DNA of 64,000 nt, from assembly GCA_016217545.1 (NCBI GenBank), contig JACRHT010000012.1, forward strand, positions 496,001 to 560,000. The letters are read 5' to 3'. Source of the DNA: Opitutia bacterium (GTDB lineage: Bacteria > Verrucomicrobiota > Verrucomicrobiia > Opitutales > Opitutaceae). The notes beneath the pieces were generated by a model that saw only the letters and a list, made by a program, of their open reading frames with translations, searched no databases and had not been told where the DNA came from. Position 1 is the stretch's first letter. Every line of letters starts with the position of its first letter. This document shows positions 1 through 64,000 of the stretch, piece by piece. Both the position numbers and the translations under genes were made by a program.

Positions 1-338
1 GCGCGGATGCTGCGCACGCCCTGCACGTCGATGTTCATCACGAGGCAATTCTGCTTCAGGCGCTCGAGCACGGTGGATTTTGGGGTGCCGTAGCGATATT
101 TGCGGTGCACCCACGCCCACTCGAGAAAATCGCCGGCGGCGAGCCGCGCGTCGAACTCGGTTTCGGACAGGAAGTGGTAATCGCGACCGTCGACCTCGTT
201 GGGTCGGGGCGGGCGCGTCGTCGCGGTGATGACGCGTTCGAAACCGGGAACCTCGCGCACGAGGCGGTCACAGAGCGTGCTTTTGCCCACACCGGCGGGT
301 CCGGCAAGGATGAGCAACACGGTCGCACTTTGGGCCAT
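1..338 (-). CDS. gmk: Guanylate kinase, C-terminus cut by window edge
   Basis: Phosphorylates GMP to GDP with ATP in the cytoplasm. About 112 N-terminal residues are present. The P-loop GPAGVGKST lies at residues 13-21, followed by the GMP-binding stretch TTRPPRP and VDGRDYHFLS, typical of guanylate kinases. The frame is open to base 1, so the protein continues outside the window; the usual length is about 200 residues. The ATG at 338 follows the upstream same-strand membrane-protein gene by only 3 bp, so the two are probably co-transcribed. The family call is firm; only the lid and C-terminal helices are unseen. Confidence 0.93.
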   Translation of the reverse strand, partial: MAQSATVLLILAGPAGVGKSTLCDRLVREVPGFERVITATTRPPRPNEVDGRDYHFLSETEFDARLAAGDFLEWAWVHRKYRYGTPKSTVLERLKQNCLVMNIDVQGVRSIR

Positions 339-341
339 GGC

Positions 342-887
342 TCAGTAAGTGAAAGCGGCGGCGGCCGTGGCGAGCCCGTAAACCAGCAGAGCCGCGCCGA
401 GCACGCGCGGGCGGCCGGGTTGTTTGAAAAGCCACTCGAAGAAGTCGCGCAGGCGGAACGGCGAGGCGGCGAGATAGAGCGCGGCGGCGAGCGCCACGTA
501 GACGGCCGTGACCATCAGCAGGCGCTGCGGGTGCTGCCACTCCATGTAGGCGGCGTAGAGCAGCGGCTCGGCGGCGAGCAGCGTCAGGACCGACAGCCCG
601 CGCACCGCGAGGAAGTCCGGCGCGTAGATGAAGGCCAGCACCGCGAGCGCGCCGAAGGCCATCATCACCGGCCAGGGATTCTGGAAGAAAATCAGGTCCG
701 CCTCGCCCAGTTGCGACACGCGCCAGATGAACCACAGCGAGCCGCCACCGAAAAACAGCCACGCGCCGCGCTGCGAGCGCGGCAGGGCCTTGAGGGTGGA
801 GCTGACGCGCGGATCACCCCACGCCAGCAACGCGCCGCAGAGCGCGAGGAAGAGACCGGGCAGGAGCGTGGCGAGGAAGAGGGACAT
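342..887 (-). CDS. Conserved hypothetical integral membrane protein (181 aa)
   Basis: I do not recognise the family. The protein has an N-terminal hydrophobic segment (residues about 3-23) and three or four further predicted membrane spans (about 43-58, 71-88, 96-112, 122-142, 160-178), with few charged residues between them. It lies directly upstream of gmk on the same strand with a 3-bp gap, so it may be translated from the same message. The start ATG at 887 is only a few bases from the left end of the inverted-repeat element at 892, so the native promoter or leader may have been displaced. No enzymatic motif is visible. Confidence 0.7.
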   Translation of the reverse strand: MSLFLATLLPGLFLALCGALLAWGDPRVSSTLKALPRSQRGAWLFFGGGSLWFIWRVSQLGEADLIFFQNPWPVMMAFGALAVLAFIYAPDFLAVRGLSVLTLLAAEPLLYAAYMEWQHPQRLLMVTAVYVALAAALYLAASPFRLRDFFEWLFKQPGRPRVLGAALLVYGLATAAAAFTY

Positions 888-891
888 GAAA

Positions 892-1356
892 AATCGTTCT
901 CGTTCTCCTACTCGTTCTCGTTCTCCACAAGCTCAGAACCGTAGGAACCTGCGTCTTCCCGCACGTCGCCCGAGAAGCGAGCAATCAGCCCCGCCACGAG
1001 GGAGACAACCGCGTGGAGCAGAATCTTGCCCTCGGTCGCCTTGGTGGTGTCCAGGGTCTTTCGAGCGACCAAGACATCCAAGCACGCGGCGCACTCGACC
1101 GCCGATCCTCGGGCGATGTCGAGGTAGCGGCAGCGATCCAGGTGCGAGCGCTTGCCGTTACCCTCGGCAATATTGAGCACGATGCTGGTCGACGCTCGGT
1201 CCAGCTGATCCCGCGCGGCCAGCTTGGCCGGGAGCGACGCGAGAACCGGTTCGCACCACGCCGCAAACTTCACGGCTTCTTGGTAGGCCCGGAGTTTTTC
1301 GTGGTCGAAGGTGGGGGGCATCGAGAACGAGAAAGAGAACGAGGAACGAGAACGAT
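892..1356. mobile_element. Inverted-repeat element (family C) carrying a four-helix-bundle gene
   Basis: The left end, AATCGTTCTCGTTCTC from 892, is answered by the inverted array ending GAACGAGAACGAT at 1356. Both ends are made of degenerate copies of a short GTTCTC / GAGAAC unit. The element fills almost the whole gap between the miaB stop codon (1356-1358) and the start of the downstream membrane-protein gene (887), and encloses one complete gene (908-1321). Shorter relatives with the same ends but no gene lie at 34410-34527 and 42609-42691. Calling it mobile is an inference from the repeated ends; no transposase or target-site duplication is seen. Confidence 0.6.
908..1321 (-). CDS. Four-helix-bundle protein of the 23S rRNA intervening-sequence (S23) family
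   Basis: A 137-residue helical protein beginning MPPTFDHEKLRAYQEAV, with the family hallmarks KLRAYQ near the N-terminus, LDRASTSIVLNIAEGNG in the middle and a tyrosine-arginine rich helix after it. The fold is the small antiparallel bundle found in proteins encoded in 23S rRNA intervening sequences, structurally related to Avd of diversity-generating retroelements; the biochemical role is unknown. The ATG at 1321 is chosen because the 22 residues upstream merely translate the repeat. The last residues, ELVENENE, are encoded by the other arm, so the element and gene are physically merged. It is not a ribosomal protein despite the old S23 label. Confidence 0.85.
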   Translation of the reverse strand: MPPTFDHEKLRAYQEAVKFAAWCEPVLASLPAKLAARDQLDRASTSIVLNIAEGNGKRSHLDRCRYLDIARGSAVECAACLDVLVARKTLDTTKATEGKILLHAVVSLVAGLIARFSGDVREDAGSYGSELVENENE

Positions 1357-2717
1357 CAGGACGGGACGCCCGCCAGCTCCAACTCACCGTAAAGCACGGC
1401 CGTGGATACGCGGTTGATTTTCACCGGGACCAGTTCGCCGATCAGGCGTTCGTGCGCCGGGAAATGCACGATGCGGTTGCCGCGCGTGCGGCCCATGAAT
1501 TGCACGCCCTTCTTGTCCGGGCCTTCGACGAGGACTTCCTGCGTCGTGCCGAGGAGCGTGGCGTTGCGGCGGTCAGAGTTTTGCTCAAGCAGGCGCAAAA
1601 GGATCTGATTCCGCTCCTCCTTCACCTCGTCCGGAATCTGGTCGCCCATGTCGGCGGCGGGTGTGCCGGAACGGACGGAGTATTTGAAGACGTAGGCCAT
1701 GTCGTAGTTGCAGGCCTCGAAGAGCGCGCGCGTCTGCTCGAAGTCCTCCGCGGTCTCGCCGGGGAAGCCGACGATGATGTCCGTCGAGAAATACATGTCG
1801 GGCCGCACGCGGCGCAGGTCGTCGACGATCTGCTTGTAGCGGTCGCGCGAGTAGGGCCGGTTCATCAGCCGCAGGATGCGGTCGCTGCCACTCTGCATCG
1901 GCAGGTGGACGTATTCGCAGAGTTTCTCGAGGCGGCCGTAGGCAGCGACGAGGTCGTCCTTGAAGCCGCGTGGGTGCGGTGAGGTGAAGCGGATGCGGCG
2001 GAGGCCGGGGATGGCGTTCACGCGTTCGAGCAATTGCACAAACGGGCTGATACCGCCCGTGTGCTCGTAGTCGCGTCGGCCGTAACTCGTCACGATCTGG
2101 CCGAGGAGCGTGATCTCACGCACGCCGCGGTCAGCGAGTTCCTCGCACTCGCGCACGATCTCGTCCATCGGCCGCGAGCGTTCGTCGCCGCGGGTCTTCG
2201 GGACGATGCAGAACGCGCAATCCATGTTGCAGCCCTGCTGAATCGAGACGAACGCCGTGACCTGCCGGTCCTCGAGGACGTGTTCGCGAATGGTGTTTTG
2301 CGAACCGGCTTCCTCGGCGATGTCGACGATGCGCGTGGGCAACACGGCACCCGCAGCCTGCGCGGCGCGGAGATTGTCGAGGTGGTCGGGGACTTGGTGA
2401 AATTTCTGCGTGCCGACGATCAGGTCGACGTCCGGCAGCGCATCGAGCAGCGCAGCGCCGCGGTTTTGCGCCATGCAGCCGAGGATGCCGATCACGAAGC
2501 GCGGGTTGCGCTTCTTCTTCTGCGCGAGGTAGCCGGCTTTGCCGATCGCCTTTTGCTCGGCCATGTCGCGGACGCTGCAGGTGTTGAGCAGCATCACGTC
2601 GGCGCTGTCCTCGTCTGCTACGATCCGGTAGCCCCGCGCGCGCAGCATCGCCGCGACAGCCTCGCTGTCGCGCTCGTTCATCTGGCAGCCATAGGTCTTG
2701 ATGAAGACTCGGTTCAT
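1356..2717 (-). CDS. miaB: tRNA-2-methylthio-N6-dimethylallyladenosine synthase
   Basis: Radical-SAM methylthiotransferase that adds a methylthio group to i6A37 of tRNAs. The N-terminal UPF0004 domain has its three cluster cysteines at about C11 (TYGCQMNERDSE), C47 and C81; the radical-SAM triad CNMDCAFC has C163, C167 and C170. A TRAM-like segment ends the protein. The 453-residue length is normal. The open frame extends far upstream, but MNRVFIKTYGCQ is the canonical MiaB start, so ATG 2717 was chosen. The stop codon abuts the four-helix-bundle element. The divergent lytic transglycosylase gene starts 114 bp away. Confidence 0.95.
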   Translation of the reverse strand: MNRVFIKTYGCQMNERDSEAVAAMLRARGYRIVADEDSADVMLLNTCSVRDMAEQKAIGKAGYLAQKKKRNPRFVIGILGCMAQNRGAALLDALPDVDLIVGTQKFHQVPDHLDNLRAAQAAGAVLPTRIVDIAEEAGSQNTIREHVLEDRQVTAFVSIQQGCNMDCAFCIVPKTRGDERSRPMDEIVRECEELADRGVREITLLGQIVTSYGRRDYEHTGGISPFVQLLERVNAIPGLRRIRFTSPHPRGFKDDLVAAYGRLEKLCEYVHLPMQSGSDRILRLMNRPYSRDRYKQIVDDLRRVRPDMYFSTDIIVGFPGETAEDFEQTRALFEACNYDMAYVFKYSVRSGTPAADMGDQIPDEVKEERNQILLRLLEQNSDRRNATLLGTTQEVLVEGPDKKGVQFMGRTRGNRIVHFPAHERLIGELVPVKINRVSTAVLYGELELAGVPS

Positions 2718-2831
2718 CCCGTGGAGGGGCCTAGCTACCCGGAACGGTGGCGCGGTCAACGCGGGAAACGTCACGCATTCGAGTTGTGCCGCGTAGCGCA
2801 CCGCCTCCAAATGACGCCCGTTCGCTCCGCC

Positions 2832-3818
2832 ATGAAAATCCTCCGCGTCCTGCCGCTGCTGTTCGTCGCCGTCGTGGCGGATGCGCAGCCGGCCAAGCCC
2901 GCGGCGGCGAAACCGGCCGCGCGACCCGACACGGAGATCGACCTCGACGCGCTCTACCAGCAGGGCAAGCAGCTCTTCGACGACTACGCGCCACCCGAGG
3001 TCAAACGGGAGTTCTATTTCCCGTCGCCGCAGGAATGGGACGCCTTCGCCACACGCCTCCAAGCTGCGCTGGATCAAAACGACCTCGCCGCCCTCGCCGC
3101 CTACGAACCCGAGGCGCGCGCGGCGCTGAAGGCGCTGCAACTCTTCCCCGACTACGCGGACTACGCCGAATGGCTGGAAGAGCGGCTCGACTACATCCAG
3201 GCCGCCAGCATCGCCGCGCGTCAGCCCGGCTACACGCTGCCGCCCAAGCCCCCGGTGTTGAAGCCCGGCCAGCGCCCGCCGGTCGCGACGCCCGACATCC
3301 CCTACTTCAACCTCTGGCTCTCGCGCCTGCGCACGCGTCCTGTGCCGGCCCGCGCGGCGCAGTTGTTGCCCATCGTGCGTGAGGCCTTTGCGGCCGAGGG
3401 CGTTCCCGCCGATCTGGCGTGGCTCGCCGAGGTCGAATCGACCTTCAATCCCTCCGCGCGCAGCCCGGCCGGTGCACGCGGGCTCTATCAATTCGTGCCT
3501 GCCACCGCCAAAAGCCTCGGCTTGAGCACGTGGTTGCCCGACGAGCGCACCGACCCCGCCAAGTCCGCCCGCGCCGCCGCGCGCTACTTGCGCATGTTGC
3601 ACGGCAAGTTCGGCGACTGGCCGCTCGCCCTCGCCGCCTACAACGCCGGCGAAGGTCGCGTGCGCCGCCTGCTCGCGGCGAAAAAGGCGAATTCGTTCGC
3701 CGCCATCGCATCGAGCCTGCCGTCCGAGACGCGCATGTATGTGCCGAAGGTCCTCGCGACGCTCCAAGTCCGCGCCGGCGTCGCGCCCGCCCAGCTCGCC
3801 GCCCCGCGCGCCGGCTGA
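2832..3818 (+). CDS. Secreted lytic murein transglycosylase (SLT family 1)
   Basis: Cleaves the MurNAc-GlcNAc bond of peptidoglycan non-hydrolytically, leaving 1,6-anhydro ends. A signal peptide (MKILRVLPLLFVAVVADA) leads to a helical linker of about 160 residues and a C-terminal SLT domain (about 180-325). The ESTFNP motif places the catalytic glutamate at about 202; ARGLYQFVPATA and ALAAYNAGEGRV are the other SLT signatures. An in-frame ATG at 2811 would add seven residues; the one at 2832 starts directly at the signal peptide. A strong hairpin follows the gene. It resembles MltD-like enzymes but has no LysM repeats. Confidence 0.9.
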   Translation: MKILRVLPLLFVAVVADAQPAKPAAAKPAARPDTEIDLDALYQQGKQLFDDYAPPEVKREFYFPSPQEWDAFATRLQAALDQNDLAALAAYEPEARAALKALQLFPDYADYAEWLEERLDYIQAASIAARQPGYTLPPKPPVLKPGQRPPVATPDIPYFNLWLSRLRTRPVPARAAQLLPIVREAFAAEGVPADLAWLAEVESTFNPSARSPAGARGLYQFVPATAKSLGLSTWLPDERTDPAKSARAAARYLRMLHGKFGDWPLALAAYNAGEGRVRRLLAAKKANSFAAIASSLPSETRMYVPKVLATLQVRAGVAPAQLAAPRAG

Positions 3819-3827
3819 GCGCAAAAA

Positions 3828-3851
3828 CGGCCGGCCCACTCGGGCCGGCCG
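3828..3851 (+). terminator. Hairpin after lytic transglycosylase
   Basis: A perfect 10-bp inverted repeat, CGGCCGGCCC and GGGCCGGCCG, with a 4-nt loop lies 10 bp after the transglycosylase stop codon. There is no clear downstream T-run, so it may be a transcript-stabilising hairpin rather than a classical intrinsic terminator. Confidence 0.55.
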
Positions 3852-4014
3852 GACGTAGCTCGAAAAATGCTGGGCTCTCGGCCAGCGGCCGGAACCCAGA
3901 CTTTATCCAGTTAAACGGAGGTCACGGCGCGATTCTTTCGCTCGATTCCCTTTTTCGGCGGCCGGCTGATTCGAGGTTGTCTCGCTATGACACCGGCTCA
4001 AATCATCCGCCCAC

Positions 4015-5364
4015 ATGCGTCTTCGCCGCATACTTGCGCTGCTGACTTTCGTCGCCAGCGGCATCGTTTTCCACGCTGCCGAAGCGGAGGCGTTGCTCGT
4101 CGTCCTGGGTGACCAACATTCCGCCTACGACCGCACGGCGCAGGTTGTCGCGCTCGTGGATCGCCTGCGGCTGAAGACCCCCGACCTCCCCGTGGCCGTG
4201 CTGCTCAACGGCGACACGATGGAATGGGGCAACGTCATCGCCCGCCGCTCGCACGGCGCGATCGACTTCCAGATGATGCACGAACTCGCGAGCCGCGTGC
4301 CGACGTTCCTCAACCTCGGCAACCACGAGCCGGAGTTCTACGACGTCGCCGAGACGGTCAAACGCGTGCGCGCCACCGGCGTCGTGCCGCTCAGCAACCT
4401 CCGCGAACGCGGCACCGGCCGCTATTTCACCGATTTCGCCGTGCGCCTGAAACTCGGCCGCATCGACACCGTGCTCGTCGGCATCACGACGGACCGCCTC
4501 GGCACGTTCCGCGTCGCAGTGCGCCCGCAACTCGATCCCTACGATCCGGCCGTCTGGGGCCGGGCCAACCTCCCGACCCTCGCCAAACAGGGACCATTGA
4601 TCGTGATGAGCCACGCAGGCCTCGATGCCGATCGCGAGCTGCTCACGGTCGTGCCCGACGGCACGCTCTTCGCCGGCGCGCACGACCATCTCCGTTTCGT
4701 CCACCAACAAGGCCGCTCCGTCTACTTCCACAGCGGCTGCTGGAACAGCCACGCCTCGCTTGTGTGGCTCCGTCGCGGCCTCGGCGGAGCGCTCCTCTGG
4801 ACCGTCGAGCAAGTCGAGATCGGCCCCAACTCACCCGCCGACGTCCCGCTGGCGGAATTCATCGCCGCCACCCGCAAACGCTACGTCGAACCCGACGACC
4901 TCGCCGCCGTGGGCAAGCTCTCGCACGCTCTCTCTCCCGCCGACGCCGCCAGCTACGTCGTCGAGGCGCTGCGCGACGCCGCGCAAGTCGACGCCGCGTT
5001 CATCGGCAACACCACATTCGGCGCCGGCCTCCCCGCCGGACCGGTGTCACGCCTCGCCTTCGACGCCTGCATCCGCTTCGACGGCTCCATCTTCACCACC
5101 GAGATCGACGGCGTGCAGCTGCGCGAAATCGTCGCCCGCGCCAATCAGACGATCAACACGTCGTTTTCGGAACGCCAGAGCGGTTTCCTCGTCGCCGTCG
5201 CGCCGTCCGGCATCGCGCCGGACCGTCGCTATCGGATCGCCACGACCGATTGGGGCGCGCGGAACTCCCTCTCGTATTTCGGCGCCGCGCTGAAGTGGCA
5301 GGAAATGCCCGGCCTGAAATTAAAGCCGCTCGTCATCGCGGCCCTGCAGGCGCGCGCGCATTGA
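4015..5364 (+). CDS. 5'-nucleotidase/UshA-type metallophosphoesterase, exported
   Basis: A periplasmic two-domain phosphoesterase. A hydrophobic signal segment (about 1-25) precedes the metallophosphatase domain with LGDQH (32-35), NGDTMEW (65-71), LGNHEPEF (101-108), VMSHAG around H200 and GAHDH (221-225), which supply the two-metal ligands. The region from about 300 is a 5_nucleotid_C-like domain with TTFGAGLPAGPV and FDGSIFTTEIDG, which in the family binds the nucleoside. The first motif reads GDQH, where many members have GDxHG. Likely substrates are nucleotides or related phosphoesters, but the true substrate cannot be read from sequence. It is convergent with the regulator gene that follows. 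Confidence 0.85.
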   Translation: MRLRRILALLTFVASGIVFHAAEAEALLVVLGDQHSAYDRTAQVVALVDRLRLKTPDLPVAVLLNGDTMEWGNVIARRSHGAIDFQMMHELASRVPTFLNLGNHEPEFYDVAETVKRVRATGVVPLSNLRERGTGRYFTDFAVRLKLGRIDTVLVGITTDRLGTFRVAVRPQLDPYDPAVWGRANLPTLAKQGPLIVMSHAGLDADRELLTVVPDGTLFAGAHDHLRFVHQQGRSVYFHSGCWNSHASLVWLRRGLGGALLWTVEQVEIGPNSPADVPLAEFIAATRKRYVEPDDLAAVGKLSHALSPADAASYVVEALRDAAQVDAAFIGNTTFGAGLPAGPVSRLAFDACIRFDGSIFTTEIDGVQLREIVARANQTINTSFSERQSGFLVAVAPSGIAPDRRYRIATTDWGARNSLSYFGAALKWQEMPGLKLKPLVIAALQARAH

Positions 5365-5385
5365 GCGCCGGCGCGCTCGTCACCG

Positions 5386-6030
5386 TCAGATTTCGTCCAC
5401 GTAGCCGTGCTTCATCGCGTAGCGGACGAGCTCCGCGGGTTCGCGCAAGCCGAGCTTGTCCTTCAGCGACGTGAGATGGTTCTGCACCGTCTTCACGTTC
5501 ATGCCGAGGTGCTGCGCGATCACCTTGGTGTTCTCGCCGCGCGCATAGCCGCGCAATACCTCGCGCTCCCGGGGCGTGAGCGGACTCGTCGCCGCGCTCT
5601 CGTTGACCACGTGCTCGGCGAGCAGCCGCGCCGCCGCCGGACAGTAATACGTCTCGCCCGCCAGCACGCGCCGCAGACCGTCGCGGAAAATGTGCAGGTC
5701 CGATCGGGTCATCACGAAACCCTGCACGCCGAGATTCGCCGCCTCGCGCACGATCGGCGCGTGTTCGCGCGCCGAGAGCATGAACCAGCGCGTCTGCGGC
5801 AACCGCGGCGACAGCCGGCGCACGACGTCGCCCCCGCGACCATCCGCGAGCAGTGAACCGACGATGACGAGGTCCGGCGCCGAGCCATCCTCCGTCAAAA
5901 GTTGCTCCGCTTGAGCGACCGAGTTGGCCTGCGCGACAATCGTCAGGCCTAGCTCCGTCGTCAGCATTTGCGCGAGCAATTGACGGACAAATCCGTGCTC
6001 GGTGACCAAGGCGATCCGTTGAGCTGACAT
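5386..6030 (-). CDS. LuxR/NarL-type response regulator with atypical receiver
   Basis: The C-terminal LuxR HTH is clear: LTPREREVLRGYARGENTK followed by HLGMNVKTVQNHLTSLKDKL. The N-terminal half has the length and spacing of a receiver domain, but the usual acidic pair after beta1 is replaced by TEHG and the phospho-acceptor position (PDLVIVGSLLADG) has glycine where aspartate is expected. It is therefore probably not controlled by canonical phosphorylation. ATG 6030 (MSAQRIALV) was chosen; an in-frame start at 6063 would add 11 unlikely residues. No histidine kinase is adjacent, so the target and signal are unknown. Confidence 0.82.
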   Translation of the reverse strand: MSAQRIALVTEHGFVRQLLAQMLTTELGLTIVAQANSVAQAEQLLTEDGSAPDLVIVGSLLADGRGGDVVRRLSPRLPQTRWFMLSAREHAPIVREAANLGVQGFVMTRSDLHIFRDGLRRVLAGETYYCPAAARLLAEHVVNESAATSPLTPREREVLRGYARGENTKVIAQHLGMNVKTVQNHLTSLKDKLGLREPAELVRYAMKHGYVDEI

Positions 6031-6373
6031 GGACAAAATGTTGAGGAAACGGCTTTCCCGCACGGCGCCGTTTCGATGAAGGTTGAAAAAGAAACGTTAC
6101 AGACCTGAGATTTCCGAGTCAGAACCACCTGTCGGCCGTGGGAATTTTCGGTAATTAAGATGGGAGAAAGTCCCGGCACTGGACCGGGCCGCCACGATGA
6201 TCCGCCCCGCCAACCGCGCGCGACGACCCGGGCGATGCCCGCAACCGCACGCGCGAAACCGTCGCCCAAGTCCCCGCCGCCACGCGCACGACCGTTTCCA
6301 CCCGTCCGCCGGCCACGCGCCGCTCCGGGGAATTTTATTGGCGCACCGCTGCCGCGTGCGCTTGGCTGCGCGC
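6031..6373. other. Divergent intergenic region
   Basis: 343 bp between the regulator gene and the divergent hypothetical gene. It must contain both promoters. The part nearest the regulator is AT-richer; the part nearest 6374 is very GC-rich and has an open frame from 6197 that I read as non-coding leader. I see no convincing riboswitch or operator. Confidence 0.4.
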
Positions 6374-7750
6374 ATGGGATTCTTCGACCGTTTCGCCGCC
6401 AAAAAACCCGCTGCGCCCGCGCCCGCCGCCAGCGCCCCCGCCGCATCGAGCGCCCCCGGAGAAACTCCCGCCGCCGCACCCGCACCCGCGCCCGCCCTCG
6501 CCGGCGGCGTCCTGCCGCAACTCGCCGCCGCCAAGGCCCGCCTCACCGCGCGCGACCTCCCCGGCGCCATGGCGATCTACGAAGCCGTCCTCGCCGCCGC
6601 CGGCGACCGCGCCGACGTGCTCCTCACCATCTCCGCCGACCTCGGCGTCCACGGCCACATCCGCGAGTTGATCGAGCTCGTCGCCCCGCGCTACGACGCC
6701 GAGCGGCACGGCCCCGGTCCCGGCCTCAATCTCCTCCAAGCCTACCTCGCGGTCCGCTCGCCCGAAGCCGCGCAGCACCTCCTCGACCTGCTCTTCTCGC
6801 TCAACAAACCCGAGCTCGAGCCACGCCTCATCGGTTTCTCCCGCGCGCTCGCCGAACTCTCCCTCGAGGAATCCGCGCCTCCTCCCGACGTTGAGGCCGG
6901 CACGAAGATCAGCCTCGTCAGCATCAGCAAACCCATCTGGTTCTACGGCCTCGAGGATCGCGCCGCCGCGCTGCTCCCGGCCAAGGAAGGCCGCGCGCGC
7001 CGCGTCGCCTTCGCCCAATGCGCGCTCCTCGGCGAGACCGACCTCATGGCCCGCGCCGCCCAGCCCGAGGACGCGCTCGGCCGCTTCACCCGCGGCCTGC
7101 CGCTGTGGTTCGCCGAGACATTTTCCGCCAGCGCCGGCTACGATCCCATCGCCGGCATCGGCCTCTTCGCCCCGCAACACTACGCGCTCTTCCCGGCCGA
7201 GTGGACCGCCGACAACATCCGCCAGCTCGACGAATCCGCGCACGGCGGCCTCGACTACGTCGTCACCTTCGGACTCAAGGCGCGCAACGCCGACTACGAA
7301 CTCGTCGCCCGCATCTGGGAAGTGAAGAAATTCCGCGAGCTGAAGAAACTCGCCATCCGCTGGACCCCCGCCGACGCCAACGCCGTCCTCGCCCAATTCC
7401 ACGCGCAGCTCCAAACCTACATGGAATGGAAGCCGGCCTCCAGCGGCCTCGCCTACGCCGCCCCGGCTGCGCCGCTCGACTACGTGCAGGCGCTCGGCGG
7501 CTCCCTCACGCTCTTCCTCGGCGAGAAGCAAATGCTCGCCGCCGAACAAGTCGTCGCGCCCGCCGCGCTCTTCCTCAAGGCCGCGCAAAGCAATCCCGCC
7601 GACGCCCGCGCGCAACTCGCCCTCGTCACCGCGCTCCAGCGCCTCGCCGCCCGCGGCGCCCCGCCCGACGAAGCCGCCCTCGCCCACGCCCGTGCCTGGC
7701 TCGCGAGCGAGGCGGCGGCCGCCGCCGGCGTGAGCAACCTCGCGCTCTGA
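6374..7750 (+). CDS. Hypothetical protein, tetratricopeptide-like (458 aa)
   Basis: Family not recognised. It begins MGFFDRFAAKKP, followed by an alanine/proline-rich linker (about 8-40) and then helical, TPR-like segments: AAAKARLTARDLPGAMAIYEAVLAAAGDRADVL-like pairs of helices. A central region (about 180-330) contains WFYGLEDRAAALLP and LPLWFAETFSASAGYDPIAG, and the C-terminal part is again alanine-rich helix. There is no signal peptide, so it is probably cytosolic. The frame is open upstream to 6197, but those 59 residues are arginine-rich and look untranslated. It is followed by two GTAG hairpins before rlmN. Confidence 0.65.
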   Translation: MGFFDRFAAKKPAAPAPAASAPAASSAPGETPAAAPAPAPALAGGVLPQLAAAKARLTARDLPGAMAIYEAVLAAAGDRADVLLTISADLGVHGHIRELIELVAPRYDAERHGPGPGLNLLQAYLAVRSPEAAQHLLDLLFSLNKPELEPRLIGFSRALAELSLEESAPPPDVEAGTKISLVSISKPIWFYGLEDRAAALLPAKEGRARRVAFAQCALLGETDLMARAAQPEDALGRFTRGLPLWFAETFSASAGYDPIAGIGLFAPQHYALFPAEWTADNIRQLDESAHGGLDYVVTFGLKARNADYELVARIWEVKKFRELKKLAIRWTPADANAVLAQFHAQLQTYMEWKPASSGLAYAAPAAPLDYVQALGGSLTLFLGEKQMLAAEQVVAPAALFLKAAQSNPADARAQLALVTALQRLAARGAPPDEAALAHARAWLASEAAAAAGVSNLAL

Positions 7751-7800
7751 GCAGCAAGGCGGCCGCGCATCCGTCTGCGCGCGGCCAACCCACCTCCGGG

Positions 7801-7827
7801 GTAGCGGGAGCAAGAGGCTCCCACTAC
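7801..7827. repeat. Family A GTAG...CTAC hairpin, single unit
   Basis: A compact 27-bp palindrome beginning GTAG and ending CTAC, with a GGGAGC/GCTCCC stem around a short loop. It has the architecture of a REP sequence: conserved GTAG followed by a hairpin. It lies between the hypothetical gene and rlmN. Confidence 0.6.
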
Positions 7828-7923
7828 TTTGCCGGTGACAAGAACCCGCGCTGCAGGCGCCGCGCTCGTATCGCCGCCGGGACGGCGGCGACCACCCGCG
7901 ATCCACGCGAGCGATGCCTTGGA

Positions 7924-7982
7924 GTAGCGCAGGCGTCCCGCCTGCAACGAGCTTCGAAGCAGGCGAGACGCCTGCGCGCTAC
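7924..7982. repeat. Family A paired hairpin (BIME-like)
   Basis: Starts GTAGCGCAGGCGTC and ends in the near-complement GACGCCTGCGCGCTAC, with an inner pair CCGCCTGC / GCAGGCG. It ends 3 bp before the rlmN stop codon (7985-7987), so it would form the 3' end of the rlmN transcript. Confidence 0.65.
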
Positions 7983-7984
7983 GA

Positions 7985-9079
7985 TTACTTCTTCGCCACC
8001 GCGAGCTGGCCGCAGCCGGCCGCGATGTCGATGCCGCGACGCTGGCGCACCGTGCTCGGCAGGCCGTAGCCGGCGAGGATTTCCTGAAAACGTTTCGCCG
8101 CCTCGCGACCCGTCGGCGCGCCGTCGTAACCGGTCGTCGGGTTGAGCGGGATCAGATTCACCTGCGCGAGCTGGCCTTGCAGCAATCGGCCTACGGCGTG
8201 CGCGGTCTCTGGCGTGTCGTTCTTTCCCTCGATCAGTGTCCACTCGTAGAAAATTCGGCGCTGCTGCTGCGCGATGTATTCGCGGCACGCGTCCATCAAC
8301 TCGTCGAGCGGCCACTTCCGCGCCGCCGGCACGAGCGCCGCGCGCTCCTCCTGCGTCGCGCCGTGCAGCGACACCGCGAGGTGGAAAGGGCGCTTCTCCT
8401 CGGCGAGGCGCCGGATGCCGGGCACAACACCGACGGTGCTGAGCGTGATTTTCTTCGCGCCGAGAGCGAGGCCGTTGGAATCGCGCAGGATGTCGATCGC
8501 TTTCATCACCGCGTCGTAATTATGCAGCGGCTCGCCCATGCCCATCAGCACGATGTTGCGCAGGCGCTCGTGGCGATCGTGCGGCGAAGCGCTGGCTGAG
8601 TCCGCGAGCGCGCCGTCCGGACCGATGCCGCGCAGCACGGCGTCGACGTGCATCGCCTGCGCGACGATTTCGCCGGCGGTGAGGTGACGCACGAAACCCA
8701 TCTGGCCAGTGGCGCAAAACACGCAGCCCATCGCGCAGCCGACCTGCGAGCTGATGCACGCCGTCACTCGTCCGGTGTAGCGCATGAGCACGGTCTCGAT
8801 GCGACGCCCGTCCGCGAGCTCGAGCAGGTATTTGCGGGTGAAACCGTCGCTGCTGTGCGTCTCCGCCGCCGTGGCGTGGCGCCCGAAAGTCAGTTCGCTT
8901 TCCGCCTTCGCGCGAAAACGCGCCGGCAACTCCGGCATCGCGTCCCAGTCCTCCACGCCCGCGAGATAGACGTAGCTCCACAATCGCGCGGCATGCACCG
9001 TCGGAAAACCCCAGTGCGCCGCCCGCGCGAGCAGCTCGTCGCGCGTGAAGTCGTAGAAATTGGCCGGCGTGGTCGACAT
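7985..9079 (-). CDS. rlmN: 23S rRNA (adenine(2503)-C(2))-methyltransferase
   Basis: Radical-SAM enzyme that methylates C2 of A2503 in 23S rRNA and A37 in some tRNAs. The radical-SAM triad CAMGCVFC gives C115, C119 and C122; the C-terminal reactive cysteine is in AAGCGQL at about 356. MGMGEPLHNY, TLSTVGVVPGI and LAVSLHG are family signatures. The 364-residue length is normal. ATG 9079 is supported by the MSTTPANFYDF start. An epimerase gene is divergent, and a perfect 25-bp palindrome lies between them. Confidence 0.96.
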   Translation of the reverse strand: MSTTPANFYDFTRDELLARAAHWGFPTVHAARLWSYVYLAGVEDWDAMPELPARFRAKAESELTFGRHATAAETHSSDGFTRKYLLELADGRRIETVLMRYTGRVTACISSQVGCAMGCVFCATGQMGFVRHLTAGEIVAQAMHVDAVLRGIGPDGALADSASASPHDRHERLRNIVLMGMGEPLHNYDAVMKAIDILRDSNGLALGAKKITLSTVGVVPGIRRLAEEKRPFHLAVSLHGATQEERAALVPAARKWPLDELMDACREYIAQQQRRIFYEWTLIEGKNDTPETAHAVGRLLQGQLAQVNLIPLNPTTGYDGAPTGREAAKRFQEILAGYGLPSTVRQRRGIDIAAGCGQLAVAKK

Positions 9080-9136
9080 CCGCGTTGACTTCTGCGCGCT
9101 CGCCGCGCCGGCGACAAGACCCGTCTGCCTCAGACA

Positions 9137-9161
9137 CCAAACTCCGTATCACGGAGTTTGG
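9137..9161. repeat. Perfect 11-bp palindrome in divergent promoter region
   Basis: CCAAACTCCGT and its exact complement ACGGAGTTTGG are separated by ATC. It lies 58 bp upstream of rlmN and 55 bp upstream of the divergent epimerase gene. It could be an operator, an attenuator hairpin or a small repeat; a second copy was not noticed in the window. Confidence 0.5.
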
Positions 9162-9215
9162 CGGAGGGAAGAGACGCGGTTTGCCACGGCCGGGGGCACG
9201 CGTAGCTTCCGCTGC

Positions 9216-10130
9216 ATGGCCCAACGCATCGTTCTCGCCGGCGGCACCGGATTCATCGGCGCCGCGCTCGCCCGCCGCTTCCGCGAGCGCGGGCTGGAAG
9301 TCGTGGTGTTGACTCGTTCCGCGCCGCGGCGGCGCGGTGATGGCGTGCGCGAGGTGCGCTGGAGCGGCCAAAGCACCGGCGAATGGACGCGCGAACTCGA
9401 AGGCGCGCGGGCGGTGATCAATCTCGCCGGGTCCACGATCAACTGCGTGCACACGCCGGAGAACAAGCGGCGCATCCTCGAATCGCGCCTCGACTCCGTG
9501 CGCGCGCTCGGTGCCGCGGTGCGCGCGTGCACCGTGCCGCCGGCGGTGTGGGTGCAGACGAGCGCCGTGGGCATTTACGGCAACACCGAGGCGCGCTGTC
9601 CGGAAGGCGCGCCGGTGGGCACGAGTTTCAAGGCCGACGTCTGCGTGCAATGGGAGGCGGCGTTCGCCACCGAGTGCCCGGCGAGCGTGCGCGGCGTGGT
9701 GTTGCGCGTCGGAGTCGTGCTCGGACGCAAGGCCGGCGCCTATCCGCCGCTGGCGCGCGTGACGAAGGCTTTTCTCGGCGGCGCGGCCGGCAGCGGCCGG
9801 CAGGGCATCAGCTGGATCCTGCTCGACGATCTGGAGGAGATTTTTCTCCGCGCGGTGAGCGACGATGCGATGCGCGGCGCCTACAACGCCTGTGCGCCCG
9901 AGCCGGCGAGCAACGCCGAGTTTATGCGCACGCTGCGCGAAGTGCTCGGCCGCCCGTGGGCGCCGCCAGCGCCGGTTTTTGCGATCCGACTCGTTGCGCC
10001 GCTCGTGATGAAGACCGACCCGAGCCTCGTGCTCGAAGGACAATTCGCCGTGCCCGCGCGGCTCGAAGCGGAGGGTTTCCGCTTCAAGGCGCCGCGCCTC
10101 ACTTCCGCGCTGACGGCGCTGGCGGATTGA
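9216..10130 (+). CDS. SDR39U1/TIGR01777-type NAD(P)-binding epimerase
   Basis: An atypical short-chain dehydrogenase of the YfcH/SDR39U1 group. The Rossmann motif GGTGFIG sits at residues 9-15 and NLAGSTIN corresponds to the family's NLAG motif; WVQTSAVGIYGN supplies the SAxGxYG segment. The C-terminal DUF1731-like part ends near LRLVAPLVMK-type hydrophobic sequence and a DPSLVLEGQ motif. The length (304 residues) fits. ATG 9216 (MAQRIVLAGG) is preferred to the upstream in-frame ATG at 9060, which lies inside the rlmN start region. The physiological substrate of the family is unknown. Confidence 0.88.
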   Translation: MAQRIVLAGGTGFIGAALARRFRERGLEVVVLTRSAPRRRGDGVREVRWSGQSTGEWTRELEGARAVINLAGSTINCVHTPENKRRILESRLDSVRALGAAVRACTVPPAVWVQTSAVGIYGNTEARCPEGAPVGTSFKADVCVQWEAAFATECPASVRGVVLRVGVVLGRKAGAYPPLARVTKAFLGGAAGSGRQGISWILLDDLEEIFLRAVSDDAMRGAYNACAPEPASNAEFMRTLREVLGRPWAPPAPVFAIRLVAPLVMKTDPSLVLEGQFAVPARLEAEGFRFKAPRLTSALTALAD

Positions 10131-10143
10131 GCGCAAGGCTCGA

Positions 10144-10227
10144 GGTGGAGCGCATTGACCTCGATGCGTTCGGGCCGCCGAACGGGCGCGCGATTCCCAG
10201 AACGCGTTGAGGTCAACGCGTTCCACC
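10144..10227. repeat. Family B GGTGGA...TCCACC inverted repeat
   Basis: Left arm GGTGGAGCGCATTGACC and right arm GAACGCGTTGAGGTCAACGC then TCCACC. The right arm contains its own 10-bp palindrome AACGCGTTGA/TCAACGCGTT. It lies after the epimerase stop codon. Five other copies or half copies occur in the window. Confidence 0.75.
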
Positions 10228-10291
10228 CCGCGCGTCGCAGCGCGACGCGATCGCCGCGAGCGAGTCCGCGGGGACGCCTCGCTCTACCCGC

Positions 10292-10564
10292 TCAGACCGA
10301 GTATTTGCTCCGCGCCGGATCGCAGTCGGGCATGCCCTCGTAGGCGTGCACCGAGCCGGCGCTGTCGGCCCAGAGCGGCAGCTGGGTTTCGCGGACCTTT
10401 TTCGTCTGGATGATATCGTTCTGCGCTTCGGCATCGCGGCCTTGGAGCATGAGGCGGTTGAGCGCCGCGTAGGCGATGTCTTCGGGTTCAACGTGCAGCA
10501 GCTTCGCGAGCCTCAGCACGGGATGCATCTCGGCGTCTTCGAGATGGAGTTTGATGGCGGACAT
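10292..10564 (-). CDS. Small hypothetical protein (90 aa)
   Basis: Family not recognised. It is short and acidic, starting MSAIKLHLEDAEMHPVLRLA, with one predicted helix pair (about 15-50) and a polar C-terminal half containing TKKVRETQLPLWADSAG. The start at 10564 is backed by a strong Shine-Dalgarno sequence, GAAAGGAGG, a few bases upstream, which is rare in this window and argues for real and efficient translation. The length and the ALHVEPEDIAYAALNRLML-like helix hint at a small DNA-binding or toxin-antitoxin-like fold, but no partner gene is adjacent. It is convergent with the epimerase and divergent from marC. Confidence 0.68.
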   Translation of the reverse strand: MSAIKLHLEDAEMHPVLRLAKLLHVEPEDIAYAALNRLMLQGRDAEAQNDIIQTKKVRETQLPLWADSAGSVHAYEGMPDCDPARSKYSV

Positions 10565-10578
10565 GGCGTCCTCCTTTC
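10565..10578 (-). promoter_or_regulatory. Strong ribosome binding site for the 90-aa gene
   Basis: On the minus strand GAAAGGAGG precedes the ATG at 10564 by about 5 nt. It fixes the start codon of the small hypothetical gene. Confidence 0.7.
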
Positions 10579-10688
10579 GGGGTTGGAAGCGGCAGTTTAC
10601 TCCCGCGCGGGGCACGCGACTGCGCAGGGATTGCGGAATCCGGCCGCTGCCGCGTTGCCTTTTGTCCACCGCGCCGCAGCTTGGCGGC

Positions 10689-11273
10689 ATGATGGATTGG
10701 GCGAACAGATTTCTGCAGGCGTTCATCCCGCTCTTCGTGGCGATCGACCCGATCGGCCTCGCGGCGATCTTCCTCGGGCTCGGGCAAAACCTGCCGCGCG
10801 AACGCCGCCACAAGATCGCCGACCAGGCCATCTGGACGGGCGGACTTGTCGCGCTCGGCTTCCTGTTCCTCGGCACGTCGATCTTCGCCGCGCTGGGCAT
10901 TTCCGTCAGCGATTTCCAGATCGCGGGCGGACTGATCCTGTTCGTCATCGCCGCGAAAGACCTCCTCTCGTCCGCCGCGGAGAGCGAGAAACTCCCCGAG
11001 GACTTCGGCGTCGTGCCGCTCGGCATGCCGCTCATCGCCGGGCCGGCGTCGATCACCACGTTGCTCGTGCTCGCCCAAAACGCATCGGTCGGCGTCGCGG
11101 CCACGCTCGCGGCGTTGGTGGTGAACCTCGTGCTCGTGGTCCTCGCGCTGCACTACAGCGAGTGGCTGGGCCGCAAGATCGGCCCGACGGGCATGCGCGC
11201 CATCTCGAAGATCATTTCCATGCTCCTCGCCGCCATCGCCGTGTCGATGATCCGGCAGGGCTGGCGCACCTGA
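10689..11273 (+). CDS. MarC family integral membrane protein
   Basis: A 194-residue protein with six predicted membrane spans. The opening FLQAFIPLFVAIDPIGLAAIFLGL is the MarC/UPF0056 signature, and GMPLIAGPASITTLLVLA matches the conserved second repeat. The transport substrate of this family is not established, and MarC is not proven to export drugs. A start at 10692 would remove one residue. The TGA overlaps the ATG of the following serine hydrolase by one base, so the two are translationally coupled. Confidence 0.9.
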   Translation: MMDWANRFLQAFIPLFVAIDPIGLAAIFLGLGQNLPRERRHKIADQAIWTGGLVALGFLFLGTSIFAALGISVSDFQIAGGLILFVIAAKDLLSSAAESEKLPEDFGVVPLGMPLIAGPASITTLLVLAQNASVGVAATLAALVVNLVLVVLALHYSEWLGRKIGPTGMRAISKIISMLLAAIAVSMIRQGWRT

Positions 11274-12184
11274 TGAAACTCCCCGCCCTCGCTCTCGCCG
11301 CCGCGCTCCTCGTCCCCGCCATGGCCACCGAACCCGCCGCGTTGCAGGCCGTCGTCGATCGCGCCGTCGCCGACACCCGCGCGGAATTCACCGCGCCCGA
11401 GCTCAAGGCCGACCAAATCGCCGTGACCGTCGTCGATCTCCGCGGCGCGACGCCCGCGCGCGCCAGTTATCGCGGCGATGCGCGCATTTACCCGGCGAGC
11501 GTCATCAAACTCTTCTTCGCCGCCTACGCGCACCGCCTCATGGAAGATGGCAAACTCGCCGACACGCCCGAGCTGCGCCGGGGCATGCGCGACATGATCG
11601 TCGATTCCTACAACGAGGCGACGAGCTACATCGTCGACGCGATCACGGGCACCACCAGCGGTCCCGAGCTGCCGCCCGACGACTTGGCCAAGTGGAACGC
11701 CGAACGCGGCGTCGTGACGCGCTACTTCGCCGGCCTCGGCTACGCCAACGTCTACGCGCAGCGCAAACCGTGGGGCGAGGGTCCCTACGGCCGCGAAAAG
11801 CAGGACATGGAAACGCACCCGCCCGCACGAAATTATCTTTCGACCGACGACACCGCGCGCCTGCTTGTTGAAATCTCCCAGGGCCGATGCGTCTCGCCCG
11901 CGCGCTCGGCGCAAATCCTCGAGCTGATGCAACGCGATCCGTTCAAGAAGAGCGACGATCCGGATTCGCAGGACGTCGGCTTCACCGGCCCCGCACTGTC
12001 GCCCGGCATGAAACTCTGGGCAAAGGCCGGCTGGGTCAGCTGGGCGCGCCACGACGCCGCGCTCATCGAACTGCCCGACGGCGGCCGCGTGGTGATCGTG
12101 ACGTTCACCGACGGACGCGAGCACGCCAACAACCGCAAGATCATCGCCGCCGTCGCCCGCCGCGTGCTGACGAATTTGCCGTGA
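11273..12184 (+). CDS. Secreted class A beta-lactamase-like serine hydrolase
   Basis: Signal peptide MKLPALALAAALLVPAMA, then a serine penicillin-binding-fold domain. PASVIKL gives the SxxK motif (S76, K79) and DSYNEATS supplies the SxN equivalent (S112-N114); the third KTG-like motif appears as KAGW near residue 245. Length 303 fits class A enzymes. Loss of a strict KTG and the genomic setting argue against a resistance lactamase; a wall-related peptidase or esterase is equally possible. Translationally coupled to marC through a TGATG overlap. Confidence 0.8.
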   Translation: MKLPALALAAALLVPAMATEPAALQAVVDRAVADTRAEFTAPELKADQIAVTVVDLRGATPARASYRGDARIYPASVIKLFFAAYAHRLMEDGKLADTPELRRGMRDMIVDSYNEATSYIVDAITGTTSGPELPPDDLAKWNAERGVVTRYFAGLGYANVYAQRKPWGEGPYGREKQDMETHPPARNYLSTDDTARLLVEISQGRCVSPARSAQILELMQRDPFKKSDDPDSQDVGFTGPALSPGMKLWAKAGWVSWARHDAALIELPDGGRVVIVTFTDGREHANNRKIIAAVARRVLTNLP

Positions 12185-12214
12185 ACGCGACCGCCGCGCG
12201 AGCCGCAGATTAAG

Positions 12215-12295
12215 GTAGGGGCCGTTGCCCACAACGGCCCTTGGAGAAGCGCTTCGGCGGCACAAGCGAGGGCGCTTGAGGGCAAGCGCCCCTAG
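12215..12295. repeat. Family A paired hairpin between convergent genes
   Basis: GTAGGGGCCGTTGCCCACAA with its partner arm, and a second hairpin GGGCGCTTGAGGGCAAGCGCCC ending CTAG instead of CTAC. Two stem-loops in opposite orientation make a BIME-like unit in the gap between the serine hydrolase and the convergent amidohydrolase. Confidence 0.6.
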
Positions 12296-12305
12296 CATAC
12301 GAAAA

Positions 12306-12334
12306 GGCCGAGTAACCTAATAGGTTACCCGGCC
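12306..12334 (-). terminator. Intrinsic terminator of the amidohydrolase pair
   Basis: 14-bp stems around a single-base loop: GGCCGAGTAACCTA and TAGGTTACCCGGCC, with one G-T pair. On the minus strand the hairpin is followed by TTTTC, so it ends the transcript of the convergent minus-strand amidohydrolase operon 36 bp after its stop codon; it may work for the plus strand too. Confidence 0.8.
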
Positions 12335-12369
12335 GCGTTGCGCTGACTTGTGGCGCGGGCCGCGCGAAC

Positions 12370-13851
12370 TCAGTTCGCGCCGGATTCGAAAAGTCGACCG
12401 TCGATCACCGTGCCGACGCAGTGGCTGGCGTATTCGAACGGGTCGCCGTCGTAGAGCGCGAGGTCGGCGTCCTTGCCTTTCTCAAGCGAGCCCGTGCGCT
12501 GGGCGATGCCGAGGATTTTCGCCGCGTCGATCGTCACGCTGGCGAGCGCGGCGTCGAAGCCGAGGCCCTTGCCCGCGGCGACGGCGGCTTCGAAGAGCAC
12601 GACGCGTGTCTTGGGCACGTAGCTCTCGTAGCCGCTCTGGATCGCGAACGGGATGCCGGCGGCGCGGAGTTTCGCGGCGGTGTCCATCGCAAGGTTTTCC
12701 GCGTCCTCGTTGGCGCGGGCCATCGTGGGATGCAGGATCACCGGGAAGCCGCTCGCCTTGATCTGGTCGAGCACGAGATGTGCGTCGGCGGCACCATCGA
12801 GGACGATCTTCAGGTTGAATTCCTTCGCGAGGCGGAGCGCCGCGAGGAGGTCGAGTTGCTTGTCGGCGTGGATGAGGAGCGGCTGCGCGCCGTCGAGCGC
12901 GCGCAAAAACGTCTCGGCTTTCAGATCGCGGCCGGGGCGCTTCGCCTCGTCCTTCGCGTCGCGCTTCTTCGCGTATTCCTGCGCCTTGATCAGTTCGGCG
13001 CGGAGCATGGCGACGGCTTTGGCGCGCGTGCCGGGTGATTTGGGGCCGCCCGCGGCAGCACCGCCGCCGCTGCCCGGACCGTCGGCGCGATTCAGCGCGG
13101 CGTTGCCGAGCGAAACGGCGGTCATCGCGGCGGAATTGATCACGTCTTCGTCGGATTCGCGGCCGAGCGTTTTCACGATCATCGTCTGGCCGGACACGAG
13201 CGTGCCGGGCGCGTGGCCGGTGTTGACGGTCGTGACGCCGAAGCCGCGCACCCAGGCGACGAGCGGGTCCTGGGCGTTGTAGGCGTCGAGCGCGCGGAGC
13301 TCGGGCTGCACCGCGGCGGAACGCTCGAGCATGTCTTGATCGTGCGGCTGGTTGAGCAGACCGGAAAGGCCGACCGTGGCGCGCGCGTCGATGAGGCCGG
13401 GTGTGACGACTTTGGCGTGCACGACGCGGTGATCGGCGGTGTAGGCGATGTCCTTCGCGGGTCCGGCGTAGGCGATCTTGCCGTCGCGGCCGACGAGCAC
13501 GAGGCCGTCCTTGATCGGCGCGCCGGCGGCGGTGTGCAGCGTATCGGCGAGGATCGCGAGCGGCATGGGAGCTTCGTCCGCCGCGCGGAGAACAGAAGCG
13601 TTGGCCACAAAAAGCGCAAAGAGCGCAAAAACGGCGGCGGCGAAAGTAGGGCCGGTCGGGAGGTGGAGCGGCTTGACCCCAAGACGCTCAGCGATGCGGC
13701 TCGCGGCGGACGCTTTCGAACGCGTTGAGGTCAACGCGTTCCACCAGTTGCGACCGCCCTCTCGCCCTACTCTTCGCCGGTCGGAAACCGGCGCTACTGC
13801 GATCTCTGCGTCTTTTGTGCTTTTTGTGGTCCAGCTATGGATTGTCTTCAT
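12370..13851 (-). CDS. Amidohydrolase-family protein lacking the metal-binding HxH, repeat-derived N-terminus
   Basis: Second of two tandem imidazolonepropionase-like amidohydrolases. Where the upstream paralogue has GLVDSHSHIG, this one has GLIDARATVG, so both N-terminal metal histidines are lost; it may be a regulatory or structural subunit. The C-terminal TGSLEKGKDADLALYDGDP is typical of the fold. ATG 13851 overlaps the upstream TGA (ATGA). Residues about 8-83 are encoded by a three-layer inverted repeat, and the apparent signal peptide core (FAAAVFALFALFVANAS) is the translated outer arm. No other start codon precedes the domain closely. The start is likely but not proven. Confidence 0.75.
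   Translation of the reverse strand: MKTIHSWTTKSTKDAEIAVAPVSDRRRVGREGGRNWWNALTSTRSKASAASRIAERLGVKPLHLPTGPTFAAAVFALFALFVANASVLRAADEAPMPLAILADTLHTAAGAPIKDGLVLVGRDGKIAYAGPAKDIAYTADHRVVHAKVVTPGLIDARATVGLSGLLNQPHDQDMLERSAAVQPELRALDAYNAQDPLVAWVRGFGVTTVNTGHAPGTLVSGQTMIVKTLGRESDEDVINSAAMTAVSLGNAALNRADGPGSGGGAAAGGPKSPGTRAKAVAMLRAELIKAQEYAKKRDAKDEAKRPGRDLKAETFLRALDGAQPLLIHADKQLDLLAALRLAKEFNLKIVLDGAADAHLVLDQIKASGFPVILHPTMARANEDAENLAMDTAAKLRAAGIPFAIQSGYESYVPKTRVVLFEAAVAAGKGLGFDAALASVTIDAAKILGIAQRTGSLEKGKDADLALYDGDPFEYASHCVGTVIDGRLFESGAN
13605..13829. repeat. Three-layer nested inverted repeat inside a reading frame
   Basis: Outer arms: CCACAAAAAGCGCAAAGAGC (from 13605) against GTCTTTTGTGCTTTTTGTGG (to 13829). 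Middle: GTAG at 13646 against CTAC at 13767-13770, with a second CTAC at 13794-13797 (family A). Inner: GGTGGAGCGGCTTGACC at 13662 against AACGCGTTGAGGTCAACGCG then TCCACC to 13745 (family B). The layers look like successive insertions one into another. The whole unit is read as codons by the minus-strand amidohydrolase. Confidence 0.7.
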
Positions 13852-15200
13852 TGGGCACCTCCGAAGAGTTCGGCGTTGGCGTGGGCGATGATGTCCCAGG
13901 CGCTGCCGAAGCAGCAGAGCTGCACGCGGCGCGGGTCGCCGGCTCCGGCGCCGCCGAGCGCGTAGAGTTTGTCCTGCGGATCGGAGAGATCGAAGACCTT
14001 GCGGCCCTCGACCCACGTTTGCTCGACGTGCGAGTAAACGCTGAGCGGGTCGCCATCGAGGATGATGAAGTCGGCGTCCTTGCCCGGCTCGAGCGAGCCG
14101 ACGCGCTTCTCGAGGCCGAGGATTTTGGCGTTGGCGATCGTCACGGCGCGCAGCGCGCCGTCGCGCGTCATGCCGCCGCGCACCGCCATGCCGGCGGAGC
14201 GGAGGAAGTGGCGCGAATCGGTGACGCCGTCGTCGGTGTGCAGGCCGACGAGCACGCCGGCCTTTTCGAGCACGGCGGGCGTGGTGAAGGACATTTCCTT
14301 GGTCTCCAATTTGCCGCCCGGCGAATCGACCATGATGACCGAGCAGGCGATGCCGGCCTTCGCGATCTCGTCGGCGACCTTCCAGCCTTCGGAAACGTGA
14401 TGGAGCACGACCTTGAATCCGAATTCCTTCGAGAGGCGGAGCACGGTGAGGATGTCGTCGTGGCGGTGCGTGTGGTGTTGGACGACGCGCTTGCCATCGA
14501 GGACTTCGACGAGTTCCTCCAGCGCGAGGTCGCGCGGCGGGAGCTTGTCGGGGTCTCCTTTGGCGCGGGCGATCTTGTCGCGGTATTCTTGGGCCTTGAT
14601 GAACTGCTCGCGGACGAGCGCGGCGGACTTGCCGCGCGTGCCGGGGAAGCCGCCCATGCCACGCATGGAGTTGGTGCCGTTCGCCATCTTGAGTCCGCCA
14701 GCCATCGTGCCGTCGTCGTTTTTGACCAGGAGATCGTCGACCGTGCGGCCATCGCGGAGCTTGGCGTAGACGGTCTGTCCGCTGATGAGGTGGCCGGAGC
14801 CGGGCATGATGTTGGCGGTGGTGATGCCGCCGGCCTGCGCCTTCTGGATGGACGGGCTCTGGGCGTCGATGGAGTCGAGCGCGCGCACGTCGGGCTGGAT
14901 GGGGCTCGACGAATCCGCTCCGGCCGGGCCGCCGATGTGGCTGTGCGAATCGACGAGGCCGGGTATGATGACTTTGCCGGTGACGTCGCGGACCTCGGCG
15001 CCGGCCGGGATCGCGACTTGGCCGGACGCGCCCACGGCGACGATCTTGCCGCCGGAGACGACGAGCACGCCATGCGCGATGGGTTCGCCGACGATGGGGA
15101 TGATTTGCGCGCCCTGAAGCACGAGCGGCTTGTCCTGCGCGCAGACGCTGGCGGCCAATCCCAGAAGGACCGCCAGGGGTAACAAGGGTCGGAGGGACAT
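13848..15200 (-). CDS. Exported imidazolonepropionase-like amidohydrolase
   Basis: Signal peptide (MSLRPLLPLAVLLGLAASVCA) then a TIM-barrel amidohydrolase with HSHIGG (H86, H88), HHVSEGW and VVQHHTHRHDD for the remaining metal ligands and GLHTDDGVTDSRH near residue 318 for the catalytic aspartate region. It ends with VGSLEPGKDADFIILDGDP, the family's return to the small beta domain. Length 450. Substrate unknown; relatives act on cyclic amides or dipeptides. It is the first gene of a coupled pair with the HxH-less paralogue (ATGA overlap). Confidence 0.88.
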   Translation of the reverse strand: MSLRPLLPLAVLLGLAASVCAQDKPLVLQGAQIIPIVGEPIAHGVLVVSGGKIVAVGASGQVAIPAGAEVRDVTGKVIIPGLVDSHSHIGGPAGADSSSPIQPDVRALDSIDAQSPSIQKAQAGGITTANIMPGSGHLISGQTVYAKLRDGRTVDDLLVKNDDGTMAGGLKMANGTNSMRGMGGFPGTRGKSAALVREQFIKAQEYRDKIARAKGDPDKLPPRDLALEELVEVLDGKRVVQHHTHRHDDILTVLRLSKEFGFKVVLHHVSEGWKVADEIAKAGIACSVIMVDSPGGKLETKEMSFTTPAVLEKAGVLVGLHTDDGVTDSRHFLRSAGMAVRGGMTRDGALRAVTIANAKILGLEKRVGSLEPGKDADFIILDGDPLSVYSHVEQTWVEGRKVFDLSDPQDKLYALGGAGAGDPRRVQLCCFGSAWDIIAHANAELFGGAQ

Positions 15201-15358
15201 AAAGTCGGCGACGATGCGGAGCCGTGCTGGGGCAGCAACGGGAAATCGACCAACGCGCGTGCACTTCGCGCCACGCTTCGCACAGTCGGCGGCAAAACGC
15301 CACTAACACAGGAACGCCGTTTGACGGACGCGGGGAATCGGCGACCGTGCGCGCTCGC

Positions 15359-16681
15359 ATGAGCGCTCCCACGACCGCCGCCGCTTCCTCCAAACTCCAC
15401 TATGCGTGGATCGCCGCCGGCGTGACGTTCGTCACGTTGCTGGCCGCGGCGGGGGCGCGGGCGACGCCGGGCGTCATCTTGCTGCCGCTGGGCAACGAGT
15501 TTCAGTGGAGCCGCGCCACGGTGTCGTCGATCGTCTCGATCAACATCTTCCTCTACGGGTTGATGGGGCCGTTCGCGGCGGCGCTGTATCAACGCTTCGG
15601 GCTGCGCCGGACGATGATGGCGGCGATGACGATGCTCGCGGCGGGTTACGGGCTTTCGACGCTCGCGACGCACTATTGGCAATTCGTGGTGCTGTGGGGC
15701 TTCGTGGTGGGCATCGGCTCGGGCCTCGCCGCGGCGGTGCTCGGGGCGGCGGTGGCAACGCGGTGGTTCACGCAACGCCGCGGGCTCGTCATGGGGCTGC
15801 TCACGGCGAGCACGGCGACCGGGCAGCTGATTTTCCTGCCGAGCCTGGCGACCGTCGTGACGGAAAAGGGCTGGCGCGGCGCGCCGCTGGTCGTGGCAGT
15901 GGCCGCGCTCGCCGTGGTGCCGTTGATCGCGTGGCTGATGCGCGACGATCCGCGCGACGTGGGGCTGCGACCGTATGGTGAAGATGTAGCCGGCCTCGGT
16001 GAGGCCGGTGTCGGGTCGAGCAGGGCCGGGGTCGGCGACCCCGGCTACAAAGGTAACCCGGCGAAGCGCGCAGTGGACGTGCTGCTCGAGGCGGCGCGAA
16101 CGCGGGATTTCTGGCTGCTGGCGGGCTCGTTCTTCGTGTGTGGCGCGAGCACCAACGGGCTCGTCGGCACGCACCTGATCCCGGCGGCGTTCGACTGCGG
16201 CATCCCCGAGGTGCGCGCGGCGGGATTGCTGGCGATGATGGGAATCTTCGACCTGTTCGGCACAACGGCCTCGGGCTGGCTGAGCGATCGCTTCAACTGC
16301 CGGACGTTGCTCTTCACGTATTACGGGCTGCGCGGGCTCTCGCTGATTTTCCTGCCGCAGGCGCTGCTCGGGCCCACGGCGGGGCTGGGCGTTTTTGCGG
16401 TGTTCTACGGGCTCGACTGGATCGCGACGGTGCCGCCGACGGTGCGGTTGACGGGCGAGGTGTTCGGGCGCGAAAAGGGGCCAATCGTCTTCGGCTGGGT
16501 CGTGGCGAGCCACCAGGTCGGTGCGGCGTTCGCGGCGTATCTGGCCGGCGTGACGCGCACCAGTTTCGGGAGCTATGCGCCGGCATTCATCGGCGCGGGC
16601 GCATTGTGCGTGATCGCGGCGTTGATCGTGTTGCCGATCGGGAAGCGAGGGACACTCGCGCCAGCGACCGCGGCGGGGTGA
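15359..16681 (+). CDS. MFS transporter with in-frame palindromic insertion
   Basis: A 440-residue, 12-span major facilitator resembling the oxalate/formate-antiporter-like and monocarboxylate groups (RATVSSIVSINIFLYGLMGP, GTHLIPAAFDCG, VRLTGEVFG). The central cytoplasmic loop carries residues 210-230, encoded exactly by a 63-bp GTAG...CTAC palindrome (15986-16048) that keeps the frame. The loop tolerates length variation, so function is probably retained. ATG 15359 was chosen over an upstream in-frame ATG (15224) whose translation is polar. Substrate unknown. Divergent from the amidohydrolase pair. Confidence 0.85.
   Translation: MSAPTTAAASSKLHYAWIAAGVTFVTLLAAAGARATPGVILLPLGNEFQWSRATVSSIVSINIFLYGLMGPFAAALYQRFGLRRTMMAAMTMLAAGYGLSTLATHYWQFVVLWGFVVGIGSGLAAAVLGAAVATRWFTQRRGLVMGLLTASTATGQLIFLPSLATVVTEKGWRGAPLVVAVAALAVVPLIAWLMRDDPRDVGLRPYGEDVAGLGEAGVGSSRAGVGDPGYKGNPAKRAVDVLLEAARTRDFWLLAGSFFVCGASTNGLVGTHLIPAAFDCGIPEVRAAGLLAMMGIFDLFGTTASGWLSDRFNCRTLLFTYYGLRGLSLIFLPQALLGPTAGLGVFAVFYGLDWIATVPPTVRLTGEVFGREKGPIVFGWVVASHQVGAAFAAYLAGVTRTSFGSYAPAFIGAGALCVIAALIVLPIGKRGTLAPATAAG
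15986..16048. repeat. Family A palindrome inserted in frame in the MFS gene
   Basis: Begins GTAGCCGGCCTCGGTGAGGC and ends GGTCGGCGACCCCGGCTAC. Each half is a hairpin (CCGGCCTCGGTGAGGCCGG and CCGGGGTCGGCGACCCCGG) and the outer GTAGCCGG/CCGGCTAC pair too. It is 63 bp, begins at the first base of codon 210 and has no stop in this frame. Confidence 0.8.
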
Positions 16682-16694
16682 GCGATCGCCTCAA

Positions 16695-16797
16695 GGTGGA
16701 GCGGCTTGACCGCAAGACGCTCTGAGGATGCCGCGCGACGCGAAACACAAGCCGCGCGCGAGCATTCTTGAACGCGTTGGGGTCAACGCGCTCCACC
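16695..16797. repeat. Family B inverted repeat between convergent MFS genes
   Basis: GGTGGAGCGGCTTGACCGCAA on the left (to about 16715) and GAACGCGTTGGGGTCAACGC then CTCCACC on the right. It fills the gap between two convergent stop codons (16681 and 16799) and may serve as a bidirectional terminator. Confidence 0.72.
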
Positions 16798-16798
16798 T

Positions 16799-18112
16799 TC
16801 AGGCCGGAGGCGCTTCGGCCGCCGGCGCGGTGCGCACGAGGAGCGTCGCGGCGGCGGCGCAGAGGAAGAGGGCGCCGGCGAGGCGGATCACGTTGGCCGG
16901 ATCGCCGCCGAGCAGGCTGCGGTAGTAGAGCGGGAGCGTGAAAATCTGAATCATCATCGGGATCACGATGAACATGTTGAAAATCCCCATGTAGACTCCC
17001 GTGCGGTGCGCGGGAATGCAGCCGGCGAGCATCACGTAGGGATTGCCCATGCAGCTGGCCCACGCGAGGCCCAGGCCGACCATCGGCACGAAGAGCAGCG
17101 CCTTCGCCTGGATGTGCGGGAGCCAGAGCAGGCCGAGGCCGGCGAGGGTGAGGCAGAAGGCGTGCATGCGTTGCGGGCCGAAGCGGCGCGTGAACGGCAC
17201 GAGCGCGAACGCGGCGATGCAGGCAATCGCGTTGTAGAAGCCGCCGATCTGGCCGTTGATCAGACTGGCCTCGCGAAACTGCGGGCTGGCGGCGTCGGTC
17301 GTGCCGAAGAGCGTCTTCGAGAGCGAGAGGACGATATACTGCCAGTAACAGAAGAGCGCATACCACTGGAACAGCTTCATCAGCGCGAGCTGGCGCATCG
17401 TCGCGGGCATCTCGCGGAACGCGGAGATGATCTCGGCGAAGGTGTGCGCCCAACCGGTGGGCTGGCGGCGGATGGCGGCTTCTTCGGCGGGCGTGAGCGG
17501 GATTTCCTTCGTCGTGCGCAGCGTCCAGAGGATCGACGCGATGGAGAACACCGCGCCGATGCCGAAGGCGGCGATGGTGATGTGCGGGATGTGGCGCGCG
17601 TTCACGGCGTCCTTGTTCATGCCGAGCACGACGAGGATCGAGGGCGTGAGATACGAGAGCGTCTGGCCGAGGCCGGTGAACGCGCTCTGCGTGAGGAAGC
17701 CGAGCGAGTGTTGCGCGGGGTCGAGCTTGTCGCTCACGAAGGCGCGGTAAGGCTCCATCGTGATGTTGTTCGCGGCGTCGAGGATCCAGAGGAGCGAGGC
17801 GGCCATCCAGAGCGTGGAGCTGAACGGCATCCAAAACAGCGCCACGCTGCACAGCACGGCGCCGATGAAGAAATACGGCGTGCGCCGCCCCCAGCGGCTG
17901 AGCGTGCGGTCGCTCATCGCGCCGATGATCGGCTGGACGATGAGGCCGGTCATCGGGCCGGCGAGCCAGAGGTAGGGCAGCGAGGCCTCGTCGGCGCCGA
18001 GGTATTTGTAGAGCGGGCTCATGTTGCCCTGCTGGAGGCCGAACGAGTATTGGATGCCGAAGAACCCGAAGTTCATGTTCAGGATCTGGGCGAAAGTGAG
18101 CCGGGGTTTCAT
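16799..18112 (-). CDS. MFS sugar:cation symporter (SLC45/GPH-like), probable sucrose/oligosaccharide uptake
   Basis: A 437-residue, 12-span transporter. [20 protein letters not shown], the [18 protein letters not shown] loop and [11 protein letters not shown] with the [12 protein letters not shown] segment are typical of the SLC45/sucrose-maltose symporter group. Start ATG 18112 begins [12 protein letters not shown]; the frame extends further but through repeat sequence. It diverges from a cupin-AraC regulator and sits beside fructokinase and sucrose phosphorylase, so inner-membrane sucrose uptake is the likely job. The 18131-18240 repeat lies directly upstream and may alter its promoter. Confidence 0.87.
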
Positions 18113-18130
18113 GGGGCGAAGGGGGCGGGG

Positions 18131-18240
18131 ATCTTGATCTTTCCTCTTTCTCCTAATCTTTCTCCTCAAGAGGCACAGCCGGCTGCGTGACCGGACGAGA
18201 GAAAGAGGAAAGAGAAAGATTAAGAGGAAAGAGGCAGCGC
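18131..18240. repeat. Variant of family C inverted repeat
   Basis: Left arm ATCTTTCCTCTTTCTCCTAA then TCTTTCTCC; right arm GAGAAAGAGGAAAGAGAAAG then ATTAAGAGG. The TTCTCCTAnTC core matches the left arm of the family C element at 892, where the units read GTTCTC rather than CTTTCTC. It lies just upstream of the MFS symporter start. Confidence 0.6.
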
Positions 18241-18381
18241 GGAGCGCGGGGGCGAGGCCATCCTCGCCAGCCTGACGCAAAGCCCAAGCCTGCCCACCCG
18301 GAAAAATCGGCGAAAACCAGCACCGGGCGATTTTGCAGGTGCGGGACCGGCGCCGGGCCGCTAGCAGTGCCTGTGTTCCGA

Positions 18382-18465
18382 GGTGGGCCGCGTTGACCTC
18401 AACGCGTTCGCGCGAGTTCGCCGCGGGACACCTCTTCGCGCGTCTTGAGGTCAAGTCGCTCCACC
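18382..18465. repeat. Family B inverted repeat upstream of the AraC gene
   Basis: GGTGGGCCGCGTTGACCTCA with the internal AACGCGTT palindrome on the left and CGTCTTGAGGTCAAGTCGCT then CCACC on the right. It ends 17 bp before the AraC-type regulator start, so it lies in the 5' untranslated region or promoter. Confidence 0.7.
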
Positions 18466-18482
18466 CCGCCCCACCCCAAACC

Positions 18483-19493
18483 ATGATCTCGTTTCTGCCT
18501 GCCCGCGCCGGCGCCAAGATCGATGCGCGCCGCCTGTTCATCGAGACGTTCCGCCGGCAGATCGCGCTGCTCGAGTCGGGCAAGGCGCGCGTGCGCATCC
18601 CGGCCACGCGGCGGCTCTTCGAGCGGCTGCCGGGCATGCAATACCACTTCAAGCCGGAACTGTTCATCCAGCTGGGCGGCGAGACGGAGTTCACGTTCCC
18701 CGACAGCGCGTTCGTCCTCGGGCCGGGGGAAATCTGCGTGATGCCGAAAGGCGTGCCGCACGGCGAAATCGTGCGCGGGGGCGGCAAGCCCTTCGAGAAC
18801 GTCGTGGTGTGTTTCTACAACGAGACCGTCTCGATCCACGTCGCGCACGAGTCGCCGCCCGGCACGCCCGTGGTGGACGACATCCATTTTTTCACCACCG
18901 ATCTCTTCCCGGAACTCGTCGAATACCTCAACCGCGCCGGCGAGCTCCGCCACCGCGACCGCGCCGCCTGCGCCACGGCGATCAAGGGCCTGCTGCTCGC
19001 CGAGCTGTCGCTGCTGCTCGTGCTCATCGAGGAACAGGACGCCTCGCGCTACTCCGAGAGCGAGCGGGTGTTCCGTTGCCAGTGGCTCATCCGCAACAAT
19101 CTCCACGACCCCGAACTCAGCGTGGAATCGCTCGCGGCGGAGCTGCGCTGCTCGCCGAGCCACCTCTCGAAACTCTTCCACCGCGCGACCGGCGAGCGCA
19201 TCGTCGAATGCCTCACGCGCCTGCGCCTCGCCAACGCGATCGACGCCGTGAAGCACACGCCGCTCAGCGTGAAGGAGATCGCGGTCGCCTGCGGCTTCAA
19301 CGACCCGAACTACTTCACGCGCGTCTTCCGCAAGGCCACGGGCCGCTCGCCCGTGCAGTATCGCGCCGAGCTGCACCACACGGCCTCGCAACTCGAGCGC
19401 GAGGCGAAGGCGGTGTTCTTCGACCGCGAGGAGCACGACTTCGGCCTGCGCCCGGAAGTGATGGCGCGCGCGACGGTGAAAGTCGCGCGGTGA
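18483..19493 (+). CDS. AraC-family regulator with cupin sensor
   Basis: A 336-residue regulator. The N-terminal half is an AraC-type cupin (FIQLGGETEFTFPDSAF, LGPGEICVMPKGVPHGEI); the C-terminal 100 residues are a double HTH (LSVESLAAELRCSPSHLSKLFHRATGE, then SVKEIAVACGFNDPNYFTRVFRKATGRSP). The cupin may bind a sugar. It diverges from the symporter gene and precedes fructokinase, sucrose phosphorylase and a TonB receptor on the opposite strand, so it is the likely activator of that sucrose locus. ATG 18483 (MISFLPARAGAKI) follows directly after the family B repeat. Confidence 0.9.
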   Translation: MISFLPARAGAKIDARRLFIETFRRQIALLESGKARVRIPATRRLFERLPGMQYHFKPELFIQLGGETEFTFPDSAFVLGPGEICVMPKGVPHGEIVRGGGKPFENVVVCFYNETVSIHVAHESPPGTPVVDDIHFFTTDLFPELVEYLNRAGELRHRDRAACATAIKGLLLAELSLLLVLIEEQDASRYSESERVFRCQWLIRNNLHDPELSVESLAAELRCSPSHLSKLFHRATGERIVECLTRLRLANAIDAVKHTPLSVKEIAVACGFNDPNYFTRVFRKATGRSPVQYRAELHHTASQLEREAKAVFFDREEHDFGLRPEVMARATVKVAR

Positions 19494-19513
19494 GCAGGCG
19501 CGCGGGCGTCCTT

Positions 19514-19541
19514 GAACGCGTTGGGGTCAACGCGTTCCACC
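19514..19541. repeat. Half copy of family B supplying the fructokinase stop
   Basis: Only the right arm, GAACGCGTTGGGGTCAACGC then TCCACC, is seen; no matching left arm lies nearby. On the minus strand the sequence GGTGGAACGCGTTGA encodes the last residues and the TGA stop of the fructokinase gene. Confidence 0.7.
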
Positions 19542-20420
19542 TCGGAACGGAGCCGTGATCTCCGACGGCAGCTTCGGCGTGGCGCCGCGCTGCGTGCAGA
19601 CGTAGGCGGAGATGTCGATCGCCCGCTCGACAACCGTGGCCAGCGACCAGCCGCGCAGCAGGCCCATCGCAAACGCCGCCGTGAACGAGTCGCCGGCGCC
19701 GACCGTGTCGGCCACATCCACTTTCTTCCCGGGGTGATCGATCCACTCGCCACCGGCATGCACGAGACAACCGTCGGCACCGCGCGTGAAGATCGCCGCG
19801 CGAAGTTGAAAGCGAGTCGCGAGCTCGGCCAGCGCGCCGCGATCGTCAGGCGGCAGCGCGAAAAGTTCCCGCAGCACAGGCAGCTCGGTTTCGTTCAGCT
19901 TCAGCATCGTCGCGAGTGCGAGCGATGCCGTGATCACCTCGCGCGAGTAGTAGTGCTGACGGAGATTGAGGTCGAAAATGCGGAGCGCTCCGGGCCGGCT
20001 CCGCTGCAGCAACGCGTGGATGGCATCGCGAGCGGACGCGGTGCGTTGCGCGAGCGAGCCGAAGCAGACCGCGTCGGCGGCAGCGATGGCCGCTCTTCCG
20101 GCGGACTCACCGGCGAGGAAATCCCACGCAACATTCTCGTGGATCGTGTAGTGGGCGTGGCCCGCCGCATCGAGCGCCACGCTGACGGAACTCGTCGGCG
20201 CGCGCGGGTCGATCTCGACGGCATCGGTCGGCAAGCCGAGTGCGCGCAGGCGCGCGAGCAGGTCGAGACCGGCGGCATCGGCTCCGACACGGGAGACGAC
20301 GGTGGCGGCGGCGCCGAGCGCGGCGGTGTGATAGGCGAAGTTCGCCGGGGCGCCGCCAAGCTGGCGGCCGGCCGGCAACTCGTCCCACAGCACTTCACCG
20401 AGACCGACGCAGCGGATCAT
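19527..20420 (-). CDS. Fructokinase-type PfkB carbohydrate kinase
   Basis: Phosphorylates a sugar, most likely fructose to fructose 6-phosphate. PfkB signatures: GGAPANFAYHTAALG (22-36) and DTVGAGDSFTAAF around the catalytic D244. WDELPAGRQLGGAPAN resembles bacterial fructokinases (FrkA type). The last four residues (GGTR) and the TGA stop are encoded by the family B half repeat, so the native C-terminus has probably been replaced. The gene lies 16 bp downstream of sucrose phosphorylase, which releases fructose, matching this activity. Confidence 0.88.
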   Translation of the reverse strand: MIRCVGLGEVLWDELPAGRQLGGAPANFAYHTAALGAAATVVSRVGADAAGLDLLARLRALGLPTDAVEIDPRAPTSSVSVALDAAGHAHYTIHENVAWDFLAGESAGRAAIAAADAVCFGSLAQRTASARDAIHALLQRSRPGALRIFDLNLRQHYYSREVITASLALATMLKLNETELPVLRELFALPPDDRGALAELATRFQLRAAIFTRGADGCLVHAGGEWIDHPGKKVDVADTVGAGDSFTAAFAMGLLRGWSLATVVERAIDISAYVCTQRGATPKLPSEITAPFRGGTR

Positions 20421-20436
20421 GCGGCGAGTTTCTCCG

Positions 20437-21921
20437 TCACAGCGCGCCGTGCAAGTCGCGCGTCGTCATGGCGCCATCCGGACCTGTGGCCGAGATCGCT
20501 GCGGCGCCGATGACCAAGTCGATGTCGAGCCTCGCTTGGTGCGAGCCTGCCCGCCAGACGAGCGAGAGCAGATCGTCCACGGTATCGGCGATATTGAACT
20601 CGCCGGCGAAGGCCGGGTGCGTGTTGCGGAAGCGGATGAGGTCGCACAACGCGCGCACGACGGGGCGCGCGAGGGCGGCGTCGAGCTCGGCGGGCGCGTA
20701 GTAGTGGCGGTTGATGTCGCGGCCAACTTTGGAGCGCGCGAGGAGGTCCATGTCGTTTTCGCCGGCGAGCAGCCCGGTGTAGTAAACCTGCGGCACGCCG
20801 GGCGCGAAGAACTGGATCGCGCGCGCGGTGAGGTAGGCGCGGTCGTCGCGACCGAGCGCGTCGTAGTAGGTGCAGTTGACCTGATAGAGATCGAGGTTGT
20901 TGGCGGCGGCGCCGGTGGCTTGGCGGCTCTGGCCGCGCGAGCGCGTGTGGATTTCCTCGACGAGCGCGTCGAGCTCGGCGGGCGGGATGAGACCGGGGCG
21001 AGCAGCGCGGTCGGCGGGATCGGCGCCGACGTCGACGATGCCGATGCCGTCGTGCGTATCGAGGACGGTGAGGCAATTGCGCGGGCTGATCGCGAGCCAG
21101 GCGCGCAGGCCGCGGCTGGTGCGGTTAAAGAGCGCGTGGAGCACGAGCGGCGGGAGCGCGAAGTCGTAGACGCGGTCCACACGCTGCGCGATGGCGATCT
21201 GGTCGCGATGGTAGCTGTGGATCTCGACGAGCACCTCGATGCCGCGCGCGTGGGCTTGTTGCGTGAGCTCGGAGATGAAGGCGTAGGTCTCCGGGATCAT
21301 GAAGCAACTCGTGCCGGGCTGCTTGATGGCGTAGCCGGCGGCGTCGAGGCGGATCATGGTGATGCCGCTGCGTTGGAAGGTATCGAGGATCGACGTGAGG
21401 TAGGCGGCGCCGGCGGGCGAGCGGACGTCGATGTCGATTTGTTTCGGCGTGAAGGTCGTCCAGAGGCGGCGGGTCTCGCCGTTGGTGAGCGTGACGGTGG
21501 TGAACGGCGCGCCGGGGCGCGGGCGGAAGATTTTCCGCAGCTCGGCGTCGGTCGCGCCGTGCGGGAAAACGCGATCGGCGGTGAGAAACAAATCCGCGTA
21601 GGGCGAGGCGGCGCCGCGCGCGGAGAAGTCGCGGAATTGCGGCGAGTCGGCCGACATATGGTTGACGATCAGGTCGGCCATCACGGGCACGTCGGCGCTG
21701 AGCGCGCGGACGTCGTCCCAGTCGCCGAGGCGCGGGTCCACGAGCGTGTGGTCGATGGGATCGAAGCCCGCGTCGGCGCCGTCGATCGCGTGGTAGAACG
21801 GCAGGACGTGGACGCCGCCGAAAAGTCCGCCGAGCTTCGTGCGCAGCAGTTCGTGCAGCGCGCGGAAGCCGCCACCGCTCAGACGGTCGGTGTAGGTGAT
21901 GAGTTGGACCTGGTTGCGCAC
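20437..21921 (-). CDS. Sucrose phosphorylase (GH13 subfamily 18)
   Basis: Converts sucrose and phosphate to glucose 1-phosphate and fructose. The opening MRNQVQLITYTDRLSGGGFR is the family hallmark. D193 in TMIRLDAAGYAIK is the nucleophile, E233 in VLVEIHSYHRD the acid/base, and LDTHDGIGIVDVG holds the transition-state pair. Length 494 is normal for this subfamily, close to Bifidobacterium sucrose phosphorylase. The start is GTG at 21921, preceded after 11 bp by a GTAG hairpin. It is 16 bp upstream of fructokinase. A related glucosylglycerate or sucrose-6-phosphate specificity cannot be excluded without structure comparison. Confidence 0.88.
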   Translation of the reverse strand: MRNQVQLITYTDRLSGGGFRALHELLRTKLGGLFGGVHVLPFYHAIDGADAGFDPIDHTLVDPRLGDWDDVRALSADVPVMADLIVNHMSADSPQFRDFSARGAASPYADLFLTADRVFPHGATDAELRKIFRPRPGAPFTTVTLTNGETRRLWTTFTPKQIDIDVRSPAGAAYLTSILDTFQRSGITMIRLDAAGYAIKQPGTSCFMIPETYAFISELTQQAHARGIEVLVEIHSYHRDQIAIAQRVDRVYDFALPPLVLHALFNRTSRGLRAWLAISPRNCLTVLDTHDGIGIVDVGADPADRAARPGLIPPAELDALVEEIHTRSRGQSRQATGAAANNLDLYQVNCTYYDALGRDDRAYLTARAIQFFAPGVPQVYYTGLLAGENDMDLLARSKVGRDINRHYYAPAELDAALARPVVRALCDLIRFRNTHPAFAGEFNIADTVDDLLSLVWRAGSHQARLDIDLVIGAAAISATGPDGAMTTRDLHGAL

Positions 21922-21931
21922 GGTGGGAAAA

Positions 21932-22000
21932 GTAGGGCCGGTCTTCAGCCGGCCCGTTTGGATTCTCGCGCTTTTAGGGGCCGGCTGAAGCCGGCCCTAC
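21932..22000. repeat. Family A paired hairpin between TonB receptor and sucrose phosphorylase
   Basis: GTAGGGCCGGTCTTCAGCCG on the left and GGGCCGGCTGAAGCCGGCCC then TAC on the right, a near-perfect long inverted repeat. It sits 1 bp after the TonB receptor stop (22002) and 11 bp before the sucrose phosphorylase start, inside the probable operon. Confidence 0.75.
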
Positions 22001-22001
22001 C

Positions 22002-24506
22002 TCAGAAGTTGTAGCGGAGGACGAGGGACGTGGTGCGGCCGGGGATGGTGCGAAAGCGCACGACCGGGAGTGCGCCGACGCCGGGGAGCGAACCTTCCTC
22101 GCCTTCGGTCCAGCCTTGGGAGTCGAGGAGGTTGTTCACGTTGAGGCTGAGCGTGACGCCTTTGCCGAAGCTGTAGGTGGCGAAGCCGTTCACGGTGACG
22201 TAGGCGGGGAGCTTGAGCGCGCTGGCGTTTTGCGTGACGCCGTGCGCGGGGTCCTGCGCGTAGGATTCGGTGGTGCCGATGGCGGAGCCGCCGACGCTGA
22301 ACGCGCCGATGGTCCACGACGGGGCGACGGTGTAGATGAACTTCGCCTGGCGGCGCGGCGTGAAGGAGACGCGGCTGGCGCCGCTGGTGACTTCGCCGTC
22401 GGCGTCGGTGTAGGTGGCGTTGGCGCGGAGGTCGAAGCCGCCGAGGCGATACGAGGCTTCGAGCTCGAGGCCGGTGGCGGTGTAGTCGATGGGCGGGTTG
22501 ACCTTGTTCAACTCGGCGCCGGAGGGCTCGCGCGTCTGGGCGTGGAAGAGCGTGGCGTTGAACACGAGCTGGCCGGGCACGAGTTGCGTGGTGCGGTATT
22601 TCACGCCGAGCTCGGATTGTTTCACGTCGTAGTAGAAGGACTTCGCGGCGAAGCCCGGGCCGCTGGAACCGGCGTTGAGCGCGAGGCGGTCGGCGCCGGC
22701 GCGTCCGCCGAACGAGTAGCGGGCGAAGAGCGCGAGGTCTCTCGAGGCGCTGTAGTTCACGCCGGCGGAGTAGCTGGTGTAGCTGAGCGAGTAGTTCACG
22801 TTGGTGCCGGCGGCCCAGTTGAAGGTCGGCACGCCGCCGAGCTCGGCGCCGGAGATGACGCCGTCGTTGTTGACGTCGTAGCTGCGGGCGGTGCCGTCGA
22901 CGACGAGGCCGCGGGCTTTCACGGTGTCGCGGCGCACGCCGGCGTCCCAGGAGAACTTGCCCGACTGGAGCGAGACGCTGGCGACGGGGGCGCGGGTGGA
23001 ATACTTGAGGTCGTAGGCGCGGAAAAAATTGCCCCAGTCGATCGGTCCGTAGGAGAGCTGGCCGTTGGAGGTGAGCGCGGTGCCGGCGGCGTTGGCGAGG
23101 TTGAGCGTGTGGGCGCCTTCGCCGCGCGTCTCGAGGAGGTAGGCGGCCCAGGTCCAGTCCTGCACGATCTTTTGCTCGGAGTTGTAGTAGCCGACCGTGG
23201 TCTCGAGTTTGGCGCCGTTGGCGAGCTTGGTGAATTTGGTGAGCTTGAGGTCGTTGCCGGCCCAACCGAGGTCCTTCGCGTCGGTGTCGAAGGCGTGGAC
23301 GGTCGTCACGAGCGCGTCGCTCGCGACGGCCTGGCCTTTGTTCGCGCCGGAGCCGTAGATGAGTTTCGTGGCACCGGCGAAGGTCGGAGCGTAGGCGGTG
23401 ACGGCTTGGGCGGCGGTGCGGACGCTGGCGGGGAACGGCGCGCCCCATTGGGCGGACTGTTTGGACACGCGGATGCGGTCGGTGATGGAGAAGTCCTCGA
23501 TCGGCGAGATGACGAGTTCGGCGCCGATGGAGGCGACCTTGGTGTGGATGCCGTCGAAGTGGCGCGTGACGAGGTTGCCGTGCGTGTCGACGGCGTTGTC
23601 GGTTGTGAGATTGGGCGTGTAGAGCGAGCCCTTGAGCACGTCGTAGCCCGGGAGGTCGCCGTAGGAGTCGGCGCTGTTCACCTTGGTGGGTGCGGGCAGG
23701 TAGGTCGTCGCGGTGTCGTCGATGGCTTTGACGTAGAGGCGAAAGTGTCCGCCGGGGAGATCCTTGGTGAGGTTGACTTTGACTTGGCCGCCACCGCCGG
23801 TGGTGCCGCTGTCGCGCTGGCCTTCGCCGCGACGGTAGAAACCGCCGACGTTGAAGCGCAGGCTGTCGGTGATGGGGCTGCCGTAGTTGAACTCGGCGCG
23901 CTGCTGGTCGAAGTCGAGGCCGTAGGTGAAGGCGAGCGTGCCGCCGGCCTGCTTGCCGTCCTTCGAGATCATGTTGATGACGCCGCCGGGAGAGTTGGAG
24001 GCGAAGATCGCGGCGCTGCCGCCGCGCACGGACTCGACGTTGCCGATGGAGGGATCGACGCGGAAGAGCACGTCGGCGTTGCCGAAGGCAATGTCGCCGT
24101 ATTCGACGACGGGCAGGCCGTCTTCCTGGAATTGCACGTAGCGCGAACCGCCGTCGGCGAGCGGGAGGCCGCGGATGGTGAGGTTGGCGTTGCCTTCGCC
24201 GGAGGTGGATTCGACGCGGATGCCGGGCAGCGAGCGGAAGAGCTCGGCGGTGTTGCGCGGCGTGAAGAGGCTGATCTGCTCCATCGGCAGCGTGGAGACG
24301 GAGATGGAGGACTGGAGCTTGGACTTGTCGGGGCGAGAGACGGCGGTGACGACGAAGTCGTCGAGCTTGATGACGCTGTCGGGAGCAGGCGCCGGAGTGG
24401 GAGCGGGCGCTTCGGCCGGAGCGGTCTGCGCTGACAACGACGCGGCGGCGAAGAAGAGAGCGGCGGCGGCCCAGCCACGCGCGGGGGAACGGACGGGTTT
24501 GTTCAT
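22002..24506 (-). CDS. TonB-dependent outer membrane receptor, probable sucrose/oligosaccharide uptake
   Basis: An 834-residue outer membrane beta-barrel with plug. Signal peptide to about residue 26 (ASLSAQ), TonB-box-like DSVIKLDDFVVTAV (about 43-56), plug motifs LPGIRVESTSGEGNANLTIRG and SVRGGSAAIFASNSPGGVINMIS, and a barrel ending LVLRYNF with the aromatic C-terminus required for BAM insertion. Being first in a run with sucrose phosphorylase and fructokinase suggests sucrose or a sucrose-containing oligosaccharide as ligand. The ligand is inferred from context only. Confidence 0.9.
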   Translation of the reverse strand: MNKPVRSPARGWAAAALFFAAASLSAQTAPAEAPAPTPAPAPDSVIKLDDFVVTAVSRPDKSKLQSSISVSTLPMEQISLFTPRNTAELFRSLPGIRVESTSGEGNANLTIRGLPLADGGSRYVQFQEDGLPVVEYGDIAFGNADVLFRVDPSIGNVESVRGGSAAIFASNSPGGVINMISKDGKQAGGTLAFTYGLDFDQQRAEFNYGSPITDSLRFNVGGFYRRGEGQRDSGTTGGGGQVKVNLTKDLPGGHFRLYVKAIDDTATTYLPAPTKVNSADSYGDLPGYDVLKGSLYTPNLTTDNAVDTHGNLVTRHFDGIHTKVASIGAELVISPIEDFSITDRIRVSKQSAQWGAPFPASVRTAAQAVTAYAPTFAGATKLIYGSGANKGQAVASDALVTTVHAFDTDAKDLGWAGNDLKLTKFTKLANGAKLETTVGYYNSEQKIVQDWTWAAYLLETRGEGAHTLNLANAAGTALTSNGQLSYGPIDWGNFFRAYDLKYSTRAPVASVSLQSGKFSWDAGVRRDTVKARGLVVDGTARSYDVNNDGVISGAELGGVPTFNWAAGTNVNYSLSYTSYSAGVNYSASRDLALFARYSFGGRAGADRLALNAGSSGPGFAAKSFYYDVKQSELGVKYRTTQLVPGQLVFNATLFHAQTREPSGAELNKVNPPIDYTATGLELEASYRLGGFDLRANATYTDADGEVTSGASRVSFTPRRQAKFIYTVAPSWTIGAFSVGGSAIGTTESYAQDPAHGVTQNASALKLPAYVTVNGFATYSFGKGVTLSLNVNNLLDSQGWTEGEEGSLPGVGALPVVRFRTIPGRTTSLVLRYNF

Positions 24507-24671
24507 GGGGTTTAGCTTTGGGTAGCAGCCTCGGCGAATGCGCCGGACGCTAGAGCCATCACAAAACCCACCTGCGGCGGACAGCGAGAGACGGACTCAG
24601 CACAAACCGGCGATGAACGGGAAAAAAGCGGCGCGCGGTGTCCGACGGACGCGACTGCGCGCGCGTCCGCG
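24507..24671. other. Intergenic region upstream of the TonB receptor
   Basis: 165 bp between the TonB receptor start and the end of the small FeoB-associated gene. It should hold the receptor promoter; I see no strong hairpin or operator in it. Confidence 0.3.
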
Positions 24672-24842
24672 TCAGTGCTTCAGGCGCGCCTGGAGCTTCT
24701 TCACCTCGGGCGAGACGGCGCCGCAGGCACCGGTGCTGCCGCAGCCGGATTTTTTCTTCGGGCCAAACCACGTCCAGAGCAGATACGCCACGGCGAGCAC
24801 CGCGAGGCCGAGGGCGAGGAGCGTTTGGAGCAAGGAGGACAT
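24672..24842 (-). CDS. FeoB-associated Cys-rich membrane protein (56 aa)
   Basis: A tiny gene just downstream of feoB. One N-terminal membrane helix (SSLLQTLLALGLAVLAVAYL) is followed by WTWFGPKKKSGCGSTGACG, with a CxxxxxC pair (C34, C40), and a basic amphipathic tail ending LQARLKH. This layout matches the FeoB-associated Cys-rich membrane protein family that accompanies many FeoB transporters; the cysteines may coordinate iron or a redox partner. The start ATG 24842 and stop 24672 give a clean frame. It is separated from feoB by a repeat-rich 124-bp gap. Confidence 0.78.
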   Translation of the reverse strand: MSSLLQTLLALGLAVLAVAYLLWTWFGPKKKSGCGSTGACGAVSPEVKKLQARLKH

Positions 24843-24853
24843 CTTTATTTCGT

Positions 24854-24948
24854 CACAGAGGACACTGAGGCAGCACAGAGATCACCGAGACACGGAAGAC
24901 GCATTCAGATCTCTGCGCATTCGGTTCAATTCCTCCGTGTTTTCTGTG
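24854..24948. repeat. CACAGAGGACAC inverted repeat in the feo operon
   Basis: Left arm CACAGAGGACACTGAGG and right arm CCTCCGTGTTTTCTGTG pair at 14 of 17 positions, with degenerate CACAGAG-like repeats between. It fills the gap between the feoB stop and the small FeoB-associated gene. Confidence 0.6.
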
Positions 24949-24966
24949 GCGCGGGATCGGAGCATC

Positions 24967-27114
24967 TCAGAAGCCGAGCGCGCGGCCCCCGTGGTAGACG
25001 AGGAAGCAGACGACCCACGCGGTGCCGGTCATGTAGGCGACTTGGAAAAGCGGCCAGCGCCAGGAGTTCGTTTCGCGCTTCACCACCGCGATCGTGCTCA
25101 TGCACTGCATCGCGAAGACGTAATAGACCATCAGCGTCAGGCACACGAGCGGCGTGAAGAGCGGCGCGCCGTCCGGCCACTGCGCCTTGCGCAAAGCATC
25201 GCGCAGCGGCGTGGTGTCGTCGTCGCTGCTTTCCACGCCGAAGATGACGCCCATCGAACTGACGAACACCTCGCGCGCCGCAAAGGACGTGATGAGACCG
25301 ATGCCCACGCGCCAGTCGAAGCCGAGCGGCTTGATCACGGGCTCGATCACGCGGCCGGCCTGGCCGGCGAAGCTGTGTGCGATTTGCTGCGTGGGCGTGG
25401 CGGCGGGATCCGGGTGTTTCGGGTAAGTGGTCAGCACCCACAGCACGATGGAGATCGCGAGGATGATCGTGCCGGCGTTCTTGAGGAACAACCACGCGCG
25501 CTCGACCATGTGGCGCGTGATATCGAGGAGACGCGGCGGCTGATACGCGGGCAGCTCCATGATCATGTGCGGCGTGCCGCCTTTCACGAGGTAGCGCTTG
25601 AACAACCACGCGAAACCGAACGCGCCGATCGTGCCGAGCGCATACATGATGAGCATCAAGCCGGCTTTCTGGGCCGCGGGCACCGTCTCGCCCGGCAACA
25701 GCGTGGCGATCATCAACAGGTAGACGGGCAGGCGCGCCGAGCAGCTCATGAGCGGCGCAACGAGGATCGTGACGAGACGATCGCGCGCGTTCTCGATCGT
25801 GCGCGTGGCCATGATGCCGGGGATGGCGCACGCGTAGGAGCCGAGCAGCGGGATGAAGGAGCGGCCGTTCAGGCCGACTTTGCTCATCGGCCGATCCATG
25901 ATGAACGCCGCGCGCGCCATGTAGCCGGTGCTCTCGAGCAGGCCGACAAAGAAGAACAAAATCAAAATCTGCGGCAGGAACACGACGATGCCGCCGACGC
26001 CACCGATGATGCCGTCGGTGAGCAGATCGCGCAGATCGCCGGGCGCCATCGCGGTCTTCACCCAGGAGCCGAGCGACGCGACGTGCTCGTCGATCCAGTT
26101 CATCGGGTATTCGGCGAGCGTGAAGATGGAGAAGAACATCACGCCCATGATCGCCGCGAATGCGACCCAGCCCCAAATCGAGTGGCAGAGCACCGCGTCG
26201 ATCTTGTCGGAGAGCGACGGGCCGGAGTTGCGATCGCGCAGGATCACGTCCTCACACAGCACGGCGATGGCGTCGTAGCGGCTGCGGATCAACACGCCGG
26301 ACCAGTCGGTGCCCTCCTTCGTCCAGCGCGCGCGCCAGCTCGCGAGAATTTCCAGCGTGCGCGCCGAGTGCTGCCTCGAGCCGGCGACGCGCACCGAGTC
26401 GAAATCAGTGAGCAACAGCAGTGCCTCCGCGCGCGCGACGAGCGGCGGGCGCGCGTCGTTTTGCACGAGCGATGCTTGGATTTCCGCGACGGCGGGCGCG
26501 ATCGGGCCGGGGATGTCCCAGCGGTGTTTCGCGAGCGGCAGCTCGATGCGGCTCATCGCGAGGCGGAGTTCGACGAGACCCTTGCCGCGCACGGCTTCGC
26601 ACGGGATGACGGGCACGCCGAGTTCGCGCTCGAGCGCGGCGGGGTCGACCTTGATCCCGGCTTCGGCGGCGACGTCCATCATGTTCATCGCGATGACGAC
26701 AGGGCGGCCGAGATCGAGGACTTGGTGGACGAGGTAGAGGTTGCGCTCGAGGTTCGAGGCGTCGACGACGCACACGATGCGGTCCGGCTGCGGAGTGTCC
26801 TCGCGGCGGCCGAGCAGCACGTCGCGCATCACCGCCTCGTCGGGCGAGCGCGCGGCGAGCGAGTAGGCGCCGGGCAGATCGATGATCTGGATCGGCCGGC
26901 CGTGCTGCGAGTAGGTGATGCCGGTTTTCTTTTCGACGGTAACACCGGGATAGTTGCCCACCTTTTGGCGCAGACCGGTGAGGGCGTTGAAGAGCGTGGT
27001 CTTGCCGCAATTCGGATTGCCCACCACCGCGTAGACGGGAGTGCGGTAGGCGGCTGCGGTCGCCGGGCGCTTCGCGGCGGACGCGGGGAGCGAGATGTGC
27101 GACGGGAGTTTCAC
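24967..27114 (-). CDS. feoB: Ferrous iron transport protein B
   Basis: Inner-membrane Fe(II) transporter with an N-terminal G-protein domain. G1 GNPNCGKTT (32-40), the G2 region NYPGVTVEK, G3 DLPGAYSL (79-86) and G4-like MNMMD near residue 144; then a spacer and the polytopic domain with two gate repeats (for example GLLESTGYMARAAF, LLGSYACAIPGIMA, SFAAREVFVSSM). Length 715 is normal. The start is GTG at 27114, 58 bp after feoA. Iron control by Fur is inferred from the site upstream of feoA. Confidence 0.95.
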   Translation of the reverse strand: MKLPSHISLPASAAKRPATAAAYRTPVYAVVGNPNCGKTTLFNALTGLRQKVGNYPGVTVEKKTGITYSQHGRPIQIIDLPGAYSLAARSPDEAVMRDVLLGRREDTPQPDRIVCVVDASNLERNLYLVHQVLDLGRPVVIAMNMMDVAAEAGIKVDPAALERELGVPVIPCEAVRGKGLVELRLAMSRIELPLAKHRWDIPGPIAPAVAEIQASLVQNDARPPLVARAEALLLLTDFDSVRVAGSRQHSARTLEILASWRARWTKEGTDWSGVLIRSRYDAIAVLCEDVILRDRNSGPSLSDKIDAVLCHSIWGWVAFAAIMGVMFFSIFTLAEYPMNWIDEHVASLGSWVKTAMAPGDLRDLLTDGIIGGVGGIVVFLPQILILFFFVGLLESTGYMARAAFIMDRPMSKVGLNGRSFIPLLGSYACAIPGIMATRTIENARDRLVTILVAPLMSCSARLPVYLLMIATLLPGETVPAAQKAGLMLIMYALGTIGAFGFAWLFKRYLVKGGTPHMIMELPAYQPPRLLDITRHMVERAWLFLKNAGTIILAISIVLWVLTTYPKHPDPAATPTQQIAHSFAGQAGRVIEPVIKPLGFDWRVGIGLITSFAAREVFVSSMGVIFGVESSDDDTTPLRDALRKAQWPDGAPLFTPLVCLTLMVYYVFAMQCMSTIAVVKRETNSWRWPLFQVAYMTGTAWVVCFLVYHGGRALGF

Positions 27115-27172
27115 GCGCGGAAGGCGGGGACGGCGGCGCGGCGCGAGTCGGCGCGCGTGGGACGCATGGCGC

Positions 27173-27427
27173 TTACTTCGCGCCGGCCGGCAGACGCTCG
27201 ACCAGGATGCTCATCGCCGCGCTGTGGTTGAGCGCCAGGCGGGTTCCGTTAACGAGGCAGAGGCTGGTGACACTGCCGGAAATCTTCGTGACCAACGCCG
27301 CTTCGCCGAAGCCCATCTCGCGCACGCGCTGACAGAAACTCTCGTCGCCCGTCAGCCGACACACGCGCCCCGTGGAGCCGGCCGGCAGCTGGCAGAGCGG
27401 GGCGAGTTCTTGGAATGGCGTGGACAT
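27173..27427 (-). CDS. feoA: Ferrous iron transport protein A
   Basis: An 84-residue SH3-like cytoplasmic partner of FeoB. LCQLPAGSTGRVCRLTGDESFCQRVREMGFGEAALV is the canonical FeoA pattern, ending in the ALNHSAAMSILVER strand. ATG 27427 (MSTPFQELAPLC) fits the family; an in-frame start at 27466 would lie inside the putative Fur box. First gene of the feo operon. A Fur-box-like site lies 22 bp upstream. Confidence 0.92.
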   Translation of the reverse strand: MSTPFQELAPLCQLPAGSTGRVCRLTGDESFCQRVREMGFGEAALVTKISGSVTSLCLVNGTRLALNHSAAMSILVERLPAGAK

Positions 27428-27448
27428 TCGGTGACGGCAGCAAACGCG

Positions 27449-27466
27449 ATTGAGACTGAGTTGCAA
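27449..27466. promoter_or_regulatory. Fur-box-like operator upstream of feoA
   Basis: ATTGAGACTGAGTTGCAA resembles the Fur-type consensus in the form TTGAGAATGANTTGCAA. It sits between 22 and 40 bp upstream of the feoA start, where a repressor would block transcription. Match judged by eye only. Confidence 0.4.
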
Positions 27467-27946
27467 GCCAAGGTTTAAGAAAGCGTCGCCGGCGTCGCGC
27501 CAAAATAAACTTCACATATCACAACAACGAAACGCTTTACGATAAACCGCCGCACTGCTCACCCGCGCAAGGCCCGCAACAAATTCGGCAAGCCATGCGC
27601 GAAGAAGCGCGCCGCCCGAGGCTCGGCGACCGAGGCGATCGAGAACGTCCCGGCAGCAAAAAGGCCCCCGCCCGCAGTCCGCCGCACCGCGCGACCGCGC
27701 TAAGAATCTTTCCCGAGGGACGGCGCAAAAAAACACACGAAAACCCGCGTCAGCGGCGCGAATCAACACGCCCTCCATGGCTCCACAGCCCGCCGCAAAC
27801 GCTGCCGCACCTTAGTGGTTCCTATGCCCCTTCGTCCTCCGCCCGCCCTCCCTTCCCTGCCGCCCAGCCGCGTTCGCGCGTCTTCGCCGAAAGCCCACCG
27901 GCGCGTGGAGCTTTCGCCTTTGCGCCCCGCCGCGAAAGCCCGTCCG
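27467..27946. other. Intergenic region between feo and the dipeptide epimerase
   Basis: 480 bp. The part near feoA is AT-richer and should contain its promoter. The rest is GC-rich with short open frames that lack family features, and no hairpin of note. I see no gene here. Confidence 0.4.
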
Positions 27947-28984
27947 ATGCACGCCGCCATGCAGCTCCGCTTCGTTCCGCACACGCTGGCCCTGCGCCAC
28001 GCCTTCGGCATCGCGTCCAACACCCGCACCTCCACGCCCGCCATGCTCGTCGAAGTCGAGCGCGACGGCGTCATCGGCTACGGCGAGGCCTCGATGCCGC
28101 CTTATCTCGGCGAAACACAGGACACGGCCGCAGCTTTTTTCCGACTCGCGCAGCCATTGCTCGCACGCACCGCCGACCCGTTCCAACTCGAGGAAATCCT
28201 GCCCGCCATCGACGCGCTCGCAGCCGGCAACACCGCCGCGAAAGCCGCCCTCGACATCGCGCTGCACGATTGGATCGGCAAGAAACTCGGCGCGCCGTGG
28301 CACCGCATTTGGGGTCTCGACGCCGCCAAGGCACCGGTGACTTCGTTCACGATCGGCATCGATACGCCTGAAGTCGTTCGCGAGAAAACGCGCGAAGCCG
28401 CGCCCTACAAGATTCTCAAAATCAAACTCGGCCGCGACGCCGCGACCGATCGCCAGCTCGTCTCCACGATCCGCGAAGTCACCGGCGTCCCGCTCACCAT
28501 CGACGCCAACCAAGGCTGGGCCAACCGCGACGACGCGCTCCGCATGATCGAGTGGCTCGCGCCGCAGAACGTGTTGTTCATCGAACAACCGATGCCCAAA
28601 GCCGCGCTCGACGACACCGCGTGGCTCCGCGAACGCAGCCCGCTGCCGCTCATCGCCGACGAAAGCCTGCAACGCGTCGGCGACGTGCCGCGCCTGCGCG
28701 GCGTGTTCGACGGCATCAACATCAAGCTCATGAAATCGACCGGGCTGCGCGAGGCGCACAAGTCGATCACCCTCGCCCGCGCGCTCGGCATGAAAGTCAT
28801 GCTCGGCTGCATGACCGAGACCTCGTGCGCCATCTCCGCCGCCGCGCAACTCTCGCCGCTCGTCGACTGGGCCGATCTCGACGGCGCATTGCTGATCAAG
28901 GACGATCCGTTCGACGGCGCCCGCGTCATCGACGGCCGCGTGACACTCAACGACCGCCCCGGCATCGGTGCGGTGAAGCGCTGA
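27947..28984 (+). CDS. Dipeptide (L-Ala-D/L-Glu) epimerase
   Basis: An enolase-superfamily epimerase that in this family converts L-Ala-D-Glu from peptidoglycan to L-Ala-L-Glu. Catalytic lysines in KILKIKLG (K158, K160); metal ligands D186 (TIDANQGW), E213 (FIEQPMP) and D238 (IADES); K260 in INIKLMKSTG. Length 345 when started at ATG 27947; ATG 27959 or upstream TTG/ATG starts are possible because the frame is open to 27815. It heads a run with a secreted protein, nagZ and an amidase. A paralogue is at 58028-59119. Confidence 0.88.
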   Translation: MHAAMQLRFVPHTLALRHAFGIASNTRTSTPAMLVEVERDGVIGYGEASMPPYLGETQDTAAAFFRLAQPLLARTADPFQLEEILPAIDALAAGNTAAKAALDIALHDWIGKKLGAPWHRIWGLDAAKAPVTSFTIGIDTPEVVREKTREAAPYKILKIKLGRDAATDRQLVSTIREVTGVPLTIDANQGWANRDDALRMIEWLAPQNVLFIEQPMPKAALDDTAWLRERSPLPLIADESLQRVGDVPRLRGVFDGINIKLMKSTGLREAHKSITLARALGMKVMLGCMTETSCAISAAAQLSPLVDWADLDGALLIKDDPFDGARVIDGRVTLNDRPGIGAVKR

Positions 28985-29068
28985 AGCTGAACCGAAAAAA
29001 CAACCGCACCCGCAGACCGCGGGCACTTCCGATTTGAGTCGGCGAAGTCGACTCGCAAAATCCCCCAT

Positions 29069-30745
29069 ATGTCTATGCCCCTCCCTCGCGCGGTCTGGGC
29101 CACCGCGCTGATCGTCGGCGCCACGCTGCGCCTTGTGGGGCAGGAAAAACCGGTCAACACCGCACCGGTCAACCTGCCCGAATTCAACGTCGTTGGCGAA
29201 CGCGAGCTGCCGCCACCCGAGACCTGGTATTACACCCGGATCGCGGGCCAGGAGGTGTTGTCGAGCGCCTCGCGCTCCCGCACCGAGCAGATGGCGCGCG
29301 ATGTCACCCGCGTGTTGCACGCGCTGGACTTGACCGGCACCACCCTGCTGCCGCGCAACAAGGCCGCGACTCGGATGCTGATCACCGGCCGCGAGGGGAA
29401 TTTTTCCTCGTTCGCGCCCGAGCTCAAAGAAACGGATGAAGACGAGGTGTGGAGCGCCATGTTGGGCGGGCCGGAAAATCCCGTGCTGATCATCAACGAG
29501 CGTTCGCGCTCGCTCGGCTACAGCGCTGAAGCTGAAAGCGGTGACGATGAATCCGGTCCGGAGGCTGCCACGCCGGCCGAACGCGCGGCCGATGCCGCGC
29601 GCCACCTGCAGGTGGGTTATTTTCGCGCCGTCCTCAGCCGGCAGCGTCCGGCCTTGCCAGCGTGGTTCATCGAAGGCGTCGCCCAAATGCTGGCGCGGGT
29701 GCGGATCACGGATCACTCAGTCACGCTCGGCTACGTCGAGAACCAAGACGCGATCGGCAAGATCGGCGGACAGGACCGCGAAGCCGGCCACTCGGTCGCC
29801 GGCGACCTGAAGCATCGCTTGACGCCCGCCGTGGACTCGCTGGCCGACAGCCTCGATTTCAACGCCGCCCTCGCGCGCAGCGGCCTGTTTTCACTGCCGG
29901 AGCTGTTCGCCGCCAATTCCCGCTCCTTTCCTGGGGAAGAAAATATCAAGCAGCGCATCCGCTGGGAGAAACAGTGCCACGCCTTCGTGCACTGGGGACT
30001 CTTCGGCGACTACGGCCGGCACGAGAAGCAGTTTCTCGCCTTCATGCAACGACTCCAGACCCAGCCGCTCACCGAAAAACTCTTTCAGGAGAGTCTCGGC
30101 ATGAACTACGCCGAAGGACTTGCCGCGCTGCGCACCCACGTCGAGGTCACGCGAGTCAAGGTTGTCGGCGTGAAAGCCGACAAGGATCAAAAACTCCCGC
30201 CCGAGCCGCCCATCGAGGTGCGCGAAGCCACGCCGCTCGAAGTCGCGCGCCTGAAATCCATCGCCTTTGCCGCCGGCCACCAACCGGAGAAGGCGCGCGA
30301 GGAGCTGATCCTTGCCTACCGTCGCGGCGAGCGTTCGCCCGATCTCGTCGCCGAACTCGGCCTCGCCGAGCTCAATCTCGGCCGCCGCGAGCAAGCCGCC
30401 CGCTACCTCGCCCTCGCCACCAAGGCCAAGTGCACGCGCCCACGCGCCTACGCGGCGCTCGCCCGAATTCGCTTGGAGGACCGCGTCGCCAAGCCGCAGG
30501 GCAAGGACGGCAAGCTCAGCTACGAGCAACTCCTCGGCGTGCTCGAACCGCTCCTGCTCGCCCGCACTCAGGCCCCGCGCACGCCGGAAATCTACACGCT
30601 CTTCGCCGAGGCATGGGCGCGGGCCGACACGCCGATGCCGCCGCAACACCTCGCGCTCGTGGACGAGGGCGTGACCCTTTTCCCCGAAGACACCGCGCTC
30701 CGCGAAGCCCGCGCGCGTCTGGGCCCAACGGCCACCGCGAAGTAG
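29069..30745 (+). CDS. Secreted protein with gluzincin-like region but no HExxH, TPR tail
   Basis: Not firmly recognised. A signal peptide (MSMPLPRAVWATALIVGATLRLVG) leads to VNLPEFNVVGERELPPPETWYY, a segment seen in exported Verrucomicrobiota proteins. PAWFIEGVAQML (about 203-214) looks like the WxxEG motif of DUF1570/peptidase MA-like metallopeptidases, but no HExxH is seen before it, so it may be catalytically dead. The region from about 390 is TPR-like: LKSIAFAAGHQPEKAREELILAYR and LAELNLGRREQAARYLALATKAK. It lies between the dipeptide epimerase and nagZ, suggesting a wall-related or outer-membrane role. Confidence 0.62.
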   Translation: MSMPLPRAVWATALIVGATLRLVGQEKPVNTAPVNLPEFNVVGERELPPPETWYYTRIAGQEVLSSASRSRTEQMARDVTRVLHALDLTGTTLLPRNKAATRMLITGREGNFSSFAPELKETDEDEVWSAMLGGPENPVLIINERSRSLGYSAEAESGDDESGPEAATPAERAADAARHLQVGYFRAVLSRQRPALPAWFIEGVAQMLARVRITDHSVTLGYVENQDAIGKIGGQDREAGHSVAGDLKHRLTPAVDSLADSLDFNAALARSGLFSLPELFAANSRSFPGEENIKQRIRWEKQCHAFVHWGLFGDYGRHEKQFLAFMQRLQTQPLTEKLFQESLGMNYAEGLAALRTHVEVTRVKVVGVKADKDQKLPPEPPIEVREATPLEVARLKSIAFAAGHQPEKAREELILAYRRGERSPDLVAELGLAELNLGRREQAARYLALATKAKCTRPRAYAALARIRLEDRVAKPQGKDGKLSYEQLLGVLEPLLLARTQAPRTPEIYTLFAEAWARADTPMPPQHLALVDEGVTLFPEDTALREARARLGPTATAK

Positions 30746-30802
30746 TCGACGCGGGCTCGCCTCGCGCGCGGCGCGGGTTCAACGTGCGGGCTAATCGCCC
30801 GC

Positions 30803-31879
30803 ATGTCCGCCCCGGCTTTCCCCTCCTCGTTGCGCGAAAAAATTGGCCAGATGCTGCTGCTCGGCTTCAAGGGCAGCACTGCCGCCGACACCGCGCTCAT
30901 CCTCCGCGATCTGCGCGAGCACGCCATCGGCAGCGTGATCCTCTTCGACATCGACATGACCGGCACGATCGACTCCGGCCAGCCCGGCGGTCGCAACGTG
31001 AAGTCGCCCGAACAGCTGCGCGCGCTCGTCACGCATCTCCAATCGCACGCGCGCCTGCCGTTGCTCGTGGCAATCGACCAGGAAGGCGGCCGCGTCAACC
31101 GCCTGAAGCCCGCCTACGGTTTTCCCGAGACGATTTCCGCCGAGGAACTCGGCCAGCGCGACGACCTCGCTTTCACGCGCGCGCAATCCGAGGCGACCGC
31201 GCGCACGCTCGCGGCGGCCGGCATCAACTTCAACCTCGCGCCCGTCGTCGACCTCGACGCCAACCCCGACAACCCGATCATCAAGGGCAAGCGCCGCAGT
31301 TTCGCCGCCGATCCGGAAAAGGTCGCGCGCCACGCCGCCGAATGGGTGCGCGGCCACCGCGCGCACGGCGTGCTGAGTTGCGCGAAGCATTTCCCCGGAC
31401 ATGGCAGCGCCGCCGGCGACACGCACCTCGGCCTCGTCGACGTCACCGCGACGTGGCACGAACGCGAACTCACGCCGTTCGCGCGACTCATCACGGGCGG
31501 GCTCGGCGACGCGTTCATGAGCGCGCACGTGTTCAACGCCCGGCTCGATCCCGCCCTGCCCGCCACGCTCTCGCGCGCGGTGATCACGGATTTGCTGCGC
31601 AACAAACTCGGCTTCCGCGGCGTCGTGCTCAGCGACGACATGGAAATGAAAGCCATCTCCGCGCACTACGGCCTCGAGAACGCCGTCGTCTCCGCCGTGA
31701 GCGCGGGCGTCGACCTGCTCTGCTTCGGCAACAACATGAGCTACGATCCCGACATCGCACCGAAAGTCATCGCGTTGATCGAACGCGCCGTGGCCGACGG
31801 CCGCATCGCCGCCGCGCGCATCGAGGAGTCCTGCGCCCGCGTGCTCGCGCTGAAGCGCAGCGCGGGACTGATCACTTGA
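30803..31879 (+). CDS. nagZ: Beta-N-acetylglucosaminidase of muropeptide recycling (GH3)
   Basis: Removes GlcNAc from GlcNAc-1,6-anhydroMurNAc muropeptides in the cytoplasm. GH3 NagZ motifs: IDQEGGRVNRL (91-101), AKHFPGHG (194-201), GDTH with the catalytic D206-H208 dyad, and LSDDMEM (276-282) with the aspartate nucleophile. No signal peptide, single-domain length 358, as in NagZ. It is followed immediately by an amidase, and with MurQ, AnmK and AmpG-like genes nearby forms a coherent salvage set. Confidence 0.92.
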   Translation: MSAPAFPSSLREKIGQMLLLGFKGSTAADTALILRDLREHAIGSVILFDIDMTGTIDSGQPGGRNVKSPEQLRALVTHLQSHARLPLLVAIDQEGGRVNRLKPAYGFPETISAEELGQRDDLAFTRAQSEATARTLAAAGINFNLAPVVDLDANPDNPIIKGKRRSFAADPEKVARHAAEWVRGHRAHGVLSCAKHFPGHGSAAGDTHLGLVDVTATWHERELTPFARLITGGLGDAFMSAHVFNARLDPALPATLSRAVITDLLRNKLGFRGVVLSDDMEMKAISAHYGLENAVVSAVSAGVDLLCFGNNMSYDPDIAPKVIALIERAVADGRIAAARIEESCARVLALKRSAGLIT

Positions 31880-31881
31880 AC

Positions 31882-32955
31882 ATGAGTCACCCCGCCCGCT
31901 CCTTTTGGTGGAGCGCATTGACCCCAATGCGCTCGTCTCTCGAACTCGTTGAGGTCAACGCGTTCCACCTCGGCCGCCTTGTCGCAATTGCGACCGCTCT
32001 TCTCTTCCTCGCCGGCTGCGCGCACCGCCCCGGCACGCTCAACAAGCGCAGCGGCGACGAGATCGTCGTCGCCGGCCAGCTCTTCCACACCGGCACGAAA
32101 GTCGTCACCTGGATGGATCCGGGCGGCTACGACGCCTACCGCGTGGAGCGCCGCTTCGCCCCCTACGAGCAAAGCAGCTGGGAAAAAACGCAGGAGGCCA
32201 AGGTCAGCTACAAGGACCCCAATCGCTACGGCCTGCGCTCGCAAAAACTCTCGCCCGAGGAAATCGAGCGCGTGCGCGGCGGCGGCTGGGATTTGCCGCT
32301 GCTGCAGCGCACCGTCGACCAGTTCGTGATCCACTTCGACGTGTGCGGCATCGCCAAGCAGTGCTTCAACATCCTGCACGACCACCGCGGACTCAGCGTG
32401 CACTTCATGTTAGATCTCGACGGCACGATCTACCAGACGCTCGACCTCAAGGAGCGCGCCTACCACGCCACTACGTCCAACCACCGCAGCGTGGGCATCG
32501 AGATCGCCAACATGGGCGCCTACGGCCCCGGCGACACGAAGACGCTCGACGCGTGGTATGAACGCGCCCCCGACGGCCGCCCGCGCATCAAAATTCCGGC
32601 GAAACTCGGCGACCCGATGATCCGCACCGCCGGCTTCGTCGGCGCGCCCGCGCGCGCCGAGCCCGTGCGCGGCACGATCCAAGGCCAGGACCTCGTCCAA
32701 TACGACCTCACGCCCGAGCAATACAAGGCGCTGATCAAACTCACCGCCGCGCTCCACCGCGTATTTCCCAAGATCAAACTCGACTATCCGCGCGGCCCCG
32801 ACGGCAAACTTCTCCCGAAGAAACTCCCCGACGACGAACTAGCGCGCTACGAAGGCGTGCTCGGCCACTACCACGTGCAGACGAACAAGGTCGACCCGGG
32901 TCCGGCGTTCGACTGGGACAAGGTCATCCTCGGCGCCCGCCGCCTGGTGCCGTAA
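31882..32955 (+). CDS. N-acetylmuramoyl-L-alanine amidase, lipoprotein (amidase_2)
   Basis: Amidase_2 domain protein that should cleave the MurNAc-L-Ala bond. VIHFDVCG, HFMLDLDGTIYQTLDLKERAYHA and NHRSVGIEIAN carry the zinc-ligand and core motifs. The signal peptide ends with LFLAGC (C46), so it is an outer-membrane lipoprotein. Residues about 9-30 are encoded exactly by a 63-bp family B repeat, leaving a long n-region containing two glutamates; without it the start reads as a normal 24-residue lipoprotein signal. A second ATG (31927) lies within the repeat. Three bases separate it from nagZ. Confidence 0.85.
   Translation: MSHPARSFWWSALTPMRSSLELVEVNAFHLGRLVAIATALLFLAGCAHRPGTLNKRSGDEIVVAGQLFHTGTKVVTWMDPGGYDAYRVERRFAPYEQSSWEKTQEAKVSYKDPNRYGLRSQKLSPEEIERVRGGGWDLPLLQRTVDQFVIHFDVCGIAKQCFNILHDHRGLSVHFMLDLDGTIYQTLDLKERAYHATTSNHRSVGIEIANMGAYGPGDTKTLDAWYERAPDGRPRIKIPAKLGDPMIRTAGFVGAPARAEPVRGTIQGQDLVQYDLTPEQYKALIKLTAALHRVFPKIKLDYPRGPDGKLLPKKLPDDELARYEGVLGHYHVQTNKVDPGPAFDWDKVILGARRLVP
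31907..31969. repeat. Family B repeat inserted in the amidase signal peptide
   Basis: GGTGGAGCGCATTGACCCCA on the left and GTTGAGGTCAACGCGTTCCA then CC on the right, 63 bp in total, frame preserved. It has no stop codon in the amidase frame. It contributes an internal ATG. Confidence 0.8.
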
Positions 32956-33000
32956 GGCACAAGCGAGCGCTGCGTGCGCCGCGAACGAACTGGTCGTTTA

Positions 33001-33060
33001 ACCACGGATTGCACGGATGAAATGCCACGGCACCGTCGCGCGATCCGTGAAATCCGTGGT
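33001..33060. repeat. ACCACGGATT inverted repeat
   Basis: ACCACGGATTGCACGGAT and ATCCGTGAAATCCGTGGT pair at 17 of 18 positions around a 24-nt spacer. It lies in the gap between the amidase stop and the convergent AmpG-like gene, where it could act as a bidirectional terminator. It resembles short repeats that recur in environmental bacterial genomes; only one copy was found here. Confidence 0.65.
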
Positions 33061-33112
33061 CAAAAGCAGTCTGCGCAGCCGCGACGCCTGTTTGGCTCGC
33101 CAGCGTGACTTC

Positions 33113-34402
33113 TTACGCCGCTTTTTTCCCGAACGCCGGGTCGATCGTTTTCGCCACGAGGGCGACGGCGAAGAACGACGGCAGCGTCGCGGCGAGGACC
33201 CAGATGAAGAATTTCACGTAGCCGAGGTGATCCTCGATCCAGCCGGCCGCCATGCCGGGCAGCATCATGCCGAGCGCCATGAAGCCCGTGCAAATCGCGT
33301 AGTGCGCCGTCTTGTGCGCGCCTTCGGCGACCTTGATCATGTAGAGCATGTAGGCAGTGAAACCGAAACCGTAGCCGAATTGCTCCACCGCGATCGCGGT
33401 CGACACGACCCACAAACTCGACGGCTGGTAAAGCGCGAGCACGAGGAACGCCACGATCGGCGTGTGCATCGAGAAAATCATCGGCCACAACAGCCGGCGC
33501 AAACCGGCGCGCGAGATCGCCCAGCCACCGACGAGTCCGCCGCACGTGAGCGCGATGATGCCGACCGTGCCGTAGGCGATGCCGAGCTGCTCGTTCGTGA
33601 GGCCGAGACCGCCGGACTCGCGTTTATCGAGCAGGAACGGCGAAAGCAGTTTCAGCGCTTGCGACTCGGCGAGGCGATAAACGAGCAGGAAAAACAGGAT
33701 CAGGCCGATGCCGGGTCGGTCGAAAAAGGAGCGGAACACCGCGAAAAATTCCCGCAGCGTGTCCGTGCCCTGCGCCGTCGCGCGGTCCGCGTCTGGACGC
33801 GGCAGCACGAAGCAGTGCAGCGCGCCGAGCACGCAGAACACCGCAGCGAGCAGGCCGAACACAAGCGACCAAGCCGTCACCACGCTGCCCGTCGACGCGA
33901 TGAGTTTGCCTGCCAGATAAACGAGTCCGCCCTGCGCCGACAGCGTCGCGAGCCGGTAGAACGTGGTGCGCACACCGACGAATGCCGCCTGATCGCCGGT
34001 AGAAATCGCCAGCAGGTAGAAGCCATCCGCCGCAATATCGTGCGTGGCCGAGGCGAACGCCATCAGCCAGAACACTGCGAGCGAGAGCTGGAAGAATTTC
34101 GGGGCCGGCAACGTCAGCGCCACGAGTGCGAACGAGACCCCGATCACGAACTGCAGCGTCCAAATCCAGAATCGCTTCGTGCGAAAGAGATCAACCACCG
34201 GCGACCACAGCGGCTTGATGACCCAAGGCAGATAGAGCCAGCTGGTGTAGAGCGCGATATCGGTGTTGGAGAGGCCGAGGTTCTTGTAGAGCACCGTCGA
34301 GAGCGACATCACGACGACGTAAGGCACGCCCTCCGCGAAATAGAGCGTGGGGATCCACGACCAGGGGTTGCGGGCGGACAGTTGCGGGGCGGGGCTAGGC
34401 AT
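33113..34402 (-). CDS. AmpG-like MFS permease for muropeptides
   Basis: A 12-span MFS transporter. IPTLYFAEGVPYVVVMSLST, LYTSWLYLPWVIKPLWSPVVD and ATHDIAADGFYL fit the AmpG-related group that imports GlcNAc-anhydroMurNAc products. ATG 34402 (MPSPAPQL) was chosen; the frame begins at a TTG 9 bp upstream that overlaps the family C repeat. It is followed on the plus side by the amidase/NagZ genes and preceded by GHL10, MurQ and AnmK, which is why muropeptide import is the favoured substrate. Other sugar specificity is possible. Confidence 0.8.
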   Translation of the reverse strand: MPSPAPQLSARNPWSWIPTLYFAEGVPYVVVMSLSTVLYKNLGLSNTDIALYTSWLYLPWVIKPLWSPVVDLFRTKRFWIWTLQFVIGVSFALVALTLPAPKFFQLSLAVFWLMAFASATHDIAADGFYLLAISTGDQAAFVGVRTTFYRLATLSAQGGLVYLAGKLIASTGSVVTAWSLVFGLLAAVFCVLGALHCFVLPRPDADRATAQGTDTLREFFAVFRSFFDRPGIGLILFFLLVYRLAESQALKLLSPFLLDKRESGGLGLTNEQLGIAYGTVGIIALTCGGLVGGWAISRAGLRRLLWPMIFSMHTPIVAFLVLALYQPSSLWVVSTAIAVEQFGYGFGFTAYMLYMIKVAEGAHKTAHYAICTGFMALGMMLPGMAAGWIEDHLGYVKFFIWVLAATLPSFFAVALVAKTIDPAFGKKAA

Positions 34403-34409
34403 GGGAACC

Positions 34410-34527
34410 AATCGTGCTCGTTCTCCTACTCGTTCTCATTCTCATTCTCGTTCTCGCGCCTCGCGTCGCTCGCACCCGGCAAAGCGGAGCCGAGAGAACG
34501 AGAATGAGAATGAGAACGAGAACGATT
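34410..34527. repeat. Family C element without a gene
   Basis: Starts AATCGTGCTCGTTCTCCTAC and ends GAGAATGAGAACGAGAACGA then TT. The arms are arrays of GTTCTC / GAGAAC units with a 50-nt GC-rich centre. It fills the gap between two same-strand genes, 8 bp upstream of the AmpG-like start and 11 bp after the GHL10 stop. Confidence 0.72.
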
Positions 34528-34537
34528 CATGGGGCGG

Positions 34538-36067
34538 CTATTGGCGGGGCACCGTCAGCGTCGCGCGCGGACCTTCGTTGCCGAGGCGGTTGACGGCGCT
34601 GATCGCGACCGCTTCGACGTCAGGCGCGAGCGTGATGGTGGTCTGGCGGGCGGATTGGACGGCGAGATTCCACTGCGTGCCGCGCCGCGTCCACACGGCG
34701 AAGAGCGCGGCATCGGACGCGGCGGCGATCTTCACCTTGCCGTCGGCGGTGCGCGCGAGCGTCGGCGCGGCGGGTGCCTTCGTGCCGAGCCAAGTCGCGG
34801 CGGGCACGAGCGCGGGCGTGGCGTAGAGCGGCGCGAGTTTTTCGACGATGCCCTTGCGGCCGTCCATGAACGCGACGGCGCTGAAGTGCACGTGGCCGCC
34901 GGCGCCGGGACGGGCCCGCGTCAGCGCGATTTGTTCCGTGATGTCGGTCGGCGACCATTTTTTCTCGTCGCTGATGGCGCTGGTGAACAGGCCGGCGTAG
35001 ATCGCGCGGCCGGCGCGGTTCTGCGCGATCCAGTAGTCGAGCAACACGGGGAAGGACTGCTCCTTGCTCGCGAGCGGCCAGTAAATCTGCGGCACGAAGT
35101 AATCGAGCCAGCCGCGCTCGAGCCAGAGTTCCACGTCGGCGTAGAGCTTGTCGTATTGGCTGAAGCCCTTGATGCCCGCCGGGCGGCGATCGGGGCGGCC
35201 GAGGCCGAACGGGCTGACGCCGAACTGCACCCACGGTTTCTCGGCGTGCACGGCGGCGTGAATCTTTTCCACGAGGCGGTCGACGTTCTCGCGGCGCCAG
35301 TCGGCGCGGGCGAGCTTGCCGCCGGCCTTGCGGTAGGCCTGCCAGGCCGGGTCGTCGGGGAAATCGATCTCCTCCGCCTTCGCGTCCTTCGGCGCGTTGG
35401 CCGGGAGGGGCTTCGCGATCGGATAGGGATAGAAGTAGTCGTCGATGTGCACGCCATCGACGTCGTAGCGGCGCACGACGTCGCGGATGACGGCGAGCGT
35501 GCGCTCGGCGGCGAACGTCTCGCCGGGATCCATCCAGAGATACTCGCCGTATTTCTTCACCGCGCGCGGGTGGGTGTTCGCGATGTGCGATTTGGCGAGC
35601 GGCGACTTCGCCTCGTGGTGGCGCGCGCGGTAAGGGTTGAACCACGCGTGGAGTTCGAGGCCGCGCTTGTGCGCCTCCTCGATCCAAACGGCGAGCGGAT
35701 CGTAGCCGGGCGATTTGCCCTGCGTGCCGGTGAGATACTCGGACCACGGCTCGAGGTCGGACTTGTAGAACGCGTCGGCGGCCGGGCGGACCTGGAAGAT
35801 GACGGCGTTCAGGTGGAGCGCCTTGGTGCGGTCGAGGATCGCGACGATCTCGGCGCGCTGCTGCGCGGCGGTGAGACCCTTCTTGCTCGGCCAATCGATG
35901 TTGTTGACCGTCGCGACCCAGACGCCGCGAAATTCACGCGGCGCGGGCGGGGCGAGTTCCTCGGCGACGGGCGGGACGGGTTTGGCCGGGGGCGTCGGTT
36001 TCGTGGCGCAGCCGGCGATGAACAACACGGCAACGGCCGCCAGGAGGCGGTGGAAGCACGGCATCAT
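34538..36067 (-). CDS. Glycosyl-hydrolase-like 10 lipoprotein (GHL10/DUF187, DigH-like)
   Basis: Lipoprotein signal ending LFIAGC (C20), then a TIM-barrel GHL10 domain with EFRGVWVATVNNIDWPS, VIFQVRPAADAFY, LHAWFNPYRA and DGVHIDDYFYPYP, the family's best-conserved motifs; the acidic residues in HIDDYFYPYP are probable catalytic or binding residues. E. coli DigH of this family cleaves denuded glycan strands of peptidoglycan. The C-terminal part has an FN3-like beta domain. Its start overlaps the murQ stop by 4 bp, so it is co-translated with MurQ. Confidence 0.85.
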   Translation of the reverse strand: MMPCFHRLLAAVAVLFIAGCATKPTPPAKPVPPVAEELAPPAPREFRGVWVATVNNIDWPSKKGLTAAQQRAEIVAILDRTKALHLNAVIFQVRPAADAFYKSDLEPWSEYLTGTQGKSPGYDPLAVWIEEAHKRGLELHAWFNPYRARHHEAKSPLAKSHIANTHPRAVKKYGEYLWMDPGETFAAERTLAVIRDVVRRYDVDGVHIDDYFYPYPIAKPLPANAPKDAKAEEIDFPDDPAWQAYRKAGGKLARADWRRENVDRLVEKIHAAVHAEKPWVQFGVSPFGLGRPDRRPAGIKGFSQYDKLYADVELWLERGWLDYFVPQIYWPLASKEQSFPVLLDYWIAQNRAGRAIYAGLFTSAISDEKKWSPTDITEQIALTRARPGAGGHVHFSAVAFMDGRKGIVEKLAPLYATPALVPAATWLGTKAPAAPTLARTADGKVKIAAASDAALFAVWTRRGTQWNLAVQSARQTTITLAPDVEAVAISAVNRLGNEGPRATLTVPRQ

Positions 36068-36945
36068 GACTGGAGCGCAGCGCGGACGTTGCCCTGCACG
36101 GCGGCGAGCGCGGCCTCGGCGGCGGCGGCATCGAGTTGGCGGCGCAGCATGACGATGGCGACCTTCACGCGGTAACGGCAGGATTCGAGCGCGGCTTTCG
36201 CATCGGCGTCGGTCGCGCCGGTGGCGCGCACCGTCAGCGCGATGGCGCGGCGGTAGAGTTTCTCGTTCGTCGGCATGACGTCGACCATCAGGTTGCCGTA
36301 GACCTTGTGGAGGCGAACCATGATCGCGCTGGAAAGCGTGTTGAGGGCGATCTTCTGCGCGGTGCCGGCCTTGAGGCGCGTGCTGCCGGAGATGACTTCG
36401 CTGCCGGTGTCGAGCGTGACGCCGATCTCGGCGGCGGCGGCGACGGGGGAATTCGGATTGTTGGCGAGGCCGATCGTGAGCGCGCCGGCGGCGCGGGCGG
36501 CTTCGAGCCCGCCGAGCACGTAGGGCGTGCGGCCGGAAGCAGCGAGGCCGATGACAACGTCGTTCGCGGTCGGCGCGACGGCGCGCACGTCGGCGGCGCC
36601 TTGCGCGTGGTTGTCCTCGGCGCCCTCGACGGCGACGAAGAGCGCGTTGCGTCCGCCGGCGAGGAGCGCGACGGCGCGCTCATTCGGCCAGGAGAACGTC
36701 GGCCAGAGCTCGACGCCGTCGAGCAAGCCGAGGCGGCCGGAGGTGCCGGCGCCGACGTAGATGAGGCGGCCGCCACGCGCGAGGCGGGGCGCGGCAGCAT
36801 CGACGGCACGGGCGAGCGAGGCGCGGGCGGCATCCACGACGCGGGCGGCGAAGACTTGATCTTCGGTGAACGCGGCGACGAGTTGCTCCGTCGGATAAAG
36901 GTCGAGTTCGGGGTGGCGGCTGTCCGGCTGCTCGGTGTTCAGCAT
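36064..36945 (-). CDS. murQ: N-acetylmuramic acid 6-phosphate etherase
   Basis: Cleaves the lactyl ether of MurNAc 6-phosphate to GlcNAc 6-phosphate and D-lactate. YVGAGTSGRLGLLD (64-76) and VELWPTF, with E79, are SIS-domain MurQ motifs; VEGAEDNHAQG supplies the second glutamate region. Length 293 is normal. The first in-frame ATG (37029) would add 28 unlikely residues; MLNTEQPDSRHPELDLYPT is the usual MurQ start. Divergent from anmK, overlapping with GHL10. Confidence 0.95.
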   Translation of the reverse strand: MLNTEQPDSRHPELDLYPTEQLVAAFTEDQVFAARVVDAARASLARAVDAAAPRLARGGRLIYVGAGTSGRLGLLDGVELWPTFSWPNERAVALLAGGRNALFVAVEGAEDNHAQGAADVRAVAPTANDVVIGLAASGRTPYVLGGLEAARAAGALTIGLANNPNSPVAAAAEIGVTLDTGSEVISGSTRLKAGTAQKIALNTLSSAIMVRLHKVYGNLMVDVMPTNEKLYRRAIALTVRATGATDADAKAALESCRYRVKVAIVMLRRQLDAAAAEAALAAVQGNVRAALQS

Positions 36946-37073
36946 GAGAAAATTTCGGGAGGGATCGCCATCCTCCTTCGCCGAGGCTTCGGAGAACAAG
37001 CGGCGCGCGAGGAGGTGACGGCGGGACAATCCTGCGTTGCTGCGGCTGGTTCAACCGTTCATTTCGTTTCGGC

Positions 37074-38192
37074 ATGAGTTCTGGGCCGAAAGACGAACTG
37101 TGCGTGGGCGTGCTTTCGGGCACGAGCGTGGATGCCGTGGACGCGGCGCTGGTGCGGTTCGGTCCGCGCATCCAGTTGATCGCGACGCACACGCTGCCCT
37201 ACCCGCCGGAATTGCGCGCGGAGCTGATCGCGCTCGCGGTGCCGGGCGCGAACGAGATCGACCGGCTCGGCGCGGCGGACGTCGCGGTGGGCCGGCACTT
37301 CGCGCGCGCGGTGAACGAGCTGATCGCGTTCGCCGGTCGCGAGCGCGAGGACATCTGCGCCATCGGCAGCCACGGGCAGACGGTGCGGCACCGGCCGGGA
37401 TTGGCGACGCCGTTCACCTTGCAGGTCGGCGATCCGAACACGATCGCGGCGGAGACCGGCGTGCCCGTCGTGGCGGATTTTCGGAGAAAAGACATGGCGC
37501 TCGGCGGCCAGGGTGCGCCGCTCGTGCCAGCGTTCCATAACGCGGTGTTCCGCAGCCGGCGCGAGGCGCGCGCGGTGGTGAACATCGGCGGCATCGCCAA
37601 CATCACGCTGCTGCCGGCCGATCCCAACGCGCTCGTGCTCGGCTACGACACCGGCCCGGGCAACACGCTGCTCGACGCGTGGTGCCGCAAACAGCTCGGC
37701 GAGCCGATGGACCGCGACGGGGCGTTCGCGGCGCGCGGGAAGGTGCGCGAGGACTTGCTGCGCGCGTGGCTGGCCGACGAATTTTTCGCGCGCCCGGCGC
37801 CGAAGAGCACGGGGCCGGAGTATTTTTCGCCCGCGTGGCTCGAGGCCCGCGTGGGCGACGCCGCGCCGGCAGACGTGCAGGCCACGCTCGTCGCGCTGAC
37901 AGCGCAGAGCATCAGCGACGCGATCCGGACGCGCATCGGTTTCGAGCACGCCGGTGTCTTCGTCTGTGGCGGCGGCGCGCAGAATCCCACGCTGATGCGC
38001 GCGATCGCGGAGCGGTTGCCGCGCTGCAAAGTGCAAACCACCGAGGCGCTCGGCATCGAGCCCGGCTGGGTGGAGGCGATGGCTTTCGCGTGGCTGGCGC
38101 GGCAGCGGGTGCACGCGCAGGCGGGGAATTGTCCCGCCGTGACCGGCGCCAAGCGACCCGCGGTGCTCGGCGGGTTGTGGCTGCCGGAGTGA
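37074..38192 (+). CDS. anmK: Anhydro-N-acetylmuramic acid kinase
   Basis: Phosphorylates 1,6-anhydroMurNAc to MurNAc 6-phosphate, the MurQ substrate. GVLSGTSVDAVDA (12-24) is the AnmK N-terminal motif; IGSHGQTVRHRP, NIGGIANITLLP and GPGNTLLDAW cover the sugar-kinase core. Length 372 is normal. It diverges from murQ with a 128-bp shared promoter region, so kinase and etherase are probably co-regulated. Confidence 0.95.
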   Translation: MSSGPKDELCVGVLSGTSVDAVDAALVRFGPRIQLIATHTLPYPPELRAELIALAVPGANEIDRLGAADVAVGRHFARAVNELIAFAGREREDICAIGSHGQTVRHRPGLATPFTLQVGDPNTIAAETGVPVVADFRRKDMALGGQGAPLVPAFHNAVFRSRREARAVVNIGGIANITLLPADPNALVLGYDTGPGNTLLDAWCRKQLGEPMDRDGAFAARGKVREDLLRAWLADEFFARPAPKSTGPEYFSPAWLEARVGDAAPADVQATLVALTAQSISDAIRTRIGFEHAGVFVCGGGAQNPTLMRAIAERLPRCKVQTTEALGIEPGWVEAMAFAWLARQRVHAQAGNCPAVTGAKRPAVLGGLWLPE

Positions 38193-38197
38193 AGCAA

Positions 38198-38219
38198 GGG
38201 CGGTTGCGAACAACCGCCC
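38198..38219. terminator. Hairpin between anmK and the acyltransferase
   Basis: 9-bp stem GGGCGGTTG/CAACCGCCC closed by a CGAA tetraloop, 6 bp after the anmK stop and 13 bp before the convergent acyltransferase stop. No long T-run, so termination strength is uncertain. Confidence 0.6.
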
Positions 38220-38231
38220 CGGCCGACTCGT

Positions 38232-39431
38232 TCAGAGGATCGCGCGCACTCCCGGCAGGCGGCGCAGCGCGGCGGTTACCGCCCAGCTGAGGCCGATGCC
38301 CCCGGCCGTGACGGCGACGGCCTTCACCAGGCCCGGCACCTCGACGGTGAGAAACGCGTATTGGAGCCAGATGACGACCACGTAGTGCACGAGATACATG
38401 CCGTAGGCGTTGCGGCGGAGGCTCGCCCAAATCGCGTTTTCGACGCCCTTCCGGGCCGCCCATGCGAACAGGCTGGTGCTCGTGACCACGCCGCTCACGG
38501 CCATCAACACGCCGGCCGAGAGGCCCCACGCGAGGGAGAACTCGCCGCGCGAGGCCTTGATGCCGTTCACGACCACGGCGACGACGAACGCGACGAAGAC
38601 GATGCCCGCCGCGACTTGCCACAGCACCCAGCGGCGCGCGAGCGAGCCGGTCGGCGCCACGAGTTCGCGCGCGCCATCGCCGCGCCCGCCGAGCGCAACA
38701 CCGTAGAAGAAATACGTCGCGTAGAGCAGCACGCGCGAGCTCTGCACGAAGAACGGACCCCAGCTCGCCCAGTGCATGTGATTCACCTTCATCACCACCG
38801 GAAGGTAGGCCAGCAACGCGGCCACGATCCACACGCCCACCAGACGTCCGGGCCGCGCGCGGCACCAATCACCCGCCCGCGTCAACGCCTCGAACACCCG
38901 CGGCAACGCGAGGTGCAACACCGCGGCCAGCGCGCTGAACGCCAGCAACACCCACAGAAACCACGCCGGACCGGCGGGCCAGTTCGGAAGCTTTGCCCAC
39001 GCGTCGAAGAAGCCGGTGGCCGCCGTCACCGACTCGCGTTGAAGAAACGCCGGGTAGTAGGCCAGCGGCGCGAGCAAACCGGCGCTCACGATGAACGGCA
39101 CTCCGAGCCGCGCGAAGCGATCGAGCAGGAAACCGCCCGCACCTTTGCGCGCGAGACTCGGACCCGTGAAGAGTCCGGCGAGCAAGAACATCAGCGCCAT
39201 GAAGAACGAGTCGTTCCACAGCACCAACAGGTCGACGCCCTGGGCACGCGCGGCGTCGATGATGGGGAAAGCGCCCCAGATCAGGGTGCCGTCGAACGCG
39301 CCGAGTGGCGGCGCGTAGAGGAAATACGCCAGCACCGCATGGTGGGCGATCACGAGCAACGTGAGCAACGAGCGCAGGCGGTCGAGTGACGCGGCACGCC
39401 CGGCGGATGGTTCGGGAGCAGGATTTATCAT
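38232..39431 (-). CDS. Acyltransferase 3 family membrane protein
   Basis: A polytopic protein of 399 residues with about ten spans. SLDRLRSLLTLLVIAHHAVLAYF matches the opening of acyltransferase family 3, with the HH dyad in the first span; FFMALMFLLAGLFTG and RNAYGMYLVHYVVVIWL are further family features. Members O-acetylate glycans or glucans (OatA, MdoC types). ATG 39431 is chosen over the in-frame ATG at 39449 because MINPAPEPSAG starts right before the conserved region. Proximity to wall recycling genes suggests, but does not show, a glycan acceptor. Confidence 0.85.
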   Translation of the reverse strand: MINPAPEPSAGRAASLDRLRSLLTLLVIAHHAVLAYFLYAPPLGAFDGTLIWGAFPIIDAARAQGVDLLVLWNDSFFMALMFLLAGLFTGPSLARKGAGGFLLDRFARLGVPFIVSAGLLAPLAYYPAFLQRESVTAATGFFDAWAKLPNWPAGPAWFLWVLLAFSALAAVLHLALPRVFEALTRAGDWCRARPGRLVGVWIVAALLAYLPVVMKVNHMHWASWGPFFVQSSRVLLYATYFFYGVALGGRGDGARELVAPTGSLARRWVLWQVAAGIVFVAFVVAVVVNGIKASRGEFSLAWGLSAGVLMAVSGVVTSTSLFAWAARKGVENAIWASLRRNAYGMYLVHYVVVIWLQYAFLTVEVPGLVKAVAVTAGGIGLSWAVTAALRRLPGVRAIL

Positions 39432-39509
39432 GAGAAAATGGGTGGGCAAAGCTCACGCCTCGCACCACGGAAGCGGCGTCAGGATGCGCGATAGCAGGAG
39501 GTCTCGCGG

Positions 39510-41144
39510 TTAGTCGGGCGGACGCGCGATGCGCCGGCGCACGGCGCGCGCGTAGAGCGTCGTCGGCACGAGGCTCAGGACGACGATGAGCGCGCAGAAA
39601 ATCAGCCAGTCGCGGCCGGCGTTGGGATCGGCCATCATGCGCTGCGCAAAGCTGTCGTTGGCGTGCGGCGCCAGCGCGAACGGCGCGGCGGCGATGTGGT
39701 GGGAGAACGCGAGGTTGGCGCTGCGCGCGGTTTCCCAACCCGTAGCCGAGAGGCCTCCCGAGGCGTGCCAGCCGACGGACACGGAGCCGACTGCCACGCC
39801 GCCGAAGCAAATCGCGCCGAGGCTGATGAGGCCGAGGTTGACGGCGCCGAGCGTGAGCGCACCGAGCGCGACGCCGCCCACGCTGACGAGGCCGACGGCC
39901 CAGCCACCGAAGGCGAAGAGCACGCCCACGGCGCGGTCGCCGCCGGCGATCCAGCCGACGGCGGGATTTTGCGAGGCATCGGGAGAGGAAAAGCGGATGT
40001 GCACCAGCGGCAGGCCAAGCAGGGTCGCGCGCGTGCGAAACTCAGCGAGACGCGAACCGATGCGATCGGACGGATGCGAAAACTTCTCCGGCTCGCGCAG
40101 CCGCTCGGCCGAGCGCAGCTCGCGACTGATGCGGAGCGCGCGGACCATGGCGAACGACCAAACGACGGCGAAGCCCGCAACCGTGGTGTGGTGCACGGCG
40201 GCGATCGCCGGCAACTGCTCCGGCCAGCGCATGGCGGCGAGGCGCAGTCCGAAGATGAAGAGCAGAAAAGCGACAAAGCTGCCGAACAGCACGGCGGTCG
40301 TGACGACCACGACGCGCCGCTCGCGCGCGGTGCGCGCTTGATCGAGATTCATGCGCAGCGTCAGCACGGTCGTGATGAAGCCGCTGATCGAGGCGAGGAT
40401 GGTCGCGAACAAGGCGAACTTCGCGAGGCCGCTCGCGCCTTTCGTCGCGGCGGCGGCAGCGGTTCCGGCCACGGCGGCCTTGGCGGGCGGCGATAACGCG
40501 GGCAGCGCGGCGAGCACGCCGACGGTGAAGACGCGGCCCGGCGTGCTGCGCGCGAGCGCGTCTTCGACGAGTGCGAGCACTTGCTCCTTGAGCATGTTGC
40601 GGCCGCGCGCGAGGCGCTGTTTCACGTTATCCTCGGTGAGATCGAGTTCGGCGGCGACGTGCTCGATCGAGCGGTGCTCGCGATAGAACAGAACGAGCGG
40701 CTCGCGGTAGGTTTCCGGCAGATCGCGCAGCGCCTGCCAGACGAGCGCTTGGTCGTCGCGATCGGCGGCGGCGGTATCGGCCGAAGGCAGGTCGCTCGGG
40801 AGCTCGAGCGCGTGGTCGAGTGGCTCGGCGCCGCGGGCGGGCTCGCGTCCGTCGCGCCGGCGCGCGTGGCTGATCTTGAAACGGAGAATGGAGCAGAGCC
40901 ACGCGCGGAGTTTTTCCGGCTCGCGCAGCTCGCCGAGTTTCAGCCACGCGGTGACGAAGGTTTCCTGCGCGACGTCCTCGCTCGCGGCGACATCGCCGAG
41001 CGAGGAGTAGGCGAGCGAGCAGAGCAGTCGCTGGTAGCGCTCCACGATCTGCTCGAACGCGGAGCGATTGCCGCCAAGGCAGGCGGCGACCAGATCGGCA
41101 TCGCTGGCGGTGTGGAGCAGGGCCATGACTTCGGGCGCTTTCAT
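39510..41144 (-). CDS. ECF sigma factor fused to a membrane domain with pentad glycine repeats
   Basis: Residues about 1-190 are a sigma-70 family ECF factor: region 2 (AFEQIVERYQRLLCSLAYSSLGDVAASEDVAQETFVTAW) and region 4 (LRDLPETYREPLVLFYREHRSIEHVAAELDLTEDNVKQRL). Then come four or more membrane spans. At about 420-470 a strikingly regular 5-residue period appears: GLVSV, GGVAL, GALTL, GAVNL, GLISL, GAICF, GGVAV, GSVSV. Total 544 residues, about three times a normal ECF factor. The fusion suggests a membrane-anchored sigma factor, possibly released by proteolysis. No separate anti-sigma gene is adjacent. Confidence 0.8.
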   Translation of the reverse strand: MKAPEVMALLHTASDADLVAACLGGNRSAFEQIVERYQRLLCSLAYSSLGDVAASEDVAQETFVTAWLKLGELREPEKLRAWLCSILRFKISHARRRDGREPARGAEPLDHALELPSDLPSADTAAADRDDQALVWQALRDLPETYREPLVLFYREHRSIEHVAAELDLTEDNVKQRLARGRNMLKEQVLALVEDALARSTPGRVFTVGVLAALPALSPPAKAAVAGTAAAAATKGASGLAKFALFATILASISGFITTVLTLRMNLDQARTARERRVVVVTTAVLFGSFVAFLLFIFGLRLAAMRWPEQLPAIAAVHHTTVAGFAVVWSFAMVRALRISRELRSAERLREPEKFSHPSDRIGSRLAEFRTRATLLGLPLVHIRFSSPDASQNPAVGWIAGGDRAVGVLFAFGGWAVGLVSVGGVALGALTLGAVNLGLISLGAICFGGVAVGSVSVGWHASGGLSATGWETARSANLAFSHHIAAAPFALAPHANDSFAQRMMADPNAGRDWLIFCALIVVLSLVPTTLYARAVRRRIARPPD

Positions 41145-41222
41145 CGTGTCGCACAATGAAGTGCCCGGAAAGGCCGAAGAGGTGACAAAGATTCGGTGGA
41201 TTTTTTGCCGGAGGCCCGACGA

Positions 41223-41248
41223 GGGCGGTTGAGGGCAACCGCCCCTAC
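41223..41248. repeat. Half of a family A hairpin
   Basis: GGGCGGTTGAGGGCAACCGC then CCCTAC: a single hairpin ending CTAC, like the right half of the BIME-like unit at 12215-12295. No GTAG partner lies close by on the left. Confidence 0.5.
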
Positions 41249-41314
41249 CCGAGCAAATCCGCCGCGCGGGTGTGCGGGGCGCACATCTCACGATTTCCGC
41301 GGCGCGGCGCGACG

Positions 41315-41374
41315 GTAGTCGCGCCCTCCAAGCCGGTCTCCATCTGGAGACGGCTCGCTGGCGTTCGCCGCTAC
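41315..41374. repeat. Family A unit overlapping the M20 peptidase stop codon
   Basis: Starts GTAGTCGCGCCCTCC and ends GCCGCTAC at 41374, with an inner hairpin CCGGTCTCCATCTGGAGAC then GG. The CTA of its CTAC end is the complement of the TAG stop codon of the M20 peptidase gene. Confidence 0.55.
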
Positions 41375-42573
41375 TTTTTCGGGAACGGGATCTCTCCGCT
41401 GGCGAGGCGGTGGAGGAAGAGGGCGACGTTTTGCGCGCGCGGGGCGATCGTGGCGACGCGGCAGTATTCGCGGGCGCTGTGCAGGTGGTCGCCTTCGGGG
41501 CCGATGCCGTCGAAGCACGGCAGGCCGGCCGCGCCGAGGAAATTGCCGTCGGACGCGCCGCCACCGTGGACCCAGTTGAAGGGCTTCAGGCCGACGTCGG
41601 TCGCGGCGCGCTGGAACTCGGGAAAGAGCTTCGCTTCGACGGCGTGGTTTTCCTTGGGCGGGCGGTTGAGCCAGAGATTGAGGTCGAACTTCACTTCGTG
41701 CGCGGCGGCGACTTCGCCGGCGAGTGCGCGGAGGCGGGCGAAGAGTTGCGGCTCGTCGCTCATCTGGGTGACGCGAAGGTCGAGTTCGGCTTGGGCTAAA
41801 TCGGGGACGACGTTCGTGGCGGGCGAGCCGCCCTTGATGTTGCCGACGTTGACGAGCGTGCCAGGCAGCTCGGCGGGGATTTTCGACGCGGCGAGGGCGA
41901 AGGCGGCGAGGCCGAGGATCGCGCTGCGGCCGTCGTTGGGAATTTTGGCGGCGTGCGAGGCGCGGCCGTGGCAGGTGACGATGGCGCCGCCGGTGCCTTT
42001 GCGCGAATGGATGATGTCGCCGCTGGGGCGCGCGGGTTCGAAGACGAAACCGAAGTGGTGGCGCTTCGCGGCGTCCTCGAAAAGGTGGCGGGTGCCGTGC
42101 GTGCCGGTTTCCTCGTCGGGCGTGAGGAGGATTTCCCAGCCGATTTGCGCAGCGTGCGGGGTTTGCTCGAAGGCTTGGAGCGCGGCGAGCAGGACGACGA
42201 GGCCGCCTTTCATGTCGGTGACGCCGGGGCCGTTGAGCGTGTCGGCGTCGAGCCAGCGGCAGGTCTGGAACGGGTCGTCGGCGCCGTAGACGGTATCGTA
42301 GTGGCCGCAGAGAAAAACCTGGACTGGCGCGCTGGGGCGGAGGCGGAAGCGGAGCGCCTTCACGCCGGGCGGGTTGTAGCCTTCGGCGTCGGCGGGGAGT
42401 TCCTCGAATTGCGCGCCCGGGAACGCGGCGGCGAAGGTCGCGCGCAGCTCGGCGGCCATGCGCGCGAGACCGACGGCGTGGTTGGAGCCGGAGTTGATGG
42501 CGGCCCAGCGTTCGAGGAGCGCGACGAGTTCGGCGCGGCGCGAGGGGAGCGAGGAGATGGAGGAGGGAATCAC
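41371..42573 (-). CDS. M20/M28-type zinc carboxypeptidase (glutamate carboxypeptidase-like)
   Basis: A 400-residue M20 peptidase with GHYDTVYG (first metal histidine), GVTDMKGG (bridging aspartate), PDEETGTHG (glutamate base and ligand), FEPARPSGDI and the C-terminal HLHSARE. It has no signal peptide and is probably cytoplasmic. It resembles carboxypeptidase G2-like enzymes that release C-terminal glutamate, which fits hydrolysis of Ala-Glu-type dipeptides produced by the epimerase, although that link is inference. Its stop lies in a family A repeat. Confidence 0.85.
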   Translation of the reverse strand: MIPSSISSLPSRRAELVALLERWAAINSGSNHAVGLARMAAELRATFAAAFPGAQFEELPADAEGYNPPGVKALRFRLRPSAPVQVFLCGHYDTVYGADDPFQTCRWLDADTLNGPGVTDMKGGLVVLLAALQAFEQTPHAAQIGWEILLTPDEETGTHGTRHLFEDAAKRHHFGFVFEPARPSGDIIHSRKGTGGAIVTCHGRASHAAKIPNDGRSAILGLAAFALAASKIPAELPGTLVNVGNIKGGSPATNVVPDLAQAELDLRVTQMSDEPQLFARLRALAGEVAAAHEVKFDLNLWLNRPPKENHAVEAKLFPEFQRAATDVGLKPFNWVHGGGASDGNFLGAAGLPCFDGIGPEGDHLHSAREYCRVATIAPRAQNVALFLHRLASGEIPFPKK

Positions 42574-42608
42574 GGAGGGCGGGAGGTGGCGGACGGACTA
42601 GGGAAGAA

Positions 42609-42691
42609 AATCGTTCTCGTTCTCTTACTCGTTCTCTCGTGCGGAAGCGCGTTCCGATTGGAGAGAACGAGAAAGAGGGACGAGAACGATT
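42609..42691. repeat. Family C element without a gene (short)
   Basis: Begins AATCGTTCTCGTTCTCTTAC and ends GGGACGAGAACGATT. The ends match those of the gene-carrying copy at 892-1356. It sits between two same-strand genes, 5 bp before the stop of the aminoacyl-tRNA-protein transferase. Confidence 0.75.
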
Positions 42692-42695
42692 TCAG

Positions 42696-43493
42696 TCACG
42701 CGCGGAAAGGACTGGCGGCGGCGAGCGCGGGGAGATCGGCGAGGCCGTGGGCGGCGGTGAAGGCGGCGTCTTCGAGGAGGTGGCCTTCGGTTTCGGGCGC
42801 GGTCTGGCGATGGAGGATGGCTTTCAGTTCGTCGACGTTGGCGGACCAGCGCGCGCCGTTGAAGAACTCAAAGCCGGCGAACTGCGATTTGTAGAGGGCG
42901 TTATCGGCGTAGCAGGTGCCGAGATAGACGTGCGCGTAGCCTTGGCGGGCGAGTTCGGCGACGGCGCTCGTCATGAGGAAGAGGCCGAGGCTGCGGTTGG
43001 GGTGTGCGAGGTCGTAGAACGAGTAGGAATAAAACGCCGCGCGGTTCGGTTCGAGGTAGAGCGCGGCGAAGCCGATCTCGACGCCGGGTTGCGCGGGATC
43101 GGTGGCGACGAGGACGTGCGTGGTGAGAGGCGAGTTGAAGAGGCGCGCGAGGCGCTCGTCGGACATGCCGGGCGGAAATTTCTCGGCGGTGTAGCGGCGG
43201 GCGAATTCGTGGCGCGCGGGCGTGAAGTCGAACTCCGCGCGCGGGACGAGCGTGACGCGGAGGTTTTCGCCGCGACGGAGGATGCGACGGTTTTCCGAGG
43301 AGGGCGCGAATTGCGCGAGGTTCACGCGGGTGTGGCGGCAGAGGTAGAAGCGCTTCATCTCCGGCGTGGAGGCGAGGAAGCCAGCGGCGAACAGGTCGGC
43401 CGGCGTCTCGTGCGACTCGGGGAACGCCCACACGGCGTAGGGAAAGACGTAGTGCGCGTAGTCGGGCTTGGCTTCGGAGAAGAGCAGTTTCAT
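42696..43493 (-). CDS. Arginyl/leucyl-tRNA--protein transferase
   Basis: N-end rule aminoacyl transferase. The N-terminal ATE_N-like part has RFYLCRHTRVNLAQFAPSSENRRI; the family's SSENRR motif is complete, and the usual N-terminal double CxxC is reduced. The C-terminal ATE_C domain contains LGTCYADNALYKSQFAGFEFFNG and the GNAT-like FLMTSAVAELARQGY. ATG 43493 (MKLLFSEAKPDY) is preferred; the in-frame 43547 start would overlap the upstream gene. Bacterial enzymes of this group (Bpt) add leucine, animal ones arginine; sequence does not decide. Confidence 0.82.
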   Translation of the reverse strand: MKLLFSEAKPDYAHYVFPYAVWAFPESHETPADLFAAGFLASTPEMKRFYLCRHTRVNLAQFAPSSENRRILRRGENLRVTLVPRAEFDFTPARHEFARRYTAEKFPPGMSDERLARLFNSPLTTHVLVATDPAQPGVEIGFAALYLEPNRAAFYSYSFYDLAHPNRSLGLFLMTSAVAELARQGYAHVYLGTCYADNALYKSQFAGFEFFNGARWSANVDELKAILHRQTAPETEGHLLEDAAFTAAHGLADLPALAAASPFRA

Positions 43494-43515
43494 GCCGCGC
43501 GCCAGCTTAGCGGCG

Positions 43516-44505
43516 TCAGAGTCGGCCGCCACCCGGGAGAGTGACATGCGGGGCGTCGGCGCCGTCGAGCTGCTTGAGGTTGGCGAGCGGGTCGGCGGCG
43601 AGGCGGAGGAATTTGAAGCCGAGGAGGCGCGGCTTGCCGGCGGCGTCGCGTTCGGCGTTGTGCGCGGTCTCGCGGGCGATGAAATCGGCGAGCGTTTCCT
43701 CGCGGACTTTGGGCTCGGAGGAGTGGATGATGTGCAGCGTGCCGTCGGCGCCGTGGGCGGCGAGGCCGACGTGGCCGATCCAGGCGCTGCCGCCGAAGAT
43801 GTCGTTGGCGGGCGCGCCTTTTTTCACGACACCGCGGACGACTTCGATGATGTCGCCGTCCTGGAGTTGCGCGGCGAGGGCGGGCGCTTCGGCGTAGGGA
43901 AAAAAGGTATCGCGGTGATCTTCGACGGGGATGGAGACGGTGAGCTTGTAGCGGTTCTTAAGGAAGCGGGCGCGGTCGATTTTTTCGTCGAACTTCACGG
44001 CGCGCGGGCCGGCGAGTTCGGCGGTGATGTCGGTGGCGAGCCAGCGGTTGGAGGGATTCCAGTCGGTCTCGGTGAAGTGGTTGCGGGTGACGACGCCGAT
44101 CCGGCCGTCGCGGTAGCGGATGCGCTGGAGAAGTTGGAAGAAGCCGGTCCAGTCGCGCGAGAGGGCCATGGCGAGCGTGTGCTCGGTGAAGACGAGGCAG
44201 TCGCTCTTCGCGAGGCAGTAGAGCGGTTGCGGGTCGTGCGTCTCGAACGGCATTTCGCCGAGGAGGTAGAGCTCGTAGGGCTGGCCGAGGTTCTTGCGGG
44301 CGAGGTGGACGATGCGCTTGCGCAGGTCGGGCTCGGTGGCGTGGAGTTGCGCGAGGTAGGCGCCGACTTCGGGCTCGGTGAATTGGTAGAGCGGCTTCGC
44401 GGCGAGGGCGGCGAGCGGGTCGGCGGTGGCGGACGGCGCGGGTTCCGCGGCGAACAGCGAAGCGGTCGCGGCGCAGAGCAGGGAGGAAAGGAGGAGGTGT
44501 TTCAC
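43516..44505 (-). CDS. DUF1460 exported NlpC/P60-like protein, GTG start
   Basis: Signal peptide VKHLLLSSLLCAATASLFA (GTG start at 44505), then a DUF1460 domain: KPLYQFTEPEVGAYLAQL, LARKNLGQPYELYLLGEMPFE, LYCLAKSDCLVFTEHTLAMAL with the conserved cysteine, and IGHVGLAAHG with the histidine. Members of this family from gut bacteria cleave peptidoglycan or muropeptides. Length 329. Earlier in-frame starts are rejected because they run through the terminator of the TonB receptor behind it. It is followed after 22 bp by the aminoacyl-tRNA-protein transferase. Confidence 0.82.
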   Translation of the reverse strand: MKHLLLSSLLCAATASLFAAEPAPSATADPLAALAAKPLYQFTEPEVGAYLAQLHATEPDLRKRIVHLARKNLGQPYELYLLGEMPFETHDPQPLYCLAKSDCLVFTEHTLAMALSRDWTGFFQLLQRIRYRDGRIGVVTRNHFTETDWNPSNRWLATDITAELAGPRAVKFDEKIDRARFLKNRYKLTVSIPVEDHRDTFFPYAEAPALAAQLQDGDIIEVVRGVVKKGAPANDIFGGSAWIGHVGLAAHGADGTLHIIHSSEPKVREETLADFIARETAHNAERDAAGKPRLLGFKFLRLAADPLANLKQLDGADAPHVTLPGGGRL

Positions 44506-44519
44506 GCGGGGAAAGAAAA

Positions 44520-44543
44520 GGGGCGACCCGTGAGGATCGCCCC
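44520..44543 (-). terminator. Intrinsic terminator of the TonB receptor gene
   Basis: Stem GGGGCGA / TCGCCCC with a 10-nt loop. On the minus strand it is followed by CTTTTCTTT, a classic T-rich tract, 48 bp after the receptor stop codon and just upstream of the DUF1460 start. Confidence 0.75.
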
Positions 44544-44590
44544 GGAGAGAGTGACGGAACGCGCGCGCGGGGCACGCGTTTTCTGTCCGG

Positions 44591-47494
44591 TTAGAACAGC
44601 TTGTATTCGACCGAGAGCGTGAAGGAGCGGCCGCGCGGGTCGGTGACACGCGGTTCCCACGAGCTGCCGGCGCCGGTGTTGGTGTCGTAGGCGATGGAGA
44701 ACGGAGGATCCTCGTTCAGCAGGTTCTTGATGCCGGCGATGATGGTGATGTCCTTGCTCCAGCGGTAGGTCAGCGACGCGTTGTAGGTGATGTATTCGTC
44801 GACCTTCGGGTTGTATTGGGTGGCCTTGGACAGGTAGGCGCCGTTGGCGATGCCGGGCGGCACGTAGTCCATGTAGCCGGAGCGGAAAAGCTGGCTGATG
44901 CGGCCGGTCCACTTGCCTTTGCGGTAGGAGACGGCGGCGGTGTATTTCCACTTCAGGCCGATGTCGGAGGCGCGGGTGAAGCGGCCGACCTCGCTGTTGC
45001 CCCACGGCGCGGTGGCGATGAGCTTGGAGCGTTTCTTGAGGAGCTGGGAGACGTTGACGTCGCCGACGAGCTTGCCGCCGAAGAGGTCGAACTCGCCGCG
45101 CCCGGTGTATTCGAGGCCGCTGGTCTCGGTCTGGCCGGCGTTGATCGGACGAACGTCGATGAACGCGATTTGGTTCGTCGCGGGGTTGCGAATGACGCGA
45201 TCCGGGAAGAGCTGCGAATTCTTCAGGATGTCGGAGGCACCGAGGCTCTGGATGGTGCCGTCGCGGTTCACCTTCCACCAGTCGACGCCGAGCGTGACGT
45301 TTTTGATCGGCGAGATGACGACGCCGTAGGAGATCATGTCGGCCTCCTCGGGCTGCAGATCGCGCTTGCCGCCGTTGATCAGGTTCAGGCTGTTGGCAGG
45401 AATGGAGGCGCCGGTGCTGGGGTCGACCAGATCGGCACCCGAGTAGACGGACTCGAAAGCCGCGTCGAACTGCTGCTTGAAGGTCGGCACACGGAAACCG
45501 GTGCTGTAGGAGCCGCGGAGGAGGATCTTCTCGGTGGGTGCGATGCGGAGCGTGATCTTCGGGTTGGTGGTGGAGCCGAAGCCGGTGTAGTCGTCGCGGC
45601 GGCCGGCAACGTTGAGGTCGACGTGCTTGATGACCGGAATCTGGAGCTCGGCGAAGACCGCCTTCACCGTGCGGCTGAGCGTGCCCGCGGTGGCGAGGGC
45701 GTTGTCGAACGGCGCGTTGAAGATGAAGTTCTGCACATCCGACTGGGTGGCATAGGCCGCGCTCGCGCCGTTGAACTCGTATTCTTCCTTGCGGATGTCC
45801 GCCCCGACCGCGGCGAATAGCTGGCCGGCCGGCAGGTCCCAGAGCGGGCCCGACGCGGTGAAATCGAAGGTGGTCGTGGTGAACGTGCCACCGTAGAGCT
45901 GGACACCGTCGGCGCGCGTTTTCGCGAGGGCGGCCATGGCTTCCGGCGTCTGCGTGAGGCTGAAGGGGCTGACGATGCCGGAGTTGATCAGGGCGGCGAA
46001 CGGATAGGCGTAGAAGTAGCCGCTGATGAGTTTGGACTTACTCTCGCTCTGCGCCTGCGAGAGTCCGGTGCGGTATTCCCAGTCGCGGAGAAACGGCAAC
46101 GGTCCCTCGAGGCCGACGAGGAAACGGCGCGTGTCGCTGATGGTGCGAATTTCGCGGTTGCCGAGCGGCGTGGCGCGCCAGCGGAAGGCGATCGGCTGGC
46201 CGTTATTGATCACGCTCGAGGGGAAAAACGCGATGAGCGCCTGATAGACGCGGTTGTAGTCGGCGCCGGTGCTCGGGTAAGCGAGGTTGAAGAACGGGCT
46301 GGTCGACGAGGTCGAGCTGGAGATCTGGTTCGGCGAGAAGCTCTTGGTGGAGTCCGAACGGCCGATGACTGCTTCGGCGGTGATCGTGTGCTCACCGAGT
46401 TTGTAGGAGCCGCGGCCGACGAAGTTGGTGTTCTTGACCGGTTGCTGGAGGGCGGCGGCACGGCCGGTGTCCCAAGCGGAGGCGTATTTGGCGGAGGGCA
46501 CGTTCCAGAGGAGTTCCTCGTAGGGCCCCATGCCGTCGTATCCGGCGTAGCCGGCGGTGTTCGTCGGGAGATCGAGGATGTTGATGCCGCCGCTCATGGC
46601 GAGGGTGCCGGCGGGATCGATGGGGCCGGTGCTGCGACCGGTGTTGTTGAGGTTGTCGCGGCTGATGATCGAGTAGAGCGTCGACAGCGGGAAAATCGTG
46701 GCGATCGGGGCGCCGCGGGTATCGGGGGAGATGCCGCGGGCGGGCTGGAAGGTGTTGACGAAATCGCGCTGGTCGCCGCGGAGCATCTTGTGGTCGGCGA
46801 GGGCGAGCGAGGCCATGATGTTCCAGCCGTCCTTGTTGAGGCTGCCCCAGCCGCCGACGAGGGAGTAGCGGAAGATGTTGCCGCCGCCGTCTTCGGTGAT
46901 GTCGGAGGAGGCGTTGGCGACGAGGCCGCGGAAGTCGGACTTCGTGATGAAGTTGATGACGCCGCCGATGGCATCGGTGCCGTAGACGGCAGAGGCGCCG
47001 TCCTTGAGGACTTCGACGCGCTCGATGGCGGCGAAGGGGATGGAGTTCAGGTCGACCACGCCGCCGTTGAGGCCGTGCGAGGCGACGCGGCGACCGTTGA
47101 GGAGGACGAGGGTGGCGTTGGCGCCCTGGCCGCGAAGATTGGCGGAGGTGGCGCCGTTGTTGCCGCGGGCGGCGCCGGCGACGACGTCGGCGTTCGACGC
47201 GAGGTTGTCGAGGCCGTTGCCGTTGATGTTAAGGTTCATGATCAGCTGCTCGGCGCTCGCGATGCCTTCCTGCTCGAGGTCGAGCTTGGAGAACACGGAG
47301 ATGGGCAGCGCGCCTTCGTCGGCGGGGCGCTTGATGGAGGAGCCGGTGACGATGAACTTCTCGAGTTTGACGGCGTCGTCTTTCTTTTCTTCGAGCGGAG
47401 CGGGGGCGGTTTGCGCCACCGCGAAGGAGGTCATCGTGGCCGCGGCCAATGCCGCCAGCGTGAAACGACAACTCCGGGAGTAACGTGCGTTCAT
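44591..47494 (-). CDS. TonB-dependent outer membrane receptor (967 aa)
   Basis: Signal peptide to about 27 (SFAVAQ), TonB-box-like VKLEKFIVTGSSIKRP, plug motifs RGQGANATLVLLNGRRVAS and VEVLKDGASAVYGTDAIGGVINFITK, then a long barrel ending SVEYKLF. RRVASHG and VYGTDAIGGVINF are the standard iron/other-siderophore or peptide-receptor pattern, but ligand cannot be deduced. Two membrane genes of wall metabolism follow. Length is large but normal for this class. Start ATG 47494 gives a well-formed signal peptide. Confidence 0.92.
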   Translation of the reverse strand: MNARYSRSCRFTLAALAAATMTSFAVAQTAPAPLEEKKDDAVKLEKFIVTGSSIKRPADEGALPISVFSKLDLEQEGIASAEQLIMNLNINGNGLDNLASNADVVAGAARGNNGATSANLRGQGANATLVLLNGRRVASHGLNGGVVDLNSIPFAAIERVEVLKDGASAVYGTDAIGGVINFITKSDFRGLVANASSDITEDGGGNIFRYSLVGGWGSLNKDGWNIMASLALADHKMLRGDQRDFVNTFQPARGISPDTRGAPIATIFPLSTLYSIISRDNLNNTGRSTGPIDPAGTLAMSGGINILDLPTNTAGYAGYDGMGPYEELLWNVPSAKYASAWDTGRAAALQQPVKNTNFVGRGSYKLGEHTITAEAVIGRSDSTKSFSPNQISSSTSSTSPFFNLAYPSTGADYNRVYQALIAFFPSSVINNGQPIAFRWRATPLGNREIRTISDTRRFLVGLEGPLPFLRDWEYRTGLSQAQSESKSKLISGYFYAYPFAALINSGIVSPFSLTQTPEAMAALAKTRADGVQLYGGTFTTTTFDFTASGPLWDLPAGQLFAAVGADIRKEEYEFNGASAAYATQSDVQNFIFNAPFDNALATAGTLSRTVKAVFAELQIPVIKHVDLNVAGRRDDYTGFGSTTNPKITLRIAPTEKILLRGSYSTGFRVPTFKQQFDAAFESVYSGADLVDPSTGASIPANSLNLINGGKRDLQPEEADMISYGVVISPIKNVTLGVDWWKVNRDGTIQSLGASDILKNSQLFPDRVIRNPATNQIAFIDVRPINAGQTETSGLEYTGRGEFDLFGGKLVGDVNVSQLLKKRSKLIATAPWGNSEVGRFTRASDIGLKWKYTAAVSYRKGKWTGRISQLFRSGYMDYVPPGIANGAYLSKATQYNPKVDEYITYNASLTYRWSKDITIIAGIKNLLNEDPPFSIAYDTNTGAGSSWEPRVTDPRGRSFTLSVEYKLF

Positions 47495-47677
47495 ACGGGT
47501 CGTGTGTAGGGTTGGACTAAGCTAGCAACGAGACCGGCAAACGCGTGGGTGTGCACGCTGCTGGCCCGCAGGGATGTGTGTTAGGGCTCCGGGTTCGGCG
47601 GAGCGTGGAGAGGTGTCTAGTAGAAGTGCTTGCAGGTCCAAGCAGAATCCTCGCCAGCGGGCTGGGCCAAAAGACGA
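47495..47677. other. Intergenic region between two TonB receptor genes
   Basis: 183 bp holding the promoter of the 44591-47494 receptor. The end of the upstream receptor's terminator begins at 47678. I see no operator pattern. Confidence 0.35.
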
Positions 47678-47705
47678 AGCGCCGCCCGATTTCTCGAGCG
47701 GCGCT
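47678..47705 (-). terminator. Intrinsic terminator of the 1060-aa TonB receptor
   Basis: 8-bp stem AGCGCCGC / GCGGCGCT with a 12-nt loop. On the minus strand it is followed by TCGTCTTTT, 31 bp after the receptor stop codon. Confidence 0.72.
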
Positions 47706-47736
47706 GGAGGAAGGAAGAATTCCCGAGGTGCGGCCG

Positions 47737-50700
47737 TCAGAAGGTGCCGGTCACGCCGAACGTCATGGAGAGCGGCGTGATGGTGAGCTGGCGCGGGCGC
47801 GAGGTGAACTGCAGGTAACGGTCGTTACCCTGTTCGGTGAAGTTGTTCACGTTCAGGAAGAGCGTGGCGTCGGACGACAGGCGGTAGGTGACGCCGGCGT
47901 TCATCGTCGTGAGCGGCTTGCGGTAGACGAAGAGCTGGATGTAGGCCGGGGCGGTGACCGAGAAGGTGCTGATGGTAGAGCCAACACCGTCGTTGTAAGA
48001 TCCCGTGTAGTTCAAGTCGTAGGAGGCACCGAACTTGCCCTTGGTATATTGCAGGCCGAGATTGGCGGAGTGTTGGAGCAGGCCGGGGATGCCGCTGGTC
48101 TTGCGTTTGATGGTGATGAGGCCGTTCTCGATATGCATGTTGCCCGGGAGGTCAGCGACGAGCGCGTTGATGGCGGCGGTATTGTTGGTGAAGGGGAACA
48201 CGAGATCGGCCCGACCTTGGAGGTAGGTGTAATTGGCGCGAACGGTGAGGCCCTTGAACAGGCCGGGCAGGAAGGTGAGGCGTTGCTTGTAGTCGAGTTC
48301 GAACCCGAGGGTCTTGACGTTGCCGATGTTCCGCGGAGTGAGCAACACCGCGCCATCCGTAATCACGGCGGGGTCGTCCACCACGACCTCCGTGCCGTTG
48401 GAGAGGGTGATCTTGCCTCCCGTGAACCGTCCCAAGCCGAAGTTGACGCCGGACGGCGGAAGGTAGTCGGTAATGCTCTTGGTGAAGATCGAGGCGGATA
48501 ACACGCCGCTGTTCTTGAAGTAATACTCGAGCTTCAGTTCGCCGTTCTTGGCGACCTGCGGTTTCAAGCCGGGATTGCCGACCGTGATTGTCGGCGTGCC
48601 TTGGGCGTCGGTGCCGGTAGTGACACCCTGCACGAGCTGTAGCAGGTCGGGGCGGGAGTAGCTCATGGACCAGCTAGCGCGCGCTTTCATGTTCGGCGTG
48701 ATGTCGTAAGCGAGGTGCGCGCTCGGGAAGAGCTTCTTGTAGCCGCCACGCGAATCGTTCCGATCGAAGTCGAAGGCCGCCCGCGCATAGTGATCCGGCT
48801 GCGCGGCAATGGCGGTGGTGCGGGCGCGGAAATAGGTCCAAGAACTCAGGCTGACGTCCTCTAGGCGCGCGCCGCCGAGAACCGTAAGTTTTCCGAGTTT
48901 AGCCTGAGCCTGGCCGTAATAAGAATCGACGCGCTCGTTGATGTGGCGCGAGCTCGTGAGTTTCTGCACCGCGTTAAAATTCACGTCCTCATACCACTTG
49001 GTGGTGTCGCCCAGCGTGGTGCTGACGGCCGCCGGATCGTAGACCGGCAGGCGCTGGCCGCCTTGGTTTTGCTCGAAAGTCGTGAGCGTCATCAACGGCA
49101 GGCCGGACAGGACGGTGCCGGCCACCGTATACCAGCGGCGTGGGTCGACTTGGAAGTTGTCGACCTTGCGGGTGATCGTGTCGCCGCCGACCTTGACGGT
49201 AACGGGAAACGCAAGGTTCAGCTCGTAGGAGGCGTTGAGATTGCCGGACCACTCGTTGGTGTCGGTGACGATGTTGCGCTTGTCGAAACGCACCGAGGTC
49301 TGGGCGACGGGGGCCGTGGTGGTGTTGGCGGCGGTGACCACGAACGAGGCGTAGCTATTCGGGTCGTAGACGCTGGGGCCGGCGGTCTGGGTGAAGACGC
49401 GACCTTCGCGGTTCGAGTTGTCGAGGATGAAACCGATCGGGTCCTTGGTGCGGAGCGTGAGCTGGCCGCCCTGCTGCTCGGTGCCGGCGCCGGCCTGCCA
49501 GTGGGTGCGGCTCATGCGCCAGGCGTGGTCGATCTTGAGGCGTCCGAGCTTATGTTCGAAGAAGAGCGAGCCGGTCGGATTGTTGCTCATAAACGAAAAC
49601 CGGCGCGGCGTGAGGAGGAGCTGGGCGTTGCCGGTCGGGCGGATCTCGGTGCGGGTGGAGTTCGAACCGGCGACGATGCCGCCGCTGGGGTTTGTGACCG
49701 GGTCGTAGATCGTGTTGTTCGTCGAGAAGAACGGGTTGACGAACGTGTAGTGGAAATACGGCTCGCGGCCGGAGTTGTAGATGAAGCGCGCGGAAACTGT
49801 CGTGGAGTCGGACACGCGGTAGTCGGCGCGCATGCCGATGCCGGTGATGAAGCGGTGGTTCATGCCGCTGCGCTTATCGTAGTCACGGAAGTAGACCTGA
49901 TTGGAGTCGGTCACCGACGAATACTGCATGAAGTCGTAGTCGAACTGCGTGACGATCTGCTGCTGGGCGAGGTCGACGGAGACGCCGAGGTTCTTCTTGC
50001 CGCCGAAGACGTCGAAGACTTCGCGGTAGCCGAGCGTGGCGACATAGCCGTAGGGATGCGTGCCGAGGTCTTCGTTGCGCTTGTTCGTCGGGGGATTGAA
50101 GCGGCCGGAAAGGCTGTAGTTGATGCGGCGCTTCTCGTTCATGGCGAGCGGGGAGCGAGTCTTGAGGTTGATCTGGCCACCGATCGAGTCGGCGCGCTTG
50201 TCGGGCGTCTGGCCGGCGATGACTTCGAGCTGTTCATACATCGCGGCGGAGAACGAGTGGAGCGTCGCGGTGCGGCCGTTGCCGCCAACGCCGGTGGCGG
50301 ACATGCCGTCGATGTTGAGGCGCGTGAACGACTGGCCGTTGGACGAGACCATGCCGCGCACGGTGATGTTGTTGATCAAATTGTCTTCATCCGTGGTGAA
50401 GGAGATGCCAGGCATGCGCGCGAAGAGCTCACCGACGTTCTGCGTCGGCAGCACGCCCCACTCGTCGAGCGCGACAACGTTCTTTTGGTTGGCAGCGTTG
50501 CGCTGTTCGGTGACGGAAAGCGCCTGGCCTTCCTTCACCGTCTGCACGGTGAAAGCCTCGAGCATCACGATGTCGGAGGTCTCGAGCGTCAGGGTCAGGT
50601 CGGATTGGCCACCGGCGGCGATGACGATATCCTGCGTCAGGTCCTTGAAGCCGGAATAGGTCGCGACGACTTGGGCGTTGCCGGCCGGCACATCATAGAT

Positions 50701-50919
50701 GACGAAGCGGCCGCTCTCATCGGAGAAGCCGACGCGGCCCTGCACTGTGACTTGGGCTCCTTGCAGAACATTGCCGGTGCTTTTGCTGACGACGGTGCCG
50801 GCGACCCGGCCCGTGTCGGCGGCGAGGGCGACGAGGCCCGCAGTGAGGAAGACGAAGAGGCTGGTTGCGTTGCGCAACAGCCGGACGAACGGAGTGCGAC
50901 TCACGATCTGGATGCTCAT
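47737..50919 (-). CDS. TonB-dependent receptor with carboxypeptidase regulatory-like N-domain (1060 aa)
   Basis: Signal peptide (about 1-34), then a CarboxypepD_reg-like beta domain (GRVAGTVVSKSTGNVLQGAQV ... GFSDESGRFVIYDVPAG), a TonB-box-like DIVMLEAFTVQTV and the plug (LPTQNVGELFARMPGISF, NNITVRGMV, LEVIAGQTPDKRADSIGGQINL). The barrel ends FGVTGTF. This N-terminal domain is typical of SusC-like and Verrucomicrobiota sugar or glycan receptors. It is probably controlled by the AraC gene at 51128: a 29-bp motif 157 bp upstream is repeated at that regulator's own start. Confidence 0.92.
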   Translation of the reverse strand: MSIQIVSRTPFVRLLRNATSLFVFLTAGLVALAADTGRVAGTVVSKSTGNVLQGAQVTVQGRVGFSDESGRFVIYDVPAGNAQVVATYSGFKDLTQDIVIAAGGQSDLTLTLETSDIVMLEAFTVQTVKEGQALSVTEQRNAANQKNVVALDEWGVLPTQNVGELFARMPGISFTTDEDNLINNITVRGMVSSNGQSFTRLNIDGMSATGVGGNGRTATLHSFSAAMYEQLEVIAGQTPDKRADSIGGQINLKTRSPLAMNEKRRINYSLSGRFNPPTNKRNEDLGTHPYGYVATLGYREVFDVFGGKKNLGVSVDLAQQQIVTQFDYDFMQYSSVTDSNQVYFRDYDKRSGMNHRFITGIGMRADYRVSDSTTVSARFIYNSGREPYFHYTFVNPFFSTNNTIYDPVTNPSGGIVAGSNSTRTEIRPTGNAQLLLTPRRFSFMSNNPTGSLFFEHKLGRLKIDHAWRMSRTHWQAGAGTEQQGGQLTLRTKDPIGFILDNSNREGRVFTQTAGPSVYDPNSYASFVVTAANTTTAPVAQTSVRFDKRNIVTDTNEWSGNLNASYELNLAFPVTVKVGGDTITRKVDNFQVDPRRWYTVAGTVLSGLPLMTLTTFEQNQGGQRLPVYDPAAVSTTLGDTTKWYEDVNFNAVQKLTSSRHINERVDSYYGQAQAKLGKLTVLGGARLEDVSLSSWTYFRARTTAIAAQPDHYARAAFDFDRNDSRGGYKKLFPSAHLAYDITPNMKARASWSMSYSRPDLLQLVQGVTTGTDAQGTPTITVGNPGLKPQVAKNGELKLEYYFKNSGVLSASIFTKSITDYLPPSGVNFGLGRFTGGKITLSNGTEVVVDDPAVITDGAVLLTPRNIGNVKTLGFELDYKQRLTFLPGLFKGLTVRANYTYLQGRADLVFPFTNNTAAINALVADLPGNMHIENGLITIKRKTSGIPGLLQHSANLGLQYTKGKFGASYDLNYTGSYNDGVGSTISTFSVTAPAYIQLFVYRKPLTTMNAGVTYRLSSDATLFLNVNNFTEQGNDRYLQFTSRPRQLTITPLSMTFGVTGTF

Positions 50920-51075
50920 GGTATGCAGGTTTTGGCCGCGTCGAAACGAAGGGGGGAAACGCGGCCGAGGTGTTAGAGCTTCGAGTTACGCCCAACCGGC
51001 ACGCCGTCCAAGTCGAATTCTCTCGCCGTTCCGGCCGTCGCGGCCCGCTCAGAGTGAGGCCGGAAAACCCTCTGA

Positions 51076-51104
51076 CATTTTCGTCAAAAAGTTCATCATT
51101 CCTG
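51076..51104. promoter_or_regulatory. Putative operator copy 1 upstream of the TonB receptor
   Basis: CATTTTCGTCAAAAAGTTCA then TCATTCCTG. It matches 25 of 29 bases of the copy at 52016-52044, and in the complementary strand contains two GAYGAA half sites about 11 bp apart. It lies between the AraC stop and the receptor start. Confidence 0.5.
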
Positions 51105-51127
51105 ACAATGCTCGTTTACCCCTGAAC

Positions 51128-52018
51128 TCAGGTCCGCCGGCCGGGCGCGGCCTTGCCGCTGTGGCGGAAGGCCAGCGGCGAGATGCCGTAGGCGAGTCGG
51201 AATGCGCGCGAAAAACTGTAGATCGAGCCGAAGCCGCATTGCTCCGCGATCTCGGAAACGCGCTGCGGCCCCAGCCGCAACAACCCGCACGCCTGCTCCA
51301 GCCGGAGCCGGCGCAGGTGCCGGCCGATGCTCACGCCGCAGGAGGCGCGGAAGCGCGCGCGCAGGTGGCTCGCGCTGATGCCGAGGGAGCGGGCCAGCTC
51401 CTTGATGCTCGGCGTCGCGCCTGTGCGTTGGGCGATCTGGTTGATGCGGATCATCAGGCCTTGGTCGGGTTCCGGCGCGGGCGGCGGGGCTTGGTGCGGC
51501 GCCGTGTGTTTCAGGCGGCGCATGCGCGCGAGCAGCAGCGCCAGCAACAGCACCGGCAGTTCCTCCGTGCGTTCGGTCTCGTAGGCTTCGACCAGCTCGG
51601 CCGCGAGCGTGCGCAGCGGCGGGGTCATCACGAACGGCCGGTAGCGCAACGCCGCGAGGGGCTCGGCGTCGTTCAGCTCGAAGGTCACGAACAGCCACGA
51701 AATCTCCGGGCGTTGCGGCTGCGTGTAGTGGTGGAACTGAAACGGGAACACCAGCAGCGCCTCGCCGGGGTTGAGCCGGAGATTTCGGTCGTCGACGCAC
51801 ACCGTGACCGCCGTGCGCAGCGCGCACATGAACACGAAGCGATGGTGCAGGGCGCGCCCGCGGCGGGGCTTGTTGAGCTCGTCGGCGCGCTGGCGCTGGA
51901 AGCAGACGATGTTCGCCGGCAACGGGAGCGGGGCCGGGCGGCGACCGAGCAGCTGGAAGTTCGGCTGCGGGAGCTTCGAGACGAGTTTCCTCAGGTCGGG
52001 GGCGGCGGGGTGTGGCAT
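51128..52018 (-). CDS. AraC-family regulator
   Basis: A 296-residue regulator. The N-terminal half carries a cupin-like sensor (FVFMCALRTAVTVCVDDRNLRLNPGEALLVFPFQFHHY), and the C-terminal half a double HTH (SIKELARSLGISASHLRARFRASCGVSIGRHL and VSEIAEQCGFGSIYSFSRAFRLAYGISP). ATG 52018 is inside the putative operator; the track-style longer start would be TTG. It diverges from the NagB-PIG-L gene and has the TonB receptor downstream on the same strand, so it probably controls both in response to an amino-sugar or glycan signal. Confidence 0.88.
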   Translation of the reverse strand: MPHPAAPDLRKLVSKLPQPNFQLLGRRPAPLPLPANIVCFQRQRADELNKPRRGRALHHRFVFMCALRTAVTVCVDDRNLRLNPGEALLVFPFQFHHYTQPQRPEISWLFVTFELNDAEPLAALRYRPFVMTPPLRTLAAELVEAYETERTEELPVLLLALLLARMRRLKHTAPHQAPPPAPEPDQGLMIRINQIAQRTGATPSIKELARSLGISASHLRARFRASCGVSIGRHLRRLRLEQACGLLRLGPQRVSEIAEQCGFGSIYSFSRAFRLAYGISPLAFRHSGKAAPGRRT

Positions 52019-52044
52019 TTTCGTCAAAAACTTCGTCGTTTCTG
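52016..52044. promoter_or_regulatory. Putative operator copy 2 between araC-type gene and nagB fusion
   Basis: CATTTTCGTCAAAAACTTCG then TCGTTTCTG. It overlaps the start codon of the regulator and lies 43 bp upstream of the divergent nagB-PIG-L start. Placement over the regulator's own start suggests autoregulation. Confidence 0.5.
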
Positions 52045-52086
52045 CTAGTTGTCGTGGCGGGAGCGAGCCCTATTCTAGCCGTCCCG

Positions 52087-54054
52087 ATGAACTCGCTTCC
52101 TCTGCTCGAACGCTGCCGTTTCGAACACGCGCCCATCTCCGTTTTCGCGCACAGCCGGGAGGCATCTTGCGCCGTCGCCGCGGAAATCGCCGCGCTCATC
52201 CGCGAGCGCGCCGCCGCCGGCCGGTCGTGCGTGCTGGGTCTGGCCACCGGTTCCACGCCCGTGAGCGTCTACGCCGAGCTGGTGCGGCTGCACCGCGAGG
52301 AGGGCCTGAGTTTCAAGCACGTCACGACGTTCAACCTCGACGAGTATTTCGCGCTCCCGCCGACGCACCCGCAGAGCTACCGGCGGTTCATGCAGCACCA
52401 CCTCTTCGACCACATCGACATCGAGCCGGCGCGCACGCACGTGCCCTCGGGCATGATCGCCAAGAGCGACGTCGATGCCCATTGCGCCGCCTACGAGGCG
52501 GCGATCCAGGCCGCCGGCGGCATCGACATCCAAATCCTCGGCATCGGTCGGACGGGCCACATCGGTTTCAACGAACCCGGCAGCCCGCGCCACTCGCTCA
52601 CGCGCCTGGTTTCGCTCGATCCCCTCACCCGCCGCGACGCCGCGGGCGATTTCGGCGGCGACGCGCACACGCCGCGCTACGCCATCACGATGGGCGTGCG
52701 CTCCATTCTCAACGCCCGCCGCCTCATCCTCATGGCGTGGGGCCAGCACAAGGCCGAGATCGTCCGCACCGCCATCGAAGGCGAGGTCAGTTCGCACGTC
52801 ACCGCGTCGTTCCTGCAGGAACACGCCAGCGCGACCTTCGTGCTCGATGCCGCCGCCGCCGGATCGCTCACGCGCTTCCGCACGCCGTGGCAAATCGGCC
52901 CGCTGGAGGAACAAGGCCTCGCGTGGGACGAGCGCATGACGCGCCGCGCCATCCTCTGGCTCTCGCAACTGCGCCAGAAGCCGATCCTCAAACTCACCGA
53001 CGACGACTACAACGAAGCCGGCCTTCAGGACCTCCTCCGCGCCCAAGGCTCCGCCTACGAGGCCAACCTAGCCGGCTTCTACGAGATGCAGCACACGATC
53101 ACCGGCTGGCCCGGCGGCCGCGATCCGCGCCGCGCCAAGCCCGGCGACGCACCCGTGCGTCCGCTGCGGTCCAAATCCGCCAACGTCTTCCCGAAACGCG
53201 TGCTCGTGCTCTCGCCGCATCCCGACGACGACGTCATCTCGATGGGCGGCACGCTCTGCCGGCTCGTCGACCACGGCCACGAAGTCCACATCGCCTACGA
53301 AGTTTCCGGCGCCAACGCGGTGTCCGACGAAGCCGCGTGGCGCGTCCTCGCGTTCATGCGCGACAGCGGTTTGGTCGACGTGACCAATCGCGCGCGCCTT
53401 GAAGCCATCTGCGGCGAACTCACCGCCGGCACCGCCGCGCCCACCGCCGAGCTTTCACGTTGGAAAGGCCTCATCCGCCGCCACGAAGCCATCTCCGCCG
53501 CCCGCGTCTGCGGCGTGCCGGAAGCCCGCCTGCACTTCCTCGATCTGCCGTTCTACGGCGCCGCTCCGCGCACGCGCCGCTACAGCGCCGAAGACATTGC
53601 CCGCCTCCGCCGTGTGCTCGATGAAGTGCAGCCGCACCTCATCTACGCCGCCGGCGATCTCGACGACCCGCACGGCACGCACCGCCTCTGCCTGCAGGTC
53701 CTTCGCGATGCGCTCGCGCAAGCCGCGCAGGAAAAGGCCGCGTGGCTCGACCAGAGCGAACTCTGGCTCTACCGCGGCGCGTGGGCCGAGTGGCCGCTCG
53801 ACGAGATCGATCTCGCCGTCCCGCTCAGCCCGCAGGAAGTGCTGCGCCGCCGTCGCGCGATTTTCCGCCACGAGACGCAGAAGGATCAGGCGCTTTTCCT
53901 CGGCGAAGACCGCCGCGAATTCTGGCAACGCACCGAGGATCGCAGCCGTCGCCTCGCGCAGGCCTACAACGCTCTCGGCCTCGCCGAATACGAAGCCATC
54001 GAGGCGTTCCGCCGGCACACGCCTGCGGATTTCATCGCGCAAAACGCGTTCTGA
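52087..54054 (+). CDS. Glucosamine-6-phosphate deaminase fused to PIG-L/LmbE deacetylase
   Basis: Residues about 1-320 are a NagB domain: GLATGSTP (51-58), TFNLDEYF (81-88) and GIGRTGHIGFNEPG (152-165), converting glucosamine 6-phosphate to fructose 6-phosphate. Residues about 370-640 are a PIG-L/LmbE zinc deacetylase-like domain with SPHPDDDVISMGG (376-388) and DDPHGTHR. The fusion (655 residues) is known in Bacteroidota and Verrucomicrobiota NagB proteins. It could deacetylate and then deaminate GlcNAc 6-phosphate, though the second domain's substrate is not shown. ATG 52087 follows the putative operator. Confidence 0.9.
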   Translation: MNSLPLLERCRFEHAPISVFAHSREASCAVAAEIAALIRERAAAGRSCVLGLATGSTPVSVYAELVRLHREEGLSFKHVTTFNLDEYFALPPTHPQSYRRFMQHHLFDHIDIEPARTHVPSGMIAKSDVDAHCAAYEAAIQAAGGIDIQILGIGRTGHIGFNEPGSPRHSLTRLVSLDPLTRRDAAGDFGGDAHTPRYAITMGVRSILNARRLILMAWGQHKAEIVRTAIEGEVSSHVTASFLQEHASATFVLDAAAAGSLTRFRTPWQIGPLEEQGLAWDERMTRRAILWLSQLRQKPILKLTDDDYNEAGLQDLLRAQGSAYEANLAGFYEMQHTITGWPGGRDPRRAKPGDAPVRPLRSKSANVFPKRVLVLSPHPDDDVISMGGTLCRLVDHGHEVHIAYEVSGANAVSDEAAWRVLAFMRDSGLVDVTNRARLEAICGELTAGTAAPTAELSRWKGLIRRHEAISAARVCGVPEARLHFLDLPFYGAAPRTRRYSAEDIARLRRVLDEVQPHLIYAAGDLDDPHGTHRLCLQVLRDALAQAAQEKAAWLDQSELWLYRGAWAEWPLDEIDLAVPLSPQEVLRRRRAIFRHETQKDQALFLGEDRREFWQRTEDRSRRLAQAYNALGLAEYEAIEAFRRHTPADFIAQNAF

Positions 54055-54078
54055 CGCCGCCGCGCGGCGCGGGCGGTC

Positions 54079-54198
54079 TCAGCGCCGCCCGTGATTCGCG
54101 CTGGCGGTCGACACCGCGAGCTTGCCGTCCGGCGCGGGCATGTTGCTGCACCCGGCGAGCAGCAGCGCGAGAGCGAGGAGCGAGAGGAGGCGTTTCAT
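54079..54198 (-). CDS. Small lipoprotein (39 aa)
   Basis: MKRLLSLLALALLLAGCSNM is a perfect lipoprotein signal with lipobox LAGC (C17), leaving a 23-residue mature peptide ending TASANHGRR. Too short for a domain. It is upstream of the NagX-like gene on the same strand, with start 54198 and stop 54079. Function unknown; many such minute lipoproteins act as linkers or are non-essential. Confidence 0.6.
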   Translation of the reverse strand: MKRLLSLLALALLLAGCSNMPAPDGKLAVSTASANHGRR

Positions 54199-54250
54199 GG
54201 AACCCTCCGCTTAAAATCTTCGCCCGCCGGCGTCAACCGGCGCGTGCGGC

Positions 54251-55396
54251 TCACACTTTGATGAACCAATTGCGCCGCCACATCGCCGTCGCGATCGCGA
54301 GGAACACCAGCACGAAGCTCACCGCGAACGCCAGCGACGCGTTCAGCGGACTCAGCCACGACGCGAACAAGTTGTCGTAGATCGCACCCTTCAGCGTCAC
54401 ACGCGCGCCACCCGCGCCCGTCCATTGGATCAGCGTGAGCAGCCGGCCGATCAGTCCCGCGAGCACGAACATCGCGAGCGCGTTCATCCCGTAGATCGTG
54501 AACGGCAGCGCCCAGCCCCGCCATCCGCGCACGTCGATCGTCCAGTGAAACACGCCGAGCCACAACGCCGCCCAGCCCGCCATGAAAACCGTGTAGGAAC
54601 TCGTCCAGAGGTTCTTGTTGATCGGGAAAACACTGCCCCACCCTGCCCCGATCGCCAGCAGCACCGCGCCGCCCACGACGAGGCCAAGCGACGTCCGCGC
54701 GGGCGCTCGCACGCCGCGCAACCAGTAGCCCGCGAGCGTGCCGCACAGCACCGTCGCGATCGCGGGCAACGTCGAGAGGATGCCTTCCGGATCGAAGCCC
54801 GGCGCCGGCGCGCCCGACCACGTGTGGCCCGCGAGCAGATGCGAATCGATCCACCACGCGAGATTGCCCTTCGGTTGATCGATCATTCCCGCGCCGTAGC
54901 CCGGCACCGGCACGAGCGTGAGCAACGCCCAATAACCCAACAACAGCGCCACCGCCCACACGAGCTGTCCGCGCCAGCCGGTGCGGAGAAAAATCGCGCT
55001 CGCGACGAGGTAGCAGACCGCGATGCGCTGCAGCACACCGGGAATGCGCAACGACAACGGCGCGAAGTGATGCGTCGGCAACAAACCGAACGGAAACGCC
55101 GCCAGCAGCAGCCCGAGCCCGAAGATCACCGCCGCGCGTTGCAGCACGTGGCGAAACAGCTGCGCGCGATCCGCGCCGGCTTCGACGCGGCGCGCCGTGG
55201 AGAGCGTGAGCGACACGCCGACGATCCAGAGGAAGCTCGGAAAAATGGTGTCGGTGAGCGTCCAGCCGTGCCACTGCGCATGCGCCAAGGGCGGATAGAT
55301 CGCGCTCCACGTGCCGGGATTGTTCACGAGCAACATACCCGCGATCGTCGCCCCGCGGAACGCGTCGAGGGAAACGAGACGTTCGGTGGGTTTCAT
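54251..55396 (-). CDS. NagX-like heparan-alpha-glucosaminide acetyltransferase family membrane protein
   Basis: A polytopic protein of 381 residues starting MKPTERLVSLDAFRGATIAGMLLVNNPGTW. RLVSLDAFRG is the conserved opening of the DUF5009/YeiB-NagX family, with GWTLTDTIFPSFLWIVGVSL typical of the second span. In other bacteria NagX co-operates with NagB/NagA in GlcNAc use. Its place near NagB-PIG-L supports amino-sugar acetyl transfer, but the activity is not proven. ATG 55396 chosen; longer upstream frames run through repeat sequence. Confidence 0.8.
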   Translation of the reverse strand: MKPTERLVSLDAFRGATIAGMLLVNNPGTWSAIYPPLAHAQWHGWTLTDTIFPSFLWIVGVSLTLSTARRVEAGADRAQLFRHVLQRAAVIFGLGLLLAAFPFGLLPTHHFAPLSLRIPGVLQRIAVCYLVASAIFLRTGWRGQLVWAVALLLGYWALLTLVPVPGYGAGMIDQPKGNLAWWIDSHLLAGHTWSGAPAPGFDPEGILSTLPAIATVLCGTLAGYWLRGVRAPARTSLGLVVGGAVLLAIGAGWGSVFPINKNLWTSSYTVFMAGWAALWLGVFHWTIDVRGWRGWALPFTIYGMNALAMFVLAGLIGRLLTLIQWTGAGGARVTLKGAIYDNLFASWLSPLNASLAFAVSFVLVFLAIATAMWRRNWFIKV

Positions 55397-55433
55397 AGAA
55401 TGACGAAATCGCCTACTCGTGCTGGTGCGTGCG

Positions 55434-55505
55434 GTAGGGCGCGACCGCTGGGCCCGCCGCGAAAGCGGCAACACGTTCTCGGCGCGCCCAGCGGTCGCAC
55501 CCTAC
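55434..55505. repeat. Family A paired hairpin upstream of the NagX-like gene
   Basis: GTAGGGCGCGACCGCTGGGC on the left and GCCCAGCGGTCGCACCCTAC on the right: an 18-bp near-perfect inverted repeat with a GC-rich centre. It lies between the NagX-like start and the NAGPA-domain gene stop. Confidence 0.7.
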
Positions 55506-55529
55506 CCCGAGGCCAGTCACCTTGTCGGT

Positions 55530-56441
55530 TCATGGTTTCGATTCGGCCTGCGGCCACTGCACCCACACGCCGAGGTGATTGCCGACCGGGCGCCACTCGC
55601 CATCGCTCGGCTTGTTGGTGATCAACGAGCCATCGGCGCGCTTGAAGTAGAATGACGTCGAGCCACCGCCGTCCAGCGCCACGGCGTCGTGCGCGCCTAG
55701 TTCGAGGATGAGATCGGCCATCTCGGGCAACGTGGCTCCGACGCTGTAGCCGGGCTGGCGGCCCTCGACCGTGAGAAGAATCAGTGTCTTGCCGTCAGCC
55801 GTGACGCCAGCCGCCGTGCGCGGATGCCGGACTTTCGGGGCGACGCGCGCCGTCGCGCCGAGATTGCGGCCGGCTTCGACGAGGAGCGTGCCCGGTTGCT
55901 TGCCGTCGTCGCTCGGTCCGATGCCAGCGACGGCGCAGCGCACGTCAGCGAGATCGGCATCCGTCGCGTAGGCGGCGCGCGCGTGGTCGGCGTAGACGAG
56001 CAACGCCGGATCGCCGCGCCCACCGACAACTCGGGCCGGCGAGACGAGTCCGTGTTCGCCCTTGCTCAAACCACGGATGTCGGACGCCGCGCCGGTCGTG
56101 TAGCGCACCTTGTCTTCGCCGAGACCGGGCTTCGGGTTGATCATGGCGAAGAAGCTGGCGTTGATGGCGAGCGTCGCACCGTTGGCCTGCGCCCACTGGT
56201 TCACCGGCAGGAGTTTCACCTCGGTGCCCGCCGGATCGCCGGCGGCGGGTGTGAGCGGCTCGGTGGCGCCGACGTGCACGCGGGGCGCGTCGAGATGGAT
56301 CTTCGCCCAGAAGCCGCGCAACGGGCCGGCGGCGGTCTGCGTCTCGATTGTGCCGTAGACGATCGGCTCGGCCGCGCGGACGCCGACAAGCGCGAGCGCG
56401 CACGCGAGGAGGAAAACACGGGGGAGATTACGGGCGTCCAT
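55530..56441 (-). CDS. NAGPA-domain (phosphodiester glycosidase-like) exported protein
   Basis: Signal peptide (to about 24, VGVRAAEP), then the PF09992 phosphodiester glycosidase fold: TLAINASFFAMINPKPG, RTAAGVTADGKTLILLTVEGRQPGYSVGATLPEMADLILELGAHDAVALDGGGSTSF. GAHDAVALDGGGSTSF is the family's C-terminal signature. Proteins of this family occur on bacterial surfaces and may trim GlcNAc phosphodiesters from wall polymers. Its start overlaps the dacB-like stop by 14 bp, so the two are translated together. Confidence 0.85.
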   Translation of the reverse strand: MDARNLPRVFLLACALALVGVRAAEPIVYGTIETQTAAGPLRGFWAKIHLDAPRVHVGATEPLTPAAGDPAGTEVKLLPVNQWAQANGATLAINASFFAMINPKPGLGEDKVRYTTGAASDIRGLSKGEHGLVSPARVVGGRGDPALLVYADHARAAYATDADLADVRCAVAGIGPSDDGKQPGTLLVEAGRNLGATARVAPKVRHPRTAAGVTADGKTLILLTVEGRQPGYSVGATLPEMADLILELGAHDAVALDGGGSTSFYFKRADGSLITNKPSDGEWRPVGNHLGVWVQWPQAESKP

Positions 56442-57909
56442 GGTTGGCGAGCATCACGGCGAGTTCGTCGAGTTCGGCGCGCGCGGGGCGGTCCGGCGTG
56501 CCGACGTGGCGGTTGAGCATGAAACTGAACGCCACGCGCTCGCCGGCGGCGGTCGTTGCGTAACCGGAGAGCGTCGCGGACCAGCGCAGGCCGCCGGTCT
56601 TGGCGCGGACGTTGTTTTCGGCCGCAGTGCCGCGCATGCGGTTGCGCAACGAGCCGTCGCGTCCCGCGATCGGCAGCGAGGCGGCGAACGCCTCCGACTC
56701 GCCGTGCCGCGCCATGTAGCGCAACAGGCTGACGGTCGCCTCGGCGGTGGTGAGATTGTTGCGCGAGAGACCGGAGCCTTCGTCGAAGATCACCTGCTTC
56801 GCCGGCACGCCGCACTCAACCATGAAGCCCTCGAGCGCCTCGACCGCCAGTTCGTCGCTGCGTTGCGTCGCTGGCGTCGTGGATGTGCGCCGCAGCTCGC
56901 CGAGGTGGGAGAAAATGAGATCGGTTTCGAGATTCTGCGACGGCTTCATGAAGCCCGCGACGAGGTCGCGCAGCGGCGGCGACTCGAGCGCGCCAAGAGT
57001 GATGTCAGCGCGGACGGGCGGCTCGGGCCAAATCGCACTCCGCGCCTGGCCGTCGACGGCGATCCCGGCACGGCCCAGCGCTTCTTTGAGCGCCGCAGCA
57101 AACCACTGCGCCGGCCGGAAAACGGGCGCCTCGGTCTTCACGGACTTCGCGCCGACAGCCAACGCGCCGACGATCTCGACGGTTTGCGTGCCGAATATCC
57201 GCCGCGTGTCGACGCCCCTCGATGGCTTCGCGTCCGCGTCGAGCGTCTCGGTGCGGTTGACAAAAGTGAGACCGGACAGCGGCTCCAGCACCTCGAACGT
57301 GCACGGTTCGCCCGCCTTAGCACCGGGCGTGACGCGCAACTCGACGAAGTTATCGCAGAGCGTGACGCCGGAGATCTCCGCGCCGAAGTCGTTGCGCATG
57401 TCGTCGACGGACCAACTTTCCCCGTCGGGCGGCTGGCGCAGCCACGTGCCATCGGCCACGACGTCACCGCGGATGTGTTTCACACCGGCGCGACGCAGCG
57501 CGTCGACGAACGGCTGGAACACCGACCAGAATTCCTGCGGCTTCTCACGCGCGCCCCAGCTGGGATCGCCGCGGCCCGCGATGACGAGGTCGCCCGGCAG
57601 CGTGCCGTCGGGTTGGACGGCGGCGGTGGCGAGCAGCGGCGTGCGGATGCGGTAGTAGCCGCCGAGATGCGCGAGGGCCATCGCGCCGGTGTAGAGCTTC
57701 GAGTTCGACGCCGGGCTCTGGCGCACGCGCGGCTGGAACTCGGCGAGCGTGGCGCCGCTGTCGAGCGACACGATTTTCACGCCCCAAATCGCGCCCTCGA
57801 AACGCGGCTGGGACACGAACGCGGTGATTTCATCCTGAAGCGAGGCGGCGCGGAGCAGCGCGGTGGTGAACGCAACCAACACGAGAAGGAGCCGGGGCAA
57901 GAGCGTCAT
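56428..57909 (-). CDS. D-alanyl-D-alanine carboxypeptidase/endopeptidase, PBP4 (S13) family
   Basis: Signal peptide (MTLLPRLLLVLVAFTTALLRA), then a PBP4-type S13 enzyme. SNSK (S68, K71) is SxxK; SGLSRNN is SxN; RAKTGGL is KTG. The inserted domain between SxxK and SxN that is typical of PBP4 is present (about 90-300), with LLATAAVQPDGTLPGDLVIAGRGDPSW. Trims D-Ala from, and may cleave cross-links in, periplasmic peptidoglycan. ATG 57909 chosen; the frame is open further but that part is proline-rich without a signal peptide. It overlaps the NAGPA gene by 14 bp. Confidence 0.92.
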   Translation of the reverse strand: MTLLPRLLLVLVAFTTALLRAASLQDEITAFVSQPRFEGAIWGVKIVSLDSGATLAEFQPRVRQSPASNSKLYTGAMALAHLGGYYRIRTPLLATAAVQPDGTLPGDLVIAGRGDPSWGAREKPQEFWSVFQPFVDALRRAGVKHIRGDVVADGTWLRQPPDGESWSVDDMRNDFGAEISGVTLCDNFVELRVTPGAKAGEPCTFEVLEPLSGLTFVNRTETLDADAKPSRGVDTRRIFGTQTVEIVGALAVGAKSVKTEAPVFRPAQWFAAALKEALGRAGIAVDGQARSAIWPEPPVRADITLGALESPPLRDLVAGFMKPSQNLETDLIFSHLGELRRTSTTPATQRSDELAVEALEGFMVECGVPAKQVIFDEGSGLSRNNLTTAEATVSLLRYMARHGESEAFAASLPIAGRDGSLRNRMRGTAAENNVRAKTGGLRWSATLSGYATTAAGERVAFSFMLNRHVGTPDRPARAELDELAVMLANHGRP

Positions 57910-58027
57910 CGCGCGCGCACTCAGCCACAGCGCCGAGCGCGAGGCAACGTCGGAGCGCGGGTTGGGGCTTTCGGCTAGGCGCGCGTGGCTTGCCTGCGTT
58001 GCGGCGCAGGATTCTGCTCGGGGCGCC

Positions 58028-59119
58028 GTGAGTTCCCCAGCGCTCGTTCGCGAGCTTTCCTTTTCTGCGCTCGATATTCCGTTGTTCGTTCCGTTCGGCA
58101 TTTCCGGCGGCGCGCAACCGGCCGCCAACAACGTGTTGGCGTGCGTCGAACTCGCCGACGGCACCAAGGGCTATGGCGAAGCCGCGCCGCTCCCGCCCTA
58201 CAACGGCGAGACGCAGGCCGACGCCCTCCGCGCGCTCGCCGCGATGCGCCCGCTCGTGCTGGGCCGCGATGCGACGGACTGGCAGGCGGTCGCCAGCTGG
58301 GCCCGCGACGCCGGCGGCGCGCAATGCGGATCCGCGCAGTGCGCTTTTGAGATGGCTTTGCTCGATGCGCTGACGCGTCAGCGCGGGCAGTCGCTCACGC
58401 AATTTTTTGGCGGCGCGAGCACCACGCTCGAGACCGACATGACGGTGACGACCGGCACCGCGGCGCAGGCGGCCGAGGACGCGCGGGCGATCCGCGCGCG
58501 CGGCATCCGCCAGATCAAGGTGAAGGTCGGCGGCGCGAAAGGGCCGATGCACGATCTCGAACGCGTCGGCGCGATCGCCGCGGCGGCGCCGGATGCGCCG
58601 CTCATCCTCGACGGCAACGCCGGCGTCTCCCGCGAGCACGCCCGCGAGCTCGTGAAGGGGCTGCGCGCCGCGAAGATCACTCCCGCGCTGCTCGAGCAAT
58701 GGCTGCCGAAGGACGACTTGAACGGCATGCGCGCTTTGCGCGACGAGAGCGGCTGGCTCGTCGCGGCCGACGAGGCGGCGTGCTCCGGCGAGGATGTCGC
58801 GCGCATCGCCGACGCCCGCGCGGCCGACGTGGTGAACATCAAGTTGATGAAAGCCGGCGTGGCCGCGGCGCTGGAAATCGTGCGCGTCGCGCGCGAACGC
58901 GGCATCGGGCTGATGATCGGCGGCAACGTCGAGTCGATCCTCGCGATGACTTTCTCCGCGTGCTTCGCGTGCGGGCACGGGGGCTTCCAATTTGCGGACC
59001 TCGACACGCCTTGGTTCCTCTCTGAAAACCCGTTCGAGGGCGGTTACGTCGCGAACGGCGGCATGCTGTCGGTCGCCCACATCGCGTCGGGCCATGGCGT
59101 AGTTCCGCGTAAGAAATGA
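58028..59119 (+). CDS. Dipeptide epimerase, second copy, GTG start
   Basis: Enolase-superfamily epimerase related to the one at 27947. Catalytic lysine pair in IKVKVGG, metal ligands in LILDGNAG, LEQWLPKDDL and VAADEAACSG, then VVNIKLMKAG with the second lysine. The C-terminal GHGVVPRKK is unusual. The GTG at 58028 (VSSPALVRELSF) is preferred; an ATG at 57863 would overlap the divergent dacB-like start. The stop overlaps the D-aminoacylase ATG (ATGA). Together with the downstream D-aminoacylase it suggests use of D-amino-acid-containing dipeptides, possibly from peptidoglycan. Confidence 0.85.
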   Translation: MSSPALVRELSFSALDIPLFVPFGISGGAQPAANNVLACVELADGTKGYGEAAPLPPYNGETQADALRALAAMRPLVLGRDATDWQAVASWARDAGGAQCGSAQCAFEMALLDALTRQRGQSLTQFFGGASTTLETDMTVTTGTAAQAAEDARAIRARGIRQIKVKVGGAKGPMHDLERVGAIAAAAPDAPLILDGNAGVSREHARELVKGLRAAKITPALLEQWLPKDDLNGMRALRDESGWLVAADEAACSGEDVARIADARAADVVNIKLMKAGVAAALEIVRVARERGIGLMIGGNVESILAMTFSACFACGHGGFQFADLDTPWFLSENPFEGGYVANGGMLSVAHIASGHGVVPRKK

Positions 59120-60741
59120 AGCTCGCGCGCCGCGCGATTTCCAGAATCTTGCCCGGCATGAATCGACTCGGTTTCTGGCTCGCGGCGGCGTTGAGTTTCG
59201 TGGCGGCGCACGGTGCCGACTACGATGTGATCATCGTCGGCGGAAGCGTAGTCGACGGAACGGGACGACCGGCCTTCACGGCCGATGTCGCGATCAAGGA
59301 CGGCAAGGTCGCGAAGATCGGCGAAATCACGGGCAGCGCGACGACCCGCATCGACGCGCACGGCCTCGTGGTCGCGCCCGGCTTCATCGACGTGCACACG
59401 CACTCGGACGATCTCGTCGAGCGGCTGCCGCTCTCGGAGCACTTCCTGAAGATGGGCGTGACGAGCATCGTCGTCGGCAACTGCGGCGTCTCGAACGCGA
59501 GCGTCGGCGATTTTTTCGCGCGCTTGGAGAAGAACGGCGTGTCGCCGAACGTCGCGACGCTCATCGGCCACAACACGGTGCGGAAAGCGGCGATGGGCGG
59601 GATTTTCGATCGGGCACCGACGGTGGCGGAATTGGCGGAGATGAAGCGGCTCGTCGATCTGGCGATGAAGGACGGTGCGGTGGGACTTTCGACGGGATTG
59701 ATTTATCTGCCGGGCACGTTCGCCAAGACGGAGGAAATCGTGGAACTCGCGAAATCGATCGCACCCTACGACGGCATCTACGCGAGCCATATGCGCTCGG
59801 AGAGCGGCAAGATTCTCGAGGCGATCGATGAGTTGCTGCGCATCGCCCGCGAGGCCGGCGTGCGCGCGGAGTTGTCGCACATCAAACTCTCCGGCGAGAA
59901 ATCGTGGGGCCAAGCCGACAAGATTCTCGCGCATCTCGACGAAGCGCGCGCGGCCGGCGTGCGCGTGAAGCAGGACCAGTATGCCTACACGGCGTCGAGC
60001 ACGGGGATCAGCCAGCTGATCCCGGACGAGGCGTTCGACGGCGGGCACGCGAAGTTCGTGGAGCGTCTGAACGACCCGGCGGAGAAGGCGAAGATCGTCG
60101 CGAAGATGAAGGCGAGCATCATGGGACGCGGGCGGATGGACTATGCGTATGCGGTCGTGGCTTCGTTCCGCGGCGATGTGACGCTGAACGGGATGAACAT
60201 CGTCGAAGCGGCGCGGAAGTTGCGTGGCTCGGATTCGCTGGAGGATCAGATTGAGGTGATCCTGGAGATCGAGCGGCGTGGCGGCGCGAGTGGCGTGTTC
60301 CACGGGATGAGCGAGGAGGATTTGAAGAAGTTCATGGCACATCCGCAGACGATGATCGCGTCGGACAGCGGCGAACGCGTGTTCGGCGAAGGCGTCCCCC
60401 ACCCGCGTGGCTACGGCAACAACGCGCGCGTGCTCGGGCGCTATGTGCGCGAGTTGCACGTGATCACGCTCGAGGATACCGTGCGCAAGATGACGAGTTT
60501 GCCGGCCGAGCATTTTCAGCTGCGCGGGCGCGGCGTGTTGCGCGAAGGCAACTGGGCGGACGTGGCGATTTTCGATCCGGCGAAGATCGGCGATCCGTCG
60601 ACCTACAAGGATCCGCATCACTACGCGGTCGGCGTGCCGTTCGTGCTCGTGAATGGCGTGGTGGTCATCCGCGACGGCGAACACACTCGCGCGAAGCCGG
60701 GCATGGCGCTGAGGCACGTCGCGCCGACGAGCGCGCGTTAA
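59116..60741 (+). CDS. N-acyl-D-amino-acid deacylase family amidohydrolase, exported
   Basis: Signal-like N-terminus (WLAAALSFVAAHG) then a D-aminoacylase-type amidohydrolase. DVHTHSDD gives the HxH (H94, H96); IVVGNCGVS contains the conserved cysteine that ligates metal in D-aminoacylases; SHMRSESGK, AELSHIKLSG and IASDSGERVFG supply the other ligands and catalytic aspartate. Length 541 (about 520 mature). Likely hydrolyses N-acyl-D-amino acids or D-amino-acid-containing dipeptides. Translationally coupled to the epimerase before it. Confidence 0.88.
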   Translation: MKLARRAISRILPGMNRLGFWLAAALSFVAAHGADYDVIIVGGSVVDGTGRPAFTADVAIKDGKVAKIGEITGSATTRIDAHGLVVAPGFIDVHTHSDDLVERLPLSEHFLKMGVTSIVVGNCGVSNASVGDFFARLEKNGVSPNVATLIGHNTVRKAAMGGIFDRAPTVAELAEMKRLVDLAMKDGAVGLSTGLIYLPGTFAKTEEIVELAKSIAPYDGIYASHMRSESGKILEAIDELLRIAREAGVRAELSHIKLSGEKSWGQADKILAHLDEARAAGVRVKQDQYAYTASSTGISQLIPDEAFDGGHAKFVERLNDPAEKAKIVAKMKASIMGRGRMDYAYAVVASFRGDVTLNGMNIVEAARKLRGSDSLEDQIEVILEIERRGGASGVFHGMSEEDLKKFMAHPQTMIASDSGERVFGEGVPHPRGYGNNARVLGRYVRELHVITLEDTVRKMTSLPAEHFQLRGRGVLREGNWADVAIFDPAKIGDPSTYKDPHHYAVGVPFVLVNGVVVIRDGEHTRAKPGMALRHVAPTSAR

Positions 60742-60746
60742 GCGGC

Positions 60747-62072
60747 TCAGCCGATTTTCCCGAGTAGCGCGGCGAGTTGGCGGCCGAGCGCGGCCAGCAT
60801 TTCCGAATAGGAAACGGGGTCACCGCGGCTGATCGCTCCGCTCATGTAGAGCGAGAGCAGGATCGCATTCGCCGCCACACCGGCGGCGACGGTTGCGGTG
60901 GTAATTCGGCGCAGGAGCGAGTGCTCGCGCGTTTTCGCCCAGACGAGGCCCCAGCCGGCCATGACAAACAGCGTCGCGCCCTCGAACGAGCGGTTGCCGA
61001 AGGACGAGCCCCACCACCAGCACCACCACGAGGCGTTCAGGTAGGTGATCGCAGCGAGCGCGACAAGCCACGCCCACGGCAATCGGCCGCGCGCGACCGC
61101 AACGACAAGAGCGATCACGCCGACCGTCATGAGCGGATGCCAGTAGAGCCAGCCGTGCTGCGGCGAGAAGAGCGTCGCGAGGAGTTGCGGGTGCGCGAAG
61201 TAGAACGGCTCGCTGTCGTAGGTATCGAAGCGCCACTCGCCGTGAAGCTGGCGTTGGGCGAGCAGCTGGAGCGCGACCAGCGCGAGCGCGGGCACAAGCG
61301 CCCAGGCCAGACGACGCCAAGCCGTCCCAGCCGTGCCCTCGGCCGATAGCAACCGACCGATCACCCACGCCGGGAAAAGCAGGTAGGGCGCGCAGATCGG
61401 CCGGGTGATCAGCAGCAGTCCCGCGGCAACGCCACCGACGATCCAGTTGATGCGGCGCTCCGGATTCTGCTCGCAAGCAAGAGCGCGATCGTAGAGCAGC
61501 GCGACGAGCGCGAAGGCGAGACTGTGCGGCATGTTGATGCGCGCCGTTTGATAGTAGAGCAACGGGCTCACGAGCCAGCCGACGAGAAGGCCCACCAGGG
61601 CCGCGTCGGCATCGAGAAATCGAGCGAGCACGCGGCGCGCGGCGAGGAGGCCGAACACGACGTAGCCGAGGTGCCCGAGCCAAATCACGAGGAAGTAGAC
61701 GGGCTGCCAGCCGTCCGCCGGACCGCCAGTCGCGAGGGCAATTGCATGGGCTATAAGGAAGAACGGCAGCGTCGCCACCGCCCAACCGATCGGGTATTTG
61801 TTGCGCACGCGGCCAAGGGGCGTGGGTGGTTCGGCTTGCGCGCGAACGCGGGCGGACTCGTCGATCGTGGGTGCCTGCGCGAGATCGTTGCGGAAATCGA
61901 GGTCTCCATCCACGACCGCCGATCTCACCCAGAAATAGTAGGAGCTGTCGTCCGCGCCCTGCATCATGAGGCGCGGCGGCGTGCGGGCGAACATGTCCCA
62001 GCCTTGATGGAGCGATGCCAGGGCGCCGAGGATCAGGGCGGCGGCAAGGAGGAGACGGGCCATCGCCCGCAT
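60747..62072 (-). CDS. Polytopic membrane protein, glycosyltransferase-39-like
   Basis: Not firmly recognised. About 11 predicted spans with a periplasmic loop after the first (GADDSSYYFWVRSAVVDGDLDF), as in lipid-linked glycosyltransferases of the PMT/GT39-like type: a DxD-like acidic pair lies in the first large loop and long hydrophobic spans follow. No further catalytic motif is visible. ATG 62072 or 62063 starts MRAMARLLLAA or MARLLLAA. It is convergent with the D-aminoacylase (5 bp apart). Confidence 0.65.
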   Translation of the reverse strand: MRAMARLLLAAALILGALASLHQGWDMFARTPPRLMMQGADDSSYYFWVRSAVVDGDLDFRNDLAQAPTIDESARVRAQAEPPTPLGRVRNKYPIGWAVATLPFFLIAHAIALATGGPADGWQPVYFLVIWLGHLGYVVFGLLAARRVLARFLDADAALVGLLVGWLVSPLLYYQTARINMPHSLAFALVALLYDRALACEQNPERRINWIVGGVAAGLLLITRPICAPYLLFPAWVIGRLLSAEGTAGTAWRRLAWALVPALALVALQLLAQRQLHGEWRFDTYDSEPFYFAHPQLLATLFSPQHGWLYWHPLMTVGVIALVVAVARGRLPWAWLVALAAITYLNASWWCWWWGSSFGNRSFEGATLFVMAGWGLVWAKTREHSLLRRITTATVAAGVAANAILLSLYMSGAISRGDPVSYSEMLAALGRQLAALLGKIG

Positions 62073-62144
62073 CTCAGGCGGGCGCCGCGGCGTTTGCAAT
62101 CCCGGGCCCGCCGACGCGCGTCATGAACCGGAGGGAAAAAGAAA

Positions 62145-62167
62145 AAGCGCGGCCGGCGGCCGCGCTT
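62145..62167 (-). terminator. Intrinsic terminator of the atp operon
   Basis: Perfect 10-bp stem AAGCGCGGCC/GGCCGCGCTT with a 3-nt loop. On the minus strand it is followed by TTTTTCTTTTTCCC, a strong T tract, 24 bp after the atpC stop. It ends the ATP synthase transcript. Confidence 0.88.
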
Positions 62168-62190
62168 CGTGGGTCGAGAGGAATGCTCGC

Positions 62191-62598
62191 TCAGCGCTTG
62201 CGGCGCTTGAGGGCGAGCTGCACGCCGCTGTAGCGAACGAGATTTTGCAGGTGTTCGAGTTCCTGCGGGTCCATCGTCTTGGCTTCGGCGAGCTGTTGCT
62301 CGGCGCGCTTCATCGCGGACTCGACGGCGTTCTCGTCGATCTTCTCCTCGGTGATCGCATTCTCGGCGAGGACGCGGACGGAGTCGCCTTCGATCTGGGC
62401 GAAGCCGCCGCTGATCGCGAGGAACTGCGTCTCCGCCCCCTTCGCCACGCGCAGTTCGCCGGAGGCGACTTGCGTGAGCAGCGGGATGTGGCCGGGGAGG
62501 ATGCCGATCTCGCCCTCGACCGTCGGAATGACGACGGAGTCGATGGTGTCGGTGTAGACCTTCGCTTCCGGGGTGACGATTTCGAGTGTGAGAGACAT
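62191..62598 (-). CDS. atpC: ATP synthase epsilon subunit
   Basis: A 135-residue F1 epsilon subunit: an N-terminal beta sandwich (LTLEIVTPEAKVYTDTIDSVVIPTVEGEIGILPGH) and a C-terminal helical part (IDENAVESAMKRAEQQLAEAKTMD) that controls rotation. The start MSLTLEIVTPEAK is canonical. It follows atpD after 95 bp carrying a repeat, and is the last gene of the operon before the terminator. Confidence 0.96.
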   Translation of the reverse strand: MSLTLEIVTPEAKVYTDTIDSVVIPTVEGEIGILPGHIPLLTQVASGELRVAKGAETQFLAISGGFAQIEGDSVRVLAENAITEEKIDENAVESAMKRAEQQLAEAKTMDPQELEHLQNLVRYSGVQLALKRRKR

Positions 62599-62610
62599 GG
62601 CTCGGGGAGA

Positions 62611-62685
62611 AGTATCAGGTGACAAGTATCAAGTAACAAGGAGTCTGGCCGTCTTGATACTTGGCTACTTGCTTCTTGTTACTTG
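62611..62685. repeat. AAGTATCAAG/CTTGTTACTTG inverted array in the atp operon
   Basis: Left side has AAGTATC, ACAAGTATC, AAGTAACAAG; right side has CTTGATACTTGG, CTACTTG, CTTCTTGTTACTTG. The two arrays are roughly complementary and made of short degenerate units, like family C in style. It fills the atpD-atpC gap. Confidence 0.6.
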
Positions 62686-62693
62686 CGGCGGGT

Positions 62694-64000
<1,307 letters not shown>

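Follow-up and report, generated by a model that had tools for sequence, protein, structure and literature searches.

Each S23 element, as these loci are called here, is laid out as one four-helix-bundle gene between inverted arms made of a few degenerate tandem units, which are usually 7 or 8 bp long and are 6 bp long in the element of the window (the whole 64-kb stretch of DNA analysed here, which belongs to a genome of 5.09 Mb, G000). Such elements are very probably mobile DNA, and the one in the window would belong to a widespread group of them; S23 itself is, on balance, probably their dedicated mobility factor, a reading to which we assign a probability of roughly 0.6. Across many phyla, S23 genes show a strong enrichment of inverted arms, the sequence of which goes with the S23 subfamily, between phyla too. 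In plasmids, three insertions of elements with or without the S23 gene have been found, each into a clean empty site and each with 5 bp of the target duplicated. The preliminary description of the window had proposed a mobile element with gene-less satellites, and the shared ends together with the plasmid insertions support this proposal in a wider form than was stated.

The S23 element of the window

The gene-bearing element occupies 466 bp (892-1357), where the S23/IVP gene is flanked by inverted arms of a tandem six-base unit, with protein-coding open reading frames on either side; the outer bases of arm B adjoin the stop codon of the neighbouring gene (Table 1). As the preliminary description had it, the gene fits exactly between the arms, with its start codon (1319-1321) touching arm B and its TAG stop codon (908-910) lying inside arm A, and the last residues of the protein, ENENE, are encoded by arm A together with the stop. 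The ends had also been described as one sequence and its complement, which holds for their recurrence but not for their identity: the arms repeat a hexamer, GTTCTC, and are not alike, since arm B reads GTTCCTCGTTCTCTTTCTC and arm A carries the stop-codon triplet. Because the tail of the protein is encoded by the arm, a switch of the arm from AAC to AAA turns ENENE into EKEKD, which is the protein end seen in the orthologues of G006 and G001 (region 908-923 of the window). With regard to a 23S rRNA context for this element, no Rfam match above gathering scores was found in the 64-kb window.

Table 1. Features of the S23 element and related hairpins in the window, and filled/empty comparisons at plasmid and other sites
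Feature	Position or size	Strand	Target site	Remarks
Arm A	892-925			3'-side end; AATC and GTTCTC hexamers; CTA at 908-910
S23/IVP four-helix-bundle gene	908-1321	-		137 aa
Arm B	1323-1357			5'-side end of element; inverted-repeat score 46
Variant gene-less hairpin	18131-18240			Weaker RNA fold, -38.8 kcal/mol, z -2.4 (18128-18232 folded)
Gene-less hairpin, same family as the window's S23 element	34410-34527			RNA fold -63.4 kcal/mol, z -7.6
Gene-less hairpin, same family as the window's S23 element	42609-42691			RNA fold -52.7 kcal/mol, z -8.9
T. variabilis/Scytonema S23 element	exactly 423 or 409 bp		GTAAT doubled	Exact 5 bp
Nostoc ATCC 53789 pNsp_a S23 element	413 bp		TTCTA doubled, against pNsp_c	Exact 5 bp
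pNsp_c gene-less hairpin, AATTCGC arms	182 bp		TGACC doubled	Exact 5 bp
pNsp_c S23 site B			Not clean	
pC052_A hairpin (L327)			Not clean	
Site C hairpin (ATTTAA-like)			Not clean	
L211 against L216			Not clean	
Picosynechococcus 7003 against 7002			Not clean	
N. edaphicum against Calothrix, nrd site			Not clean	4/5
Brasilonema hairpin at the T. variabilis site			Not clean	Longer, unclear

The protein encoded by this gene matches both PF05635 (E 2.5e-20; 73.1 bits against a cut-off of 33.8) and TIGR02436 (E 2.8e-17; 62.9 bits against a cut-off of 24), and its single-chain AlphaFold2 model is a confident four-helix bundle (pLDDT 88.9). The nearest structures to the model are 2gsc (Z 18.0) and 2rld (Z 17.9), pentameric relatives for each of which 5 chains are listed, followed by Avd of the diversity-generating retroelements at Z 14.6-16.0 (8ub8 16.0, 4dwl 14.8), with unrelated helical bundles reaching Z 14.0, just below Avd. 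The structural relation of S23 to Avd that had been put forward is seen with the window's own protein, and the resemblance of PF05635 to Avd has already been remarked upon (PMC10053308).

Among the invariant columns of the S23 protein alignment, from which rows with a stop in the translation were omitted and several more were dropped for brevity, are the polar or small residues Q39, S46, N50, E53, G54, S73 and E76 (window numbering), which lie in helices 2 and 3. We know of no nuclease or transposase motif and of no catalytic domain in S23. Purifying selection acts on the protein in all the sufficiently diverged pairs compared: dN/dS is 0.06-0.27 among the three orthologues of the genus, with synonymous sites near saturation, and 0.05-0.27 in the 12 diverged pairs among 14 chosen S23 pairs, with synonymous sites near saturation in most (the other two pairs are nearly identical and uninformative). 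One S23 protein (from genome G043) had no match in a phage collection at E 1e-5.

Gene-less hairpins in the window and its genome

Within the window, AATCGTTCTCGTTC occurs 9 times at up to two mismatches, compared with 0.58 expected and with a largest count of 5 in 100 shuffles, and it is found at each of the three gene-less places where recurrence of the element's ends had been reported, one of them as a variant (Table 1). The variant consists of CTTTCTC units and in this resembles the arms that flank the orthologous S23 gene in G006 and G001. Judged by eye, the placement of all copies between a stop and a start codon, as had been described, may hold. A genome-wide search for shared ends, one of the checks that had been proposed, gave 42 exact matches of CGTTCTCGTTCTC in G000 against 0 for the reversed pattern, where overlapping matches in one array are counted repeatedly and one match (L026) has no partner arm.

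From the loci of this search and 20 additional stretches of this genome, 21 gene-less hairpins could be parsed (both arms and a loop of at most 150 bp, with the window's gene-bearing copy excluded), and each has one arm-B-like end (GTTCCTCGTTCTCTTTCTC) and one arm-A-like end. In 17 of the 21, as read by eye, a stop-codon complement (TTA or CTA) is retained in the A-type arm at the position where the S23 gene ends; the loop sequences vary among the copies. Since both ends are shared and the stop triplet is kept, the gene-less copies look like internal-deletion derivatives, and their origin by internal deletion of gene-bearing copies, in line with the derivation that had been suggested for them, is the simplest reading of these sequences. 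The triplet may also have a function of its own within the arm.

The hairpin at 34410-34527 has its orthologue in G007, where the loop is similar, and the remaining aligned relatives, two of them aligned without the right flank, have other hairpins or none. In G000, ATTCTC units are present in both arms of this hairpin, and they are absent from the G007 orthologue, so that the two arms appear to have been corrected to each other in situ. At the orthologous site, REP-like hairpins (GGGGCTTTACGCCCC) were seen by eye in G008 and G004 (L099, L101). Further inverted repeats of unrelated sequence, such as ACCACGGATT and GTAGGGCCGG, lie at 21932-22000, 32997-33064 and 55433-55506 of the window and perhaps represent further repeat families.

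The window's gene is one of six S23 genes in G000, the flanking arms of which are all different; five of the six score at least 34 as inverted repeats and the sixth (L035) does not. Arms of the GGACGGAGGAC type have 11 matches in G000, two of which are the arms of their own S23 gene, against 0 for the control, and they are present in seven relatives too. The AAGCTTT arms of another S23 gene in G000 have only two matches in the genome, one being the gene's own arm, and thus almost no gene-less copies, and the reversed control for AAGCTTT outnumbers the pattern in several relatives.

Inverted arms at S23 genes in many phyla

A broad search for S23 loci was made with an alignment of five S23 proteins as the query. 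An inverted-repeat score of at least 28 in the 300-bp flanks was found at 82 of 109 S23 loci and at 8 of 547 shifted positions. These 109 comprise 32 loci from G000 and its relatives, those beyond the six S23 genes of G000 being the best match in each of the best genomes, and 77 named loci from many phyla, drawn from the best 80 of 589 confirmed stretches, so that neither sample is random; 112 loci were available, L160, L161 and L166 being skipped for short flanks, and L041, L046 and L050 never entered since their contigs end near the gene. When other open reading frames of the same loci served as the control, with 300 bp required on either side, arms were found at 8 of 95 such frames as compared with 78 of 103 S23 genes. 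Of the 109 S23 loci, the 27 below the cut-off are without a clear inverted repeat, some having weak repeats and some none. Isolated single-motif matches were all that six ribosomal RNA motifs gave in the loci examined, with no 23S context.

Where the arms are clear (87 loci), the tandem period that fits best is 7 in 59, 8 in 23, 9 in three, 12 in one and 6 in one, the last being the window's element, and shuffled arms give a flat spread of periods. The stop codon lies in the downstream arm or within 7 bp of it at 43 of the 87 loci and ahead of the arm at 42, which indicates that the tight fit of gene and arm seen in the window is common but not general.

Co-variation of the arms with the S23 protein

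Protein similarity and arm similarity are correlated in a Mantel test on 87 of 120 loci (those scoring at least 28 in 160-bp flanks), with r of 0.24 overall and 0.196 for pairs from different phyla, values reached in 0 of 500 permutations each. For the nearest cross-phylum S23 relative, the arm has a mean rank fraction of 0.37 where 0.5 is expected, and 0.24 in the better half, so the locus-by-locus association between protein and arm across phyla is moderate. On an S23 tree of 86 of the 87 loci (119 columns, with 43 of 83 inner branches open), the period label, which was assigned to 82 loci for periods 7 and 8 only, changes 11 times, compared with a mean of 20.2 and a minimum of 16 on shuffling (0 of 300 shuffles as few).

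Within the genus, the arms of the orthologous S23 genes at this site are built of GTTCTC in G000 and of TTTCTC in G006 and G001, and the dispersed units match the arm unit of the resident S23 element in both G000 and G006. Counted by eye, double units of the CGTT/CGTT and CTTT/CTTT kinds stand at 42:0 in G000 and at 2:23 in G006 (Fisher p 6e-16, with matches treated as independent); the reversed control gave 9 matches in G006 against 29 for the pattern, and 0 in G000. The window's S23 subfamily, at more than 60% identity, is present only in G000, G001 and G006 of the 13 genus genomes, and these three rank first to third in matches per Mb (13.9, 5.3 and 3.6; the fourth has 3.1). Hairpin units of the window's arm family are also held by genomes without its S23 subfamily (16 matches in G007 and 15 in G005), which shows that the tie between arms and S23 is not exclusive.

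Filled and empty sites

Of 12 genus genomes that can be aligned at the site of the window's element, three (G000, G006 and G001) carry it and nine are without it; the 13th genome (G012) has no alignable site. In G007, of which the left flank is 93% identical, and in G004 and G003, a different gene-less hairpin was seen by eye at this site. A comparison of orthologous loci for precise presence or absence had been proposed as a check, and here the polymorphism was found, but exact ends could not be read because the flanks are too diverged. Precise insertion, with 5 bp of the target doubled, has instead been found for S23 elements in cyanobacterial plasmids, which do not belong to the family of the window's element.

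In a family of conjugative plasmids with about 97% identity, an S23 element is present in Trichormus variabilis and in Scytonema NIES-4073, and five plasmid relatives examined, which have a 13-bp spacer, are without it at the T. variabilis site. The two lengths of this element (Table 1) differ by 14 bp, which corresponds to two heptamers of one arm. At the site of the pNsp_a S23 element, plasmid pC052_D of Nostoc C052 has a right copy that reads TTCTG. Besides its gene-less hairpin, pNsp_c also bears an S23 gene flanked by arms that consist of four AATTCGC units (inverted-repeat score 69). An exact 5-bp duplication was found in three of ten filled/empty comparisons, and the rest are degraded or ambiguous. 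In the plasmid family of N. carneum, for which eight insertions were listed, the ends of the S23 element pair best (score 37, the next being 29). Of 13 insertions between Nostoc plasmids, six rows have paired ends (score at least 26), where one site B element accounts for two rows and site A, present in two plasmids, for another two. At chromosomal hairpins the duplication signal is weak, with a best z of 2.9 among 16 offsets (15 of 39 hairpins with usable ends).

Two further loci were noted in these comparisons. A plasmid of Nostoc C052 (L198) carries a truncated S23 relic, without the right arm, at the T. variabilis insertion site. In addition, an S23 gene lies between cas10 and a Cmr3 gene (type III-B CRISPR) on a plasmid of Picosynechococcus PCC 7003 (L192) and is absent there in PCC 7002; an S23 protein that forms part of the type III-B CRISPR system was considered and rejected, given that the PCC 7002 operon is without S23 at that place. 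A 23S rRNA IVP is named in a figure legend of a published CRISPR screen (PMC10910872).

Alternative explanations

Staggered DNA transposition leaves a short constant duplication, and the duplications of the plasmid elements are of this kind. They would also be expected if the arms were those of miniature inverted-repeat elements (MITEs) on which an ordinary transposase from another locus acts in trans, with S23 as a passenger that has another job, and the movement of gene-less copies such as the pNsp_c hairpin, as well as the lack of any S23 catalytic domain known to us, would fit such a cargo. Set against this, the arms vary with the S23 subfamily and follow the protein across phyla, which is not what a shared transposase would give, so we regard a passenger role as unlikely, though it has the best claim among the alternatives; the loci were collected via S23, and the comparison of cargo thus covers S23 loci only.

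It is less probable still that a resident reverse transcriptase copies a hairpin transcript into DNA with S23 acting in the manner of Avd, a route for which the fold shared with Avd of the diversity-generating retroelement ribonucleoprotein (8ub8 and 4dwl), the very stable hairpin RNA and the reverse transcriptases annotated on some of the compared plasmids can be cited. The insertions are two-ended with a 5-bp duplication, which speaks against such copying, and the RVT_1 profile has no match in G000 and matches in only three of the 13 genus genomes; the reverse-transcriptase route is therefore disfavoured in the window's genome, and was rejected there in the form that relies on a resident enzyme.

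Movement of REP-like hairpins by Y1 (RAYT) transposases, with S23 unrelated to it, is very improbable. There are 10 Y1 matches in G000, all outside the 64-kb window, and matches in 12 of the 13 genus genomes, and REP-like hairpins occur at the site orthologous to 34410, as noted above. Y1 transposition is not known to leave a target-site duplication, yet 5-bp duplications were found in plasmid members, and the arms co-vary with S23; the first of these weakens the case for Y1 transposases, and with the second led to its rejection. Finally, static regulatory hairpins (terminators or RNase III sites) formed where they now stand, with S23 as an RNA-binding partner, which would agree with the position between genes, the strong RNA folds and the concerted change of arms in place, are hardly credible in view of the clean filled and empty sites in plasmids about 97% identical and within one strain, and are refuted for the three plasmid insertions.

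A possible mechanism

For the mobile S23 elements, we propose that a ring of S23 would bind arms that belong to its family, in DNA form and possibly as a hairpin, and bring the two ends together, and that S23 would then recruit a partner for the staggered cut and joining or carry these out itself. Gene-less copies that keep the arms would be moved in trans. The arms may turn over by slippage and arm-to-arm copying, and by these processes S23 and its arms would change together, as has been proposed for RAYT transposases and REPINs. The preliminary description had envisaged a role for this protein family in moving DNA or RNA hairpins; we infer such a role from association and arm co-variation, which bear out the link to the arms and leave the activity itself as a proposal.

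Relation to known systems

An intervening sequence (IVS) of about 430 bp in Coxiella burnetii has been described with an S23 open reading frame, inverted ends and a variable number of tandem heptamers upstream of the frame; IVSs are cut out by RNase III, and the S23 protein of Xanthomonas has a pentameric structure (PMC4990558). The same article cites older proposals that IVSs are mobile or are remnants of transposition (Burgin 1990; Ralph and McClelland 1993). The preliminary description had expected a role of S23 in mobility to be new, and this expectation stands only in part, the idea of IVS mobility being older (PMC4990558). The 23S rRNA IVS and the window's element have in common an S23 frame between inverted ends with short tandem repeats. 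They differ in that the IVS resides in rRNA and is excised by RNase III, whereas the S23 elements described here lie between protein genes, have gene-less copies and make target duplications. The 23S rRNA IVSs, with their S23 gene and heptamers, are probably one branch of S23 elements, and since such IVSs have already been described, the present finding extends a known kind of element.

The S23 elements are also like REPINs and their RAYT genes in that intergenic hairpins with many gene-less copies are found, each family being tied to one resident gene with which co-evolution has been proposed (PMC3116915). RAYT, however, is a Y1-type transposase encoded beside the REPINs, whereas here a four-helix-bundle gene lies inside the hairpin, and insertion of S23 elements yields a 5-bp duplication, as seen for plasmid members and not for the family found in the window. 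With MITEs and insertion sequences they share short inverted-repeat architecture, internally deleted copies and, in three of the ten comparisons, a target duplication of exact length, and differ from them in being without a recognised transposase and in having terminal tandem arrays that vary by locus. Avd of the diversity-generating retroelements has the same fold as S23, in contrast to which the window's genome is without an RVT_1 match.

Dispersed tandem heptamers (GGGAATC, GGGGATT) have been described in Xanthomonas and Nostoc, where they are mostly intergenic and, in Xanthomonas, often form inverted pairs; they are reported to have generally no association with mobile elements (PMC4692102). 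An S23 protein is present in Xanthomonas (2gsc), and these heptamer repeats may be linked to S23. Among the matches listed in a search of open-licence PubMed Central, without preprints and so weak evidence in this respect, no title or opening of an abstract presented S23 genes as a general mobile family.

Implications

What is known is the IVS with S23 and heptamers, and what would be new is that S23 represents a novel type of transposition protein, a reading that we hold tentatively and at somewhat less than even odds. According to this reading, S23 would be the core transposition protein of a previously unrecognised class of transposable elements, a four-helix-bundle ring without a known transposase fold that recognises rapidly changing tandem-repeat ends and mobilises copies with or without the gene, duplicating 5 bp of the target; the class would span Patescibacteria, Bacteroidota, cyanobacteria and an archaeon, and would explain the rRNA IVSs and many of the dispersed heptamer repeats that have long puzzled students of bacterial genomes.

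The S23/IVP family is widespread and annotated without a function, and it is here given a testable role, by which the old question of the nature of IVSs becomes directly testable and a possible cause is offered for dispersed heptamer repeats. An S23 gene inside a CRISPR operon or another operon may have been inserted there and need not belong to the system in question. Should S23 move DNA, it would represent a novel type of mobility protein, the fast-changing ends of which are legible in the sequence.
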